This document shows, one piece after another, positions 1 through 64,000 of a stretch of 64,000 nt of DNA. The translations under genes and the position numbers were made by a program. Where the stretch lies: positions 682,001 through 746,000 of the forward strand of contig NZ_JAXIVS010000003.1 of NCBI RefSeq assembly GCF_034259325.1, in the 5' to 3' direction. How positions within the stretch are numbered: the first letter of the stretch is position 1; each line of letters opens with the position of its first letter. This stretch comes from Hyalangium ruber. GTDB taxonomy: Bacteria > Myxococcota > Myxococcia > Myxococcales > Myxococcaceae. The notes under the pieces are model-generated. The model was not told the DNA's origin. It worked only from the letters and a program-made list of their open reading frames with translations, and did no database searches.

Positions 1-647
1 TTGATCTCATGCGCCACCCCCGCGGCCATCATGCCCAGGCTGGAGAACTTCTCCTGCTCGACGGCGCGCTGGTGGATCCGCTGGAGCCGCTGGTGGGCAT
101 CCCGCAGCTCCTGCTGGTGCTCCAGCGTGCGACCCAGCGCCCCGCGCAGGAGCTCGACCCGCTTCTCGGTGACCAGGAAGCCAAAGACGCCCAGCAGGCT
201 GAAGGCCAGGAGCACTTCCGGAGCGGCGCCGTCCCACCAGGCGATGGCGTCGACCGACAGCAGGAAGAACACTCCGCGGGGGCGCACCCACCGGTCCAGC
301 CCATAGAACCAGATCAGGTTGTAGGGCACGTAGATCCACACCGGCGCGGCCCAGCGGGTGAAGTGCCCCACCACCGCGATGCCCATGACGTTGAGGACCG
401 TGCGCGCTGTCTCGAGCACCGAGCGGCTCGTCCACTTCGCGAGCCACTCGATGAGCACCAGGTTCCACAGCATCAGCACCGTGGCGACCCCGAGCACCGC
501 GAGGAATGCGCTCCACTGACCCCAGAACCAGATGAGCAGGACGAGGTTGATCACCAAAGCGCCCAGGCCCGCGGTCTTGTTCACCCCCAGATGAACCTGT
601 TCCGGGTCCGCTTCCGGCGCGGGAGCCTGCTTGGGTGTCGGGGTCAT
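1..647 (-). CDS. membrane sensor histidine kinase, N-terminal part (runs off window)
   Basis: Only the first 215 residues are present; the C-terminal catalytic part lies beyond base 1. The reading starts at an ATG at 645-647, 11 bases after the stop of the upstream zinc-ribbon gene, so the two are probably co-transcribed. After a short Pro/Ala/Glu-rich cytoplasmic leader there are about five hydrophobic segments, then a charged helical linker rich in Glu, Gln, Arg and His. The last visible residues read [13 protein letters not shown], the start of the H-box of a HisKA dimerisation domain, with the phospho-accepting His inside AHEI. The N-terminal module would sense an unknown membrane or cytoplasmic cue. 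The family call is safe; the signal and partner regulator are not visible. Confidence 0.85.
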   Translation of the reverse strand, partial: MTPTPKQAPAPEADPEQVHLGVNKTAGLGALVINLVLLIWFWGQWSAFLAVLGVATVLMLWNLVLIEWLAKWTSRSVLETARTVLNVMGIAVVGHFTRWAAPVWIYVPYNLIWFYGLDRWVRPRGVFFLLSVDAIAWWDGAAPEVLLAFSLLGVFGFLVTEKRVELLRGALGRTLEHQQELRDAHQRLQRIHQRAVEQEKFSSLGMMAAGVAHEI

Positions 648-658
648 CCGAAGCCCGC

Positions 659-1291
659 TCAGGCGCGAGAGCTGCCACACTCCGGGCAGAACTTCGCCTT
701 GGCCCCCATCTCCGCGCCGCACTTGCCACAGCTCGTCTTCGCCGCCAGCGGCTTGCCACATTCAGGGCAGAACTTGCCGCCCTCGACGCTGGCGTTGCAG
801 TGCGGGCAGGCCGCCATGCGCGTGGCCTTCATGTCCAGCGCCTCCACCTGATCGACCTTGCGCGCCTTGTCCCAGGCCTGCTCCACGGCGACCTTGGACT
901 GGATGTGCGCGGCCTCCTCGGCGAGGTTCGGCGCGCAGGACTCGCAGAGGTTGCGCGTCTCGTTCCAGCAGTTCCGCGGGCACACCCAGTGGCCACACCG
1001 GGTGCAGTTCTTGAAGTGGGCCTTGGCCTCCTGCACCGACTCGGCATACGCCTCGTCCCGCGCCTTGCCGCGCAGCGCGTCCTTCACATGGTCGCCCGCG
1101 TAGGCCGCGCGAGAGACGGCGCCGCCGAAGAACGAACCCGCCGCCTTCAGGACGCTGGCCGCGATGCCAACGCTGCTCGCCTTGAAAGGCGACATGTGAC
1201 CGTTGTTGCACTTGTCGCAATAGAACTCGAACTGAAAGCCGTGGTTGTTCGAGCGATCTTTGTAGTTGCGGGTGAATTGGATCAGCGGCAT
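659..1291 (-). CDS. zinc-ribbon protein with C-terminal double zinc ribbon
   Basis: A 210-residue cytoplasmic protein with no signal peptide. Cysteine pairs occur at 25/28, 96/99, 104/108 and 116/119, and the last ~50 residues hold four more (ACPHC, FCPEC, SCGKC, FCPEC) typical of a double zinc ribbon (DZR). Between the first and second pairs is a Gly/Ala-rich stretch (about 41-66) that could be a hydrophobic helix. The ATG at 1289-1291 is preferred over upstream in-frame starts because AGGAGA lies nine bases before it. The gene ends 11 bases before the sensor kinase, so it may work with that kinase. Zinc binding is inferred from the motifs; no specific function is recognised. Confidence 0.8.
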   Translation of the reverse strand: MPLIQFTRNYKDRSNNHGFQFEFYCDKCNNGHMSPFKASSVGIAASVLKAAGSFFGGAVSRAAYAGDHVKDALRGKARDEAYAESVQEAKAHFKNCTRCGHWVCPRNCWNETRNLCESCAPNLAEEAAHIQSKVAVEQAWDKARKVDQVEALDMKATRMAACPHCNASVEGGKFCPECGKPLAAKTSCGKCGAEMGAKAKFCPECGSSRA

Positions 1292-1420
1292 GGCAAGCCG
1301 TCTCCTGAGGGGAACGAAACGCTTCCAGATTATCACGGCCCCTCTCGCGCCTCCCTTTGGTAGCTTGCTCGGTACCCCGCCTCCCAGCGGGTCCATCCCC
1401 CGCAGTCCACTGGAGTACTC

Positions 1421-2314
1421 ATGACCCCCCTCGCTCGCGCGGCGCTCGCCGCGAGTGTCGCCGCTCTCCTCCTCGCGGCTCCCCAAGCTTCGGCCACCAA
1501 CTACACGCTGTGGATCCACGGCAAGAACTCGGGTGGAACCCAGGCCGGCAACTATGCCGACTTCTCCAACTGGGGACCCAGCTCCACCGCGGCCGGAGTG
1601 AACAAGAAGGCGGTCAACTGGGATGGTCGGCAGCGAATCGGCGGGCAGAACTACCGCATCCGCGACGCCCTGGACTGCTTCTGCACGGGCACCAACTGGT
1701 GCTACATCGCCGTGCATTCCGCCGGAGACCTGCAGATCGGCTACGCGCTGTCGCTCTACGGCACCTCGGCCCGCTACAAGAAGAACGCCACCCCCAACTC
1801 CAGCGGCGTGTGCGGCAACACGGATGGCACCACCCAGACGGGCTGGAACATCAAGTGGGTGGACGTGGCCTCGGGCGCCGGTGGCGGCAGTGAGCTGGCC
1901 GACGTCGGTGAGTGGGCCACGAACGACCCCATCGTCGGGGACCTGGTCACCACCACGGCGCGCGCGATGTACAACCACAACACCACGGGCGCGAAGTGGT
2001 TCTACATGTTCGCGGGCGCCAAGGGCACGGCCTACTCGGGCATCCTCCCCGGGCAGGATGACGAGGCGGTGGCCTACCACACCACGGGCGGCGTCTCCGG
2101 CAGCTCAGGCGGCTCCTACTGCAACCCGGGTGACTGGTTCTGCGGCGGCACGCTGAACACCGGCACCAACGCCTGCAGCGACGGCCGCGCCAAGTGGAGC
2201 TACCACACGGTGAGCCTGCGCGACGACGGCGAGTCCTACAGCCACGGCGCCGGTGGCCAGTGGGGCGGCATCGTCTCCAAGGTGCGCGAGGACATCGTCC
2301 TCTACGCCAAGTAG
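1421..2314 (+). CDS. secreted hypothetical protein with possible alpha/beta-hydrolase triad
   Basis: A 297-residue protein with a clear Sec signal peptide (LAASVAALLLAAPQASA, cleavage near residue 25). The mature part starts with TLWIHGKNSGG (His33-Gly34), like the HG oxyanion turn of lipases. VHSAGD at 98-103 resembles a nucleophile elbow with Ser100, although the first Gly of GxSxG is Val. Asp213/Asp214 and His275 (in SYSHG) fall in the right order for a Ser-Asp-His triad. Several Cys residues suggest disulfides. No family is recognised with confidence: the hydrolase idea is inference from motif order, and an esterase or a non-enzymatic secreted protein are both possible. It converges on the next gene across a strong hairpin. 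Confidence 0.75.
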   Translation: MTPLARAALAASVAALLLAAPQASATNYTLWIHGKNSGGTQAGNYADFSNWGPSSTAAGVNKKAVNWDGRQRIGGQNYRIRDALDCFCTGTNWCYIAVHSAGDLQIGYALSLYGTSARYKKNATPNSSGVCGNTDGTTQTGWNIKWVDVASGAGGGSELADVGEWATNDPIVGDLVTTTARAMYNHNTTGAKWFYMFAGAKGTAYSGILPGQDDEAVAYHTTGGVSGSSGGSYCNPGDWFCGGTLNTGTNACSDGRAKWSYHTVSLRDDGESYSHGAGGQWGGIVSKVREDIVLYAK

Positions 2315-2323
2315 GCAACGCAT

Positions 2324-2352
2324 CGGGGAGCGGCTCCAGCAGCCGCTCCTCG
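2324..2352. terminator. bidirectional hairpin between convergent genes
   Basis: A perfect nine-base stem (GGAGCGGCT at 2327-2335 with AGCCGCTCC at 2341-2349) encloses a five-base loop, and three more pairs extend it outward. It sits between the convergent stop codons at 2314 and 2370. There is no clear T-tract, so the terminator role is inferred from placement and stem strength. Confidence 0.6.
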
Positions 2353-2369
2353 GGCAAGGTGTACCAGTC

Positions 2370-2843
2370 CTAGGTGTCCACCACGGCGATCACGAGGACG
2401 CCCGCCTCTCCCGTGGTGGCCTCGGTGATGAGGAACGACCAGATGGCGACCTGGTCCTTGCGCGGAGTCCAGCTCAGGGTGCCGGTCGCCTCGTCCATGC
2501 TCGCGCCCTCGGGCAGCGGCGACACCGTGAAGCGCAGCTCGGGCGTGGAGAGCCCCTTGCCGCAGCGCAGGGTGACGGTCAGCGGCTTCCCTTCCACCGC
2601 CAGGTGTGTCCCGCCTCCCTCCGGCGCACAGAGCTTGGATTGGGAGGGTGGAGGCGTGCCCGCGTCTGGCGGCGGTGGAAGGGCTGGGAAGGGAAGCGGC
2701 GCCAGGGGAATCGGTGGCAGCGGGAGCCCCGAGCGCTCGGAGTCGGTCCCTGCCTCGTCCGGTGACGAAGGGCCGCAGCGCAGCGCGACCACGCATGCGA
2801 CCAGCAACACCCCTCCGCTAAAGACCTTCGCCCTGCCCGCCAT
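2370..2843 (-). CDS. small Pro-rich lipoprotein with putative Ig-like domain
   Basis: 157 residues from the ATG at 2841-2843. The N-terminus MAGRAKVFSGGVLLVAC gives a positively charged start, a short hydrophobic core and a good lipobox (LVAC, Cys17). A long Pro-rich linker follows (about 45-75), then a C-terminal domain with ATGTLSWTP, the signature of putative Ig-like (He_PIG/cadherin-like) modules. In-frame starts further upstream would place a Gly/Arg-rich leader before the signal peptide, so the internal ATG was chosen. Probably a cell-envelope lipoprotein of unknown role. Confidence 0.65.
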   Translation of the reverse strand: MAGRAKVFSGGVLLVACVVALRCGPSSPDEAGTDSERSGLPLPPIPLAPLPFPALPPPPDAGTPPPSQSKLCAPEGGGTHLAVEGKPLTVTLRCGKGLSTPELRFTVSPLPEGASMDEATGTLSWTPRKDQVAIWSFLITEATTGEAGVLVIAVVDT

Positions 2844-3044
2844 TCCGCCCCCCACCCGCCCGACTCCCCGTCGAGAGGAGTAAGCACTCCCGGTGAGCAC
2901 GGCAGGAGGCCCCGGAGCCACTGTCGCTCCACGGACACGCCGCTCTCTCGCCCAACGCCCTCACTGACCTTGGGTCATCCGATTCGCCCTCACGGGCAAT
3001 ACATGGTTCAACGATGAACAGCGGCCCTATACTCGGGGACATTC

Positions 3045-3578
3045 ATGTCTGAGCCCTCCTCCGTTCCCCCCACGCGTCGAGGCTTTCTCGGTGCGATCAC
3101 CGTGCTGCTCGGCGGCGCCATCGCGGCGCTCGCGGCCGTGCCCGTGCTGGGCAGCATCCTCTCGCCGCTGCGCCCCGCCCCACGCACGGGCAATGACGTG
3201 CCCATCCCCGTGGGCAACGTGTCGGACTTCACCGTGGGCGTGCCGCGCCGCGTGGAGCTGGTCCGCTCCGTCACCGACGCCTGGAGCCGCTCCGAGGCCA
3301 CCACCGTGGGCGCCGCCTGGCTCACCCGCAAGGCCGATGGCACCTTCACCGCCCTGTCCACCATCTGCCCGCACCTGGGCTGCGGGGTGAACATGGACAA
3401 GCAGCGCGGCCACTTCGCCTGCCCCTGCCACACCTCCGCCTTCGCCATGGATGGCGCGCGCCTGGAAGGGCCCGCCCCTCGTGGCATGGATCCGCTCACT
3501 GTGGAGGTGCGCGGCCAGGCGGTGCTCGTCCACTACCGGCGCTTCAAGCAGGGCATCTCCGAACGGGAAGAGGTGTAG
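3045..3578 (+). CDS. Rieske [2Fe-2S] iron-sulfur protein of a bc-type complex
   Basis: A 177-residue ubiquinol/menaquinol-oxidising complex subunit that passes electrons from quinol to cytochrome c. The N-terminus has a twin-arginine start (TRRGFLG) followed by one hydrophobic anchor helix (about 17-40), as in QcrA/PetA proteins. The cluster-binding motifs are CPHLGC (108-113) and CPCHTS (126-131): Cys108, His110, Cys126 and His129 are the expected ligands, and Cys113-Cys128 the stabilising disulfide. The stop lies eight bases before the start of the cytochrome b fusion, so the genes form an operon, with the small cytochrome c following. A TATACT hexamer at 3028-3033 could be a -10 element, but no good -35 was found. 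Confidence 0.93.
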   Translation: MSEPSSVPPTRRGFLGAITVLLGGAIAALAAVPVLGSILSPLRPAPRTGNDVPIPVGNVSDFTVGVPRRVELVRSVTDAWSRSEATTVGAAWLTRKADGTFTALSTICPHLGCGVNMDKQRGHFACPCHTSAFAMDGARLEGPAPRGMDPLTVEVRGQAVLVHYRRFKQGISEREEV

Positions 3579-3585
3579 GTCCCCC

Positions 3586-5298
3586 ATGCTCAAACGCTTC
3601 GGCGACTGGCTGGACTCCCGCACCGGCCACCGCGCCCTGATGCACAGTGCCCTTTTCGAGCGTGTGCTCGGCGGGGCGCGCTGGCGCTACGTCTTCGGCT
3701 CGGCCCTCGTCGTCCTCATCCTGCTGCAGGCCGTCACCGGCATTGCCCTGGAGCTCTACTACAGCCCGTCCACCACGGACGCGTGGGCCTCCGTCAACTA
3801 CATCGAGACGCAGGTGCAGCTGGGCTCGCTGGTGCGCGGCCTGCACCACTTCGGCGCCTCGGCCATCGTCATCCTGGTGGTGCTGCACCTGCTGCAGACG
3901 GCGTGGGCCGGTGCCTTCCGCGCCCCGCGCGAGGTGAACTGGCTGGCCGGCTTCGTGCTGATGCAGATCATCCTCGCCCTGGCGCTCACCGGCTACCTGC
4001 TGCCGTGGGACCAGAAGGGCTACTGGGCCACGCAGGTGGCCACCTCCATCGCCGGTACGCTGCCGCTCATCGGCGAGAAGCTGCAGACCTTCCTCCAGGG
4101 CGGAGCCTCCTACGGCAACCTCACCCTGACGCGCTTCCACACCCTGCACGTGATTCTGCTGCCGGCGGGCCTGGTCCTCTTCCTCGGCATCCACCTGGCC
4201 CTCTTCCGCAAGCACGGCGTCACCCCACCGGACATGCCCCAGGAAGAGCTGGAGCGCCGCGCCGAGCCCTTCTTCCCCAAGCAGCTCTTCTATGACACCG
4301 CCTTCGCCGCGGCGGTGGTGGGCACGCTCTTCTTCGTCGCCTTCAGCCAGGGCGCGCCGCTGGAGGGCCCGGCGGATCCCTCCTCGCAGTACCTCGCCCG
4401 CCCCGAGTGGTACTTCCTACCCCTGTTCCAGCTGCTGAAGTACTTCGAGGGCGGCGCCGAACTGCTGGGCACCGTCGTCCTGCCCGGCCTGGCCATGGGC
4501 TTCATGGCCACCCTGCCCTTCATCCACGCGTTCCTGGTGCGCCGCCTTCCCCAGGCGCACCGGGCGCTGGCGCTCGTGCTCACCTTGGGTCTCGCGGGCG
4601 TGGGCGCCCTGGGCGCGCTCGCCGTGGCCTCGGACCGCAAGGATCCCGCCGTCGCCACCATGGCCGCCCGCGCCCACGAGGAGGCCCTCGAGGCCCGCCG
4701 CCTGGCCACCAAGGGTGTACCCACCGCGGGCCCCCTGGAGCTGTACCGCAATGACCCCATCGTCTGGGGCGCGCGCGTCATCTCCGCCCAGTGCCAGTCC
4801 TGCCACCAGGCCTGTGACACCCCGAACTACACCGGCAGCCCGTGCCTGGAGGGCTACGCCTCACGCGCCTGGATCGCCCGCTTCCTGCGCAACCCCCGCG
4901 CCCCGCACTTCTTCGGCAACACGAAGATCGACGAGATGGACGCCTACACCGGCCCCCAGGAGTCCCTGGACGCGCTGGTCGAGTTCCTCTACTCGCAGGG
5001 CGAGCGGCCAGACGTGACGGTGGCGCTGGCCAAGAAGGGCGAGGAGCTGTTCGACGGCGAGGGCTGCGCCAGCTGTCACACCCTGGACGGGGTGGGCAGC
5101 GGCATGGCGCCGGACCTGAAGGGCTGGGCCTCCCACGCGTGGACCGCCGCCTTCATCCGCACGCCGGGTGCGCCCCGCTTCTTCGGCGAGCTCAACGAGA
5201 TGGAGACGTTTGACCACACCCGCCTGCCCGAGGACGAGCTGCGGGCTGTCACCCTCTGGCTCCATGCTCAGGCCTCCCAGCCCTTGAAGTTTCCCTAG
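3586..5298 (+). CDS. cytochrome b fused to two C-terminal cytochrome c domains
   Basis: 570 residues from the ATG at 3586; the open frame continues upstream but overlaps the Rieske gene. The N-terminal ~370 residues are a complete cytochrome b (b6-like plus subunit IV-like region) with eight or so membrane helices. Heme-b ligands are His87/His101 in helix B and His188/His203 in helix D; the 15-residue spacing in helix D matches b6-type rather than mitochondrial-type cytochrome b. The quinol-site motif PEWY is at 273-276. After the last helices come two c-type heme motifs, CQSCH (403-407) and CASCH (494-498), each followed by the same YAS/WAS-x-AW-x-A-F-I/L-R pattern, which suggests domain duplication. 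The protein therefore combines cytochrome b with the cytochrome c electron acceptor. Confidence 0.92.
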   Translation: MLKRFGDWLDSRTGHRALMHSALFERVLGGARWRYVFGSALVVLILLQAVTGIALELYYSPSTTDAWASVNYIETQVQLGSLVRGLHHFGASAIVILVVLHLLQTAWAGAFRAPREVNWLAGFVLMQIILALALTGYLLPWDQKGYWATQVATSIAGTLPLIGEKLQTFLQGGASYGNLTLTRFHTLHVILLPAGLVLFLGIHLALFRKHGVTPPDMPQEELERRAEPFFPKQLFYDTAFAAAVVGTLFFVAFSQGAPLEGPADPSSQYLARPEWYFLPLFQLLKYFEGGAELLGTVVLPGLAMGFMATLPFIHAFLVRRLPQAHRALALVLTLGLAGVGALGALAVASDRKDPAVATMAARAHEEALEARRLATKGVPTAGPLELYRNDPIVWGARVISAQCQSCHQACDTPNYTGSPCLEGYASRAWIARFLRNPRAPHFFGNTKIDEMDAYTGPQESLDALVEFLYSQGERPDVTVALAKKGEELFDGEGCASCHTLDGVGSGMAPDLKGWASHAWTAAFIRTPGAPRFFGELNEMETFDHTRLPEDELRAVTLWLHAQASQPLKFP

Positions 5299-5355
5299 CC
5301 GGCGGCCGTCCGTGCCGGCGAAGACATTCACCCGAAGGACAATGGAGTCAGTGAC

Positions 5356-5676
5356 ATGAAGATGCGGTTTGCCCTGGTGCTCAGCCTCTCGCTCGCCGCC
5401 ACCGCGTATGCCGAGGACACCGCCGATGTGTGGAAGGCCAAGTGCAAGTCCTGCCACGGCGAGGACGGCGCGGCCAAGACCAAGATGGGGGAGAAGGAGA
5501 AGATCCCCGACATGACCTCGGCCACGTGGCACAAGAACCACTCGGACGAGAAGATCCGCGAGTACATCGCCGAAGGCTCCAAGAAGAACCCGAAGATGAA
5601 GCCCTTCAAGGACAAGCTCACTCCGGAGCAGATCGACTCCCTGGTGAAGCACATCCGTGGGATGGAAGCGAAGTAA
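5356..5676 (+). CDS. small periplasmic cytochrome c (class I)
   Basis: 106 residues. A Sec signal peptide (MKMRFALVLSLSLAATAYA) precedes an ~85-residue monoheme domain with CKSCH about ten residues into the mature protein and a Met-rich C-terminal half (MKPF is a candidate for the sixth ligand). Lys-rich composition suggests a basic electron carrier. It lies 57 bases after the cytochrome b-c fusion gene and is the likely soluble acceptor carrying electrons from that complex to a terminal oxidase. Family is certain; partner is inferred from gene order. Confidence 0.9.
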   Translation: MKMRFALVLSLSLAATAYAEDTADVWKAKCKSCHGEDGAAKTKMGEKEKIPDMTSATWHKNHSDEKIREYIAEGSKKNPKMKPFKDKLTPEQIDSLVKHIRGMEAK

Positions 5677-5742
5677 GCCCGGCGTGAATATCACTGGCTC
5701 CGGGCCGTAACTCCTCTACGAAGCCCGCCCGGAGCCGCCGCC

Positions 5743-6021
5743 ATGAAGACCCTCGCCCTTACCCTGCTCTTCATCCTGTCGCTGGTCACCCTGCTCTCCG
5801 CCGCGCGCGCTGACGCCCTGAGCCAGCCCCGCATCGAGTCGCGGATGGCCCGCCCGCTCCCCCTGCCCGAGGGGGATGACAAGGACGACGACAAGAAGGA
5901 CGACGAGGAGGACGAGGAGGAGTACCGCGGCTTGAGCTCCCACGCCGCCCTGGAGCTGGTGGATCCGGGTGGGCTGGACGACGTGCTGCGGCTGCGCCTC
6001 GCCGCCCGGCTCGGGCCCTGA
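5743..6021 (+). CDS. small secreted protein with Asp/Glu/Lys-rich segment
   Basis: 92 residues with a convincing signal peptide (MKTLALTLLFILSLVTLLSAARA). The mature part is short, Pro-containing, then has a highly charged run of Asp, Lys and Glu (residues ~45-60: DDKDDDKKDDEEDEEE), and a C-terminal amphipathic tail. No family is recognised. A coding role is supported by the signal peptide and by its position between the cytochrome c gene and the cyclase gene on the same strand; the charged segment could bind cations or simply be disordered. Confidence 0.55.
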   Translation: MKTLALTLLFILSLVTLLSAARADALSQPRIESRMARPLPLPEGDDKDDDKKDDEEDEEEYRGLSSHAALELVDPGGLDDVLRLRLAARLGP

Positions 6022-6083
6022 ACCCCTGGGCAGGCAAGGGAGCACCCCACCCCCGGGCCGAACGCTGTTAGCATGGGGCGCGG

Positions 6084-7676
6084 ATGTGGCTCATCGTCAA
6101 CCCAGGCCTTCTCGACGAGAAGGAACACCCGCTCCCCGAGGGGCAATCGACCATCGGTCGCACGGAGGAGAACTCCATCCGTGTGCTGCACATGAGCCTG
6201 TCGCGCAAGCACGCGCGGCTCGAGCGCCACGGGGACCGCATCGTCCTGGTCGACCTGGGCAGCAAGAATGGCACCCTCGTCAACGGCGTGCGCGTCGAGC
6301 GCTTCGCGCTGCGTGAGGGCGACTCCTTCCAGTGCGGAGATGTTCACTTCAAGCTCGTGTCCTCCCCGGCCGAGATGGAGCCCACGCACATCCAGGTGCT
6401 GACCACCCGCTTCTCGCCCTCCTCCATGGAGGAGCTGCTGGAGCAGGGCCGCGCCCCCAACAGCCCCTCGGCGCTCAAGGTGCGGCAGGCGAGCGAAGCC
6501 GATGTGCGCTCCGCCGAGAAGCTGCGGGTGCTGCTCAAGGTCAGCCAGATGCTCTCCTCGCCGGGCCCCATCGACGGCCTGCTGGAGCGCATCGCCCAGC
6601 TCGTCTTCCAGATCCTCGAGGTGGACCGGGCGGCCATCCTCCTGGCGGACCGGACCAGCGGAGAGCTGCGCCCGCGGGTGGCACGGCTGTCCACCGGCGA
6701 GGTGCCCTCGGGCTCCTTCTACAGCCAGCACGTGGTGGAGTACGTGCGCAAGCACAGCGTGGCGGCGCTCTTCGCCGACGCGCGCGAGGACCCCCGGCTG
6801 GATGGGGCCGACTCCGTCATGCTGCAGTCCATCCGCTCGGCCATGTGCGTGCCGCTCAAGCCCCAGGATGAGGTGCTGGGCGTGCTGTACGTGGACAACC
6901 AGGCCCGCGCCAACGGCTTCACCGAGGAGGACCTGGAGTTCCTCACCGCCTTCGCCAACCAGGCGGCCATCGCCTTGGAGAACTCGCTGCTCTCCCAGCG
7001 GCTGGCCGAAGAGGCGGTGATGAAGAACGCCTACCTGCGCTTCTTCCCGCCCACGGTGCTCAAGAAGCTGCAGAGCGAGAAGCAGGCCCACCTGGGCATC
7101 GTCGAGACGGAGGTCACCATCCTCTTCTCGGACATCACCGGCTTCACCTCGCTGTCCTCCAACCTGCCCCCCCGGCAGGTGGTGGACCTGCTCAACGAGT
7201 ACTTCCCGGTGATGGCCGACATCGTCTTCCGCCACGAGGGCACGCTGGAGAAGTACATCGGCGACGCGCTCATGGCCGTCTGGGGCGCCCCCTTCCCCCA
7301 GCCCGAGGACGCGGACCGGGCGGTGCGCGCGGCGGTGGAGATGCAGCGCGCCCTGGCCCACCTCAACACGCGCTGGCGCTCGGAGGGCCGGACGGAGTTG
7401 CAGATCCACGTGGGCCTCAACACGGGCCGGGTGGCGGCCGGCAACATCGGCTCCGAGCAATATCTGCAGTACGCCACCATCGGCGATGCCACCAACATCG
7501 CCAGCCGCATCTGCGACGCCGCCGCGCCGGGGGAGATCCGCCTCTCGGAGGCCACCTTCCAGCGCTGCCTGGAGCGCACCTGGCCCATGACGAAGCAGGG
7601 CCCTGTCCACCTCAAGGGCAAGCAAGAACCCCTGTCGCTCTACCGGGTGGAGTGGCGCGACTCGAACGTGGAGTAA
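6084..7676 (+). CDS. FHA-GAF-class III adenylate/guanylate cyclase
   Basis: 530 residues, no membrane segment. An FHA domain occupies about 1-90 (GRTEENSI, SRKHARL and GSKNGTLVNG are the phosphothreonine-binding signature). A GAF domain spans about 150-310. The C-terminal class III cyclase domain (about 340-520) retains both metal aspartates (Asp350 in FSDITGF, Asp394 in YIGDAL) and the transition-state pair Asn471/Arg475 (TNIASR), so it should be catalytically competent. Similar FHA/GAF-linked cyclases are known from myxobacteria. The FHA domain predicts control by a Ser/Thr kinase; the kinase-cyclase fusion gene lies 126 bases downstream and is an obvious candidate. Whether the product is cAMP or cGMP cannot be told safely. 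Confidence 0.92.
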   Translation: MWLIVNPGLLDEKEHPLPEGQSTIGRTEENSIRVLHMSLSRKHARLERHGDRIVLVDLGSKNGTLVNGVRVERFALREGDSFQCGDVHFKLVSSPAEMEPTHIQVLTTRFSPSSMEELLEQGRAPNSPSALKVRQASEADVRSAEKLRVLLKVSQMLSSPGPIDGLLERIAQLVFQILEVDRAAILLADRTSGELRPRVARLSTGEVPSGSFYSQHVVEYVRKHSVAALFADAREDPRLDGADSVMLQSIRSAMCVPLKPQDEVLGVLYVDNQARANGFTEEDLEFLTAFANQAAIALENSLLSQRLAEEAVMKNAYLRFFPPTVLKKLQSEKQAHLGIVETEVTILFSDITGFTSLSSNLPPRQVVDLLNEYFPVMADIVFRHEGTLEKYIGDALMAVWGAPFPQPEDADRAVRAAVEMQRALAHLNTRWRSEGRTELQIHVGLNTGRVAAGNIGSEQYLQYATIGDATNIASRICDAAAPGEIRLSEATFQRCLERTWPMTKQGPVHLKGKQEPLSLYRVEWRDSNVE

Positions 7677-7693
7677 GACTCACATCCTCCCCC

Positions 7694-7723
7694 GTGACGT
7701 ACACGCGGGGATCTGGATATGAT
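7694..7723 (+). promoter_or_regulatory. possible sigma70-type promoter for the kinase-cyclase gene
   Basis: GTGACG at 7694-7699 and TATGAT at 7718-7723 are separated by 18 bases, matching four and five of six consensus positions. The pair lies about 80 bases upstream of the ATG at 7803 in the only AT-rich patch of this 126-base gap. Visual match only. Confidence 0.35.
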
Positions 7724-7802
7724 GAAAATGATTCAATCACGTTGAAAGACGGGGGCCTGCCTCCCGGGCTGGAAAGCCGTGGCCACTCCACGGGCAGGGA
7801 GC

Positions 7803-9785
7803 ATGTCAGAGCACCGAATCGGGGGCAGATACCAGGTAGAGCGGAAGATCGCCGGTGGCGGCATGGGCGCTATTTGGTTGGCGTTGGATCAGCAGCTCCA
7901 GCGCCGCGTGGCCATCAAGCTGATGGACACCCACCGGGTCACCTCGCTCGAGGACCGGCGGCGCTTCGCCCAGGAGGCCAAGGCGATCGCCCGGCTCCAG
8001 AACCCGCACGTGCTGCAGATCCACGACTACGGCATCGACGGGGAGGTGCCCTACATCGTCACCGAGCTGCTCGAGGGCGAGGACCTCGAGGCGCTCCTGG
8101 AGCGGCGGCAGCGGCTCATGCCCGCCGTGGTGGCGCCCCTGCTCAACCAGATCGCCCGCGCGCTGAACGCGGCGCACCTGGCCGGCGTCATCCACCGGGA
8201 CCTCAAGCCGGCCAACCTCTTCCTGGCGCGCATCGACGGCGAGGAGGTGGTGAAGGTCCTCGACTTCGGGCTGGCCCTGCTGGACGTGGACACCAGCGTG
8301 CCCGAAGGGGACTTCGTGGGCACGCCCCGCTACATGAGCCCCGAGCAGCTCCGGGGGCGGTCGAACCTGGACCACCGCAGTGACCTGTGGTCGCTGGGCG
8401 TCGTGCTCTACCGGGTGCTCACCGGGCAGTTCCCCTTCCCCGCGGACGCGCTCATGGCGCTGCGCTCGGGCATGGGCGCCACGCCAGTCCTGGCCTCGAG
8501 CGTGGTTCCCGAGCTGGGCGCGGAGGCGGATGCCTTCTTCGCGCGGGCCCTGGCCGTCGAGCCCTCCCAGCGCTTCGCCTCCGCCCACGAGATGGCGGCG
8601 GCCTTCTCCGCGCTGGTCATCGCCGGCCGCCCCACCCGGGCCGCGAAGGTGCTGGTGGTGGATGACGAGCCGGACATGGAGCTGGTGATGCGGCAGCGCT
8701 TCCGCAAACAGCTCCAGGAGTCCATCTACGAGTTCATCTTCGCCGCCAATGGAGAGGAGGCGCTGGAGAAGCTGCGCCAGCACCCCGACACGGACGTCGT
8801 CCTGTCGGACCTCAACATGCCGAAGATGGACGGGCTCACCCTGCTGGGGCGCGTCGGCGAGGTCCACCCGCTCGTCAAGGTCATCATCGTCTCGGCCTAC
8901 AGCGACATGAGCAACATCCGCACCGCGATGAACCGCGGTGCCTTCGACTTCCTGGTCAAGCCGCTCAACTTCCAGGACCTGAAGGCCACGCTGGAGAAGA
9001 CGCTCAAGCACGCCGGCGAGGTGCGGCGGATGCTGCGCTCCACCGAGGAGAACGACCTGCTGCGCATGTTCGTACACGGCGGCATCGTCGAGCGCGTCCT
9101 GTCGGCGGTGCGCACGCCGCTGGGCGTGGCCGGCGAGCGCGTGGAGGCTACCGTGGCCTTCCTCGACGTGAAGGGCTTCACCCCCATCACCCGAGACGAG
9201 CAGCCCGAGACGGCCCTGCGGCGGCTCAACGCCAACTTCGAGGTCATCGTCCCCGAGCTGCTCTCGCGCGGCGGCGTGGTGGACAAGTTCGTCGGAGACG
9301 CGGTGATGGCCGTGTTCCGAGGACAGGGGCACGTAGGACGGGCGCTCGATGCGTGCATCTCCGCGCGCCAGCAGCTGCGCGCCATGGCCTTCCGCGGCGG
9401 AGAGTCGTCCGCCTATACCCACGGCGTCTGCATCGGCGTGGCCTCGGGAGAGCTGCTCTCGGGCAGCATCGGCGCCCGGGCGCTGGGCCGGCTGGACTAC
9501 ACGGTGCTCGGAGACGTGGTGAACACGGCGGCGTGGCTGGCCTCCATGGCCAACAAGGACCAGCTCCTCATCTCCGAGGAGCTGCGCGGCCGGATGGAGA
9601 CGGCCTTCGAGTGCGAGGAGCAGACGTCCCGGCAGCTCCCGAGCAGGGCGGCGCCCATGCGCGTCTTCGACGTCCTCCGCCGCCGGGACGTGACGGTCTC
9701 CCCCGCGGAGCCCACGGCCTCCGTCGAGCTGCCCAAGGTCAGCGTGGAGCCCTACATGGCCGCCGCGCCGGACAAGCGGGACTAA
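7803..9785 (+). CDS. Ser/Thr protein kinase-receiver-cyclase fusion
   Basis: 660 residues. The ATG at 7803 gives MSEHRIGGRY directly at the kinase glycine loop. Domain order: Ser/Thr kinase (about 8-275; GGGMG loop, VAIK, catalytic HRDLKPAN from His131, DFG from Asp154, GTPRYMSPEQ); two-component receiver (about 282-400; acidic pair Asp287/288, phospho-Asp336, Lys386); class III cyclase (about 445-625). The cyclase keeps both metal aspartates (Asp455, Asp499) and Asn574, but the usual Arg four residues later is Trp578 (VVNTAAWLA), so catalysis may be weak or lost. One protein thus joins Hanks-type phosphorylation, two-component input and a cyclase output. No membrane segment. It is tandem to the FHA-cyclase gene. 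Confidence 0.92.
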   Translation: MSEHRIGGRYQVERKIAGGGMGAIWLALDQQLQRRVAIKLMDTHRVTSLEDRRRFAQEAKAIARLQNPHVLQIHDYGIDGEVPYIVTELLEGEDLEALLERRQRLMPAVVAPLLNQIARALNAAHLAGVIHRDLKPANLFLARIDGEEVVKVLDFGLALLDVDTSVPEGDFVGTPRYMSPEQLRGRSNLDHRSDLWSLGVVLYRVLTGQFPFPADALMALRSGMGATPVLASSVVPELGAEADAFFARALAVEPSQRFASAHEMAAAFSALVIAGRPTRAAKVLVVDDEPDMELVMRQRFRKQLQESIYEFIFAANGEEALEKLRQHPDTDVVLSDLNMPKMDGLTLLGRVGEVHPLVKVIIVSAYSDMSNIRTAMNRGAFDFLVKPLNFQDLKATLEKTLKHAGEVRRMLRSTEENDLLRMFVHGGIVERVLSAVRTPLGVAGERVEATVAFLDVKGFTPITRDEQPETALRRLNANFEVIVPELLSRGGVVDKFVGDAVMAVFRGQGHVGRALDACISARQQLRAMAFRGGESSAYTHGVCIGVASGELLSGSIGARALGRLDYTVLGDVVNTAAWLASMANKDQLLISEELRGRMETAFECEEQTSRQLPSRAAPMRVFDVLRRRDVTVSPAEPTASVELPKVSVEPYMAAAPDKRD

Positions 9786-9796
9786 CCCACCCCGCT

Positions 9797-11335
9797 TCAG
9801 CTCCTGGCGGCGGTGCCTTCTCGGCCGAAGGCCTGCTGGCGCTGGGAGCGTTCATCCTCCACCGTGCCTGCCGGCGCCGGCACCGAGCGCGGCAACAGGA
9901 GCACGAAGCTCGTGCCCTCCTGCGAGCTGGAGTCGACCTCGATGCGCCCACCGTGCGCCTGGACGATCTGCGCGACGATGTAGAGCCCCAGCCCCAGCCC
10001 GCCCCGGGACGCACGCCCAGGCCCCCCCTCGGAGTGGTGGAAGGGCTCGAAGAGGTGCGGGCGCAGCGCCTCGGGGATGGGCTGCCCCACGTTATGCACC
10101 GCCACCCGCTGCAGGGAGTCCACGCTCTCCAGCCGCACGCTCACCGGTGTGCCCACGGGGCTGTGCTGGAGCGCGTTGGCCACCAGGTTTGAGAGCACCT
10201 GCGCCATTCGCTCCTCGTCCCAGAAGCCCTTGCTCTCCCCTCGTATCTCCAGGTGGATGTCTCGGTTCGGGTAGGCCAGCTCCAGCTCGGCGATGATGCG
10301 GCGACACACCTCTTCCAAGGCCATCTCCCCCGGGCGCAGCGGGATTCCCCCCGCCATGCGCGCCCGGGTGAAGTCGAGCAGTTGCTTGACCAGCCGCGCC
10401 ATCCGCTCGGCGCTGGCGTCGATGCGCTGCATGACGCGGCGGACATCTGGCGTGAGCGTGTCTTTCGCCAGCATGGCCGCCGCGGAGAGGCGGATGGCCG
10501 CCAGCGGGTTGCCCAGGTCATGCCCCAGCACCCCGATGAAGCGCTCGCGGAAGCGTCCCTCCTGCTCGCGCTCCTCCTCCTGGCGCCTTCGCACGGTGAC
10601 GTCGCGGCTGATGCCGAACAGCCCGTAGGCCCTGCCATCCGGGTGGCGCAGCACGCCCTTGGTGGATTGCCAGACACAGCCGAAGCCCGGTCCACCGTCC
10701 GCGTCCTCGTAGGTGGCCGTCTGCCCCGACTCGCACACCGCCTGGTCATGCGTCACCGTCGCCGCGGCCGCCTCGGCACCCAGCAACTCCACGTCCGTGC
10801 GGCCGATGACCTCTGGCGCCGGACGCCCGAAGGCCTTCGCCGCCGCCGGGTTGAGCAACACGTAGCGCCCCGAAAGGTCCTTCACGAAGACGGCGTCCGT
10901 GGTGCTCTGGATGACGGCATGGAGCAGATCCCTGTCCCGCCGCAGCGCCGCCTCACTCTCGACGCGCCGGGTGAAGTCCTCCAGGAAGAGGGTGAGCCCG
11001 CCCTCGCAAGGCGCCATCCGCGCCAGCAGCCAGGCGATGCCCGCGGGCGTCGTCCGGCCGAAGCGCTCCACCTCTGGCACCTGCCGCTCCGCGACCCGGG
11101 CGCATGCATCGAAGAGGCTGCACTCGGCCACCCAGGGCGCCTCGTCCAGCAGCCGCTTGCCCCGCGTGGGCAGCAGGCCCGGCACGCCCTGTCGCATCAG
11201 GTCTGGCGAAGAGTCCAGGCAATCGAAGTCGATGATGCGGCCCTCGGACGAACGGATCGCCCTCAGCCTCACCCAGACTTCCGACGGCGGAATGTCCGAC
11301 GCCGAAGGTTGCTCGCTCTCACCCCAGAATCGCAT
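9797..11335 (-). CDS. PAS-domain sensor histidine kinase
   Basis: About 512 residues and apparently soluble. An N-terminal PAS-like region (about 20-140) is followed by a clear PAS domain (about 145-265; DAVFVKDLSGRYVLLNPAAA, with a PAC-like GISRDVT end). The HisKA domain holds GVLGHDLGNPLAAIRL with the phospho-His in GHDLGNP, and the HATPase_c domain has N-box NLVANALQHSP and G-boxes including GGLGLGLYIV. The ATG at 11333-11335 is chosen; an in-frame GTG 54 bases upstream (11389) is possible. It converges with the kinase-cyclase gene with only 11 bases between stops, and is divergent from mfd. Confidence 0.88.
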   Translation of the reverse strand: MRFWGESEQPSASDIPPSEVWVRLRAIRSSEGRIIDFDCLDSSPDLMRQGVPGLLPTRGKRLLDEAPWVAECSLFDACARVAERQVPEVERFGRTTPAGIAWLLARMAPCEGGLTLFLEDFTRRVESEAALRRDRDLLHAVIQSTTDAVFVKDLSGRYVLLNPAAAKAFGRPAPEVIGRTDVELLGAEAAAATVTHDQAVCESGQTATYEDADGGPGFGCVWQSTKGVLRHPDGRAYGLFGISRDVTVRRRQEEEREQEGRFRERFIGVLGHDLGNPLAAIRLSAAAMLAKDTLTPDVRRVMQRIDASAERMARLVKQLLDFTRARMAGGIPLRPGEMALEEVCRRIIAELELAYPNRDIHLEIRGESKGFWDEERMAQVLSNLVANALQHSPVGTPVSVRLESVDSLQRVAVHNVGQPIPEALRPHLFEPFHHSEGGPGRASRGGLGLGLYIVAQIVQAHGGRIEVDSSSQEGTSFVLLLPRSVPAPAGTVEDERSQRQQAFGREGTAARS

Positions 11336-11500
11336 GCGTAGCTCGCGCCCCCCATTCTCTGCCCCTCTAGAGTACCGCCGCCAGCCCACCTCGCGGAAAC
11401 CACCCTGCCGTCCGAGGTAGCGGGCGATGGTGGCTGGCAGACATAAAGGGAAAGCCGAACGTTTAGCGGGACGTCACCTTCCAGGTACCCGGTGTTTCCA

Positions 11501-11529
11501 TTGACCCGCCTCGGGCCGGCTTTTATGAC
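11501..11529 (+). promoter_or_regulatory. sigma70-type promoter of mfd
   Basis: TTGACC at 11501-11506 (five of six consensus) and TATGAC at 11524-11529 (four of six) are 17 bases apart. The predicted transcription start, about 11535, lies about 20 bases before the mfd ATG. Confidence 0.6.
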
Positions 11530-11542
11530 GCGAGGCCTCGCG
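11529..11542. promoter_or_regulatory. 14-bp perfect palindrome over the mfd transcription start
   Basis: CGCGAGGCCTCGCG is perfectly self-complementary and covers the predicted +1 region of the mfd promoter, 11 bases before the ATG. It could be an operator for a dimeric regulator or form a hairpin at the 5' end of the mRNA that masks the ribosome site. Confidence 0.45.
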
Positions 11543-11553
11543 ACCCGAGACGG

Positions 11554-14500
11554 ATGGACACTCCCTTCAGTCAGAGACCTGGTGTAGAGGCGCTGCTTGG
11601 CGCGCCCCCCCCAACTGGTGACCCCTTCGCGCAGGTGCTGGAGCGGCTCCGGCCCGGGCGCCGCGTGCGCACCCAGGGCCTGCACAGCGCCGCGCGAGGC
11701 CACGCGCTCGCCCGCCTGGCTCGCGGCCTGAAGGCGCCGCTCGTCTGCGTGGCGGTGGACGAGGAGGCAGCCGACGCCCTGGCCCATGACCTGGCCTTCT
11801 TCCTGGGAGGCACCGGCACGCCGCTGGACCCGCGCGTGCTGCGCCTGCCCGGCGACGAGGTGCTGCCCTATGACGAGCTCTCCCCGGACCCGGGCACCGT
11901 CGGCGAGCGGCTGGGCGCCCTGTTCCACCTGAACCAGGGTACGCGCTTCCCCGCGCTGGTGCTCTCCGTGCGGGCCCTGTTGCGCAAGGTGCTACCGCCC
12001 TCGGTGGTGGGCACCCTGTCCCAGCTCATCACCGTGGGGCAGGACTTCGATCGCGACTCGCTGGCTCGCAAGCTCGCGTCCATGGGCTACCAGTCCAGCC
12101 CCCTGGTGGAGGACCCCGGCACCTTCTCGGTGCGCGGCGGCATCCTCGATGTGTTCAGCCCCCTGTACGAGCGACCCGTGCGGCTGGAGTTCTTCGGGGA
12201 CACCATCGAATCCATCCGCGGCTTCGACCCCGACACCCAGCGCACCGTGGACTCGCTCAAGGAGGTGTACCTGGCGCCAGCGCGCGAGGTCATCCTCACC
12301 GAGGAGACGCGCCCGCGCGCCGAGGCCGCCGCCCGCGCCGTGGCCGACCGCATCAACCTGCCCACCATCAAGCTGCGCGAGCGGCTGGAGGCGCTGCGCG
12401 AGGGGCTGCCCAGCTTCGGCCTCGAGGGCCTGCTGCCCGGCTTCTTCGAGGGCGGGCTGGGCACCGTCTTCGACTACCTGCGCCTGTGGGCCAAGGAGCC
12501 CCTCTTCTACTTCGATGATCCGGTGGGCATCGACCGCGCCGCCAGCGACCTGTGGGCGGAGATCGAACGCTCGGCACAGGCGGCGGAGGAGCGGCAGGAC
12601 CTCGCCTGTCCGCCCGAGCAGCACTTCCTCACCCTCAAGCAGGCGGACGCGCAGCTCGCCACCGCGCTCGTGCTGGAGGGCGGTGGCCTGGCGCTGACCC
12701 CGAGCGAGCAGCCGCCAGTGCTCTTCGCGTTCGGCACCACGCAGGACCTGCGCGAGGCCATCCTCGCCCACCACGGCGAGGACGGTGCCCTCAGCCCGTT
12801 GGTGGAGCGGCTGCAGCGCTGGCGCGACATGCGCATCGCCTGCGCCATCGCCTGCGGCACCCTGAGCCAGGCCGACCGGCTCAAGCGCCTGCTGCTGGAC
12901 CGCAACATCATGGTCCGCCTCTACGACGAGCCGCTCGGAGACCCGGGCAAGCTGTACGAGGCCTCCGTCTATGCCCACCTCTTCACGGGCGAGGTGAGCC
13001 AGGGCTTCGTGGATGGCTCGGGCGGGCTGGCGGTGCTGGCCGACGAGGAGATCTTCGGGGTCCGCGCGCGTCGCCGGGTGCGCCGCGCCAAGCGCACGGA
13101 GGGCTTCGGGGCCGGCTTCCAGGACTTGAAGGAAGGCGACCTCATCGTCCACACCGACTTCGGCATCGGCCGCTACGCGGGCCTGACGAAGATGCAGGTG
13201 AACGGTGTGCCGGGCGACTTCCTCCTCCTGGAGTACGCGGGCCGGGACAAGATCTACCTGCCGGTGAGCCGCATGCGGCTCATCCAGAAGTTCACCGGCG
13301 GAGACCCCACCAAGGTCCAGCTCGACAAGCTGGGCACCACGAGCTGGGAGAAGACGAAGAAGCGCGTCAAGGAGCAGCTGCTCAAGATGGCGGCGGAGCT
13401 CCTGCAGATCGCCGCCGCGCGCAAGGCGCACCCCGGCCACGCCTTCTCCGCGCCGGACCGGTACTTCAACCAGTTCGAGGCGGACTTCGAGTTCGAGGAG
13501 ACTCCCGACCAGGCCAAGGCCATCGAGGACGTGCTCTCCGACATGCAGAAGCCGCTGCCCATGGACCGGCTGGTGTGCGGCGACGTCGGCTACGGCAAGA
13601 CGGAGGTGGCTATGCGCGCCGCCTTCAAGGCCACGCTGGACCGCAAGCAGGTGGCGGTGCTGGTGCCCACCACGGTGCTGGCCCAGCAGCACTTCCTCTC
13701 CTTCAAGAAGCGTTTCAAGGACTACCCCGTCACCGTGGAGGTCATCTCCGGGCTGAAGAAGCCGGCCGAGGTGCGGGAGATCCTCAAGCGCTCCCAGGAC
13801 GGCAAGGTCGACATCCTCATCGGCACGCACAAGCTGCTGGCCGGGGACGTGGCCTTCAAGGAGCTGGGGCTGCTCATCGTCGACGAGGAGCAGCGCTTCG
13901 GCGTGAAGCAGAAGGAGCAGCTCAAGAAGCTGCGCACCCAGGTGGACGTGCTCACGCTCACGGCCACCCCCATCCCCCGCACGCTCCACATGTCCATGTC
14001 CGGCGTGCGCGACATGAGCATCATCGCCACCCCGCCCCAGGATCGACGCGCCATCCGCACCTTCGTGATGAAGTTCGATCCGCCCGTCATCAAGGAGGCC
14101 ATCGAGCGCGAGGTGGGCCGCGGCGGGCAGGTGTTCTTCGTCCACAACCGCGTGCAGTCCATCGCCTCCATGGAGCGGCTGCTGCGCGAGCTGGTGCCCC
14201 AGGTCTCCATCGGCGTGGCCCACGGGCAGATGGGCGAGGGCCAGCTCGAGAAAGTGATGCTGGCGTTCACCGAGAAGAAGTTCCAGGTGCTCCTGTGTAC
14301 CTCCATCATCGAGAGCGGCATCGACATCTCCAGCGCCAATACGATGATCATCAACCGCGCGGACGCCTTCGGCCTGGCTCAGCTCTACCAGCTGCGCGGG
14401 CGCGTGGGCCGCTCCAAGGAGCGCGCGTACGCGTACCTGCTCGTGCCGGCGCGCCGGACGATTACGCGGGACGCGCAGCGGCGCCTGGAGGTGCTGCAGA

Positions 14501-15138
14501 ACTTCACCGAGCTGGGCGCGGGCTTCTCCATCGCCAGCCATGACCTGGAGATCCGCGGCGCGGGCAACCTGCTGGGCGAGAAGCAGTCGGGCGCCATCGC
14601 CGAGATTGGCTTCGACATGTACGCGCAGCTGCTCGAGGAGGCCGTGGCGGAGCTGCAGGGCCAGCCGCCTCGACAGCAGATCGAACCCGAAATCACCCTG
14701 CCCATGCCGGCGCTCATCCCCGACGACTACGTGCCGGACGTGCATCAGCGGCTCGTCTTCTACAAGCGCTTCAGCCAGGCCAGCCACCCGGACGAGGTGA
14801 CGGACCTGCGCGCCGAGCTGGTGGACCGCTTCGGCGAGGCGCCCGACGAGGTGGACAACCTCTCGGAGACGACGCTGCTGAAGATCGACATGCGGGACTT
14901 GCGGCTGCGCGCCCTGGAGTCGGGCACCGGGCGGCTGGTGGTGACGCTGGGCGCCGACGCGCTGCTGGACGGGCCCAAGGTGGCCATGCTCGTGCAGCGC
15001 TCCAAGGGCGTCTACCGCCTCACCCCGGACATGAAGCTCATCGCCAAGGTCCCCGAAGGCACCCAGGGCCATGCCCTCATCCTGGAGGCCAAGAAGGTGC
15101 TGCGCGATCTGAACACCTGCGCGCTGCCCCAGGCCTAG
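11554..15138 (+). CDS. mfd: transcription-repair coupling factor Mfd
   Basis: 1194 residues, the usual length. It releases RNA polymerase stalled at DNA lesions and recruits UvrA for strand-specific excision repair. The N-terminal UvrB-homology region (about 1-450) is followed by the CarD-like RNA-polymerase-interaction domain (about 520-590; GDLIVHTDFGIGRYAG), then the RecG-like translocase with Walker A GDVGYGKT (Lys682), DEEQ box (777-780), TATPIPRTL and QLRGRVGRS motifs, and the C-terminal TRCF domain (about 1040-1150). The ATG at 11554 fits the N-terminus and the short leader. It is transcribed alone from a good promoter and ends at a strong hairpin. Confidence 0.97.
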   Translation: MDTPFSQRPGVEALLGAPPPTGDPFAQVLERLRPGRRVRTQGLHSAARGHALARLARGLKAPLVCVAVDEEAADALAHDLAFFLGGTGTPLDPRVLRLPGDEVLPYDELSPDPGTVGERLGALFHLNQGTRFPALVLSVRALLRKVLPPSVVGTLSQLITVGQDFDRDSLARKLASMGYQSSPLVEDPGTFSVRGGILDVFSPLYERPVRLEFFGDTIESIRGFDPDTQRTVDSLKEVYLAPAREVILTEETRPRAEAAARAVADRINLPTIKLRERLEALREGLPSFGLEGLLPGFFEGGLGTVFDYLRLWAKEPLFYFDDPVGIDRAASDLWAEIERSAQAAEERQDLACPPEQHFLTLKQADAQLATALVLEGGGLALTPSEQPPVLFAFGTTQDLREAILAHHGEDGALSPLVERLQRWRDMRIACAIACGTLSQADRLKRLLLDRNIMVRLYDEPLGDPGKLYEASVYAHLFTGEVSQGFVDGSGGLAVLADEEIFGVRARRRVRRAKRTEGFGAGFQDLKEGDLIVHTDFGIGRYAGLTKMQVNGVPGDFLLLEYAGRDKIYLPVSRMRLIQKFTGGDPTKVQLDKLGTTSWEKTKKRVKEQLLKMAAELLQIAAARKAHPGHAFSAPDRYFNQFEADFEFEETPDQAKAIEDVLSDMQKPLPMDRLVCGDVGYGKTEVAMRAAFKATLDRKQVAVLVPTTVLAQQHFLSFKKRFKDYPVTVEVISGLKKPAEVREILKRSQDGKVDILIGTHKLLAGDVAFKELGLLIVDEEQRFGVKQKEQLKKLRTQVDVLTLTATPIPRTLHMSMSGVRDMSIIATPPQDRRAIRTFVMKFDPPVIKEAIEREVGRGGQVFFVHNRVQSIASMERLLRELVPQVSIGVAHGQMGEGQLEKVMLAFTEKKFQVLLCTSIIESGIDISSANTMIINRADAFGLAQLYQLRGRVGRSKERAYAYLLVPARRTITRDAQRRLEVLQNFTELGAGFSIASHDLEIRGAGNLLGEKQSGAIAEIGFDMYAQLLEEAVAELQGQPPRQQIEPEITLPMPALIPDDYVPDVHQRLVFYKRFSQASHPDEVTDLRAELVDRFGEAPDEVDNLSETTLLKIDMRDLRLRALESGTGRLVVTLGADALLDGPKVAMLVQRSKGVYRLTPDMKLIAKVPEGTQGHALILEAKKVLRDLNTCALPQA

Positions 15139-15145
15139 AAACGCT

Positions 15146-15177
15146 CGCGCCCCAGGGAGTGAGTCCCCTGGGGCGCG
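15146..15177. terminator. bidirectional hairpin between mfd and the first M36 protease
   Basis: A perfect 12-base stem (15146-15157 with 15166-15177, CGCGCCCCAGGG) has an eight-base loop. It begins eight bases after the mfd stop and lies before the convergent protease stop at 15207. No long T-tract follows, as is common in this high-GC DNA. Confidence 0.7.
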
Positions 15178-15206
15178 GCGCTTCAGCTCTTTCCCACGCT
15201 CGCTTC

Positions 15207-19766
<4,560 letters not shown>

Positions 19767-19879
19767 AGTAGACCCCTTGTAGGAAAGGACAGAGCGCCCA
19801 CGTGCCCGATACGTCCCCTGGGGCGCTCCGTGTCCTGGCGCGTACACGCCAAGGCTGGGTCACTGTAAGCAATGTCTAA

Positions 19880-19899
19880 TGTGTCAGAAAAGAGACACA
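19880..19899 (-). terminator. weak hairpin after the PPIase gene
   Basis: TGTGTC (19880-19885) pairs with GACACA (19894-19899) around an eight-base A/G-rich loop, 12 bases past the PPIase stop and within the leader region of the M36 protease. It may be a weak terminator or an operator. Confidence 0.3.
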
Positions 19900-19911
19900 G
19901 TGTAGAATGGC

Positions 19912-20913
19912 CTACCGTATAGGCGTAGGCGCCGGCAGGTAGCCCGGCACGGGGCCGGACGAAGGCGCCTGCGGGGCCTTTGGATCCACCTGCAACTTCT
20001 GCAGGGCCGCCTCGTCGGTGCGGAAGCTGGCGCGCTCCTGGAGCTCCTCGGTGAACTTCGCCACCGCCACGTCGCGGCGCTCGCGGGTGATGCGGGCGCG
20101 CAGCATGGAAGTCACGGCTTCCAGGGATTGGTTCTTCTCGGGGCGCAGGTCCGTGAGCTTGAGCAGGTGGAAGCCCTTGTCGGACTCCACGAGGGGCGAG
20201 AGGTCGCCCACCTTCTTGAGCTGGCCGGCGGCGGTGGCGACCTCGGCGCCCAGCCGGGTCTTCAGGTCGTCCGCCGTGACGAGGTGGGTGTCGGCGTCGG
20301 CGGGCTTGGCGGCGGGGTCGCCAGAGGCCTCGGAGATGAGGGCGTCGAAGCCATCGAAGTCCAGCGGCTGGAGCGCGCGCACCTTCTCCAGGAGCGCCTG
20401 GGCCTGCTTCTTCTTCGCGGCGCGGTCGGCGCTGCCCTTGGGAGCGGGCACCAGCAGGTGCGAGTAGCGCGAGCGCGCCGGCTGAACGAACTCGGCCTTG
20501 TGTGACTCGTAATAGGCGGCGATGTCCTCGTTGGTGACGGCGGCGGCCTTCTCGTCGAACTCCTTGAAGAGCAGCCGCTGCACCATGGCGCGCTTCATCG
20601 CCTCCTGCACCTCGGGGTCGCTCTCCAGGCCACGGCGGCGGGCCTCGGCGGCGAAGAGCTCGAAGCGCCCCAGGCCCTCGGCGTACTCACGGCGCTTCTC
20701 CGGAGTCTCGACGCGGGCGCGCGCCGCCGGGTTCATCTGCGCCACGTGGCCCTGCAGCTCCTCGAGGGTGATGGAGCCGCCCTGCCACGTCACCACCGGT
20801 GTGCCCTGCTTGGGAGCGGTGGACGTGGCGGACGAGGAGCCCTCCTTCTTGTCGCAGCCGGACAGCAGGAGGAACGAGAGCGCGGAGAAGGACAGGAGAC
20901 GGGAGAGGCGCAT
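19912..20913 (-). CDS. parvulin-type peptidyl-prolyl isomerase lipoprotein (SurA/PrsA-like)
   Basis: 333 residues from the ATG at 20911-20913. MRLSRLLSFSALSFLLLSGC is a lipoprotein signal with lipobox LSGC. An N-terminal helical chaperone region (about 40-140) is followed by a rotamase domain (about 145-265; YSHLLVPAP at its start, GDLSPLVES near the end). The C-terminus is a helix plus a Pro-rich tail. Family role: folding of exported and outer-membrane proteins. It lies between two genes for very large secreted M36 proteases on the same strand, so it may assist their export or folding; that link is inference from position. Confidence 0.88.
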   Translation of the reverse strand: MRLSRLLSFSALSFLLLSGCDKKEGSSSATSTAPKQGTPVVTWQGGSITLEELQGHVAQMNPAARARVETPEKRREYAEGLGRFELFAAEARRRGLESDPEVQEAMKRAMVQRLLFKEFDEKAAAVTNEDIAAYYESHKAEFVQPARSRYSHLLVPAPKGSADRAAKKKQAQALLEKVRALQPLDFDGFDALISEASGDPAAKPADADTHLVTADDLKTRLGAEVATAAGQLKKVGDLSPLVESDKGFHLLKLTDLRPEKNQSLEAVTSMLRARITRERRDVAVAKFTEELQERASFRTDEAALQKLQVDPKAPQAPSSGPVPGYLPAPTPIR

Positions 20914-20937
20914 AGGGGCGAGGCGACTCGCTAGCAC

Positions 20938-20988
20938 CCTCCCACCGGAACCGGCAAGGCGTACGTGGCCCGCCTGCCCGGTGGGAGG
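20938..20988 (-). terminator. long hairpin after the second M36 protease gene
   Basis: CCTCCCACCGG (20938-20948) pairs perfectly with CCGGTGGGAGG (20978-20988), and an inner GGCAAGGCG/CGCCTGCC pairing extends the stem. It lies 20 bases past the second protease stop and just upstream of the PPIase start, so it could end or attenuate read-through between them. Confidence 0.6.
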
Positions 20989-21008
20989 CCGTCCCCCCGG
21001 CCATGCCC

Positions 21009-24000
21009 TCAGCGGCACCACCGCCGGCGGCTCAGCAGCGCCAGGCCCAGCAGCAGCACCGGCATCAGCGTCCCCGCGCTGGCGTTGGATGACGCGCAGC
21101 CACAGCCGCCGCCGTCATCGTCACTTCCACCAACGCCTCCGCCGTTGTTGCGCGGCTGCACGGCGATGGACACCGAGTCCTCGGCGCTGGAGCCCTGGGC
21201 GTCGGTCACCTTCAGCGTGAACCGGAGCAGCGTGTTGCTGTCCACGTCCGGCGCCGTGAAGCTGGCGGACGCGGTGTCGGCGCCCGTCAGTGTCACGCTC
21301 GGGCCCGAAGTCTGCGTCCACGCGTAGCTCAGCGCGTCCCCTTCCGCGTCCGTGCCGCTGCCACCCAGCGTCACCGTGGCACCCTCCGTCACCGACCGGT
21401 CCGAGCCCGCGTTGGCCACCGGCGCGGTGTTGCCTTCCTCGGGCACGTCGCGCACGGTGATGTTCACCGTGTCCGTGGCCGACAGCGCCCCATCGCTCAC
21501 CGTCAGCTCGAAGGTGAGCACCGTGTCCGCCGTTACCTCGGGCGCGGTGAAGCCCGGCTGCGCGGTGCTGGCCTCGCTCAGTGTCACCGTCGGGCCCGCC
21601 GTCTGCGTCCACGTGAACGTCAGCGGGTCGCCCTCCGGTTCCGTCGAGGCGCGACCGTCCAGCGTCACCGCCGTGCGCTCGTCCACCGTCCGCTCCGGCC
21701 CCGCGTCGGCCACGGGCCCAAGGTTCACCTGACGCACCGTGACGCTCACCGTGTCCGTGCTCGACAGCGTGCCGTCGCTCACCGTCAGCTGGAAGGTGAG
21801 CACCGTGTCCGCTGCCACCTGGGGCGCGGTGAAGCCGGGCCGGGCGGTACTGGCTTCGCTCAGCGTCACCGTCGGGCCCGCCGTCTGCGTCCACGCATGG
21901 CTCAGCGTCGAGCCCGGGTTGGGGTCCGAGGAGCCCGTCCCGTCCAACACCACGCTGGAGCCCTCGTCCACCGACTGATCCGGACCGGCGTCCGCCACCG
22001 GCGGCTCGTTCACGCACTGGGTGGGCTCCTCGACGAGCGAGGGGAAGGGCGTGTTGGTGATGCCGGAGAAGCTGAGGTTGTCGATGTCCCAGCCCGCCTC
22101 GCCGATGCTGTTGTCCGTGCCGATGCGGAAGCGCACGCGCACCGTCTGCCCCTGATACGCCGTGCCGAGATCGACAGTGACGGGGAGCCAATCCGGGTAG
22201 TTCTCGCTCACGTCGCCATAGGCGGACCGTCCGCCCAGCGGGTTTCCGCTCCCGTCGAAGATGACCGCGACATAGCCAGGGCTGGCGGACTCGCCGATGT
22301 CCGTCCACGTCGCCCCATCATCCGTGCTCAGCTCGATGACGCCTCCGTCATAGATGTCGATGGAGTCGGCCTCGAAGATGAAGCGGTGGAGGAACGTAAA
22401 GCTGAAGTTGCCCGTGGGCGACACCTGGAGCGGCGGCGAGGTGAGGTGGATGTCTGCCTTCACGGGCGCGTTCACGCCGAGGAAGAAGTGCTCCAGGGGC
22501 GTCTCGGCGTGGCGGAGCCAGGGCTGGTAGTTGCCCAGGCTCGTGTCGCGCCCGGGCGTCCACACCTGCAGATCGCTCTCCACATCGTCCGAGGCGGAGG
22601 AGGCGGGCAGCTCGTCCGCATGGACACGCTCGGAGAAGGTGACCGTCCGGTCTCCGGGGATGGCCTGCTGCCCGTCCCGGTAGGTGATCTCGAAGGTGAC
22701 GAAGCGGAGTGACCCCGGACCGCTCATGGAGGCGGGCAGATCGACCGTGGCCGAGTCGAAGGGCTCGATGGCGGGGAAGGAGATCGACCCACCGTTGCCG
22801 AGGGTGACTCCCGGCTCGGTCGTGGAGACGTTGGCGGTGGTGGCCGTCAGCGTCTCCGTGCCCGTGTTGTACAGCGTCACGCGCAGCAGGGCGGGCTCTC
22901 CATCATCCACCACCCCATCGTTGTCGCAGCCGCCGGGCGCCTCCACGAAGCGCGCGCTCTCGAACTCCACGTCCTTGCCGGTGACGAAGCTCTCCTCCAG
23001 GCCCGAATGGTCCGTGGAGTCTCGGTGCGGCGCCACCGCTCGCAGGCCCGCGCCGCGGCGGGCGAAGGCGGCATGACACAGGCGATAGTCCCGTGGGTCG
23101 TTCGAATAGGCGGCCAGCAGCAGCGCGTCGCGCGCCTCGAGATAGGTAGGGGAGAACGGCGTGAGCTGGTAGCCCAGGACGAGGTAGCGCTTCATCCGCT
23201 CCCGCGCCTCGTCGAAGGTGAGCCTCGGCCGGTCGTTCAGCAGCGCCGTGTAGCACTCCCAGAGCATCGTCGCCCACACCTCGCCGGAGTTGTGGACCTG
23301 CACGTTCGGAGTGCTCGCCAGGCGCGGGTTTACCGGCACATCCTGGGGCAGGCTGATGCCGTTGCGGATGTGCTTGAACGTGAGCGCGTTGCGGGTGAAG
23401 TCCGTCGAGTACGGGTAGCGCCGCTGTCCCCAGTAGTACCCATCGTTGCCCCCACCGCTGGAGACGTACCCCGCGAAGGTGTAGCTGCCCTGGAAGCTGT
23501 CATTGTCGGGCAACTGCGCGTCCTCCTCGCGCACCTGCATCAACAGGGCATGGAAGTCTCCCCAGCCCTCGCCCATGGCGCGGCCCTGGTTGTTCGTCAG
23601 GCCGGCGCCGTTGCCGATGAGGCGGTTGGAGATGAAGTGGCCCCACTCGTGCGCCACGATGGAGTTGTCGATGGAGCCATCGCGGTGCGGCGCTCCCTCG
23701 CGAAACAGGGTCGCCGTCACCGTCGTGGTGGGCAGCTCCGCCTTGATGCGGTTGGCATCCCCCTGGCTCATCGAGAGCGAGGGGATGGTGATGGTGGCAT
23801 CGGTGCCGGTCAGCGCGGGCGGCGCGCCTGGCAGGTTGTGGGCGATGATGACGCCCACGGCTCCCGCGACCTGCGCGTTCTTCACCTTGACGTTGGCGTT
23901 GCAGTTGCCGCGTTCGATCACCGCGATCTTTCCGACCACATCCGTGGTGATGGCCTGGCAGCCATCATCGATGTTGCCGGTGCTGTCCTGCCCGCGCGCC

Positions 24001-25550
24001 ACCGCGCCCGTGACTTCGAAGCCCTGCGGACCGAAGGAGGCCGTGGCCACGGAGTACTCGCCCGCGATGGCCTCGGGTGAGAGAACGGTGATGACATTTC
24101 GGGTGTTGGGCGCGAACAGGTACATCTGCATGCGCGGCCGGGCGCCGTCGGCGGGGACCAGCATGTTGGCGTTGTTCACGCCGCTGTAGTCCTGGGCCTC
24201 GGCCTTCAGGCTGTCAGCGGCCAACCCGCCCCGGCCGAAGTTGTCGGCCTGCGCGTTGCCTGCCGCCTCGTTGAAGCCCGCGTCGTAGAACCAGTCGTGC
24301 AGGAAGTTGTTCACGTAGAACAACTGCGTCAGCGCCGCCATCCGCTGGTCCTGGGTGACGCCCGGCTGTTGGGTGACGTCGTAGACGCGGTCGAAGCCGC
24401 CCGGCGCGGTGACGGTGGCGCGGAAGTCCGAGGCATCCTTTCCATCCGCCCCGGAGATGTCCACGTAGGCATCGACGTTGTTGCCCACCGTCTCGGTGGC
24501 GCCCGCCGGCAGCCAGGGATCATTCCGACTGAAGGGCGCGTTCTGAAGGGTGACGAGCTCCGGGGCGATGAAGGGCGCTTGATAGCCATTCGGCCTGCCC
24601 ACGGGGTGCGGCGTGGCGACGAGCCCCTGCGGGCCATCGTGGGGCAGGAAGGGAGCCGCCGTGTCCGCCCAGACCCGATAGGAGAAGGAGTCCGCGACGG
24701 TGAGGTTGTGGCGGAACAGCAGCCGCCCGTCCTCCGCGGAGACCACATAGGCGTAGGCGTCCGCGTCCTGGCTGGAGGGCGCGCCGGTGTGCAGCTCCAC
24801 GTACCAGGCTGGCACCAGCCGCTCCGGGAGCGAGAAGAAGACGCGCTTGGCGCGCGCCGGGGTCACCATCCGCGCCGTGTACCGGCTGCTCTCGGCCGCC
24901 ACGAAGTCATAGGAGGTGTACGGCCCCTGCGGATCTCCCACCCGCGCCAGGCTCGTCGCCTCCACCGCCTGCGCGTTCAGATCCTCGTATGCCCGGGCGA
25001 TGGCCCTCGGCGCATCCAGGGAGAAGCGCAGCTTGCCCGCGCGCGACTCCGGTGCCACGTGCGGGGTGAGATAGCCCGAGAGGGCGAGCAGCTCGTGGCG
25101 CTCGGTCATCAGCACCGTGAGTGACTCGCGGAAGATCTCGATGCCCTCCAGCTCCTGGCGGAAGGTGACGCGCACCGAGGCGCTGCCCGGTACGGGCTCC
25201 GCCACCGTGGCCGGCACCCAGGCCGCCACCTCGGGGGTGAGCCCGTAGAGCGTGCCCATCCGTTCCAGGTGGACGCGCGCGGCCTGCTCGGGGCCCATGC
25301 GCTTCAGCCCGGACAAGGAGCGCGGATCCACCGCGGAGCGACTGCCCCACACGAGGGTGGGCACGCCCAGCCGCGAGTCGGTCCGCAGCACGTGGGCTCC
25401 CGGCGGCGCGGCGAGCCGGCGCAGCCCCGCGCGGGGCGGAGACGCGGTGCTCGTGGCGAGCGCATCGAGGGTGGGAAGGTCCCGGGCATCGGCCGCCCCG
25501 CCTCCCAATGCCAGCAGGAGGCCAGTCACGGCCAGAACGTGTCGCTTCAC
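21009..25550 (-). CDS. second secreted M36 metalloprotease, MYXO-CTERM paralog
   Basis: 1513 residues from a GTG at 25548-25550 (GGGGGC upstream), beginning KRHVLAVTGLLLALGGGAADA. Architecture matches the neighbour at 15207-19766: FTP propeptide, PA insert (GKIAVIERGNCN), HEWGH (His634, Glu635, His638), GEGWGDF, jelly-roll module, three PKD-like repeats that share TQTAGPTVTLSEAST blocks, and a MYXO-CTERM tail (GCGCASS, hydrophobic helix, SRRRW). The repeats are more alike to each other here than in the first paralog, which suggests recent duplication or conversion. It starts only 25 bases after the ArgE-like gene stop on the same strand, so read-through from the hut genes is possible. Confidence 0.92.
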   Translation of the reverse strand: MKRHVLAVTGLLLALGGGAADARDLPTLDALATSTASPPRAGLRRLAAPPGAHVLRTDSRLGVPTLVWGSRSAVDPRSLSGLKRMGPEQAARVHLERMGTLYGLTPEVAAWVPATVAEPVPGSASVRVTFRQELEGIEIFRESLTVLMTERHELLALSGYLTPHVAPESRAGKLRFSLDAPRAIARAYEDLNAQAVEATSLARVGDPQGPYTSYDFVAAESSRYTARMVTPARAKRVFFSLPERLVPAWYVELHTGAPSSQDADAYAYVVSAEDGRLLFRHNLTVADSFSYRVWADTAAPFLPHDGPQGLVATPHPVGRPNGYQAPFIAPELVTLQNAPFSRNDPWLPAGATETVGNNVDAYVDISGADGKDASDFRATVTAPGGFDRVYDVTQQPGVTQDQRMAALTQLFYVNNFLHDWFYDAGFNEAAGNAQADNFGRGGLAADSLKAEAQDYSGVNNANMLVPADGARPRMQMYLFAPNTRNVITVLSPEAIAGEYSVATASFGPQGFEVTGAVARGQDSTGNIDDGCQAITTDVVGKIAVIERGNCNANVKVKNAQVAGAVGVIIAHNLPGAPPALTGTDATITIPSLSMSQGDANRIKAELPTTTVTATLFREGAPHRDGSIDNSIVAHEWGHFISNRLIGNGAGLTNNQGRAMGEGWGDFHALLMQVREEDAQLPDNDSFQGSYTFAGYVSSGGGNDGYYWGQRRYPYSTDFTRNALTFKHIRNGISLPQDVPVNPRLASTPNVQVHNSGEVWATMLWECYTALLNDRPRLTFDEARERMKRYLVLGYQLTPFSPTYLEARDALLLAAYSNDPRDYRLCHAAFARRGAGLRAVAPHRDSTDHSGLEESFVTGKDVEFESARFVEAPGGCDNDGVVDDGEPALLRVTLYNTGTETLTATTANVSTTEPGVTLGNGGSISFPAIEPFDSATVDLPASMSGPGSLRFVTFEITYRDGQQAIPGDRTVTFSERVHADELPASSASDDVESDLQVWTPGRDTSLGNYQPWLRHAETPLEHFFLGVNAPVKADIHLTSPPLQVSPTGNFSFTFLHRFIFEADSIDIYDGGVIELSTDDGATWTDIGESASPGYVAVIFDGSGNPLGGRSAYGDVSENYPDWLPVTVDLGTAYQGQTVRVRFRIGTDNSIGEAGWDIDNLSFSGITNTPFPSLVEEPTQCVNEPPVADAGPDQSVDEGSSVVLDGTGSSDPNPGSTLSHAWTQTAGPTVTLSEASTARPGFTAPQVAADTVLTFQLTVSDGTLSSTDTVSVTVRQVNLGPVADAGPERTVDERTAVTLDGRASTEPEGDPLTFTWTQTAGPTVTLSEASTAQPGFTAPEVTADTVLTFELTVSDGALSATDTVNITVRDVPEEGNTAPVANAGSDRSVTEGATVTLGGSGTDAEGDALSYAWTQTSGPSVTLTGADTASASFTAPDVDSNTLLRFTLKVTDAQGSSAEDSVSIAVQPRNNGGGVGGSDDDGGGCGCASSNASAGTLMPVLLLGLALLSRRRWCR

Positions 25551-25575
25551 GATTGCCCCCGATACAGAGAGAGAA

Positions 25576-26709
25576 CTACCCGCAGAAGTGGGTGATGGCT
25601 CGCGAGAGTACCGCTTCGCAGCGCACCAGGTCTTCCGTGGGCACGTACTCGCCCGTCTGGTGGGCCACCCGGATGTCTCCGGGCCCGAAGACCACCGCCT
25701 CCGCGCCCAGCGCCGTGAGCTGGGGGGCCTCGGTGCCGAACGACACCGTGACCGGCGCGTTGCCCGAGGCCTCGGCGAGGAAGCGCACTACCTCCGCGTC
25801 CGGCCGGGTGCTCACACCCTGGTCCGTGCGCAGCACGCGGATGTGTGCCTCGTACGCCGGCTCGGCGCGCACCAACTCCTGGCGGATGTGCTCCATCAGC
25901 TCCACCACGCGCTGGGGCGACTGGCCGGGGATAGGCCGCCACTCCACCGTGAAGCGGCACTGGCCCGGGAGGATGTTCTTCGCCTTGCCGCCCTGGATGA
26001 GCCCCACGTTCACCGTGGTGAAGGGAGGCTCGAAGCCCTCATCCCGCTCCTCGCGCAGCACCGTGCGCGCGACTTCTTCCAGCCGGTGGAGAAAGCGCCC
26101 CGCGCGGAAGATGGCCGAGGCCCCCGTGTCCGGGTAGGCGCTGTGGCCTTCCTTGCCCAGCACCTCCACCTCCGCCAGGCAGTAGCCCTTGTTGGCGCGC
26201 ACCGGCTTGAGGGTGGTGGGCTCGCCCACGATGGCGTGCCGCGCCCGGCCCAGCCCTGCCTCCACCAGCCGCTTGGCGCCCACCAGCCCCACTTCCTCGT
26301 CCGCCGTGAGCACCACCATCAGCGGGGCCTTCAGGGACTGAGCCCGGGTGGCCGCGTGCAGCGCACAGGCGATGAAGCCCTTGGTGTCACAGGCGCCGCG
26401 TCCGTAGAGCCGCCCTTCCTTCTCCGTCAGGCGCAGCGCGTCCTTCCACGCCACGTCATACGGCACGCAGTCCGAGTGCCCCACCAGCGCCAGCGCCGCC
26501 CTCCCCTCGCCCCCGCCCTTCACGGCCACGAGGTTCACCTTCTCCACGCCCGCGTCGTCCTTGTAGCGCTGGCGCTCGGCGGCGAAACCGGCGGCCTCCA
26601 GGAGGCCCTGCGCGTAGTCGATGAGCGGAGCGTTGGGGCGCGCCGAGGTGGTGTCCAGCGCCACGAGGTCCGTCAGGAGGGCCCGCAGCGCGGGCAGCGT
26701 GTCGTTCAC
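25576..26709 (-). CDS. M20 family amidohydrolase, ArgE-like; possible N-formylglutamate deformylase
   Basis: 377 residues from a GTG at 26707-26709, which overlaps the hutF stop by four bases (GTGA), indicating translational coupling. Di-zinc M20 motifs are present: GHSDCVP, GRGACDTKG, the catalytic ADEEVG, the metal-bridging GEPT, and the C-terminal HQTGEYV. By sequence style it is closest to acetylornithine deacetylase (ArgE). But no arginine genes are near, and coupling to hutF, whose product is N-formylglutamate, makes a deformylase role in histidine degradation (in place of HutG) attractive. Family is certain; the substrate is inference. Confidence 0.85.
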   Translation of the reverse strand: MNDTLPALRALLTDLVALDTTSARPNAPLIDYAQGLLEAAGFAAERQRYKDDAGVEKVNLVAVKGGGEGRAALALVGHSDCVPYDVAWKDALRLTEKEGRLYGRGACDTKGFIACALHAATRAQSLKAPLMVVLTADEEVGLVGAKRLVEAGLGRARHAIVGEPTTLKPVRANKGYCLAEVEVLGKEGHSAYPDTGASAIFRAGRFLHRLEEVARTVLREERDEGFEPPFTTVNVGLIQGGKAKNILPGQCRFTVEWRPIPGQSPQRVVELMEHIRQELVRAEPAYEAHIRVLRTDQGVSTRPDAEVVRFLAEASGNAPVTVSFGTEAPQLTALGAEAVVFGPGDIRVAHQTGEYVPTEDLVRCEAVLSRAITHFCG

Positions 26710-28091
26710 GGGTACAGCCTCCGAGCAAGCGCATGAAAGGCACGGCCGGACTCCTCCGCGCGCGGATGCTGGCCCTCCCGCACCACGAGCCGCCCCTCCA
26801 CCGCCACCTCGCGCACGGCCGCCTTGTCTGCTCCGAGGACGATGCCCGCCAGCAGCGAAGCAGGGCTGGCACCCACCAGCGAGGGGTGGTTCAGGTCCAC
26901 GGTGAAGAAGTCAGCGGGTGCGCCCGGCTCCAGCTTGCCCACGGGCAGCGCCAGGCTCCGCGCGCCGTTCACCGTGGCCATCTCGAAGAGCCGCGCCGCC
27001 AGCCCGTCCACCGTGCCCGTGCCCGGGTCGAGCACCGCGCGCCTCAGCCGGGAGAGCCGCAAGTGCCCCTCGAGCTGTCGCGCCTCGTCCAGCAGGTCCA
27101 CGGTGGCCTGGCTGTCCGAGCCCAGGCACAGCCGCGCTCCTTCGCGCGCCAGCGCATCCGCGGGGACGATGCCGTCTCCCAGGTTGCGCTCCGTGGAAGG
27201 ACAGGCGCACACGCCCGCGCCCACCTCTCCGAGCATCCGCGCTTCGTCTTCCGTCACATGCACCGCGTGTACCGCGGTGAAGCGCTCCTCGAGCAGCCCC
27301 AGCTCCTCGAGCAGCTCCACGGGCCGCAGGTTGTGCTCGGCCTTGCAGGCTTCAATCTCCTTGGGCTGCTCGGCCACGTGCATGTGCATCGGGAAGTCTC
27401 CGCGAACTCCGGAGAGCACCTCGAGCCACTCGCGCGGTACCGCGCGCACGCTGTGCGGGGCCATGCCGATACTCACGCACGCCTCGCCTTGCGTCTGCCG
27501 GATCAACGCCTCGACCGTGGAAAGGAAGGTGTCCACGTCTCGGTCGATGAAGCGGCGCTGCCTAGGGTTGTCCGGCGCTTGGAAGCCGGCGCGCGCGTAA
27601 CCCACGCGCAGGAGGACGATGCGGATGCCCACGTCCCGCGCCGCGCGAATCACCTCGCGCGCCAGGGTGTTGCGATCGGCATAGGGCGTGCCGTCGGGCT
27701 GGTGGTGCAAGTAGTGGAACTCGCCCACGGTGGTGATGCCCGCGAGCAGCATCTCCAGGAAGGCCTGCCGCGAGGCGGCGTAGATGTCCTCGGGCGTGAG
27801 GGTCTCGGCGGCGCGGTACATGGCCTCGCGCCAGCTCCAGAAGTCGTCCGAACCACTGCCCGCGGCGACATACTCCGTGCGCCCGCGAATGAGCCGCTGG
27901 AAGGCATGGGAGTGGCCGTTGACGAGCCCCGGCAGCAGCGCCCGCCCGGGCAGCCGGACGACGTTGGCGCCGGCGGGAACCGGACCTTCCTCCAGGATGC
28001 GGCCATCGGCGCCCACATGCAGGGCACGGCCTTCGTGGAGTCGGCCCTGCGAATAGAGGAAATCCGGCTGGTAGACGGTGGTGGCGCTCAC
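26706..28091 (-). CDS. hutF: formimidoylglutamate deiminase
   Basis: 461 residues, in the amidohydrolase superfamily. HutF converts N-formimidoyl-glutamate to N-formylglutamate and ammonia in histidine degradation. The N-terminal metal motif is NGHSHAFQRL; later ligands and active-site features include MHMHVAEQ, AVHAVHVT and LGSDSQATVDL, and a C-terminal composite beta-domain carries LPVGKLEPGAPADF. Length and motifs fit the family well. It is coupled by a four-base overlap to the M20 hydrolase. No hutH, hutU or hutI is in the window. Confidence 0.9.
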   Translation of the reverse strand: MSATTVYQPDFLYSQGRLHEGRALHVGADGRILEEGPVPAGANVVRLPGRALLPGLVNGHSHAFQRLIRGRTEYVAAGSGSDDFWSWREAMYRAAETLTPEDIYAASRQAFLEMLLAGITTVGEFHYLHHQPDGTPYADRNTLAREVIRAARDVGIRIVLLRVGYARAGFQAPDNPRQRRFIDRDVDTFLSTVEALIRQTQGEACVSIGMAPHSVRAVPREWLEVLSGVRGDFPMHMHVAEQPKEIEACKAEHNLRPVELLEELGLLEERFTAVHAVHVTEDEARMLGEVGAGVCACPSTERNLGDGIVPADALAREGARLCLGSDSQATVDLLDEARQLEGHLRLSRLRRAVLDPGTGTVDGLAARLFEMATVNGARSLALPVGKLEPGAPADFFTVDLNHPSLVGASPASLLAGIVLGADKAAVREVAVEGRLVVREGQHPRAEESGRAFHALARRLYP

Positions 28092-28223
28092 CCAGGAGAG
28101 CCTACGCCACTCCGCCGAGGCTCGCAGCAGCTAGGTAGGTAGAACCCACTCGGGTCGTGGGGACCTGAATAGCAACGAGACAGGTTTCCGCGCGTGCATT
28201 CGCTCATTCGGAGTGTATGCAAG

Positions 28224-28592
28224 CTATTCCAGGTAGCTCAGCTCCGCCTCCGCGTGCTGCCGGTACAGAGGCACGATCTCGACAGCGAGCACACCCTCGA
28301 GAAGCTTCCGCGCTCCAGCGGTGTCACCCGCCTCCTTGCAGCGGTTGGCTTCGGAGATGGCGCGCATCAGGCGCCGCGAGCCCTCGCGGATGCGGCGGCA
28401 CATTTCCCGAATGAGCATGGCTGCATCAGAGGGACTCACCAACGCCCTATGTGCTTGCTCCTCCGGGATGGCCACCTCTCGCGCGACACGCCGGAGCAGG
28501 TCCGTCACGTCTGGAGTGAGATTGAGCACCTCGCCCTGGTCGAGGCGCTTCTCCCACTCCCGGACCTTGTCCCAATCGTGTTGCTCGTTCAT
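28224..28592 (-). CDS. DUSAM domain-containing protein
   Basis: 122 residues from the ATG at 28590-28592, with AAAGGTG upstream. The protein is a single DUSAM domain (a family named from Stigmatella and Myxococcus): W-E-KRLDQGEVLNLT, then DLLRRVAREVAI, MCRRIREGSRRLMRAI, and GARKLLEGVLAVEIVPLYR. It is helical and soluble with no signal peptide. The molecular function of the family is unknown. Its start overlaps the stop of the upstream Cys-rich lipoprotein gene by one base (TGATG), implying fixed co-translation, so the pair may work together, for example as an exported effector and its cytosolic partner (inference). Confidence 0.9.
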   Translation of the reverse strand: MNEQHDWDKVREWEKRLDQGEVLNLTPDVTDLLRRVAREVAIPEEQAHRALVSPSDAAMLIREMCRRIREGSRRLMRAISEANRCKEAGDTAGARKLLEGVLAVEIVPLYRQHAEAELSYLE

Positions 28593-29122
28593 CAGAGCAC
28601 CTTTCCCTTTCGGGTGCAGAGATGGAACGGCCATTGTCGCTGTCCTTCGCAGTACCGAAAGCAGGCGTAGCAGTCTCCTACCCAGCCCTTCTGGTCCTTA
28701 CAGGCGACATAGGTATCCTTGCAGTGCTGCCTCCACCCATCGTCAGGGTCGTCTACCCCTCTCGCTGCGTCCTGGGCGCCATCCGCTTCCGCTGCTTCAT
28801 CCACGACAGGTTGGGTAGCTTCGTTGAGGACCCTCACCCCGTTGAGAACTTCGGCCACTTCCACTGCGGTGGCACCGCAGCTCTCCATGGGAGTGAGCGG
28901 GAACTTCTTGATGCAGCAGACGATCGAAGGGTCTCTGGGCAGGCAATTGACCACCGCCGACTGGGCCAAGTACGTGGGCAGCTCTACCGTGGGCTGTTGA
29001 AGCGTGGGCTCCTTCACCGTGGGCTGCTGCACCACGGAGTGCCCTCCTGCCGCACAGCTCGATGCGAGCACCCCTATGAGAGAAGCCAGGCCGAGAACGA
29101 GACCGTGGCGCGAGTTCTTCAT
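28592..29122 (-). CDS. Cys-rich lipoprotein coupled to DUSAM gene
   Basis: 176 residues from the ATG at 29120-29122. The signal MKNSRHGLVLGLASLIGVLASSC ends in a lipobox-like ASSC (Cys23). Next comes a short repeated PTV/PTL segment (about 30-50), then a domain with VCCIKKFPLTPMESCGAT, an acidic linker, and a compact C-terminal Cys-rich module (WRQHC, YVAC, GDCYACFRYC, WPFHLC) with about seven Cys in 45 residues. No database family is recognised by eye; from memory, similar tails occur in hypothetical proteins of other myxobacteria, often near DUSAM genes. The layout (export signal, linker, small Cys-rich end) is like a polymorphic-toxin or surface adhesive lipoprotein. Confidence 0.75.
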   Translation of the reverse strand: MKNSRHGLVLGLASLIGVLASSCAAGGHSVVQQPTVKEPTLQQPTVELPTYLAQSAVVNCLPRDPSIVCCIKKFPLTPMESCGATAVEVAEVLNGVRVLNEATQPVVDEAAEADGAQDAARGVDDPDDGWRQHCKDTYVACKDQKGWVGDCYACFRYCEGQRQWPFHLCTRKGKVL

Positions 29123-29299
29123 GTGAACCACAGTAACCCGGAAGGCATGACGGCCCCAGACCGCTCCTGCGGCCAGTTCCGTCCTCCCACGTGGCGCGAG
29201 GCTCCGAGCCGCTGAGAGAGCGGAGCCCCCGGCTTTGGGGAGCCCACCTCTTCAAGGTCGGGCCACCCAAATCCTCTCCGGTCATGCCGAGCCCCAGGT

Positions 29300-30751
29300 T
29301 TATCGAGCCTGGTCCTGAGAGGGGTGAGCCTTCGTGTCGAGCCCGGGCTGTCCCAGCCCCTGCGTCACCACCGGCAAAGAGGCCGTGACGGGGCCCACGT
29401 AGAAGACGCCGTGGTAGCCCTCCTCGTTCGGCCCGCCCCAGAGATGCACGAAGAAGCGGTCCCCGTTGTCCTTGCCCTTGGCTTCCTTCACTCCGCACTC
29501 CAGCTGCTCGCCCTTCGCCCCTACCGCGCAGATCCATGCCGTGCCGCTGTTGTAGGCCATGTCCAGCGCCACCAACTTCTCGTGCTGCTCGGAGAGGAAC
29601 ATGCCCATGGGCCGGTACTTCGCGTCCCACGGCAGTCCGGGAGCCGTGCGTGGGTGGATGTTGCCCGACAGCACCAGGAAGAAACGTCGCGGGCTTTGGC
29701 GTACGAAAGAGAGCACCGTGGCCGCCATGGCCTCCTCGCGTGCCTGCCCCTGCTGCTTCGGATGGTCGAACACGAACACATCCACGTCCAGCCCCTGCGC
29801 CCGCAGTCGCCTCAGCTGATCCAACAGGTTCGCCATTCCCTCGCTGCCGCGCCCGTCCGGGAAGGGACTTCTCCAGAAGGGTGCTTCCATCAGCTTCAGC
29901 CAGTCGTCATCCGTGCCAGCGCTGCGGAGGAACGTCGCCACGCGCTGCTGGTTCTCCGCGGGCAGTTCCAGTCCCACGGTCACCGGCGTGCCCGACGACG
30001 CCGTCTGGCAGACGCTCTGCGCCACGAAGCGCGGCACCTCCTGGGTGCCGTGCATCTCGCCCAGCAGCATCACCCGGCCCTCCTGCACCTGCGGAGACAG
30101 ACCGATGATGGGCATGCCGCACTCGAGCGCCACCGGGGAGGCCGGAGCGCTCTCCTTCGCTGGCGCCTGAGCCACGCTCTGGGCCGGCTCCACCTGCTTG
30201 CGCGCCAATCGGGGCGCGATGGCATGAAACACCTTCCACTCCATCACCAGGTCCCGCTGCCCCTGCGCCGAGCCGGCCACGATGGCGTTCTCTCCCATCG
30301 GCGTGCTCATGAACGCCGCCGTGTCCTCGGCACTGTTATTCGGGACGCCTCCCTCCTCGCTCGCATCGCCCAGCGAGCGGCTCACGCCCCAGTCGATCTG
30401 ATCTCCCGGATCCGCCAGCGTCTTGTTGGCGCTGCGGGTGATGCGGATGACCCACAGCTTGCCGCGACTTGGCGTCTCACGTTTGCCCAGCACCAGGTAG
30501 CGGTGCCAGAAGCCAGACACCCGCGAGCCACCAAACTCCTCGCGCCACTCCGTCTCCAGCACGAAGCGGCCCTTATCCTCTCGGAACGGCAGCTGGCTGG
30601 CCGTGAAGAACTGGTGGACCGAGGGCCAGAGCTCCTCGAGGGGCACATCGTAGATGGCCTCCTCGTCCGGAATCCCCGTGCCCCCCTGGCGCGCGGCGCA
30701 CCCCGCCAGCACGCACGTGGCCATCAACCCCATCCAGACCGCAAGACGCAT
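29300..30751 (-). CDS. lipoprotein with BamC-like N-terminus and ChaN/Tiki-like C-terminal domain
   Basis: 483 residues from the ATG at 30749-30751; MRLAVWMGLMATCVLAGC is a lipoprotein signal with lipobox LAGC. Residues ~35-110 resemble a BamC/NlpB-like fold (DVPLEELWPSVHQFF, then a hydrophobic-charged sheet pattern), a weak match. Residues ~230-450 look like the ChaN/Tiki/erythromycin-esterase clan: VMLLGEMHGTQE, VGLELPAENQ, and LVLSGNIHPRT carry the conserved Glu/His set. Members of that clan are metal-dependent proteases or heme-binding proteins. The combination in one lipoprotein is unusual. It is alone on the minus strand; a short CCAGG/CCTGG hairpin spans its stop. Confidence 0.7.
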   Translation of the reverse strand: MRLAVWMGLMATCVLAGCAARQGGTGIPDEEAIYDVPLEELWPSVHQFFTASQLPFREDKGRFVLETEWREEFGGSRVSGFWHRYLVLGKRETPSRGKLWVIRITRSANKTLADPGDQIDWGVSRSLGDASEEGGVPNNSAEDTAAFMSTPMGENAIVAGSAQGQRDLVMEWKVFHAIAPRLARKQVEPAQSVAQAPAKESAPASPVALECGMPIIGLSPQVQEGRVMLLGEMHGTQEVPRFVAQSVCQTASSGTPVTVGLELPAENQQRVATFLRSAGTDDDWLKLMEAPFWRSPFPDGRGSEGMANLLDQLRRLRAQGLDVDVFVFDHPKQQGQAREEAMAATVLSFVRQSPRRFFLVLSGNIHPRTAPGLPWDAKYRPMGMFLSEQHEKLVALDMAYNSGTAWICAVGAKGEQLECGVKEAKGKDNGDRFFVHLWGGPNEEGYHGVFYVGPVTASLPVVTQGLGQPGLDTKAHPSQDQAR

Positions 30752-30807
30752 CCGAGCCGCTCCCGTGAACACGACACAGAACGGCCCGGAACTCTAACAG
30801 CGCCGCG

Positions 30808-31293
30808 TCAGGCGTGGATCTCGGAGCCCTCCGCCGCGCTGGCGCCCTCTCGCAGCCAGGGGCGCGTGCGCACCGCGTCGCGCACCCACGTCACGTGACG
30901 GTACTCATCCTCCCGGTGCTTCTGGATCAGACCACGCACCTCGGGGCTCCAGTCGAAATTCAGCGCCAGCTCGTAGGCCCGGTTGGTGAACTCCTCGTTG
31001 CCGAGCATCGCCACCAGGGCCGCCTCCGTCCCCATCATGCTCGTCACCGCAGTCAGCCCCTTCATCGCCGTGCCCTTGAGGTCCAGCTTCAGCTCCACGG
31101 GCTCGCCCCCAAAGCGCTGGATGAGCGCGTTCAGGTCCTGCACATGCCGCACGTGGTCCACGCGGAAGTCATTGAGCCGCTCACGCACCAGGGGCTCGCT
31201 CACCCGCGCGATGGCCGCGTCGTACGCGCCCACCGCGTCCGCATCCAACTGAGCCAGACTGCGCAGCTTCGCTACCTCGGCCTTCTCCTCCAT
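30808..31293 (-). CDS. ferritin-like domain protein (DUF2383-type)
   Basis: 161 residues from the ATG at 31291-31293, which has a strong GAGGAGG ribosome site eight bases upstream; the open frame extends upstream but lacks support. All-helical, with Glu/His positions spaced as in a four-helix ferritin-like bundle: RVDHVRHVQDLN, NEEFTNRAYELAL and HREDEYRHVTWVRD. Such proteins bind a di-iron centre or serve stress-related roles. No signal peptide. Divergent from the small membrane protein gene at 31478. Confidence 0.75.
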   Translation of the reverse strand: MEEKAEVAKLRSLAQLDADAVGAYDAAIARVSEPLVRERLNDFRVDHVRHVQDLNALIQRFGGEPVELKLDLKGTAMKGLTAVTSMMGTEAALVAMLGNEEFTNRAYELALNFDWSPEVRGLIQKHREDEYRHVTWVRDAVRTRPWLREGASAAEGSEIHA

Positions 31294-31477
31294 CACCCGT
31301 CCTCCTCGCGGAATCCCGAGCAATGTGCGTGGGCCCTCCCGCCGCGCCAACCCACCCCCATCACGCGTGGCGTTAAAGGGCCCCCAGCTGGAAGGGGTCC
31401 AGGCAGGCAGGCACGTACTGCCAGTCGTGACGCGATGCGCACCTTTGCTCCACACCCTCATCCAGGAGGTATCCATC

Positions 31478-31792
31478 ATGAAGAATGAAGACGTAGCGAC
31501 CACGAACATCGAGGAGCTGACGAAGAAAGTCCCCTCGGTGAGCTTCCTTGGGCTGGCCATCGGCGCCATGGCCGTGAGCGCCTCCCTGATGCTGCTGAAC
31601 CGGAAGACCTGGGCCAACTTCGTGGGCCAGTGGGCGCCGACCCTCCTCATCCTCGGTACCTACAACAAGATCGTGAAGACGTTCTCGGCGCCCTACAGCG
31701 AAGCCCAGCGGGGCAACCATGGCGACCATGCCTCCATCCTCAAGTCTCCGGACGAGCTGAGCCGCCAGCCGGCTACGCGTCCGCTGATCTAA
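31478..31792 (+). CDS. small membrane protein of unknown function
   Basis: 104 residues from the ATG at 31478, with AGGAGGT (31464-31470) at ideal spacing. A polar N-terminus (NEDVATTNIEELTKKVP) precedes two hydrophobic segments (about 22-42 and 49-65), and then a polar tail. The second contains VGQWAPTLLILGTYNK. No family is recognised. It is divergent from the ferritin-like gene across 184 bases and may share its regulation. Confidence 0.75.
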   Translation: MKNEDVATTNIEELTKKVPSVSFLGLAIGAMAVSASLMLLNRKTWANFVGQWAPTLLILGTYNKIVKTFSAPYSEAQRGNHGDHASILKSPDELSRQPATRPLI

Positions 31793-31802
31793 GGAGCGGC
31801 TC

Positions 31803-31839
31803 CACCCCTCCCCCTCTCCATCTGGAGGGGGAAGGGGTG
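31803..31839. terminator. REP-like CT/AG-rich hairpin between convergent genes
   Basis: CACCCCT-CCCCCTC pairs with GAGGGGGA-AGGGGTG (one bulged base) around a short loop. It starts ten bases after the stop of the small membrane protein gene and lies before the convergent SemiSWEET stop. The same CCCTCTCC/GGAGAGGG style recurs at 40433-40453, suggesting a dispersed REP-like family. Confidence 0.6.
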
Positions 31840-31872
31840 ACGTTGCCAGACTCCCCTGCCCTGCCTCGACGC

Positions 31873-32175
31873 TCAGGCGTGTGCCGCCCGTCCCACGGTT
31901 GCCTGCCGAGCGCCACTCCGCTCCGCCCGCCGGTGCCGGATGACGATGAGCCCTCCCAGGATGGCGCTCACCAGGAGCAACGCGTTGGTCACCACGAACA
32001 CCCAATTGCCCACCATGAGGCTGTAGAGCGTAAAGCCCACGGAAGCAGTGATCTGCCCCACGAAGAGCCACTTCGACACGCCCGCGCTCGAACCTGACTT
32101 CCACTGCTTGTGGACTTGCTTGCCGATGGTCAGCACGAGGATGAAGGAGCTGAACCACCCGATGGCCTCGGTCAT
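31873..32175 (-). CDS. SemiSWEET-type sugar transporter
   Basis: 100 residues from the ATG at 32173-32175, with GGAGG close upstream. Three hydrophobic helices (about 3-17, 34-55, 60-82) match the triple-helix SemiSWEET/PQ-loop unit, which dimerises to make a sugar uniporter. The expected Pro-Gln after the first helix is replaced: the sequence reads TIGKQVHKQWKSGSSAGVSK, keeping the Gln and the SSxGVS pattern. A polar C-terminal tail follows. Family is likely; substrate is unknown. Confidence 0.8.
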   Translation of the reverse strand: MTEAIGWFSSFILVLTIGKQVHKQWKSGSSAGVSKWLFVGQITASVGFTLYSLMVGNWVFVVTNALLLVSAILGGLIVIRHRRAERSGARQATVGRAAHA

Positions 32176-32552
32176 GCATTCCTCCGTGGGCTGAAGGATG
32201 TGCATGTTGCTCCCGCGAGCAGCGGCGTTCCCTCGCGCGGTGGGCAGGCAAGCGACCCAAGCACCCTGGACGAACGCGGGCTCCCCCTTACCTTCAGGTT
32301 GAAGGAGCGGAGTGCATTGTCGCACTTCGACACAAGCCATTGGCGGCGGAAGCAGTGCTGGCTTCCGAAACGAATGTGCCTGTGGGGGTCAGGTGGAGCG
32401 CCCCGAGCCCGGGTTCAGCGTTGGGCCCGGTAGGCCGGTAGCCCTCCGGACGTGCGGCGGGGGCCCGGGGCGCCTGGTGTCGTCTCCCGCTCCTGCTTTC
32501 GCCCACTGATCAGGGAATTGCACCTCCGGGGCTCGATGCGGACCGTTGGTGG
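32176..32552. other. 377-base intergenic region without a gene
   Basis: This stretch lies between the divergent SemiSWEET and ligD starts. No ORF in it has supporting codon use or a ribosome site. It holds a short inverted repeat, CCGGG/CCCGG, near 32412-32432, and a slightly AT-richer patch around 32320-32390 that could carry promoters. Nothing else is seen. Confidence 0.6.
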
Positions 32553-35156
32553 GTGAAGACACGACACTCTCTGCGGGCCTACCGCGCCAAGCGCGACTTC
32601 CAGAAGACCTCCGAGCCCTCTCCCGACGTCCCGCTCGAGCGACATGGCTCCGAGCCCATGTTCGTGGTGCATAAGCACGACGCGACGCGCATGCACTACG
32701 ACCTGCGGTTGGAAATCGACGGCGCGCTGGCGAGCTGGGCCATTCCCAAGGGCCCCAGCTACGACCCGAGCACGAAGCGCCTCGCCGTGCAGACCGAGGA
32801 TCACCCACTGTCCTACGCCGAGTTCGAGGGCCGCATCCCGGACGATGAGTACGGCGGCGGCGACTCGCTGCTGTGGGACCGGGGCACCTTCGAGACCGTG
32901 CCCCCCGGCAAGGGCCATGAGCAGCGCGAGAAGGGGCACCTCACGGTGGAGCTCCATGGCGAGAAGCTCAAGGGCCGCTGGCACCTCATCCGCACGAAGA
33001 TGCACGGCAAGCAGAATCAGTGGCTGTGCTTCAAGGCGCTGGATGGCACCGAGGACCCGAACTACGACGTCACCGTCGAGCGTCCCGAGTCCGTGAAGAG
33101 CGGGCGCAAGGAGACGCGTGGCCCGGTACGCAAGAGCGCGCTCGTGGCGCTGCGCCACCCCGGCGCCAAGGAGCTGATCGAGCGCGTCTGGCCGCCCATG
33201 CTCGCCAAGCTCTCGGTGCCCGACGAGGCGCGCGATGACACCCACGTCTACGAGGTGAAGTACGACGGCTTCCGCGCCGTGGCCGCCATCTCCGGCGGAC
33301 AGCTGGCGCTGTGGAGCCGCAATGGCAACGACTTGAGCGAACGCTTCCCGAGCATCGCCGAGGCGCTCCGCGGGATGCGTGTCCCCGAGGCCGTGCTCGA
33401 TGGGGAGATCGTCGCGGTGGATTCCAAGGGGCGCTCGCGCTTCCAGCTGCTGCAGAACCAGTCCGGCGGGGAGCTTCGCTTCGTCGCGTTCGACTTGCTG
33501 TGGCTGGACGGCGAGGACCTGCGCTCGCGGTCCCTGGAAGCCCGACGCGAGCTGCTGGAGAGCGTGCTGTCGGGGGCGAAGTCGCCGGTGCAGCTCTCCG
33601 AGCGGCTGGAGCTGCCACTGACGCGGGCGCTGTCGGAGGCACAGAAGCGCGGCTGGGAGGGCCTCATCGCCAAGCGCCGGGGCTCGACCTACGTGGGTAG
33701 CCGCTCGAGCAGCTGGCTCAAGCTCAAGGTCATCGCCGGCCAGGAGTTCGTCATCTCCGGGTACCTGCCCATCAAGAACGAGCAGGCCGGCAAGGAGATC
33801 GGCGCACTGCTGGTGGCGGTGAACGGGCGGAACGGCTACGTCGACGTGGGCAAGGTGGGCACGGGCTTCACCACGAAGGTGCGGCGGGAGCTGCGCGCGA
33901 TGCTCGACAAGGAGCGCACGGCGAAGCCCATCGTCGCGGATGCCAAGTACCGCTCGGAAGCCGTGTGGGTGAAGCCGAAGTACGTGGCGCAGATCCACTT
34001 CACCGAGTGGACGGAGGAGGGCCGCTTGCGCCACCCGGTGTTCCAGGGGCTGCGCACGGACAAGAAGCCGCAGGAGGTGGTGAGAGAGCGACCGTCGACC
34101 ACCGCGCGCGGCAAGGCGAAGGAGGAGTCCACGGCCATGGTCCCCAAGCGCACCCGGAAGACCGCCCGGACCGCCACCCCAGCGGCGAAGCCTCGCAAGC
34201 GCGCTGCGGCGAAGCGCTCTGCCTCACGGGAGACCGGGGCGCGACGTGTTCCCTCGGCCACGGCGGCCCGCACGGCGAAGCTGCCGGCCGGGGAACTGCT
34301 GACGAAGAGCACGGGACAGGCTCGGCTCACCAGCGGCGAGCGCGTCCTGTACCCGAAGGATGGGTACACCAAGGCGGATGTGTTCGCGTACTACGGCGAG
34401 GTGGCGCCGCTGCTCGTGCCGGTGCTGGCGGATCGCCCCATCTCCGTGCAGCAGTGGCCCGCGGGCATCCAGGCCCCCGGCTTCTTCAAGCATGACCTGA
34501 CTGGCAAACCGGACTGGCTGCCGACGCTGCGTGTGAAGCACGTGGACCGGACGATCGATCACGTGAACGTGAAGACTCCTGACGCGCTGCTGTGGCTGGC
34601 CAACCAGTCCGCGCTCACCATCCACATGTGGGCCAGCCGCGCGCCGAAGCTGGAGCAGGCGCAGTGGGTGCTGTTCGATCTGGATCCTGGCAAGGGCAGC
34701 TGGGAGGACCTCATCAAGGTGGCCACGGTCCTGCACAAGCGGCTGGACCAGCTCGGCCTGGAGAGCATCCCGAAGACCTCTGGCAAGCGAGGGATCCATG
34801 TCTTCATCCCGCTGGGGCCTGGGCACACCCACGAGGACGCGGTGCGGTTCTCGAGCGAGCTGGCCAACCAGGTGGCGGCGGAGCTGAGGGACATCGCCAC
34901 CACGGAGCGCGCCATCAACAAGCGCCAGGGGCGGCTCTATATCGATGCGGGACAGAACGGGCGGGGCAAGACGGTGGTGGCCCCGTACTCGCTGCGCGCG
35001 GTGGATGGCGCGAACTTCTCCGCCCCGCTCAAGTGGAGCGAGGTGACGAAGCGCCTGGACCCCAGCCGCTTCAACCTCAAGACCCTGCGCAAGCGGCTGG
35101 ACGCGGTAGGCGATCTGTTTGCCCCGGTACTCAAGGGCAAACAGAAGCTGCCGTGA
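32553..35156 (+). CDS. ligD: ATP-dependent DNA ligase D (NHEJ), phosphoesterase-ligase-polymerase
   Basis: 867 residues from a GTG at 32553. LigD repairs double-strand breaks with Ku. Domain order is 3'-phosphoesterase (about 15-170; HKHDATRMHYDLRLE, SWAIPKGPS), ATP-dependent ligase (about 200-500; adenylated Lys236 in VKYDGFR, LDGEIVAVD, EGLIAKRR, WLKLK), a long basic Ala/Lys/Arg/Thr-rich linker (about 515-575, histone-H1-like), and the primase-polymerase domain (about 585-860; metal motif FDLDP at Asp709/Asp711). All three activities look intact. No ku gene is in the window. It stops three bases before the convergent FG-GAP gene stop. Confidence 0.95.
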   Translation: MKTRHSLRAYRAKRDFQKTSEPSPDVPLERHGSEPMFVVHKHDATRMHYDLRLEIDGALASWAIPKGPSYDPSTKRLAVQTEDHPLSYAEFEGRIPDDEYGGGDSLLWDRGTFETVPPGKGHEQREKGHLTVELHGEKLKGRWHLIRTKMHGKQNQWLCFKALDGTEDPNYDVTVERPESVKSGRKETRGPVRKSALVALRHPGAKELIERVWPPMLAKLSVPDEARDDTHVYEVKYDGFRAVAAISGGQLALWSRNGNDLSERFPSIAEALRGMRVPEAVLDGEIVAVDSKGRSRFQLLQNQSGGELRFVAFDLLWLDGEDLRSRSLEARRELLESVLSGAKSPVQLSERLELPLTRALSEAQKRGWEGLIAKRRGSTYVGSRSSSWLKLKVIAGQEFVISGYLPIKNEQAGKEIGALLVAVNGRNGYVDVGKVGTGFTTKVRRELRAMLDKERTAKPIVADAKYRSEAVWVKPKYVAQIHFTEWTEEGRLRHPVFQGLRTDKKPQEVVRERPSTTARGKAKEESTAMVPKRTRKTARTATPAAKPRKRAAAKRSASRETGARRVPSATAARTAKLPAGELLTKSTGQARLTSGERVLYPKDGYTKADVFAYYGEVAPLLVPVLADRPISVQQWPAGIQAPGFFKHDLTGKPDWLPTLRVKHVDRTIDHVNVKTPDALLWLANQSALTIHMWASRAPKLEQAQWVLFDLDPGKGSWEDLIKVATVLHKRLDQLGLESIPKTSGKRGIHVFIPLGPGHTHEDAVRFSSELANQVAAELRDIATTERAINKRQGRLYIDAGQNGRGKTVVAPYSLRAVDGANFSAPLKWSEVTKRLDPSRFNLKTLRKRLDAVGDLFAPVLKGKQKLP

Positions 35157-35159
35157 AGC

Positions 35160-38100
35160 TCAGAACGCGAGCGGCAGCGAGAAGGCCGTGCCGTTGGACG
35201 TGCCCGTGCGGTAGCTCGTCGGCGCGCCGATGATCAACGTCGGCGGGCCTCCCTGGCCACCCGGTGAGAGCGACAGGTCCTGCCCGAAGTTGGACCGCTC
35301 CGTCGTGTCGCCGGTGATCAACATCCACGGAGTCATCCGGCCCTTCACCTGCGGCCCACCCGCGTAGATGAACACCGCGCCGCCTCCGTCCGACGCCTCC
35401 GAGGCGCCCGGCGCGCTCACCACCAGATCCGGCACGCCGTCGCCCGTCAGGTCCCGGCCACCCTCCAGCGCCCGGCCGAAGTTCACCGCACGCGTCCGGT
35501 GTACCAGCGTCTCCGGGGTCACCCCATCTCCCAGCGCGCCCACTAGCGCCTCGCCCGAAGCGGGCCGCCGCGCCACCAGCTTCGACGTCTCGAAGAGCAG
35601 CACCGCCGGCTGCGTCACCCCGTCGAACGGCACGCTCGTCGCGCTGATGGCGATCCGGTCCTTGCCATCCTTCAGGAAGTTGCCCAGCCGCACCGTCGCC
35701 ACGCCCATGCCCAGGTTGTTGCCACCCACCTCGGCGTCCGCCGCCAGCCGCACCCACGAGGCCGTCGTCCGCCCACCGCAGCGCCCCCCCGCCGGTTCGT
35801 AGCCGAAGAGGATGATGATGCCCGAGCGCCCCGTCTCCGTGTAGCGCCAGGACACCTCGTCGCAGCCATCCCCGTTCAGGTCGCCCAGCGCCGTCGGCGC
35901 CGACGTCTGCCGCGTCGTGGACCCATCCGTGAAGTACAGCGGGTCACACCCCATCGTCAGCTTCGCCAGCGACGCGTCATCCGGCGCACGCCCGGGGAAC
36001 ACCTCGAAGCCGTTGTTGCGCAGCGCTCCGATGTCCTCCCTGCCATCCCCGTTGAAGTCGAAGCCGCCCACCACCCCGCGGCCAATCTGGCTGCGCCGGC
36101 AGCGCGCGTCCGTGTCCGGCGTACACCCCGCGATCACCAGCGGCGCCCACAGCCGGTAGGCATCCTTGAAGGAGCCGTCCGCCTGCCCCAGCGACACCAT
36201 CAGTCCGCCCACGTTCGGGCCCGCCGAAGTCCCCGTGGTGGTGATGCACCCCGTCTTCTGCGCGGCGTACAGCGCCAGCTCGGCGGTCTGCCCCGAGCTC
36301 GGCAGGCTGAAGGAGTTCGCACCCACCACCAGGTCCGTGCGCCCATCCCCGTTGAAGTCGGTGAACGTCACGTCCGTGCCCACGCTGCGCCCACGCGCCA
36401 GCGGCGCCGTGCTCGCCCCCTCCGCCACCATCGTCGCCGCCGAGTTCTGCGTCGCGTTGTACACCCAGGCACGCCCCGCGGTGGTGTCCGCGCCGTCCGC
36501 GTTCGGTCCCGGCCCCGCGTAGCCCGGCGAGCCCACCAGCGCCACCGTCTGCCCGCCCGCGAGCGCCGCCGCTGCCACCACCTCGCCGAAGCGCTCCACC
36601 GCCGGGCGCGCCGGCACCGGAGCCACCGTCCGGCTCCACTCCGCCAGCGACGTGCCTCCGCGCAGGAAGGTCTCCACCCGTCCGGTGAAGGCCCCCGCGT
36701 CCGACGACGCGCGTCCGGAGAAGGCCACCAGCGCCGCTCCCGCCGGCCCCGTCCACGTCGTCATACCCACGCCCAACACGTCCGAGCGGGTTTGCCCGTG
36801 AATCACTCCCAGCGACTTGTTGATGACGCTGCCCGCGGCGAGCGTCGCCAGCGGATACGCCAGCACCCGGCCCGACAGCCGCAGCGTGGTGTTGTTGGGT
36901 CCCGGCGCGGCGGCGTTCGGTGCTCCCAGCACCAGCTCGCCACCCGGCTGCCCGTCCACGTCCATCACCGTGAAGCTCCGGCCCGCGAAGATGCTGCCGG
37001 CCTCGCCGTAGATGCGCGCGTAGGCCGCCTCCCGCAGCACCTGCACCGGCGTGTTCGACGGCTCTCCCGAGGGCTGATGGGCGCTCAGGTCGAAGATCAG
37101 CACACCGCCCGAATCCGGTCCGGACTGCACGCCCCCGCTGGTGCTCAGGTTCGGCGAGTCCGCCCGGTCCGCCACCGCCATCAGCAGCGGAGGCCGGGTG
37201 CCATCGGCCGGGGCCACGCCCAGGCGCCAGGTGCCCTCGTTGCTGTCCGCCGTGTTGCCCGGCACCACGTACACGTCCGGCGTGGCCCGGAAGCGCAGCC
37301 CGTCCGCGCGCCCGAAGAACACCGACACCGCCTGGAGCGCCACCGCCTGCGTGGTGCCGTCCGCCAGGTGGCGCGACACCTTGCTCAGCGCCGCCAGGTC
37401 CACGCGCCCGTCCGCGTTGAAGTCCGCCATCACCACCGCCCGGCCCAGGTCCGTGCTGCTGCGCGCCATGGGGTTGCCCGTGCGCGACAGGTCCGCGCCT
37501 CCCAGGCGAATGGCCGGCAGGTCCGGCACCGGCTGGCCCGGCGTGAGGGTGAAGATGTCCACCGTGCCGCGCCGGCTGATCGACGAGGTGGGCGCCAGGT
37601 CTCCCGCCGGCGCGCTGACGATGAGGTCCAGGTCCCCATCCCCGTCCGCGTCCGCCATGGCCAGACCCGTGCTGAAGGCACCGCCCCGGGCGAGGCTCGT
37701 CAGCGCCGGCCGCATCAGCTCCGGCCCGTTGGAGCCCCAGCGGTAGAGGTACACCGCGCCCGAGTCCGCGCCGGTGATGTCCGCGCCCGGCGAGCTCACC
37801 GCCAGCTCCGCCCGCCCGTCCTTGTCCAGGTCTCCCGCCGCGAGGTTGTCGCCGAAGGCCGCCGTGTCCGTCTGCCCGGTCAGCACCCACGTCGGCTGCT
37901 GGGGCAGCCCCGAGGGTCCGCCCTTGTAGATGAACACCGCGCCGCCCAGCGGCCGGTTGAGATCACTCTCGCGCTGGCCCACCGCCACGTCCTGTATCCC
38001 ATCCCCATCGAAGTCCGCGGTGATCAGGTGGGCCACGTCCGTGAGGCGGCCGCGGGGCTGCATGGTGCGCGTCAGGTCATCCAGCACGCGCACGGAGACG

Positions 38101-38891
38101 CGCGCCTTGTCCCCCGTGAAGGGGTCCGCCGCCTCCAGCACCATCACGCCCCGCGCCCCTGGCTCGAGGGTGACGCGAGCGCCCTCCAGCGAGCCCGGGC
38201 CGGTCACCTTCGTCCACGTCACCCGATTGCTCCCGCCCATGGTGCCCAGCGTCGTCGAGGAGCCCGAGGGCAGCGCCAGCACCTGCGGATCGCCCCGCAG
38301 CCGCGCGCTCGGCGTCACCTCGTACTCGAGACGGGCCACGTCGCCCGACTGCGTGTCGCGCACCTGCACCACGTCCAGGCCCGACGTCGCGCCCGCCGTG
38401 TACACGCCCGCGGGGGACAGCGTGCCGCCCGAGAGGTTCTCCACCAGGGTGTACTCGGCGTTGCCCAGGAGCCCCGCGGTGGCCACCTGGAAGGAGGTCC
38501 CCGGGCGCACCATGGCGCGGGAGGGCGCCACGTCGAAGGCGGACAGCACCTGCACCGTGGCCTGCGCGGAGCCCGTACACTGCACGTCCTCCACCACCAG
38601 CGTGTCCGAGGACGGGGTGTGGCCCGCGATGAAGCGGTCCCCGCGCATCTCGCCCGAGGAGCCTCCCGCCTCGGCACGGAAGCGGTAGTGGCCGCTGCCG
38701 CCCGAGGCGGTGAGCGCCACCACGCCGGAGACCCGCAGCCGCGTGGGCTCGGCCTTGAGCGCCAGCGGCGCCAGCCCGTCACACGCATCCACCACTGGCG
38801 GCTCTGGAGGGGGGCCCTCCGGCTCTTCACCCCCACAAGCCAGGGTCAGGAACGCGAACAGGGAGGCCGAGCGAGCGAGCAGTCGAGACAT
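35160..38891 (-). CDS. giant FG-GAP/integrin-alpha-like repeat lipoprotein
   Basis: 1243 residues. MSRLLARSASLFAFLTLACG is a lipoprotein signal (lipobox LACG). The first ~280 residues hold Ig-like sheet domains (GSGHYRF, SPAGVYTAG). The rest is FG-GAP/VCBS repeats with calcium-type loops such as DFDGDGIQD, DLDKDGRAE, DADGDGDLD, DFNADGRVD and DLNGDGCDE, forming at least one beta-propeller. Such lipoproteins are surface-exposed adhesion or scaffold proteins. It is last in a five-gene minus-strand operon (27-base gap to the heme lipoprotein) and may be the cell-surface component of that system. Confidence 0.85.
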   Translation of the reverse strand: MSRLLARSASLFAFLTLACGGEEPEGPPPEPPVVDACDGLAPLALKAEPTRLRVSGVVALTASGGSGHYRFRAEAGGSSGEMRGDRFIAGHTPSSDTLVVEDVQCTGSAQATVQVLSAFDVAPSRAMVRPGTSFQVATAGLLGNAEYTLVENLSGGTLSPAGVYTAGATSGLDVVQVRDTQSGDVARLEYEVTPSARLRGDPQVLALPSGSSTTLGTMGGSNRVTWTKVTGPGSLEGARVTLEPGARGVMVLEAADPFTGDKARVSVRVLDDLTRTMQPRGRLTDVAHLITADFDGDGIQDVAVGQRESDLNRPLGGAVFIYKGGPSGLPQQPTWVLTGQTDTAAFGDNLAAGDLDKDGRAELAVSSPGADITGADSGAVYLYRWGSNGPELMRPALTSLARGGAFSTGLAMADADGDGDLDLIVSAPAGDLAPTSSISRRGTVDIFTLTPGQPVPDLPAIRLGGADLSRTGNPMARSSTDLGRAVVMADFNADGRVDLAALSKVSRHLADGTTQAVALQAVSVFFGRADGLRFRATPDVYVVPGNTADSNEGTWRLGVAPADGTRPPLLMAVADRADSPNLSTSGGVQSGPDSGGVLIFDLSAHQPSGEPSNTPVQVLREAAYARIYGEAGSIFAGRSFTVMDVDGQPGGELVLGAPNAAAPGPNNTTLRLSGRVLAYPLATLAAGSVINKSLGVIHGQTRSDVLGVGMTTWTGPAGAALVAFSGRASSDAGAFTGRVETFLRGGTSLAEWSRTVAPVPARPAVERFGEVVAAAALAGGQTVALVGSPGYAGPGPNADGADTTAGRAWVYNATQNSAATMVAEGASTAPLARGRSVGTDVTFTDFNGDGRTDLVVGANSFSLPSSGQTAELALYAAQKTGCITTTGTSAGPNVGGLMVSLGQADGSFKDAYRLWAPLVIAGCTPDTDARCRRSQIGRGVVGGFDFNGDGREDIGALRNNGFEVFPGRAPDDASLAKLTMGCDPLYFTDGSTTRQTSAPTALGDLNGDGCDEVSWRYTETGRSGIIILFGYEPAGGRCGGRTTASWVRLAADAEVGGNNLGMGVATVRLGNFLKDGKDRIAISATSVPFDGVTQPAVLLFETSKLVARRPASGEALVGALGDGVTPETLVHRTRAVNFGRALEGGRDLTGDGVPDLVVSAPGASEASDGGGAVFIYAGGPQVKGRMTPWMLITGDTTERSNFGQDLSLSPGGQGGPPTLIIGAPTSYRTGTSNGTAFSLPLAF

Positions 38892-38918
38892 GGAAGTGAG
38901 ACTCCGAGGCTTCTCTAT

Positions 38919-40427
38919 TTACGGCTTGGCGCCAGAAGCAGCCCAGCGCTGGATCAGGGTGATGAGCTGCTGGTCCAGAGGACCGTCCGCGGGCATGCGC
39001 TGATCACGCACCGCCGCGGTGATGAGTTCCGCGTTCTCCTTCCACAGCTCATAGGTGGAGAGCTGGCGCCCCGGGCCGGAGATGTGGCACTTGGCGCAGC
39101 GCGCCTCGTGGATGGGGCGGATGTCCTTGTCCCAGCCGAGCACCACCGGGCCCACCGGCTGGAAGTCGAAGTACACCAGGCGCTTGGACTCGGAGCCATC
39201 CAGGAAGCGCGCCACCAGCTCGAGCACGTTCTTGCCCGGCTCCAGCGCGGCGAAGGAGTAGGGCTTGAGCTCCCCGTCCTTCTCCAGGCCGCCCAGGCTG
39301 TAGCCCGGCGCCTCCGCGACCACCTCCGCCCCGCCGATGCGGAACAGCAGCGTGGGCGTCTGCCCGGCCGGCGGCACCGCGCGCACCAGCAGGCTGTCCT
39401 CCACCACCCGCATGCCCTGGTGCAGTCCCAGCACGCGCGGCACGGGCGCGCGGCTGAGCACCACCGTCTCCGCGCCCAGCTGCACCCAGGCGCTGCCGCT
39501 CTCGTCCGCCGCCACGAAGCGGAACTCGCGCGTCTCCACGCCCGTGGCCAGGCCCCAGGAGTCCGCGTCCGCGTCATACAGCAACAGCTGATCGCTGGAC
39601 TTCACCCAGAGGAAGCGCCCGGCGCTCAGCAGCTGCACCGGCCGCTGGGCGAACTCCACCCGCCGCCACTTCCCGTCCTTGTGCCGCAGCAGCCGCTCCG
39701 AGGTGAGCACCCACAGCTCCGCCGTCGCGTCCTTCGACGCCTCCAGCCCCGCCATGGACACCAGCGTCTCCCTCTCGTCCAGCCGCAGCTCCGCCGGGCG
39801 CACCTGGTAGACGCCCGCCGCCGTGGCCACCGCCACGTACGGCTTGCCGTCCTTCAGCAGCCACACGCCCGGGGCCCCGTCCTCGGCCGGCGCCGCGGCC
39901 AGCACGGTGATGCCCTCCAGCGCCGCGCCATCCACCTTGAGCGCCGAGAGCTTGCCCTCATGGAGCCGGTAGAGCCCCGAGGTGTGCGCCAGCCACACCG
40001 CGCCATCGGCCGCCTGCGCCGTGGCCACCAGCCCCGGCCCCAGCGCGTCCCGCCACGGCGGGGCGATCAGCCAGCCCGCGTCCGCCAGGAAGAGACCCGT
40101 CTCGGTCTCCACCAGCGCGGTGCGAGGCCCCAGCCGGAACGCCGCGCGCGCCTTGCCCGGCGCCACCGCGTTGCCCGGGTGGCCCTCCAGCGGCGCGCGC
40201 GAGCCGTCTAGCCGCAGCCGGACCGGCGCTCCCGCCACGGAGACGAAGATGCCTCCGCCCGTCTGGTCGGCGAAGCCCGAACCCGAAGCAAGCGCCTCCT
40301 GCGAGCGCACCTGCGAGGCCTGGAAGGCCGTGGGCTGGGGCCGCTCCAACGGCAGGGTGGAGGAGCCCGAGGAGTCACCGCACGCGGCGGTGACGAGGAG
40401 GAGAAGGACGGGGGCGACAACCTTCAC
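38919..40427 (-). CDS. lipoprotein with propeller-like region and C-terminal c-heme domain
   Basis: About 502 residues. The chosen start is a GTG at 40425-40427 (KVVAPVLLLLVTAAC, lipobox TAAC), because it begins directly at the lipoprotein signal and has GGAGAGGG seven bases upstream. An ATG at 40469 would add MKKTNPLSPWERDG, which is a translated REP-like hairpin rather than a plausible signal. The middle ~360 residues are beta-rich with WLAHTSGLY, WLLKDGKPY and VLTSERLL repeats, propeller-like. The C-terminal ~75 residues hold CAKCH, a c-type heme site, in the typical IRPIHEARCAKCH context. It is fourth in the exported operon. Confidence 0.8.
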   Translation of the reverse strand: MKVVAPVLLLLVTAACGDSSGSSTLPLERPQPTAFQASQVRSQEALASGSGFADQTGGGIFVSVAGAPVRLRLDGSRAPLEGHPGNAVAPGKARAAFRLGPRTALVETETGLFLADAGWLIAPPWRDALGPGLVATAQAADGAVWLAHTSGLYRLHEGKLSALKVDGAALEGITVLAAAPAEDGAPGVWLLKDGKPYVAVATAAGVYQVRPAELRLDERETLVSMAGLEASKDATAELWVLTSERLLRHKDGKWRRVEFAQRPVQLLSAGRFLWVKSSDQLLLYDADADSWGLATGVETREFRFVAADESGSAWVQLGAETVVLSRAPVPRVLGLHQGMRVVEDSLLVRAVPPAGQTPTLLFRIGGAEVVAEAPGYSLGGLEKDGELKPYSFAALEPGKNVLELVARFLDGSESKRLVYFDFQPVGPVVLGWDKDIRPIHEARCAKCHISGPGRQLSTYELWKENAELITAAVRDQRMPADGPLDQQLITLIQRWAASGAKP

Positions 40428-40432
40428 CCCGT

Positions 40433-40453
40433 CCCTCTCCCAGGGGGAGAGGG
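40433..40453. repeat. REP-like inverted repeat overlapping a translation start
   Basis: CCCTCTCCC (40433-40441) pairs perfectly with GGGAGAGGG (40445-40453) with a three-base loop. Read on the minus strand, its GGAGAGGG arm sits where the ribosome site of the heme lipoprotein belongs. The peptide it encodes in one frame (PLSPWER) is the familiar translation of dispersed REP-like elements. A related hairpin is at 31803-31839. Confidence 0.65.
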
Positions 40454-40489
40454 GGTTTGTCTTCTTCATCCGCTTGGCTTTGCTTCGGT

Positions 40490-41884
40490 TCAGGCCAGGA
40501 TCGGCCGCAGCGGCTCGACGCGCGTGATGCTGTAGTCCAGGTTGGCCGAGGCCAGCACCGTGGCGATGACGTGCTCGGGCAGGATGTTCTCGCCCGTCGC
40601 CGTCGCCGCACCGTTGCGCAGGTCGAAGAGACCTGGCCCCATGCCGATGTCACCGCTCGCGCCGAACACGTAGTTGTGCTTCACGCCCGCGCCCATGAGC
40701 AGGCAGCTGTTGCACAGGTGGTGGTCTCGGCCGCCCGAGCCGTTGATGAGCGGGGTACGCGAGAACTCGGAGAACACCATGATGGTGGTGTGGTCCATGA
40801 AGTTGCCACCCGACGGGTGCGACGTGGCGCGCAGGTCGTCCACCAGCGTGGCCAGCGCGTCGAAACCGCGGCGCTGGTTGTTGGCGTGGTTGAGCTGGGT
40901 GCCGAAGTGCGTGTCCAGGCCGCCCGTGAGGTTGATGGAGACGCACTGGCTGATGCCCTGCTTGAGCGCGGTGGCCACCAGCGCCGCGCGGCCCGCCTCG
41001 GTGCTGTCGTAGCCGCCCGCGGGAGGGGTGGCCGCCAGCCCGTACTTCTGGCGCAGCTCCGCGTGCTCCGGCCGCTCGAAGCGGAAGGAGTTGTCCAGCC
41101 GGCCCGAGAGCACCGCCTGCATCTGGTCCCGGCTGTTCTCGTACGTCTCGCCCACGCCGCGCGCGCCGTAGGCCGCCGCCTCGCAGGAGATGGGCTGGCC
41201 CCGGAAGTCGATGAGCTGCTGCTCGATTTCACTGTCCAGCGTGCGCGTGCTGGGCGACAGCGTCAGCAGCAGGTCGTTGGAGCGGCTGACCCGCAGCGCG
41301 TTGGCGTGGCCGGGGTAGCGGTCGTTGTACGTCTCGATGTTGTAGGCGATCGACGGAATCGGCACACGCGGGGCGAGCTGGCCGACGATCTCCGTGGCGG
41401 TGGTCGAGCCACGCGCCGCGCTGCCGATGGGGCGCTTGCCGGTCAGGAAGTAGCGGAAGCCCACCTCGTGGCCCAGCGTCGTCATGTTGATGCCGCGCAC
41501 CACCGTCATCAGGTCGAAGTGGTTGGACAGCCGCCCCACCGCGGGCCCGAAGGTGATGTTCGAGAGCACCCCGTCCTTCTCGGGTACCAGCGGCATGCCC
41601 GAGAAGCGCGAGTCATTGATGAGGTTGTAGCCCGGCAGGATGCGCGTCTCGGAGATGCGCTCGGCGGTGAAGACCGTCGGGTCTCGCGGGTCGAACGCCA
41701 GCAGCTGGTCCCAGCCGCCGGAGAAGTACGCGAAGACGAAGCAGCGGTCTGGCGGGGCCAGGTTCGCCGCCTGGGCGAAGGCCCGGAAGGGCACGCCTCC
41801 GAAGAGGGTGGCGCCCATGAAGCCGGCGGCCGCCTTGAGGAAGGTGCGGCGCTCGGGGTTCGGAGAGTTCGGGTTCTTCTTCAT
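40490..41884 (-). CDS. DUF1501 family Tat-exported protein
   Basis: 464 residues with a twin-arginine signal (RRTFLKAAAGFMGATLFGG) ending near FAQA. DUF1501 proteins belong to the alkaline-phosphatase/sulfatase-like clan; here FAYFSGGWDQLLAFDPRDP, GHEVGFRYFLTG, TGGLDTHFG, MVFSEFSRTP and GRDHHLCNSCLLMGAG match the family's conserved blocks, including the FSEFxRTP and DHH motifs. Activity is unknown; the clan suggests a metal-dependent hydrolase in the periplasm. It is third in the operon, 16 bases after the upstream gene and 20 before the heme lipoprotein start at the upper ATG. Confidence 0.9.
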   Translation of the reverse strand: MKKNPNSPNPERRTFLKAAAGFMGATLFGGVPFRAFAQAANLAPPDRCFVFAYFSGGWDQLLAFDPRDPTVFTAERISETRILPGYNLINDSRFSGMPLVPEKDGVLSNITFGPAVGRLSNHFDLMTVVRGINMTTLGHEVGFRYFLTGKRPIGSAARGSTTATEIVGQLAPRVPIPSIAYNIETYNDRYPGHANALRVSRSNDLLLTLSPSTRTLDSEIEQQLIDFRGQPISCEAAAYGARGVGETYENSRDQMQAVLSGRLDNSFRFERPEHAELRQKYGLAATPPAGGYDSTEAGRAALVATALKQGISQCVSINLTGGLDTHFGTQLNHANNQRRGFDALATLVDDLRATSHPSGGNFMDHTTIMVFSEFSRTPLINGSGGRDHHLCNSCLLMGAGVKHNYVFGASGDIGMGPGLFDLRNGAATATGENILPEHVIATVLASANLDYSITRVEPLRPILA

Positions 41885-41900
41885 GGCAGGGGTCCCCGAG

Positions 41901-42566
41901 TCAGTAGGTGAGGAAGCGCGAGTCCGTCATCATCGCGATGCACACGGCCGCGAAGGCGTGGTCTCGCTTGCGGATGGTCTCGGAACGGGCGGCGGCCTGG
42001 GTGAAGAAGGCCTGCCACTTCGTGAGCTCGTCGCCATGCAGCGGCGCGCCCCAGAAGCGGGTGGACAGGTAGACGAGCAGCTCGCTCTTCTGCGCGTCCG
42101 TCAGCTGGGTGAGGTTACCCGCCGTGCCGCTCACGACGGGCAGCGTCCGGCTGAGCACCCGGGCGTTGGGGTCGGCCACCGACATCTCGGCGGCCGCCTG
42201 CGCCAGGCACACCTCACGGGCCCCGTCCTCGAGGAACTTGGCGAACACCAGGTTGGGCTCGGTGTTCTCGGTGACGATGTTGGCGTAGTCGGCCCGGCCC
42301 AGCGAGGCAGCCAGGTTGTCGAGCTGCGTCCACGGGCGGCCCACCGTCTTCTCGATGCTCGTCTTGAGCTGAGCCACGGTGATGCGGCGAGGGGCACGGC
42401 CGACCGACCCCTCCTGCACCTCGGGGTCCGGCAGCGGGGTGACGCTGCCGTGGGGGTTGGGGATGGGCTCGAGCTGCCCGTCCATGGGCGGAGGCAGAGG
42501 CGTCTCCTCCGACTTGGAACAGGCGGGCGCGAGCGCGAGCAACGCGAGGGCGACGAGGCGGCGCAT
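41901..42566 (-). CDS. lipoprotein of the DUF1501 operon
   Basis: 221 residues. MRRLVALALLALAPAC gives a lipoprotein signal (lipobox APAC), followed by a Pro-rich linker and a helical domain containing a single internal Cys-bearing helix, and ends with AFAAVCIAMMTDSRFLTY. That ending is like the C-terminal helix of planctomycete-type DUF1585/DUF1800-like proteins that pair with DUF1501. Its ATG overlaps the previous gene's stop by one base (TGATG), so the two are translationally coupled. Function unknown. Confidence 0.75.
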   Translation of the reverse strand: MRRLVALALLALAPACSKSEETPLPPPMDGQLEPIPNPHGSVTPLPDPEVQEGSVGRAPRRITVAQLKTSIEKTVGRPWTQLDNLAASLGRADYANIVTENTEPNLVFAKFLEDGAREVCLAQAAAEMSVADPNARVLSRTLPVVSGTAGNLTQLTDAQKSELLVYLSTRFWGAPLHGDELTKWQAFFTQAAARSETIRKRDHAFAAVCIAMMTDSRFLTY

Positions 42567-44548
42567 CAGTCGATCCTCCGGTAGGCGTCGGTCATCAGCA
42601 GCTTCTCGATGAGCGCCTTGAGGTTGTGATTGCTACGAGAGAACTCCTGCGAGAGCGGCGCCAGGTACAGGCGGCTCTCCTCCGTCGTCATCGGCCGGCC
42701 GAGGAACTCCGTCCAGATGCGGCGCACCGTGCAGCGCTCCAGGTCACCCGTCTGCAGCATGCGCTCCACCAGCAGCTTCGGGCCGGCCTCGATGTTCGCC
42801 TCCTCCTCGGCCGTGCGGTACAGGTACGTCTTGAGCATGCCCAGCGAGTTGGCGCCGTCGCCGTCGAAGGCCTGCATCACGTACTGGCCGCACTCGCCGC
42901 CGCAGTTGGTGTCACCCGCCAGGGCGCAGTCGCGGCACTTCGGATCGAAGCGCGGGAACTTCTCGGGCGTGAGGAACAGCGAGTTGCGCTCGTCGTAGCG
43001 GCCCCAGTGCGCGCCCGTGGGCTCGATGGTGGCGTGGCAGTAGTTGCAGCCGCAGCGCCGGGCCAGGTTGTTCTCCCGGTTGCAGTTGTCCTCGGGCGGA
43101 GGCAGCGGGTCCGAGGACGGGACGAACGTCTTGCAGAGGAAGGCCTCGTAGAAGTGGTTCACACGGGCGCGCTGCGTGGGGAAGCGGTAGAGGAACGAGG
43201 GCGTGGTGAGCACACCCGAGTGCGACGCGTCCCGCGTGTACTCCTCCCAGGTGTCCACCTGCAGGTAGGGGATGGCCGGCATCACGCTCAGGTCCGCGGG
43301 CGCGGTGATGGTGAAGATGCCGACGCCCTGCTGCTGCCGGTAGAACTCGGACATGGTGCCGTTCACGAAGGAGCGGCGCGTGGTGAGGATGTTGAAGTAG
43401 GGCTCCTCGCGCTCGATGACCGAGTTGGCGATCAGCTCCGGCTCCTCGTTGATGGCCGAGATGCGGGCGGTGTGCGTGGCGGCCACCTCGCAGCGGCGCA
43501 TGCCCGTGCCGCAGCCGCAGCTCCGGTCACGCGCGAAGCGCGTCGTCTCGCACGACTCCAGCGTCCACGGGTTGATGTCGCGCTCCTGCGCCTCGATGGC
43601 GCACACGGTCACCGGCGTGGGCTCGGTGGCGAAGAAGGGCGCGGGCTTCGTGACGTAGCCCTCGCGCTGGATGCAGCCGCGCACCGGGGTGTAGGCGCCC
43701 TTGACGCCGTTGCGCAGCGGCTGCTCCAGGGTGCAGCGATCCAGCCGGGTGAGGTTGGTGCCCGCGGGCGGGTTGGGGTGTACGAAGGCCACCACCTTGG
43801 TGCCCTCCAGCTCCTCCTGCGTCAGCACGTTGGTGGTGCTCTTGTTCGGATCCGGCAGGCACAGGTGCGGGTGGAGCCGACCGTCGCCCAGCCGCCGCAT
43901 GTCGCAGAAGTTCAGGTGCTTGGCCGGCACCAGCCCCTTGGTCACCGCCACGTCGCACGAGGTGACGGTGGTGTCGGTGCTGTCCAGGCGGGTACACGCG
44001 AAGAAGTTGGTGTCGTAGTCGTAGCTCACCGGCAGCGGGACGCCCTGGGCGTCACGGCATACCTTGGTGGCCGGCTCCGAGTGCGGGTCCTGCCGCGACG
44101 CGGTGGCGCCGCAGTTGTCCTGCTCGATGTAGGCGTCACACGACTGGTTGTTCACGCCGCGCAGCGAGGTGCTGGTATTGCCCCGCAGGCCGAGCGGGTT
44201 GTTCGCCCCGCCGGTGCCCACCAGGCGCGTGTCTCCGTTATCGAACACGCTGCCGGAGACGTTCGAGCGCAAGAGCGCGCGGTGGTAGCCGCGCATGCGC
44301 TCATAGAACTCATCCGAGCTCATCATTCCCCGGATGTCCTCCGGGGCGATGGAGCCCTTGGCCTGATAGGCCCGATACTCCTCGATGGTGGGGGGGCGAC
44401 CGAGCAGGTCGAGAGAGAGCTGTCGAAGATGACGCTCGAGGGGGACCTTCGTCACGGGAGCGCAGACCGCCTCTTGAGCCAGAGCGGGGGTTGCGATCAG
44501 CAGGGCGAAGGCCGCGAGAGCGGTGATACAGCGTCGCACGCGAGGCAC
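42566..44548 (-). CDS. secreted DUF1588/DUF1585-like protein with c-type heme-like motif
   Basis: 660 residues from a GTG at 44546-44548, chosen because GGAGG lies five bases upstream and the Sec signal (RRCITALAAFALLIATPALA) follows at once. The N-terminal part contains a PSD1/DUF1592-like helical segment (LRQLSLDLLGRPPTIEEYRA). The centre has TPSFLYRFPTQRARVNHFYE and CGCNYCHATIEPTGAHWGRYDE (DUF1588-like, with CNYCH as a possible heme site), and the end GRPMTTEESRLYLAPLSQEF is DUF1585-like. Many other Cys suggest disulfides. First gene of the exported five-gene operon; its promoter should lie in 44549-44706. Confidence 0.8.
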   Translation of the reverse strand: MPRVRRCITALAAFALLIATPALAQEAVCAPVTKVPLERHLRQLSLDLLGRPPTIEEYRAYQAKGSIAPEDIRGMMSSDEFYERMRGYHRALLRSNVSGSVFDNGDTRLVGTGGANNPLGLRGNTSTSLRGVNNQSCDAYIEQDNCGATASRQDPHSEPATKVCRDAQGVPLPVSYDYDTNFFACTRLDSTDTTVTSCDVAVTKGLVPAKHLNFCDMRRLGDGRLHPHLCLPDPNKSTTNVLTQEELEGTKVVAFVHPNPPAGTNLTRLDRCTLEQPLRNGVKGAYTPVRGCIQREGYVTKPAPFFATEPTPVTVCAIEAQERDINPWTLESCETTRFARDRSCGCGTGMRRCEVAATHTARISAINEEPELIANSVIEREEPYFNILTTRRSFVNGTMSEFYRQQQGVGIFTITAPADLSVMPAIPYLQVDTWEEYTRDASHSGVLTTPSFLYRFPTQRARVNHFYEAFLCKTFVPSSDPLPPPEDNCNRENNLARRCGCNYCHATIEPTGAHWGRYDERNSLFLTPEKFPRFDPKCRDCALAGDTNCGGECGQYVMQAFDGDGANSLGMLKTYLYRTAEEEANIEAGPKLLVERMLQTGDLERCTVRRIWTEFLGRPMTTEESRLYLAPLSQEFSRSNHNLKALIEKLLMTDAYRRID

Positions 44549-44706
44549 TGGGACCTCCGAGGGGGGGTGCTGGATGACTCGCGGCGTGTTATGCCCGTAT
44601 TTCCGATCTTTAGCTAGTCCCCTTTCACACACAGTGTAGGTGTTCGCGAGACCCACACCACGCGGAGCAGTTGCAAGTGTGCGTGGTTCCAGACATTCAG
44701 GGGGGC
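44549..44706. promoter_or_regulatory. divergent promoter region of the exported operon and DUF420 gene
   Basis: This 158-base gap separates two divergent starts and is locally AT-rich around 44590-44640. It must contain promoters for both directions. No clear -35/-10 pair was found by eye. Confidence 0.4.
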
Positions 44707-45270
44707 ATGTCGAACGCTACCCCTGTTCCCGCGTCTCGCGTCAGCGATCGGACCTTCTACGTCTTCACGGGCGTCGTGTCGGTCGCGGCCCTGGCCCTGC
44801 TGGCTTATCTGCTGCTGATCCGGCGCGGCGGGGCGACGGGCATGGATCTGCGCTTCATGCCGGCGGTGAACGCGGGCCTCAACGCGCTGGCGGCGAGCCT
44901 GCTGGTGGCGGGCTGGGTGGCCATCAAGCGCGGGGCGCGGCGAGTCCACCAGTACCTGATGGTGTCCGCCTTCGCGGCCTCGGCGCTCTTCCTGGTGGGC
45001 TACCTCGCCTATCACTACGTCCACGGAGACACGAAGTACGCCGGAGAGGGGGCGATGCGGGCGGTGTACCTGGCGGTGCTGGCCAGCCACGTGCTCCTGT
45101 CCATGCCGGTGGTGCCGATGGCGCTGGTGGCCTTCTACTTCGCCTGGCGCAAGGACTTCGGGCGCCACCGCAAGGTGACGCGCTGGCTGGCCCCCATCTG
45201 GGTCTATGTGTCGGTGACGGGCGTGCTGGTGTTCTTCCTGCTGCGCGGCAGCTTGCCGGCCTCTCCGTAG
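44707..45270 (+). CDS. DUF420 membrane protein (CtaM/YozB-like)
   Basis: 187 residues from the ATG at 44707, with GGGGG just before it. About five membrane helices. The conserved features of the family are visible: a His-containing loop (RRVHQYLMVSAF), LAYHYVHG, and SHVLLSMPVVPMAL, giving His residues at helix ends that suit heme or copper handling. In Bacillus and Staphylococcus, DUF420 proteins (CtaM) support maturation of aa3-type oxidase. It could serve the terminal oxidase fed by the bc module at 3045-5676, but is not linked to it. Its stop is one base from the convergent kinase gene stop. Confidence 0.88.
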   Translation: MSNATPVPASRVSDRTFYVFTGVVSVAALALLAYLLLIRRGGATGMDLRFMPAVNAGLNALAASLLVAGWVAIKRGARRVHQYLMVSAFAASALFLVGYLAYHYVHGDTKYAGEGAMRAVYLAVLASHVLLSMPVVPMALVAFYFAWRKDFGRHRKVTRWLAPIWVYVSVTGVLVFFLLRGSLPASP

Positions 45271-45271
45271 C

Positions 45272-46447
45272 TCAGCCCTGCCGGGGCGCCTCCAGCGGCG
45301 CGCTCCGGGACAGCTCGCGGGGCAGATGGACGGTGAAGGCCGCGCCGTGCCCCTCCTCGCTCTCCACCTCGATGGTGCCGCCGTGCAGCTCCACCAGCCG
45401 GCGCGTGCTCGCCAGCCCCACGCCACTGCCGACGAAGTCCTTCGCCACGTTGCTGCCCCGGTGGAAGCGCTCGAAGATGTACGGCAGGTCCTTCAGCGGG
45501 ATGCCCACGCCTGGGTCCTCCACGCGCAGCCGCACCGCGCCGTCCGGGCCCGGCGAGTCCTCGGCCACCGTCACCTGGATGGGGCCTCCCTCGGGGCTGT
45601 ACTTCACGGCGTTGCTCAAGAGGTTGTCCAGCACCCGCTCCAGGGCGGCGGTGTCCCAGTGGCCCGAGAAGTCGGAGCCCCGCGCGTCCAGCTGGAAGGT
45701 GTGCCGAGGCGCCGTGCTCTCCAGCTCGCGCACCTTGGCGCGCACCAGGGCGAGCAGATCCACCTGCGCGCGGCGCAGCGGCTGCTCCTGGCCCCGCGTC
45801 GCCTCCAGGAAGTGGTCGATGAGCTCGCCCATCCGCGTGGCCGCGCGGACGATGCCCGCCAACCGCTCCCGGGAGGACGTGTTGAGAGACTCGACGGGGA
45901 TCTTGCTGCGCAGGAGTTGGGCGTTGAGGGTGATGATCTGCAGCGGCCCCTTCAAGTCATGCGTCGCCAGGGCGAACATCTCGTCGCGCACGGCCAGGGC
46001 CTCGCGGGCCGCCTTCTCGGCGCGCTCGGCCTGGTGACGCCGCTCCTCCACCGCATGCACGAGGCGCACCGCCTCCATCGCAGCGCGCAGGCTGTGGCGC
46101 AGCCGCTCGGGGGAAAAGGCATCCTTGATGAGGTAGTCCTGGGCGCCCGCCTTCATGGCCTCGGCCGCCACGTGCTCGCTGCCGCTGCCGGTGAGCAACA
46201 CCGCCGCGGGGGTTCGGACGCCCAACCGCTCGCGCACCGCTTGCAACAGCTCCACCCCGCTCATCCCCGGCAGGTGGAAGTCCATCAGCAAGACGTCCGG
46301 CGGCGACTGGGTGGCACGCGCCAGCCCCTCCTCGGCGGTGGAGACGAACTCCACCTCCCACTGCGTGTCCGGATCCTTCTCCAGCGCACGCCGCACCCGG
46401 ATTCGGTCGGAGGTGCTGTCATCCACCAGGAGGACGCGCACTCTCAT
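45272..46447 (-). CDS. response regulator-histidine kinase hybrid (receiver first)
   Basis: 391 residues from the ATG at 46445-46447, preceded by GAGGAGGGG. An N-terminal receiver (about 1-125; LLVDDS, phospho-Asp in LLMDFHLPGM, TGSGS, Lys in DYLIKDAF) is joined by a coiled coil to HisKA (LATHDLKGPLQIITL) and HATPase_c (NLLSNAVKYSP, DPGVGIP, GSGVGLAS). No membrane segment. Ten bases downstream of the bacteriophytochrome gene, so it is likely its signalling partner: phytochrome kinase to this receiver, then onward through its own kinase. Confidence 0.9.
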   Translation of the reverse strand: MRVRVLLVDDSTSDRIRVRRALEKDPDTQWEVEFVSTAEEGLARATQSPPDVLLMDFHLPGMSGVELLQAVRERLGVRTPAAVLLTGSGSEHVAAEAMKAGAQDYLIKDAFSPERLRHSLRAAMEAVRLVHAVEERRHQAERAEKAAREALAVRDEMFALATHDLKGPLQIITLNAQLLRSKIPVESLNTSSRERLAGIVRAATRMGELIDHFLEATRGQEQPLRRAQVDLLALVRAKVRELESTAPRHTFQLDARGSDFSGHWDTAALERVLDNLLSNAVKYSPEGGPIQVTVAEDSPGPDGAVRLRVEDPGVGIPLKDLPYIFERFHRGSNVAKDFVGSGVGLASTRRLVELHGGTIEVESEEGHGAAFTVHLPRELSRSAPLEAPRQG

Positions 46448-46457
46448 GGCCCCCTCC

Positions 46458-48704
46458 TCATCCCAGCCCTCGACCGAGGGTGAAATAGAAGGTGGAGCCC
46501 TGACCGAGCGCGGAGTCCACCCACAGCTTGCCCCCGTGCAGTCCCACCAGCCGGCGGGCAATCGCCAGCCCCGCGCCCGTCCCGCCGCCGTACGCCTGCT
46601 CGGGGTGCAGCCGACGGAACAGCTCGAAGATGGCTTCGTGGAAGCGCGCGTGAATGCCGATGCCGGGGTCTCTCACGTAGAAAACGTAGGGTGCATCCGA
46701 CCGCCTCGCAGCGGCGGGCCGAGCATCTCCGGGTCCATGGTAACCCACTTCAATCCAGGGCGCGGAACCCTCCTGGTATTTCACGGCGTTGGACAGCAGG
46801 TTGATCCACACCTGGCGGATGCGGATGGCGTCACACCGCACGGTGGGCAGGCGGCGAGGCACGCGCACCTCGACCCGGCCCTGCTCCAGTCGGGCGGAGA
46901 GGAGCTGCAGCACCTCCTCCAGCAGGTCCTGCATGTCCACCTCGCCCCAGGCCAGCTCCAGGCGGCCCACGCGGCTGTACTCGAAGAGCCCCTCCAGCAT
47001 CTCCCCCGAGCGCTGCGCCAGCCAGAAGATGGAGTCCAGGTAGCTGGTGCCCTCCTGGCCCAGAGACTTCCCATGGTCCTCTCGGAGGAACTCCGCGTAC
47101 TGGCGGATGCCGCGCATGGGCTCCTGCAGGTCGTGCGCGACGGTGTGGCCGAAGGCATCCAGCTCCGCGTTGGAGCGAGCCAGGGCCTGGGAGAGGCGAG
47201 AGAGCTCCTCGGCCTGGCGCAGCACCACGCCCACCAGGGCGCCCCGGAAGCTCTCGGCCGCCTCGAGGTCCGCGCGCGTCCACGGCCGGCTGGCGCCGCG
47301 CACCGTCTCGGTCCACGCACGAAAGGAGGCGCGCGGGTGGAGCCGGTGCTGGCCAGGCTCCGGCACCGCCGGCTTCTGGGGATTGCCCGCCCAGGTGACG
47401 GTGCGCGCCACCTCCGAACGGAACCAAAGGGCAAAGCGCGGCGCGGCCGGATCCAACCGCACCGCCAGCAGCCCGGCCGCCACGTCCGCGCGCTCGGCCA
47501 GGGGCGGATACAGGGCCCCGAGGCGCTCGGTGTGGAAGACGGTCTCGAAGGGCTGCGCCATGAGCCACGGCACCAGCGCCGCGAGCTCCTGCTCCGACGG
47601 GGTGGCCCCTACCTCCACCGGCGCCTCGCCCAGCAGCAGCGCCGCGCCGGTGGCCCCGAGCGGCTCCAGCATCAACGCGGCGTGCTGGGGCAAGCAGTCC
47701 GCCAGCGGCGCCTTCGCGTGTCCCAGCTCCGTGGCGAGCTTCTCCAGGAGCCTCGCGCGGCGCGAGTGCTCGAGCGCCTCGCCCGCGCGCTGCTCGGCCT
47801 CCAGTTGCAGCGTCAGCAGCCGGGTGAACACCTCGCAGGCCCGGCGCCGCTCGTGCGAGACATGCAGGGGCGCGTGGTGGTGGCAGGCGATGAGCCCCCA
47901 CAACTTGCCGTCCTGGAGCAGCGACAGGGAGAAGGAGGCCTCCACGCCCATGTTGTGCAGGTACTCCAGATGCACCGGAGACACGCTGCGCAGCGCAGCG
48001 CCCGACAAGTCCAGGGGGCGCCCCCGACCAGGCAGCACCACGGGCACCAGCGGCACGGGCCGGGCGCGCGCGTCGGCGATGAGGCGCAAGGGGTTGCGCG
48101 TATAGAGGGCGCGGGCCTGGGTGGGAATGTCGCTGGCGGGGAAGTGCATCCCCAGGAAGCTGTCCACCCCCTCCGCCCGGCTCTCGGCGAGCACCTCGCC
48201 ATGCCAGTCCGCGTCGAAGCGGTACACCATCACCCGGTCGAAGCCCGTCAGCGCCCGCACCGCGTCCGCCGCGGCCTGCAAGAGCGCCTGCGCCCCTTGG
48301 GCTCCCGGCAGCGGGGACACGAGCCGCCGCACCCACTCCAACGAGTGCTCCTCCGTGCTGGCGTCGGCCTCGGCCGGCTCCAGCTCCAGCACCGTCAGCC
48401 CGTCGCTCTCATGCCACAGGGCGCGAAAGGCCGTGCCCCCCAGCTCCACGCGCGCGGAGCCGGCTGGAGAAGGCGCACCCAGCCGGGCGAGCACCTGCGC
48501 CGGCAGCACCTGCTCCAGCGACTTGCCGAGCAGTTCCTGGGGCGGGCTCCCGAGCAGCGCCTGGGCGTTGGCGCTCACCACCGCCAGGGTGCGCTGGGGA
48601 CCCTCGAAGGCCAGCAGCACACCATGGGGTTGGATGCCCCCGAGCAGGTGGATGGGCTCCCGGTCACACTGGCTGAGGTCCACCTCATGCGTCGGCAACG
48701 ACAT
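46458..48704 (-). CDS. bphP: bacteriophytochrome histidine kinase
   Basis: 748 residues. A red/far-red photoreceptor kinase that binds biliverdin through an N-terminal Cys: here Cys13 in LSQCDREPIHLLGGIQPHG, the canonical position. PAS (about 10-125), GAF (about 135-310; the PASDIPTQARALY motif and a His-rich CHHHAPLHVS stretch), PHY (about 320-510; tongue motif HPRASFRAWTETV), HisKA (FGHTVAHDLQEPMRG) and HATPase_c (NLLSNAVKY, GTGAGLAIA) follow in order. It overlaps the heme oxygenase gene by 20 bases, so chromophore supply and apoprotein are made together. Confidence 0.95.
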   Translation of the reverse strand: MSLPTHEVDLSQCDREPIHLLGGIQPHGVLLAFEGPQRTLAVVSANAQALLGSPPQELLGKSLEQVLPAQVLARLGAPSPAGSARVELGGTAFRALWHESDGLTVLELEPAEADASTEEHSLEWVRRLVSPLPGAQGAQALLQAAADAVRALTGFDRVMVYRFDADWHGEVLAESRAEGVDSFLGMHFPASDIPTQARALYTRNPLRLIADARARPVPLVPVVLPGRGRPLDLSGAALRSVSPVHLEYLHNMGVEASFSLSLLQDGKLWGLIACHHHAPLHVSHERRRACEVFTRLLTLQLEAEQRAGEALEHSRRARLLEKLATELGHAKAPLADCLPQHAALMLEPLGATGAALLLGEAPVEVGATPSEQELAALVPWLMAQPFETVFHTERLGALYPPLAERADVAAGLLAVRLDPAAPRFALWFRSEVARTVTWAGNPQKPAVPEPGQHRLHPRASFRAWTETVRGASRPWTRADLEAAESFRGALVGVVLRQAEELSRLSQALARSNAELDAFGHTVAHDLQEPMRGIRQYAEFLREDHGKSLGQEGTSYLDSIFWLAQRSGEMLEGLFEYSRVGRLELAWGEVDMQDLLEEVLQLLSARLEQGRVEVRVPRRLPTVRCDAIRIRQVWINLLSNAVKYQEGSAPWIEVGYHGPGDARPAAARRSDAPYVFYVRDPGIGIHARFHEAIFELFRRLHPEQAYGGGTGAGLAIARRLVGLHGGKLWVDSALGQGSTFYFTLGRGLG

Positions 48705-49335
48705 CCGTCACCTCCCGGCCCAGCCAGGCCTCGAAGGCGTCGAACGTGTCCTGCGCGCCGCGCACCACCCGCGCGTCGAAGCTCTCGGAGGCCTCGGCGG
48801 CCGAGACGCGGGTCACCGCCTCGCCGAAGGCCTTCCACATGGGCCCCACCTCCTCGCCGTAGGCCCGGAAGAAGGCGAAGGCGCCCACGGGCGCTCCCGC
48901 GAAGTGTTTCTGGAGGTGGCGGAGGATGAGCTGGCCGCCCAGCGTGGAGCCCTCGAGGACGTAGAAGCAGCCCAGCGCCTCGGGCAGGCCGGTCAGCGCC
49001 GGGAGCGTGGAGGCGCGGGGCAGGCGCGCCAGCGAGGCGGCGTCATGCCCTAGCGCCGCGAGGTCCTCCTCGAGCAGCGGCAGCTTCCAGCGCTCGGTGG
49101 CTCGCAGCTCCGGCACTCGCCCCGAGAGACAGTCGGCGAGCGCCTCCTCCAGCGGAGCAAAGAGCCCGTAGAGCGCCTCCAGGTGTCGCCGGTACCCCTC
49201 GGGCGTCAACCCTGGCTCCAGCAAGCGCACCGTGCGCTCGGCCCGTTCATGGTGCGGGCGGGTTTCCGTCTTCAATCGCAGGAGCAGGGTCTGAGGTGCC
49301 GGGGGCAAGCACTTCGTAGGATGGACTGGCTTCAT
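48685..49335 (-). CDS. bphO: biliverdin-producing heme oxygenase
   Basis: 216 residues. Opens heme to biliverdin, the chromophore of the adjacent bacteriophytochrome. All-helical heme oxygenase fold: proximal His in [24 protein letters not shown], and the distal helix Gly-rich motif [14 protein letters not shown]. The reading frame extends 20 bases into bphP. The upstream kinase gene stops 55 bases before this start on the same strand. Confidence 0.92.
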
Positions 49336-49390
49336 CGAGGAGGGAACTGGAGAGCACGAAAAGTGTCCACCAGCTACCGAGAACAGGGGC

Positions 49391-51481
49391 TCAATCCGCC
49401 TGGGAGAGCCGTGACTTCACCAGCTCCCGCAACGCCTGGGGCTCGAAAGGCTTCTCCAGGCGCGTGCTGGCCACCTTGCCCAGGAACTCGCGCGCACCGG
49501 CAGTGAAGGCCCCGCCGGTGACGAAGATGATGTCCGAGACCCGCTCGGGCCAGCGCCGCACCAGCTCGGCGTGGAACTCCATTCCCGTCATCTCCGGCAT
49601 CATCAAGTCACAGAGGATGAGGTCCCACGGCTGGCCCTGCTCCAGCCACTTCAGCGCCGCCCGGGCCCGGTTGAACACCGTCACCTCATGCTCCGTGCTC
49701 AGCGTGCGCTTGATGGCGTTGAGCACCATGGGCTCGTCATCCACCACCAGGATGTGGCCGCGCCGCCCGGCCGGCAGCACGTGCCGCTCGACCACCTTGC
49801 CGCGCCCCATCTCCACCGGCGGCTCGAGCACCACGCGGAAGGTGGTGCCCTTGCCCAGCTCGCTGTCGAACCCCAGCTCTCCGCCCAGGCTGGCGATGAT
49901 GCCGTGGCAGATGGACAGCCCCAGGCCCGTGCCCATGCCTTGGGGCTTGGTGGTGAAGAACGGCTCGAGGATTCTCGCGCGGATCTCCTCCGGAATCCCG
50001 CCGCCCGTGTCGCGCACCTCGATGACGATGCGCCCCCGCTCGTCCAGCCGCGTGGAGACGCGAATCTCGTTGCAGTCCGCGGAGCCCTCGGGAATGGCCT
50101 GCGCCGCGTTCACCAGCAGGTTGAGGAACACCTGCCCCAGCCGCGCCTCGTTGGCGTACACCGAGGGCACCGGCTGGTAGGCCTTCACCAGCCTCGCCCG
50201 GTGGCGGATCTCGTTCCAGGCCATCGTCGTCGCCGAGTCGATGGCGCGGCGCACGTCCACCAACTCCATGCGCTCGTCGTCCGGCCGGGAGAACATCTTC
50301 AGGTCCTTGACGATGAGGCGCATCCGCTCGGAGCCCTCGCGCGCCTCCTTGAGCGCATCGGGCAGCTCGCCCGCCTCCAGCGTGCCCTGGGCCACCGCGT
50401 GCTCCACCTCCTGGCGCGCGTAGTCCAGGTTGGCGATGACGTAGGCCAGCGGGTTGTTGATTTCATGCGCCACCCCGGCCGCCAGGGTGCCCACCGAGGC
50501 CATGCGGTCGGCCAGCGCCAGCCGCGAGCGCATCTCCTCGCGCTCGCTCACGTCCACCATGGCCCCCAGCATCCGCACCGGGTTGCCTTGCGCGTTGCGC
50601 AGCACGGCGCCGCGGTCCATCACCCGCGCGTAGGTGCCATTGGCGCGCCGGAAGCGGTACTCGTCCGTCCACAACGTGCCGCTGCCATCGATGATGTGGT
50701 CGAGGCTCTTCGTCACCCGCTCCCGGTCCTCCGGGTGCAGGCGAGAGAACCACCAGCTCGACTCGGGGCTGGTGTCCTTCTGCGCGTAGCCGAACGCGGG
50801 CGCGAGGCGCTCACTCCACTTCACCTGGTTGGTCACCAGATCCCAATCCCAGACGACGTCATTGGTGGCGCGCTGGAGAATCTGGAAGCGCTCGTTGCTG
50901 CCCCGCAGCTCGTCGATGAGCCGCCGCTGCGTGTGGTTCATCCGCCGCAGCTCCAGCTGGGCCACCACCTGCTCGGCCAGCGTCTCCAGGGAGCGGACCT
51001 GCTCCGGAGAGAGCTGCCGCGGCACCCGGTCGATGACGCACACCGTGCCCAGCGCGAGCCCCTCGGGCGTCAACAGGGGCGCGCCCGCGTAGAAGCGGAT
51101 GTGGGGCGCGCCCGTGACCAGGGGGTTTCGCGCGAAGCGCGCGTCCAGGTGCGCGTCCGGCACCACGAACAGCCCCTCGCGGAGGATGGCGTAGGCGCAG
51201 AAGGCCACATCGCGCGAGGTCTCCTGCGCCTCCAGGCCCACGCGCGACTTGAACCACTGGCGATCCTCGTCCAGCAGGGAGATCAACGCGATGGGGGTGC
51301 CGCACAGCTGCGCCGCCAGGCGGGTGATGCCGTCGAGGCTCGCCTCGGGCTCGGTGTCGAGCACCTCGTAGCTGCGCAGGGCCTCCAGACGCGCCTCTTC
51401 GTTCCACGGCCGCGGGGCAAGCATCAGGGAAGAGCCCTCGCCCTCCAGGGAATGGGGGCGCGCTCCCTCATCGAAACCCAT
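49391..51481 (-). CDS. GAF-PAS hybrid histidine kinase with C-terminal receiver
   Basis: 696 residues from the ATG at 51479-51481; it has AAGGAGAGG at ideal spacing, unlike the alternative ATG at 51499. GAF (about 30-180; [18 protein letters not shown]), PAS/PAC (about 200-330), HisKA ([20 protein letters not shown]), HATPase_c ([23 protein letters not shown]) and a receiver (about 570-690; VVDDEP, phospho-Asp in [13 protein letters not shown], Lys in RLEKPFEP) are in order. Soluble. It directly precedes bphO-bphP-receiver/kinase on the same strand and may head one light-response operon. Confidence 0.9.
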
Positions 51482-51606
51482 GTCCCTCTCCTTGGGCATG
51501 CGAGGTCCTGACCACGGGTGTGGCGAAATGATCCCCGACGGGAACGCTCAGAAGTAGACGACGCAACCCCGCAAGAATAGAACTAAAAAACCAATACCTG
51601 GGTGTA

Positions 51607-51646
51607 GGCCTGCGAGCCCTCGCATGGATCCAAAGGGAAGCAGGCC
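51607..51646 (-). terminator. possible terminator after the subtilisin-like protease gene
   Basis: GGCCTGC (51607-51613) pairs with GCAGGCC (51640-51646), with a small inner GCGAG/CTCGC hairpin. On the minus strand a run of six T (51590-51585) follows 16 bases later, too far for a textbook terminator. Confidence 0.35.
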
Positions 51647-51688
51647 GAGCCCACGTCTGGTTTGCTGCTCTCGCGGTAAGTCTGGTGC

Positions 51689-54229
51689 CTACTCGCAGTA
51701 ACCGCTGGTGCGGTTACACGTGAAGTTGCTGCCGCACACCTCGCGCACGGTGCAGTCGGGCAAGCACTGGCCCGCCCCCGCCTCGTCGTCGTAGCAGACG
51801 TAATCCGCGCGGCAAGTGCTCCGCCCCTGGCTGGGTCCCGAGCAGTTGGCGATGCAGACCTTGTCGTCCGAGGAGCTGCCCACCACGTAGCACTTGGAGC
51901 CCGCCGGGCAGCCCTGGGTGTCGCAGTCGCGAGTGCAGTAGCCCCCCGGGTAGCTCGTCACGCACCGGCCGCCGTCCGGGCAGTCGGTGTTGCTCTGGCA
52001 GGCCGCGCCCACCACCAGCGCGGGCGAGTCATCCACCGGCGCCAGCGGCACCAGATCGAAGCTGATGTTGCCGATGTCCTGGTCCACCGCGAGTGGAATG
52101 GGCTCGAAGTCGTCCACGTTCCGCCAGAAGCCCGTGAGCTCCTCGTCCTCGAAGAACTCTCCGTCCTCGTCCTCGTCGATGGTCGCCAGCGCGTAATAGG
52201 TCTGCGGCGGCATGTCGATGGCGTACGTATAGCCGCGCGCGGCCTCGGCCACGGCGATGGTGTTCTCCTCCACCTGCCACTCGCCCAGCTCGTCCTGCCA
52301 CGCGAAGGCCACCACCGCGTCCAGGCCCTGCGCCACCGCGCCCACGCGGATCTTCACCGTCACCGTGGCGCTGCCCGCCGGGCCTCCTCCCGCCGCGCTC
52401 GTGCCGGTGAGGGTGAGCGTGGCCGAGTACTCCCCGTCCGCCAGCCCCGAGGCGTTCGTCACTACGTCCAGCGCGGCGGTGGAGAAAGCCGACAGCGACA
52501 GCGTGGGCCCCGGCAGGGACACCGCTCCGGCCTGGGGCCCGCTCTTGGCCGCCGTCACGTTCAGCGTGCCGCCGCCCAGGTTGGACACGAGGATGCGCTG
52601 GGTGTCGCTGCCGTTGAAGGACAGGAGCGTGGTGGTGATGCCCAGCTTCGGCGGCTCGTTGGAGGAGCCACCCTGCGCCAGCTTCAGCGCCGCCTGCGCG
52701 TTCACCAGCCCCGCGCCGCAGCCCTCGGAGCATCGGCTGCTGGCGCTGGCGGTCGTCTTGAGGATGTTCTCCACCTGCTGCGCGTTGAGGCTGGGGTTGA
52801 CCGCCAGCATCAGCGCCACCACGCCCGCCACGTGCGGGGTGGCCATGCTCGTGCCCTGGTTGAAGACATAGGCGGGCTGGTCATCCTCGTCGAACGAGGT
52901 GGAGAGCACCCCGTCCGCGTACCCGTCTCCGTTGAGGTCCTCGCGCATCTCGCCCCCGGCGGCCATCACGTCCACCGGCGCGCCGAAGTTGGAGAAGCTG
53001 CTGCGCGTGCCGGCGAAGTTCGTCGAGCCCACGCAGAGCACGTTCTGCTGGTTGCACGGCGTGGTGCCCGTGGCGTCCACGTTCTCGTTGCCCGCGGCGA
53101 TGACGTAGATGGCGCCCGCCGTCACCCGCGCGTCGATGACGTCCTGGTAGGTGCGCTGCGGCGAGGAGGCGCCGCCCAGGCTCATGTTGATGACCTTGGC
53201 GGGCGTGGGATTGTTGGGCACTCCGGACACCGTGCCACCCGCGGCCCAGTTCATCGCCGCGGCGATGTCGAAGCTGGTGCCGCCCTGCCGGCCCAGCGCT
53301 CGCACCGGGAGGATGCGCGTGCTCCACGTCACCCCCGCCACGCCGCTGGCGTTGTCCGTCGCCGCGCCGATGGTGCCCGCCACATGCGTGCCGTGCCACG
53401 AGGAGCCCCCGTTCGGCTCGTCCCCGCCCCGGTCCGTGGGGTCGCTGTCACGGCCGCTGCCGTCCCCGCTGTTGGACGTGTCGGAGATCATGTCGTAGCC
53501 GGCGATGACGCGCGCGTTGAGGTCCGGATGCGAGGCGATGCCGGTGTCGATGACGGCCACCGTCACCGCGTCGCCGCCGGTGCTCACGTCCCAGGCGGAC
53601 GGCAGGTTGATGGCCGGGTAGTGCCACTGCACCCCGTAGCTCTTGTCGTTGGGCGTGCGCAGCGCGTACATGCGCAGGTTCTTCTCCGTGAAGCGCACCC
53701 CCGGCACCTGCGCGAGCTGAGCGACGAGCTGCCCCGTCTCCTCCACCGTCACCGTGTGCCCGTCCAGCGCCTCGAAGCCCACCAAGTGCAGGTGCTCGCT
53801 GGCGTAGCCCTTGTGCGCCACGCGGTAGCCGGGCAGCGTCACCCGCTCCAACGCCACGGGCGCCTCCAGCCCCGCCGCCTCGAAGCGGACAATCACGTCT
53901 CCGGCGATGGTGGGGTCCTCCGCGGGCAGCCGCTTGAGCGGCGGGGGGCCCATGGGCGGCGGGACGATGAGCGGATCCGGCAGCGTCACCTCGATGGCGG
54001 ACTTACGCGTGCCGAGCCCCTGCTGCCGAGTGACGGCCCGCGAGAGGGCCTGCGAGAGCCGGACCGCTGCGTCTCCCTGGAGCGGCGCGGGGCGCGCGGT
54101 GGGCTGCGCGGAGGAGCGTCCCCCGCCCTTCTGGAAGGGAGTCAACTTGCCCTGGATGCGACCCGAGGGCTCCTCCTCGCAGGCGGTGAGCAGCAGCAGG
54201 CCCAGGATGAGCAATCGGCGCATCGACAT
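51689..54229 (-). CDS. subtilisin-like (S8) serine protease lipoprotein
   Basis: 846 residues. MSMRRLLILGLLLLTAC is a lipoprotein signal (LTAC); ATG at 54229 has GGAGGGG just before it. An I9-like propeptide region (about 90-185) precedes the S8 catalytic domain with Asp228 (VIDTGIASHPDL), His279 (WHGTHVAG) and Ser461 (GTSMATPHVAG). A beta-sandwich domain follows (about 540-650), then a C-terminal Cys-rich region (about 745-846) with repeated C-x-D-C and CPxGxxC patterns, EGF/antistasin-like. Probably a surface protease with substrate-binding modules, suited to predation or development. Confidence 0.92.
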   Translation of the reverse strand: MSMRRLLILGLLLLTACEEEPSGRIQGKLTPFQKGGGRSSAQPTARPAPLQGDAAVRLSQALSRAVTRQQGLGTRKSAIEVTLPDPLIVPPPMGPPPLKRLPAEDPTIAGDVIVRFEAAGLEAPVALERVTLPGYRVAHKGYASEHLHLVGFEALDGHTVTVEETGQLVAQLAQVPGVRFTEKNLRMYALRTPNDKSYGVQWHYPAINLPSAWDVSTGGDAVTVAVIDTGIASHPDLNARVIAGYDMISDTSNSGDGSGRDSDPTDRGGDEPNGGSSWHGTHVAGTIGAATDNASGVAGVTWSTRILPVRALGRQGGTSFDIAAAMNWAAGGTVSGVPNNPTPAKVINMSLGGASSPQRTYQDVIDARVTAGAIYVIAAGNENVDATGTTPCNQQNVLCVGSTNFAGTRSSFSNFGAPVDVMAAGGEMREDLNGDGYADGVLSTSFDEDDQPAYVFNQGTSMATPHVAGVVALMLAVNPSLNAQQVENILKTTASASSRCSEGCGAGLVNAQAALKLAQGGSSNEPPKLGITTTLLSFNGSDTQRILVSNLGGGTLNVTAAKSGPQAGAVSLPGPTLSLSAFSTAALDVVTNASGLADGEYSATLTLTGTSAAGGGPAGSATVTVKIRVGAVAQGLDAVVAFAWQDELGEWQVEENTIAVAEAARGYTYAIDMPPQTYYALATIDEDEDGEFFEDEELTGFWRNVDDFEPIPLAVDQDIGNISFDLVPLAPVDDSPALVVGAACQSNTDCPDGGRCVTSYPGGYCTRDCDTQGCPAGSKCYVVGSSSDDKVCIANCSGPSQGRSTCRADYVCYDDEAGAGQCLPDCTVREVCGSNFTCNRTSGYCE

Positions 54230-54303
54230 TCCCCTCCCTCACGGTGAAGGAGAGGACCCTACCAGCCCTGGCAAGCGCCGGGGGTCTCCTCTTCGAGGAG
54301 GTG

Positions 54304-58644
<4,341 letters not shown>

Positions 58645-58768
58645 GACGCGCACCCCTCAGACTGAACACAGGTGCAGGGCGCCGTCAACCGCCCCTCACA
58701 CCCACCTGTCGGGTCTTCTCCGTACCTCCCACCCTGATCAAAGCCTGGACAGTGCGGGAAGCTTCCGC

Positions 58769-59320
58769 TCAATCGGGTCCAACGGTGATGGGCAGCTTGA
58801 GCGCCAGCGACAGCCCGATGTCATGGCCGTGCCCCGGCCGATCGTCGCCGCGCGTCCAGACGGGAATGCCGAAGCGCACGCTCAGCGCCACGTACCCGAT
58901 GCTGACGTAGGGGGCCAGGTGGAGGCTCGCCGTCGCGGCGCGCTCCTCCCCTGCCGTCTCGTAGGTCCCCCCGAGTTCCATTCCAAAGATGAGGGCGCCC
59001 GCCTGGATTCCACCGCTGAAGCGGTGGTGGTCGGAGCCCACCCGCTGCCACTGCATGAAGGCGCCCACCGTGGAGGCCGGAATCCGGCTCTCCGGGATGG
59101 ACTTGTAGATGCTCAGCTCGGCTCCCAGGGAAGTTACGGAGCCCCCGGGTCGGGTCGAGAGGGTGCCCAGGACTCCCGGGCTGATGACGACGTCGTCCGG
59201 CCCGGTGCCCAGGTTGAGCAGGCTCACCTTCGCCGCCAGGGCCGTGGGCGCGAAGAGCAGCACCGCCACCGCCAGGGCAGTCCCTCCGCTCCCCGGCCTC
59301 ATCCATGTCCGCAGTGCCAT
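58769..59320 (-). CDS. exported outer-membrane-like protein of unknown function
   Basis: 183 residues from the ATG at 59318-59320, preceded by GGGAGGAG. Signal peptide with cleavage after APTALA. The mature part is beta-rich with alternating hydrophobic strands ending in aromatic or charged residues (SIGYVALSVRFGIPVW, DIGLSLALKLPITV), typical of small beta-barrels. No family is recognised. Divergent from the response regulator gene. Confidence 0.65.
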   Translation of the reverse strand: MALRTWMRPGSGGTALAVAVLLFAPTALAAKVSLLNLGTGPDDVVISPGVLGTLSTRPGGSVTSLGAELSIYKSIPESRIPASTVGAFMQWQRVGSDHHRFSGGIQAGALIFGMELGGTYETAGEERAATASLHLAPYVSIGYVALSVRFGIPVWTRGDDRPGHGHDIGLSLALKLPITVGPD

Positions 59321-59425
59321 GTCCGCTCCTCCCAGCCCGTCCGGGCCCGAGTCGCCTGGCTCCTCGGCGACCAACCCACCCCAGACGTCGCTGGAACTGC
59401 CCTATCATGCCGTTAAGGGAGCACC

Positions 59426-59929
59426 GTGACCGCGCGCGCGAGCAAGAAGCGAATCCTCATCATCGATGACTCGGAGGCCATTCATCACGACTTCCGCCGT
59501 CTGCTCTGTCCAGAACGCAAGGAGGGCAGGAAGGCGCTAGACCTGATGGAGGAGGCGCTCTTCGGAACGGCTCCGACAGAGAGCCCCCCCGAGCTGGACT
59601 TCGAGGTGGACTCGGCCCTCCAGGGACAGGAGGGGCTCGAGAAGGTGAGGCAGGCCCAGGAAGCCGGCCACCCCTACGACCTGGCCTTCCTGGACTACCG
59701 GATGCCCCCCGGCTGGAACGGCGTGGAGACGCTGCGCCACCTGCGCAAGGTGGCCCCCAAGCTCCCCGTGGTGCTGTGCTCGGCCTACTCCGACTACTCG
59801 TGGGAGCAGATCCTCGAGGAGTTCCCGGAAACCGGGCCGCTGACCGAGCTGCGCAAGCCCGTCAACCGGGACCAGGTACGCGAGGTGGTGCGCACCTTCA
59901 CCGAAGAAGGCGACGCCTCCCACACCTGA
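59426..59929 (+). CDS. single-domain response regulator with inserted segment
   Basis: 167 residues from a GTG at 59426 with AAGGGA upstream. Receiver motifs are ILIIDDSE near the N-terminus, phospho-Asp90 in LAFLDYRMPPGWNG, LCSAYSD, and Lys in ELRKPV. The distance from the acidic pair to the phospho-Asp is about 76 residues, some 30 longer than usual, because of an inserted acidic segment (about 31-60). No output domain, so it probably acts on a protein partner. It converges with the Ser/Thr kinase gene, 15 bases away. Confidence 0.88.
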   Translation: MTARASKKRILIIDDSEAIHHDFRRLLCPERKEGRKALDLMEEALFGTAPTESPPELDFEVDSALQGQEGLEKVRQAQEAGHPYDLAFLDYRMPPGWNGVETLRHLRKVAPKLPVVLCSAYSDYSWEQILEEFPETGPLTELRKPVNRDQVREVVRTFTEEGDASHT

Positions 59930-59944
59930 GCGGCTCCCGGGGCC

Positions 59945-62575
59945 TCACTCCTCCGAGGGAGGGAGCGCGGGCTCCTCGGCCTGAGCGGCCTGCGCCGTCT
60001 CCTTCTTCTTCTTGAGCACCTTGAGCTGCCGCTGCTCCCGGCGACGGCGGCGGCGGGCCTGCAGCACGTCGATCCACCGGATGAGCGGATCCCTCCAGGC
60101 GGAGTGCTGCTCACGGGGCAGGTCCTTGGCGTTGAGGCCCCAGCGCTCGCGGGCGATCATCTTCGCGTCGTAGCCGAAGAGCGCCTCGTAGAAGGCCTCC
60201 CAGTTCTCGCCGCTGTAGGTACACACGAACTGGCGCAGCGCGCTCTCCTCCAGCCCGCGCAGGCGCATGGAGCGCAGCATCTGCTCCACCTGGCTCACCG
60301 GGGGCCGGCGCTCGGCCTCCACGCGGCGATCCACCAGCAGGTAGAAGGCGATGGCGACCAGGAGCGCGCTGCCCATCATCGCCACCGTCGGCACCAATAC
60401 CCCGAAGTGGTAGAGGCCGTAGCCTGCGCCTCCCAGCAGCAGAATCCACAGCAGCCAGGTGATCAGCGGCGCCTGGAAGACGAACTGGCGGAAGCGCAGG
60501 AAGAGCGCTCCCTTCTCCAGCAGCCCGCGCATGATGAAGGAGGCCAGCCACGAGAAGCCGGCGAAGCTCGCCACGCCCAGCCCCGAGGGCTCTCCCAGCC
60601 GCCACTCGGCCAGGCCCGTGCCCAGCGCCGTCAGCAGCATGAGGACGAAGACCAGCCAGCGGCGCCGCAGCGCCCAGGCCGACTGATTGAACTCCTGCAC
60701 GCAGCGCTCCAAGAGGCTGGCGTGCTGCTCGCGCGGCGCGAAGCTCGCGTTCCCCTCCACCCCCAGGAAGCCCTCGAGCGCGCGGATGACCTCGCCCATG
60801 TCCTGGTAGCGCTCCTCGGGGCGCTTGGCGATCATCCGCATCACCACCGCCGAGAGCGCCTCGGGCACGTCCTTGTTGCGCTTGTCCGGAGGCAGGGGCG
60901 CCTCCTTGACGTGCATGTCCATCACCGTGTTGAGCGACTCGGCCACGAAGGGCGGGCGCCCCGTGAGCAGGTGGTAGAGCGTGCACCCCAGCGAGTAGAT
61001 GTCCGCGCGCGCGTCCACCTTCGAGGAGTTCATCACCTGCTCGGGCGCCATGTAGGCCGGCGTCCCCATGGCGTACTCCTGGGGATTCTTGCCGATATAC
61101 GTGACCGGGCGCGGGGTGGAGCGCGCGGCCCTGGCGAGCTTCACCAGGCCCATGTCCGCCACCTTGACGATGCCGTTGTTGTTGAGCAGCAGGTTGTCGG
61201 GCTTGATGTCCCGGTGGACCATGCCCCGCTCGTGGGCGAACTTCAGCCCGCGCGCCGCCTGGAGCACGTAGCCGGTGGCCACCTCCGGCTCGAGCGCGGC
61301 GCCGCGCTTGAGCAGGGCCAGCAGCGTCGTGCCATCCACGAACTCCATGCTGAAGAAGTGGATCTGCTTGTCCGAACCACAGTCGTAGATCTGCACGATG
61401 TTGTGGTGGATGAGCTGGGCGGCGGCGAAGGCCTCCTGCGTGAAGCGGTAGACGAACTGCGGATCCCCCGCGAAGCCCGGTCGGAGGATCTTCACGGCCA
61501 CCTCGCGGTCCAGCGAGAGCTGGGAGGCCAGCCACACGGTGCCCATGCCGCCGGCGCCAATCCTCCGGATGAGCTGGTAGCCCCCCAGCTTCATGCCCTC
61601 GACGACGGAGGCGGCCTCCTCTTCCTGCGGCTGGGTCTCGGCCCGCTCGGGGCCCACCTGCGTCTTCCGCGAGCTCGGCAGAGTGCGGCCGCTGGCAACC
61701 TCAGGCTCCTCCTCCGTCGGCGGGCTGCTGGAAGTGGGGGCCTCGGGCGCCCGCACCATGACGGTGCGCTCGACGGCGATCGCCGGACGCTTGTCCGTGA
61801 TAGGGGGCTCTCCCGGCAGGGTGAGGAAGGGCGACTCGGGCGGGGCTTCCAGCTCGACCGGGGGAGCCGACAAGGCACCGGGCTGCGTCCGGGACGCGGG
61901 GGGCTCGGGATGCCGCACCATGACGGTGCGCTCGACGGTGGTCGGGGGCGGCGCTTCCTCCGCCAGGAGGGGCACTCCCGGAAGCGTCCGGAGGGGCGCG
62001 TCCTTCAGGGTGTCGGGGTCCGCCGAGGCCTCCGCACCGGAAGGCGCTCCGGGCAGGGTGGTGGGGGCGGTCGGGATCTTGTTCTCTTCTTCCTCGACGC
62101 GGACCACGGGCACCGACGTGGAGGACCGCTTCGCCTCGCGCTCCGGAGGGAGCGCGAGCTTGCGCTCGGAGGTGCGGGTGCGCGCGGGAGCCGCCTGAAG
62201 CTCGGGAGAGAGCTGAAGCTTGCGCTCTACCGTGCGCGTGCGCGCGGGGGGACCCGAAGGCTCTGAGGGGAGGTCGAGCTTGCGCTCCACCGTGCGCGTG
62301 CGCGCGGGGGGACCCGAGGGCTCGGAGGGAAGGTCGAGCTTGCGCTCGGAGGTGCGGGTGCGCGCGGGAGCCGCCTGGAGCTCGGGAGAGAGCTGAAGCT
62401 TGCGCTCCACCGTGCGCGTGCGCGCGGGGGCGCCCGGGGGTTCCGCGGAGGGCTGAAGCTTGCGCTCCGCCGTCCGGGTACGCCCCGCGCCATCCCGTGG
62501 CCTCTCCTCCGGCGGCGGGGCGATGACAGTCTTGTCCCGCGCCTCGGCTTGAGGCGGCTTCTCCTCCTCGTCCAT
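59945..62575 (-). CDS. membrane Ser/Thr protein kinase with N-terminal 20-residue repeats
   Basis: 876 residues. The first ~330 residues are disordered and repetitive: six tandem 20-residue units (32-151) with the core RTRTVERKL, then VERTVMVR and TLPGxP repeats. The kinase domain (about 335-610) has [16 protein letters not shown], catalytic HRDIKPDN, an unusual DMG in place of DFG, and [11 protein letters not shown]-terminal to it are four hydrophobic segments (about 650-770) and a basic tail. The Thr in the repeats sit in basic contexts suited to autophosphorylation and FHA docking. The repeat array spans 62123-62482 in the DNA. Confidence 0.9.
62123..62482 (-). repeat. six tandem 60-bp in-frame repeats in a Ser/Thr kinase gene
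   Basis: Exactly 60 bases per unit, six units, all in frame. Units 2 and 5 encode the same 20 residues, and units 3 and 4 differ by one residue in the core, so the array probably grew by duplication of multi-unit blocks and may vary in length between strains. Confidence 0.85.
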
Positions 62576-62693
62576 CGGTTGCCTACCTTAGCACAGGCCC
62601 TTTCGGCATGGCCCAGCCGCCCCCCGAGGGCGTCCAACCCCCAGGAAGTTGGAGCCCCACACGCCCGAGAACTTCTCTTGTAGAACTCCCCGT

Positions 62694-63332
62694 ATGAGCA
62701 CGCCCACCGCAATCCCTCCCAGCCCTCCCTACCTCCTGAGAACGCCCCGACTGCTGTTGCGTTGCATGGAGCCGGCGGATGCCGCGCGCCGCAAGGAGGC
62801 GGTGGATTCCAGTGGAGACCACCTGGCGGACTTCTTCCCGCGCTTGCCGGAGGGGCTTCTGCCGCTGGAGACCCATGCCGCGCAGGTGCGCAAGTTCCGC
62901 GGGGGCTTCGATCTGGATCAGGACCGCGTCTATGGGACGTTCGAGCCCGACACCGGGAAGCTGCTGGGAGAGGGCTATCTGCTCAAGCGGGCCGGCCTGG
63001 GCGCGCTCGAGGTGGGCTACTGGCTGCGCCTCGACGCGGTGGGTCAAGGCATCGCCTCGGAGATGGCCTCCGCGCTGGTGAAGATCGCCTTCGAGTTCGA
63101 CAAGGTGAAGCGCATGGACCTGATGTGCTCGCCGCGGAACGAGCGCAGCGCGGCGGTGGCGCGCCGGCTGGGGTTCACCTTCGAGGGGCGCCTGCGCGAC
63201 CGGCAACTCGCCCCGCACCACCAGCGGGGCGACCTGCTGTGCTTCACCCTCCTGGACTCCGAGTACCCGCGAACACCGGCCAGCCAGCTGCCGCTCCAGG
63301 CCTTTGACTTCATCGGGCAACGAATCCCCTGA
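62694..63332 (+). CDS. GNAT family N-acetyltransferase (RimJ/RimL-like)
   Basis: 212 residues from the ATG at 62694. Starts with the RimJ/RimL-style LLRTPRLLLRCME; the acetyl-CoA-binding region is VGYWLRLDAVGQGIASEMASAL (Q-x-x-G-x-A type), and SPRNERSAAVARRLGFTFEGRLRDR is the classic C-terminal motif. Such enzymes acetylate ribosomal proteins, antibiotics or small amines; the substrate is unknown. Divergent from the kinase gene, 118 bases apart. Confidence 0.9.
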   Translation: MSTPTAIPPSPPYLLRTPRLLLRCMEPADAARRKEAVDSSGDHLADFFPRLPEGLLPLETHAAQVRKFRGGFDLDQDRVYGTFEPDTGKLLGEGYLLKRAGLGALEVGYWLRLDAVGQGIASEMASALVKIAFEFDKVKRMDLMCSPRNERSAAVARRLGFTFEGRLRDRQLAPHHQRGDLLCFTLLDSEYPRTPASQLPLQAFDFIGQRIP

Positions 63333-63380
63333 CGCCAGGATTGCTGGATTTACATGTATTTCTGGCGTTACGTTCTCCCA

Positions 63381-64000
63381 ATGAACCTCCAACGCCCCCT
63401 CCTGCTCCTGACTCTTTCACTTCTGGTAGCAGTCGAAGCCTCCGCGCAGTCGGCCACGAAGTTCTCCGTCCCGGGTTCCGCGGTGACGGCCAGCACCTAC
63501 GACGCGGCGAACAACGCCGTGCCCACCAACGCGGTGGACGGTAACCTGAGCACCCGCTGGGCAGGCCAGGGTGACGGCGCGAACATCACCTTCGATCTGG
63601 GCGCCGCGCAGAGCGTGCAGTTCATCAAGATCGCCTGGCACCAGGGCGACACCCGCACCACGACCTTCGATGTGCTCGCCAGTGCCTCCCCGAGCGGCCC
63701 GTGGACGACGCTGCTCAACCGGAGCGTGAGCAGCGGGGCGACGACCAGCTTCGAGACCTACGACTTCGCCGACACCAGCGCCCGCTATGTCCGGATCGTG
63801 GGACACGGCAACAGCTCGGGCAACGGCTGGAACAGCATCACCGAGGTGGAGCTGTGGGGAGCGGCGAACACGCTCGGAGCGCTGCCGGTTCCGGGCTCGG
63901 CGGTGACGGCCAGCACCTATGACACGACGAACAACGCCGTGCCGGCGAACGCGGTGGACGGCAACCTCGGCACCCGCTGGGCGGGCCAGGGCGATGGCGC
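63381..64000 (+). CDS. secreted discoidin (F5/8 type C) repeat protein, N-terminal part (runs off window)
   Basis: The first 206 residues are visible. A signal peptide (LLLLTLSLLVAVEASAQ) precedes one complete discoidin-like domain of 140 residues (AVDGNLSTRWAGQGDGANITFDLG, then VRIVGHGNSSGNGWNSITEVELWG). A second copy starts at 63891 with the same words (AVDGNLGTRWAGQGDG). Such domains bind carbohydrate; in myxobacteria they often precede polysaccharide lyase or glycosidase domains, but the catalytic part is outside the window. Confidence 0.88.
   Translation, partial: MNLQRPLLLLTLSLLVAVEASAQSATKFSVPGSAVTASTYDAANNAVPTNAVDGNLSTRWAGQGDGANITFDLGAAQSVQFIKIAWHQGDTRTTTFDVLASASPSGPWTTLLNRSVSSGATTSFETYDFADTSARYVRIVGHGNSSGNGWNSITEVELWGAANTLGALPVPGSAVTASTYDTTNNAVPANAVDGNLGTRWAGQGDG
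63471..64000 (+). repeat. 420-bp direct repeat encoding tandem discoidin domains
   Basis: The segment from 63471 recurs from 63891 with only scattered base differences over the ~110 visible bases, many of them silent. The period is 420 bases (140 residues). The high DNA identity points to a recent duplication. Confidence 0.75.

Follow-up and report, generated by a model that had tools for sequence, protein, structure and literature searches.

The window analysed here is a stretch of 64,000 nucleotides from the 10.8-Mb genome of Hyalangium ruber (contig C3), and on its minus strand, between positions 35160 and 44548, lie five co-directional open reading frames in the order A-B-C-D-E (Table 1). 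The first-pass annotation had described five genes joined by overlaps or short gaps, and both the coordinates and the spacing bear this out: A and B overlap by 1 bp, and the gaps at B/C, C/D and D/E are 16, 20 and 27 bp. The stop of A and the start of B overlap as TGATG, an arrangement kept in 40 of 47 loci, and the GTG start of A at 44548 is preceded by a ribosome-binding site, GGAGGT, that is conserved in most orthologs. The dN/dS ratio is below 0.6 in all five genes, which lends weak support to purifying selection, since dS is distorted by the high GC content. A search of the five proteins against NCBIfam gave no family above cut-off, the PADLOC models of anti-phage defence gave no match up to an E-value of 0.01, and in none of the five was a carbohydrate-binding module (CBM) or a domain known to bind glycans detected.

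Table 1. Features of the operon and its upstream flank in the window
Feature	Coordinates	Strand	Length	Description
Gene E	35160..38891	-	1243 aa	Lipoprotein; FG-GAP (integrin-type) repeats
Gene D	38919..40469	-	516 aa	Lipoprotein; sensor-type (Reg_prop-like) propeller, Ig-like segment, C-terminal class-I cytochrome c
Gene C	40490..41884	-	464 aa	DUF1501; Tat signal; alkaline-phosphatase-superfamily fold
Gene B	41901..42566	-	221 aa	Lipoprotein; weakly PSD5 (DUF1595)-like
Gene A	42566..44548	-	660 aa	Sec signal; PSCyt2/PSD-type; one CXXCH
Intergenic region	44549..44706		158 bp	Between A and the divergent DUF420 gene
DUF420 gene	44707..45270	+		Membrane protein

The region upstream of A holds the conserved GGAGGT together with a conserved promoter-like stretch. 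Of the 42 Myxococcaceae loci that have upstream sequence, 39 show the DUF420 gene (E=3e-41) beyond it, divergent from A. The gene is kept there even where every other neighbour differs, and it stays in deeper lineages where the phytochrome, heme oxygenase and LigD neighbours drop away; these three neighbours, being lost there, were set aside as operon partners. The DUF420 product may be linked to cytochrome oxidase assembly; alternatively, the shared promoter region may be all that connects its gene with the operon. Also in the window is a row of heme oxygenase, bacteriophytochrome-like and response-regulator/histidine-kinase genes close to the operon (45272-49335, minus strand), which are kept in close relatives only. 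A further gene (51689-54229, minus strand), read by eye, encodes a large subtilisin-like protease lipoprotein whose C-terminal repeats are rich in Cys.

A profile of A, searched against bacterial and archaeal genomes with each species represented once, yielded 49 loci, 45 of them in Myxococcaceae, including Myxococcus (M. xanthus among them), Corallococcus, Pyxidicoccus, Archangium, Hyalangium, Citreicoccus and metagenome-assembled genomes. The 45 comprise 33 loci with the full A-B-C-D-E order, M. xanthus included, 11 that end at a contig edge, and L063 (labels beginning with L denote individual A-type loci, and G000 is the window genome). The order is therefore kept in 33 of the 34 loci long enough to judge; in the exception, L063, C is followed by other genes, and a fragment of E lies on another contig of that genome. 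The possibility that the five genes are together in no related genome, named in the first-pass annotation as what would refute its reading, thus does not hold. In a survey of the phylum, 81 of 96 Myxococcaceae genomes proved to have an A ortholog of full or nearly full length, and the genome of M. xanthus AM003 encodes a single A and a total of two DUF1501 proteins. One locus, L064 (BNCN01000002.1), carries the title Comamonas sp. KCTC 72670, and its complete myxobacterial operon and flanks make it look like a mislabelled Myxococcus.

All five products appear to be exported, as had been proposed from the window alone, and the signals (Sec, lipoprotein, Tat, lipoprotein, lipoprotein) hold across orthologs: Sec in A, and lipoboxes in 42 of 46 B, 32 of 38 D and 31 of 34 E proteins. 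A twin-arginine RR stands at the N-terminus of C in all 43 orthologs, 40 recognised by pattern and three by eye (as in RRTIL and RRFFL); the TAT_signal model scores below its cut-off in C. In M. xanthus, Lys at position +2 of a lipoprotein directs it to the inner membrane and Ala at +7 to the matrix (PMC3222651). By inspection, B, D and E of the window have neither residue, and they are thus likely outer-membrane lipoproteins, with signals that are silent on which face of the membrane they occupy.

By its profile score, C is a DUF1501 (PF07394) protein (91.9 bits against a cut-off of 27; residues 50-415; E=6e-26). A search of PDB sequences with C found nothing. Structure prediction, a check proposed in the first-pass annotation, gave a model (pLDDT 77, pTM 0.81) with an alkaline-phosphatase-superfamily fold, closest to nucleotide phosphodiesterases (Z 19.7, rmsd 3.5, 251 residues aligned). 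PafA and sulfatases scored Z 17-19, and alkaline-phosphatase-fold transferases, such as lipoteichoic acid synthase, were also among the matches. Invariant in 31 C orthologs are D59, T136, H139, D324, H326, E373, R376, R386, D387 and H388; H139, D324-x-H326, the acid at 373 and H388 are largely common to distant DUF1501/DUF1552 paralogs, and T136 is specific to the clade, being not conserved in those paralogs. From the model and these residues, C is probably an enzyme whose metal site is modified, and T136, by its motif position and the fold, is a candidate nucleophile.

Gene A encodes PSCyt2-like N-terminal helices, a Cys-rich beta middle, a PSD4/PSCyt3-like part bearing the CXXCH (CNYCH) and a PSD2-like C-terminus. 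Its sole domain above threshold is PSCyt2 (DUF1549), at 30.5 bits against a cut-off of 29.8 and covering only positions 13-85 of 209. With PSD4, PSCyt3 and PSD2 matching below threshold beside it, we regard A as a hybrid of two PSCyt architectures, of the sort described in Verrucomicrobia (PMC5615132). Among 34 A orthologs, PSD2 recurs in 33, PSCyt2 in 29, PSD4 in 22 and PSCyt3 in 16; PSD5, the piece that A lacks, matches B weakly, in six of 12 members. The PSCyt2-PSD1 family requires both domains above cut-off and does not include A, in which PSD1 (DUF1553) reaches 15.3 bits against 28.5, and PSD5, PSD4, PSCyt3 and PSD2, the family of DUF1552 partners, are all below cut-off in A and B, so that by profile score neither complete PSCyt/PSD architecture is present in these two proteins. 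DUF1588, named for A in the first-pass annotation, is not its main likeness. DUF1800 matched two A members weakly and did not match A of the window.

Each of 47 A orthologs has one CXXCH, and C501, C504, H505, H514 and many other Cys residues are invariant in 34 sequences. On this motif A may bind heme. The predicted structure has a mean pLDDT of 82, its CXXCH region is poorly modelled and no distal ligand is evident there, which makes heme in A less certain than in D. The model of A had no confident match among PDB folds, and the one PDB sequence match was at chance level. A helical likeness of the ends of A to phycobilisome linkers (Z 5.3) fell below the trust level of the tool and was not used.

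Each of 38 D orthologs likewise has one CXXCH (CAKCH), and C458, C461, H462 and M492 are invariant in 19 sequences, M492 and P493 forming the invariant Met-Pro of class-I cytochromes c; by this complete heme motif, CXXCH with a distal Met, D is a class-I c-type cytochrome. Its end matches small cytochromes c, and members match Cytochrome_CBB3 and PccH weakly; no match of D to PSCyt1 (PF07635) was reported. The propeller of D is closest in profile to hybrid two-component sensors (3v9f, E=3.3e-9; 4a2l also among the closest), a group to which D does not belong, since the protein ends in a cytochrome c and has no kinase. Pfam recognised the Ig-like segment solely in the relative L125. The first-pass annotation had presented a heme lipoprotein with a propeller as a gain of this locus; the heme lipoprotein is there, and the novelty is partial, because propeller (WD40) genes neighbour DUF1501 genes in Planctomycetes (PMC5587647) and PSCyt genes can carry WD40 domains (PMC5615132). 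E is an FG-GAP lipoprotein as had been noted (E=4e-39), its surface position being presumed, and its sequence matches include integrin alpha subunits. The window genome has one E (next-best match 1.4e-6). A literature search on FG-GAP proteins in M. xanthus gave nothing relevant.

In other families of Myxococcota the parts are ordered differently: outside Myxococcaceae, and in paralogs within it, the order is D-A-B-C (for example in L091, L092, L093, L121, L123, L126, L139 and L140), and E is optional. A relative of E (E-values 5e-59 to 2e-82) lies divergent and directly ahead of D or a D-like gene in L090, L093, L121 and L125, and in several distant lineages E is absent both near D-A-B-C and elsewhere in the genome. 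Because these genomes keep the rest, we treat E as an added, non-essential part, and D-A-B-C is the likely core. The occurrence of the same parts in two arrangements argues well for a functional unit. Conserved as it is, and intact after rearrangement, the set gives good support to the earlier notion of a self-contained exported unit akin to Planctomycete DUF1501/PSCyt genes. A related set at L042 (G001:C381, 250-6255) consists of A, B, C and a second A, with the two A-type genes flanking C. In the window genome, other DUF1501/DUF1552 genes on C14 (about 16-21 kb; L143), C5 (L146) and C1 (L147) each adjoin an A-like gene that bears a CXXCH, E being absent. In some distant or exceptional sets, inspection by eye picked out ECF-sigma-like genes: beside L091 (7139-7753) and L092 (7214-7828), and after C in L063. 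These genes recall Rhodopirellula, in which sigma factors have been proposed as controllers of PSCyt genes.

We tentatively favour, with a confidence somewhat short of even, the reading that the operon encodes a hydrolase-cytochrome complex, anchored in the outer membrane, whose substrate is a polymer or an ester. In this scheme C, exported folded by Tat, would be a metal-dependent hydrolase of the alkaline-phosphatase superfamily, and its target may be an ester (phosphate, sulfate or similar) in a polymer outside the cell or in the periplasm. A and B would be translationally coupled, and A would form a helical, Cys-rich heme scaffold that holds C. D, a sensor-type propeller anchored by lipid and carrying a c-type heme, would bind a ligand or partner and exchange electrons with A, and E, where present, would be a large lipid-anchored binding or adhesion part. 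The analysis itself establishes the gene set with its conservation and rearrangement, the export signals, the fold and invariant residues of C, and the complete heme motif and propeller type of D. We infer complex formation, the activity and substrate of C, the heme in A, the electron path and the role of E, and likewise the redox or polymer-breakdown function that the first-pass annotation had raised as a possibility. A bolder extension, which we consider unlikely, is an outer-membrane machine of a kind not described before, in which the sensor propeller couples the alkaline-phosphatase-type hydrolase to a c-type cytochrome chain for redox-gated or redox-assisted attack on extracellular polymer, and of which the Planctomycete PSCyt/DUF1501 systems would be expanded relatives.

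Chance assembly of five separate genes, with E an unrelated FG-GAP lipoprotein, might be read from the other genes after C in L063 and from the absence of E in several distant genomes; it is largely refuted by the conserved order in the family, the re-association in another order outside it and the single E of the window genome, and we regard it as very improbable. The sensor likeness of the D propeller, together with the ECF-sigma-like genes beside L091, L092 and L063, might instead point to an extracytoplasmic sensing complex, in which D is the ligand- and redox-sensing part of a two-component-type sensor minus its kinase, E and C bind the cell surface or a glycan, and the regulator is separate. 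However, the set has no conserved kinase or transmembrane partner, the residues kept in C are like those of an enzyme, and the upstream two-component and phytochrome genes do not remain neighbours of the set in deeper lineages, so that we consider sensing an unlikely role.

It is also rather unlikely, in our judgement, that the five proteins assemble or modify the exopolysaccharide or surface matrix of the cell itself, C being transferase- or esterase-like and the CXXCH motifs serving in part a structural instead of a redox role. The lipoteichoic acid synthase among the structural matches of C would fit such a machine, as would the DUF1501/DUF1800 pairs that travel with chitin synthase (PMC5122149), but none of the genes conserved beside the set is for polysaccharide synthesis, and the heme ligands of D are complete and invariant. 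An A ortholog occurs in 72 of 72 Myxococcaceae genomes of at least 8 Mb against nine of 24 smaller ones, which would also suit matrix production, although genome size is confounded with lineage. For the favoured hydrolase-cytochrome complex, the evidence from relatives is indirect and by analogy: PSCyt genes can carry CBMs and lie close to sulfatase genes (PMC5615132), DUF1501-DUF1800 genes were transferred with chitin synthase, and WD40 genes neighbour DUF1501 genes in Planctomycetes (PMC5587647).

Comparison with known systems places these parts among several families. C shares its fold and several metal-ligand-like residues with the alkaline-phosphatase superfamily (NPP phosphodiesterases, PafA, sulfatases), but at 7-14% identity and with an altered ligand set and nucleophile position; its activity is a prediction. 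The propeller region of D resembles the Bacteroidetes hybrid two-component sensors (3v9f, 4a2l), whereas D is a lipoprotein that ends in a cytochrome c, without transmembrane helix or kinase. Like the DUF1501-DUF1800 operons of Proteobacteria, the operon pairs a Tat-exported DUF1501 protein with a large helical protein; unlike them, it has a heme partner and FG-GAP repeats, which are not reported there, and its A has no DUF1800 match. The layout also resembles that of the PSCyt2-PSD1 and DUF1501 pairs of Planctomycetes and Verrucomicrobia, which also set a Tat-exported DUF1501 protein beside a large exported PSCyt/PSD protein, with a propeller gene nearby and heme motifs, and to which the DUF1552 pairs are related. 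The exported assembly may be seen as the Myxococcota version of the PSCyt/DUF1501 module. It differs in that A joins PSCyt2 to PSD4/PSCyt3/PSD2-like parts, the PSD5-like B is separate, D combines a sensor-type propeller with a CBB3/PccH-like cytochrome that does not score as PSCyt1, E is added, and the unit is single-copy. Planctomycetes and Verrucomicrobia have many PSCyt/PSD/DUF1501 proteins, to which no function has been assigned (PMC5615132); in Rhodopirellula, PSCyt2 and PSD1 have about 41 copies each (PMC2754498), and such redundancy, with dozens of copies, makes their function hard to test there. The rearranged but complete sets define the likely core and the optional part of the module, and its presence as a single-copy unit in the genetically tractable M. 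xanthus makes this unexplained system testable.

Follow-up and report, generated by a model that had tools for sequence, protein, structure and literature searches.

Does the palindrome that lies over the start of a lipoprotein gene of Hyalangium ruber provide this gene with a ribosome site and a GTG start codon, or is it an inserted sequence that is read through from an ATG further upstream? The gene is located on the minus strand (38919 to 40469) of the window, i.e. the whole stretch of 64,000 nucleotides that was analysed, and from the ATG at 40467-40469 it encodes a product of 516 amino acids that starts with MKKTNPLSPWERDGVKVVAPVLLLLVTAACGD. The protein has a lipobox recognised from the sequence (VTAAC) and one CAKCH heme-attachment-like motif, and a Pfam search with it gave no match. 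A signal peptide, MKKTNPLSPWERDGVKVVAPVLLLLVTAA, is predicted from the translation (40383 to 40469, minus strand). The upstream neighbour on the same strand is a DUF1501 gene (PF07394; 40490 to 41884), whose stop lies 20 nt before the lipoprotein ATG, a spacing that is compatible with translational coupling. Both genes are found within an operon-like arrangement on the minus strand (35160-44656) that consists, in order, of a PSCyt2-like gene (PF07583), a small lipoprotein-like ORF, the DUF1501 gene, the lipoprotein gene and a gene for an FG-GAP repeat protein.

The perfect nine-base inverted repeat reported in a preliminary description of this DNA was confirmed at 40433-40453, where two 9-nt arms (40433-40441 and 40445-40453) are 100% complementary and separated by a 3-nt loop. 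Taken alone this repeat proves nothing, because paired arms of 9 bp around a 3-nt loop occur at chance level (one in the window; 30 first-order simulations gave 0.8 on average). The repeat gains its significance from the fact that it belongs to a 33-nt consensus, which is matched with one mismatch and whose reversed control was absent from 96 genomes, as well as from the presence of the motif at the same place in orthologs. This consensus is that of TMECO, earlier called PIT, the intrastrand-triplex motif of Holder et al. 2015 (PMC4666352), and the published pattern CCCTCNCCC-N3-6-GGGNGAGGG-N3-GGGNGAGGG, with at most one stem mismatch, is followed by the 33-nt window copy (40421 to 40453, minus strand). 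This copy reads CCCTCTCCC-CCT-GGGAGAGGG-ACG-GGGTGAAGG, with stem 1 at 40445-40453, a loop at 40442-40444, stem 2 at 40433-40441, a second loop at 40430-40432, and stem 3, which carries the single mismatch, at 40421-40429. Judged by its letters, the window repeat is the known, published TMECO/PIT motif. A relaxed 21-nt pattern occurred once in the window, at the palindrome, and no Rfam model gave a match near its gathering score between 40000 and 41000. When the motif hairpin (rather than the triplex) was folded as DNA its energy was -9.4 kcal/mol; as RNA the hairpin reached -17.9 kcal/mol, with the G arm sequestered within it.

The 33-nt pattern was then counted, allowing up to three mismatches and with the reversed consensus as a control, in 96 genomes of the same myxobacterial family. 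The pattern was matched in 25 of them and exceeded 100 copies (117-597) in 11, and the reversed control was found in none of the 96. The genome that carries the window (G000; 10.77 Mb in 43 contigs) contained only two copies, the second of which is located directly past the stop codon of a gene; hence, the dispersed PLSPWER family proposed in the preliminary description is real, with hundreds of copies in relatives, but the claim hardly extends to G000, which lacks the many copies that characterise TMECO/PIT. A looser pattern, CCCTCTCC-N2-12-GGAGAGGG, was found at 13 places in G000 versus two for its reversed control. In the 22 copies that could be aligned, which are those fitting a strict pattern among the fetched loci, the loops were variable and the stems constant, and the arrangement GGGAGAGGG-NN-GGGGTG was present in every one. 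Tandem copies, 65-81 nt apart and in the same orientation, were frequent in motif-rich genomes (L095, L097, L117, L160, and L162). Membership in the REP/RAYT class was considered and rejected: the bases at the tag position vary among the 22 copies (the window copy shows CGTC on the plus strand since its second loop starts with AC), and the occurrence of Y1 tyrosine transposases (PF01797) is not related to copy number, none being found in G000 or in seven of the 11 genomes that exceed 100 copies. The earlier designation of the element as REP-like therefore finds no support in its strict, RAYT-linked sense.

Matches to the lipoprotein were obtained in 81 of the 96 family genomes, 79 of them at an E value of 3.7e-79 or better, and the start region was compared in 77 of these 79 loci, the other two ending at contig edges. 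The DUF1501 stop was recognisable in 70 of the 77 loci, and the in-frame start could be traced in 45. In 44 of these 45 loci an in-frame ATG was found, its distance from the stop of DUF1501 ranging from -1 to +27 nt, whether the motif was present or absent; the remaining locus, L024, had no ATG at the expected place. The prediction that automated annotation adds 14 false residues to this protein was thus not borne out, as loci that carry the motif and loci that lack it both conserve the upstream ATG.

An intact motif was present at the lipoprotein locus of six genomes (G000, G003, G007, G027, G061, and G063), in the same reading frame in all six, and when decayed copies were included the motif was detected at this locus in 13 genomes of four genera. 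In the window the motif contributes PLSPWERDGVK to the n-region of the predicted signal peptide, and the copy therefore lies in frame between the ATG and the lipobox rather than in the intergenic location reported, though not as a defining property, for E. coli K-12. Two genomes of the genus g8, G060 and G062, lacked the motif at the locus, yet they harbored 493 and 584 copies elsewhere. Compared with their sister G061 they showed a 39-nt in-frame gap, with CCCCT at either end of the missing stretch, and at these empty sites the ATG was kept and the GTG was absent. In g15, a decayed motif was detectable in frame in seven of seven loci (p 0.002-0.028 in a test on DNA with 500 shuffles for each locus); the ATG and the frame were maintained in all seven, and four (L035, L036, L038, and L039) had no GTG at the site. 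The same test gave no significant remnant in g12 (p 0.39-0.71 for L010, L059, and L061, and 0.67 for L012), and a remnant suspected there from the peptide PWRSWGWRW was consequently dropped. In g23, five loci (L042, L048, L049, L050, and L052) gave p<0.05 among 67 tested, which is about the level expected by chance with so many tests.

In a tree of the mature lipoprotein and DUF1501 (44 rows and 936 columns, quick method), G003 (g4) and the g8 carriers G007, G027, G061, and G063 fell in one clade, which also includes g12, and G000 fell in another, with g15 beside it. G060 and G062 were sisters (SH-aLRT 99), adjoined G061 (SH-aLRT 100) and were nested among the carriers, so that loss is the simplest reading of their empty sites. 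Among the five g4/g8 carriers, all four variable columns of the 33 were confined to the five loop columns (p 1.2e-4), while 12-30% of fourfold sites differed across the rest of the gene. These data indicate that the stems have been kept by a process acting on DNA or RNA rather than on the protein; candidates are gene conversion with the abundant copies elsewhere, structural selection, and separate insertions.

Copies elsewhere in g8 were also surveyed, 79 of them in 57 loci of three genomes, picked from listed places rather than at random, and they were mostly located outside genes. Two, however, were in frame and in reverse orientation within flexible stretches that follow signal peptides, one in a TonB-dependent-receptor-like gene (L172 in G061, about position 1960) and the other in a CapA-like lipoprotein gene (L154 in G060, about position 2029), both names being our reading of the sequences. 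At each of these places the motif peptide (PHPDPLPEGEG-like) was common to five of six g8 genomes, the sixth showing a doubtful trace. An automatic coding score found none of the 79 copies with a coding signal on both sides, and a looser survey of the same copies yielded 11 N-terminal and three C-terminal candidates, of which these two were examined by hand. Because both proved to be coding, the automatic score underestimates such copies, and we claim no rate; the motif has nonetheless entered tolerant N-terminal regions of exported proteins repeatedly. At a further place, L160 of G060 (about 1962-2000), the ATG of a long coding-like ORF follows within a few bases of the end of the motif, and this is a better place than the window gene to ask whether the motif can serve as a ribosome site.

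Taken as a whole, the conserved ATG (44 of 45 loci), the empty sites of G060 and G062, the decayed g15 copies and the coding copies in g8 support the view, which we regard as highly probable, that the triplex motif of the window is an old in-frame insertion, which lies within the n-region of the signal peptide of this lipoprotein and is translated from the conserved ATG at 40469. A TMECO/PIT copy would have been inserted in frame just past the start codon, probably once, in a shared ancestor of several genera of myxobacteria. Translation would still begin at the ATG, probably coupled to the termination of DUF1501, and the motif would be read as PLSPWER(V/D)GV(R/K), so that the protein would be exported with a longer n-region, a segment that should tolerate extra residues. 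In motif-rich relatives the copy may have been either preserved intact or cleanly lost, and in copy-poor relatives it may have decayed as ordinary codons, presumably with no regulatory role for the copy itself. Against this reading we count the contrast in anti-SD pairing between the two starts and the quality of the peptide read from the GTG, both described below, a difference in the offset of the insert, the report that the motif is intergenic in K-12, and the lack of a significant remnant in g12.

The competing proposal of the preliminary description was that the GGGAGAGGG arm of the motif is the ribosome site of the GTG at 40427 (40425 to 40427, minus strand, within stem 3), which would be the true start, with the upstream ATG unused. 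The arm does pair well with a generic anti-SD (-9.6 kcal/mol ahead of the GTG versus -1.4 ahead of the ATG), and the peptide read from the GTG, MKVVAPVLLLLVTAAC, would also be a good, clean lipoprotein signal. That part of the proposal holds, but the arm is sequestered in the RNA hairpin, the ATG is conserved in nearly all traced loci, and the GTG is missing both in the motif-free relatives G060 and G062, the comparison that the preliminary description had called for, and in more than half of the g15 loci. Since the arm and the GTG are a fixed part of every motif copy, their juxtaposition is no sign that the element was recruited into translation control, and we consider it very improbable that the GTG is the start of this gene. 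The better pairing at the GTG leaves room for its use as a minor second start beside the ATG, giving signal peptides of two lengths, and ribosomes arriving from the ATG would open the hairpin; as the GTG has been lost in several relatives, such dual initiation seems unlikely. The insert is located 10 codons downstream of the ATG in g4/g8 and five codons downstream of it in G000 and g15, a difference that could reflect either a single insertion followed by a 15-nt indel or two separate events. Independent arrivals at a common hot spot, in the g4/g8 lineage and in the g1/g15 lineage, would also agree with the loop variants of these copies, which match those of the dispersed pool, but the same gene, the same few codons and the same orientation and frame would have been hit in both lineages, and we hold two insertions as a tentative alternative that is less probable than not.

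It could also be argued that what is conserved in G000 and g15 is not the motif but an RNA hairpin for early mRNA control. In G000 and its seven g15 relatives the G arm of the motif can pair over 13-14 bp with downstream signal-peptide codons; in the window, arm 1 (40427 to 40440, minus strand) overlaps motif stem 2 and part of stem 3 and is 93% complementary to arm 2 (40400 to 40413, minus strand), located in the h-region codons. In these eight sequences 91.1% of the cells of this helix were paired, versus 62-74% in slid versions of it and 79.4% for the hairpin of the motif itself; three pairs were changed on both sides, in a total of 10 cells, and the covariation score was reached by none of 500 shuffles. 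Codon pairs changed on both sides (GAC/GTC, GGC/GCC, GGT/ACC, and GAG/CTC), together with GGT/GCC and GGT/ATC, interchange with pairing kept and with different amino acids on both sides. Stems of at least 11 bp, G-U allowed, were found in all eight sequences versus 20 of 264 internal control windows. Nevertheless, the helix was chosen after seeing the folds of the same sequences, which represent one clade, and a purine-rich arm opposite Leu codons pairs easily. Folding energy was no better than that of synonymous shuffles (z -0.56 for G000 and a mean of +1.11 for the seven g15 sequences; mean z -0.24 in 132 internal control windows), which speaks against selection for overall structure, and stem length reached p<0.05 against such shuffles in three of eight sequences. 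In G000, a 58-nt piece favoured the alternative hairpin (-32.6 kcal/mol) and the 111-nt region favoured the motif hairpin. The evidence for the alternative hairpin is suggestive and the reasons for doubt have equal weight, so that its replacing the motif as the conserved feature appears rather doubtful.

Other palindromes were observed at the start of this gene. In g26 (L071-L083) the signal-peptide n-region contains the palindrome GCGCCACGGT-ACCGTGGCGC, with one copy per genome, which forms an 11-bp helix in which both sides have changed at two pairs (14 sequences). In part of g23 (L040, L041, L044, and L046) a different one, GCCCCCCGT-ACGGGGGGC, was found, with one mismatch in L044 and a 9-bp helix whose covariation was not above that of shuffles (11 sequences). 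A search for dispersal of either palindrome found none; both are specific to this locus and unrelated to the motif. A much more speculative idea, to which we attach little probability, is that this gene start is selected to hold an RNA hairpin of any sequence, for which the triplex motif would be a ready-made source; in G000 and its nearest relatives the G arm would have been rewired to signal-peptide codons, and two mutually exclusive hairpins with one arm in common could then serve as a switch, coupled to translation, between the DUF1501 gene and the lipoprotein.

Although described from E. coli as lying between genes, this motif family also inserts in frame within genes, where additional residues are tolerated, such as in the n-region of signal peptides and in the linkers that follow them. 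The filled, decayed and empty orthologous sites provide a natural series for the arrival, decay and departure of repeats. They also advise caution in annotation, as a repeat that resembles a ribosome site is no reason for moving a start, and PLSPWER-like residues should not be called spurious.

The window copy resembles TMECO/PIT, as described by Holder et al., in its three-stem layout, stem sequences, loop sizes, the one mismatch allowed, and a very uneven copy number (PMC4666352). That report gives an uneven number of copies among relatives and an association with small deletions, and it places every E. coli K-12 copy between genes, unlike the window copy, which lies inside coding sequence in a genome that holds just two (PMC4666352). 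In the open-licence literature searched, we found no report of TMECO/PIT inside genes or from myxobacteria. The repeats CCCTCTCCCXX(X)GGGAGAGGG of Enterobacter sp. 638, with 100 copies, are described as lying mostly at the 3' ends of genes and were interpreted there as terminators (PMC2869309); they share the same palindrome, with a loop of 2-3 nt, but the window copy is at a 5' end and within the gene (PMC2869309). Like the GTAG/CGTC-tagged REPs, some of which are reported to be intragenic, the window element is a short palindrome inside a gene, but the 22 aligned copies have no constant GTAG or CGTC tag; the authors of that work warn that N-terminal cases may reflect misannotated starts (PMC3733652). 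The Rickettsia palindromic elements (RPE) are described as palindromes of about 150 bp that lie in frame in protein genes and are translated (PMC10969869). Although unrelated to them in size, the motif studied here resembles RPE in its mode of insertion, as a palindrome that is read through within the frame of a conserved protein-coding gene in six of six intact carriers and is missing from the empty sites of G060 and G062.
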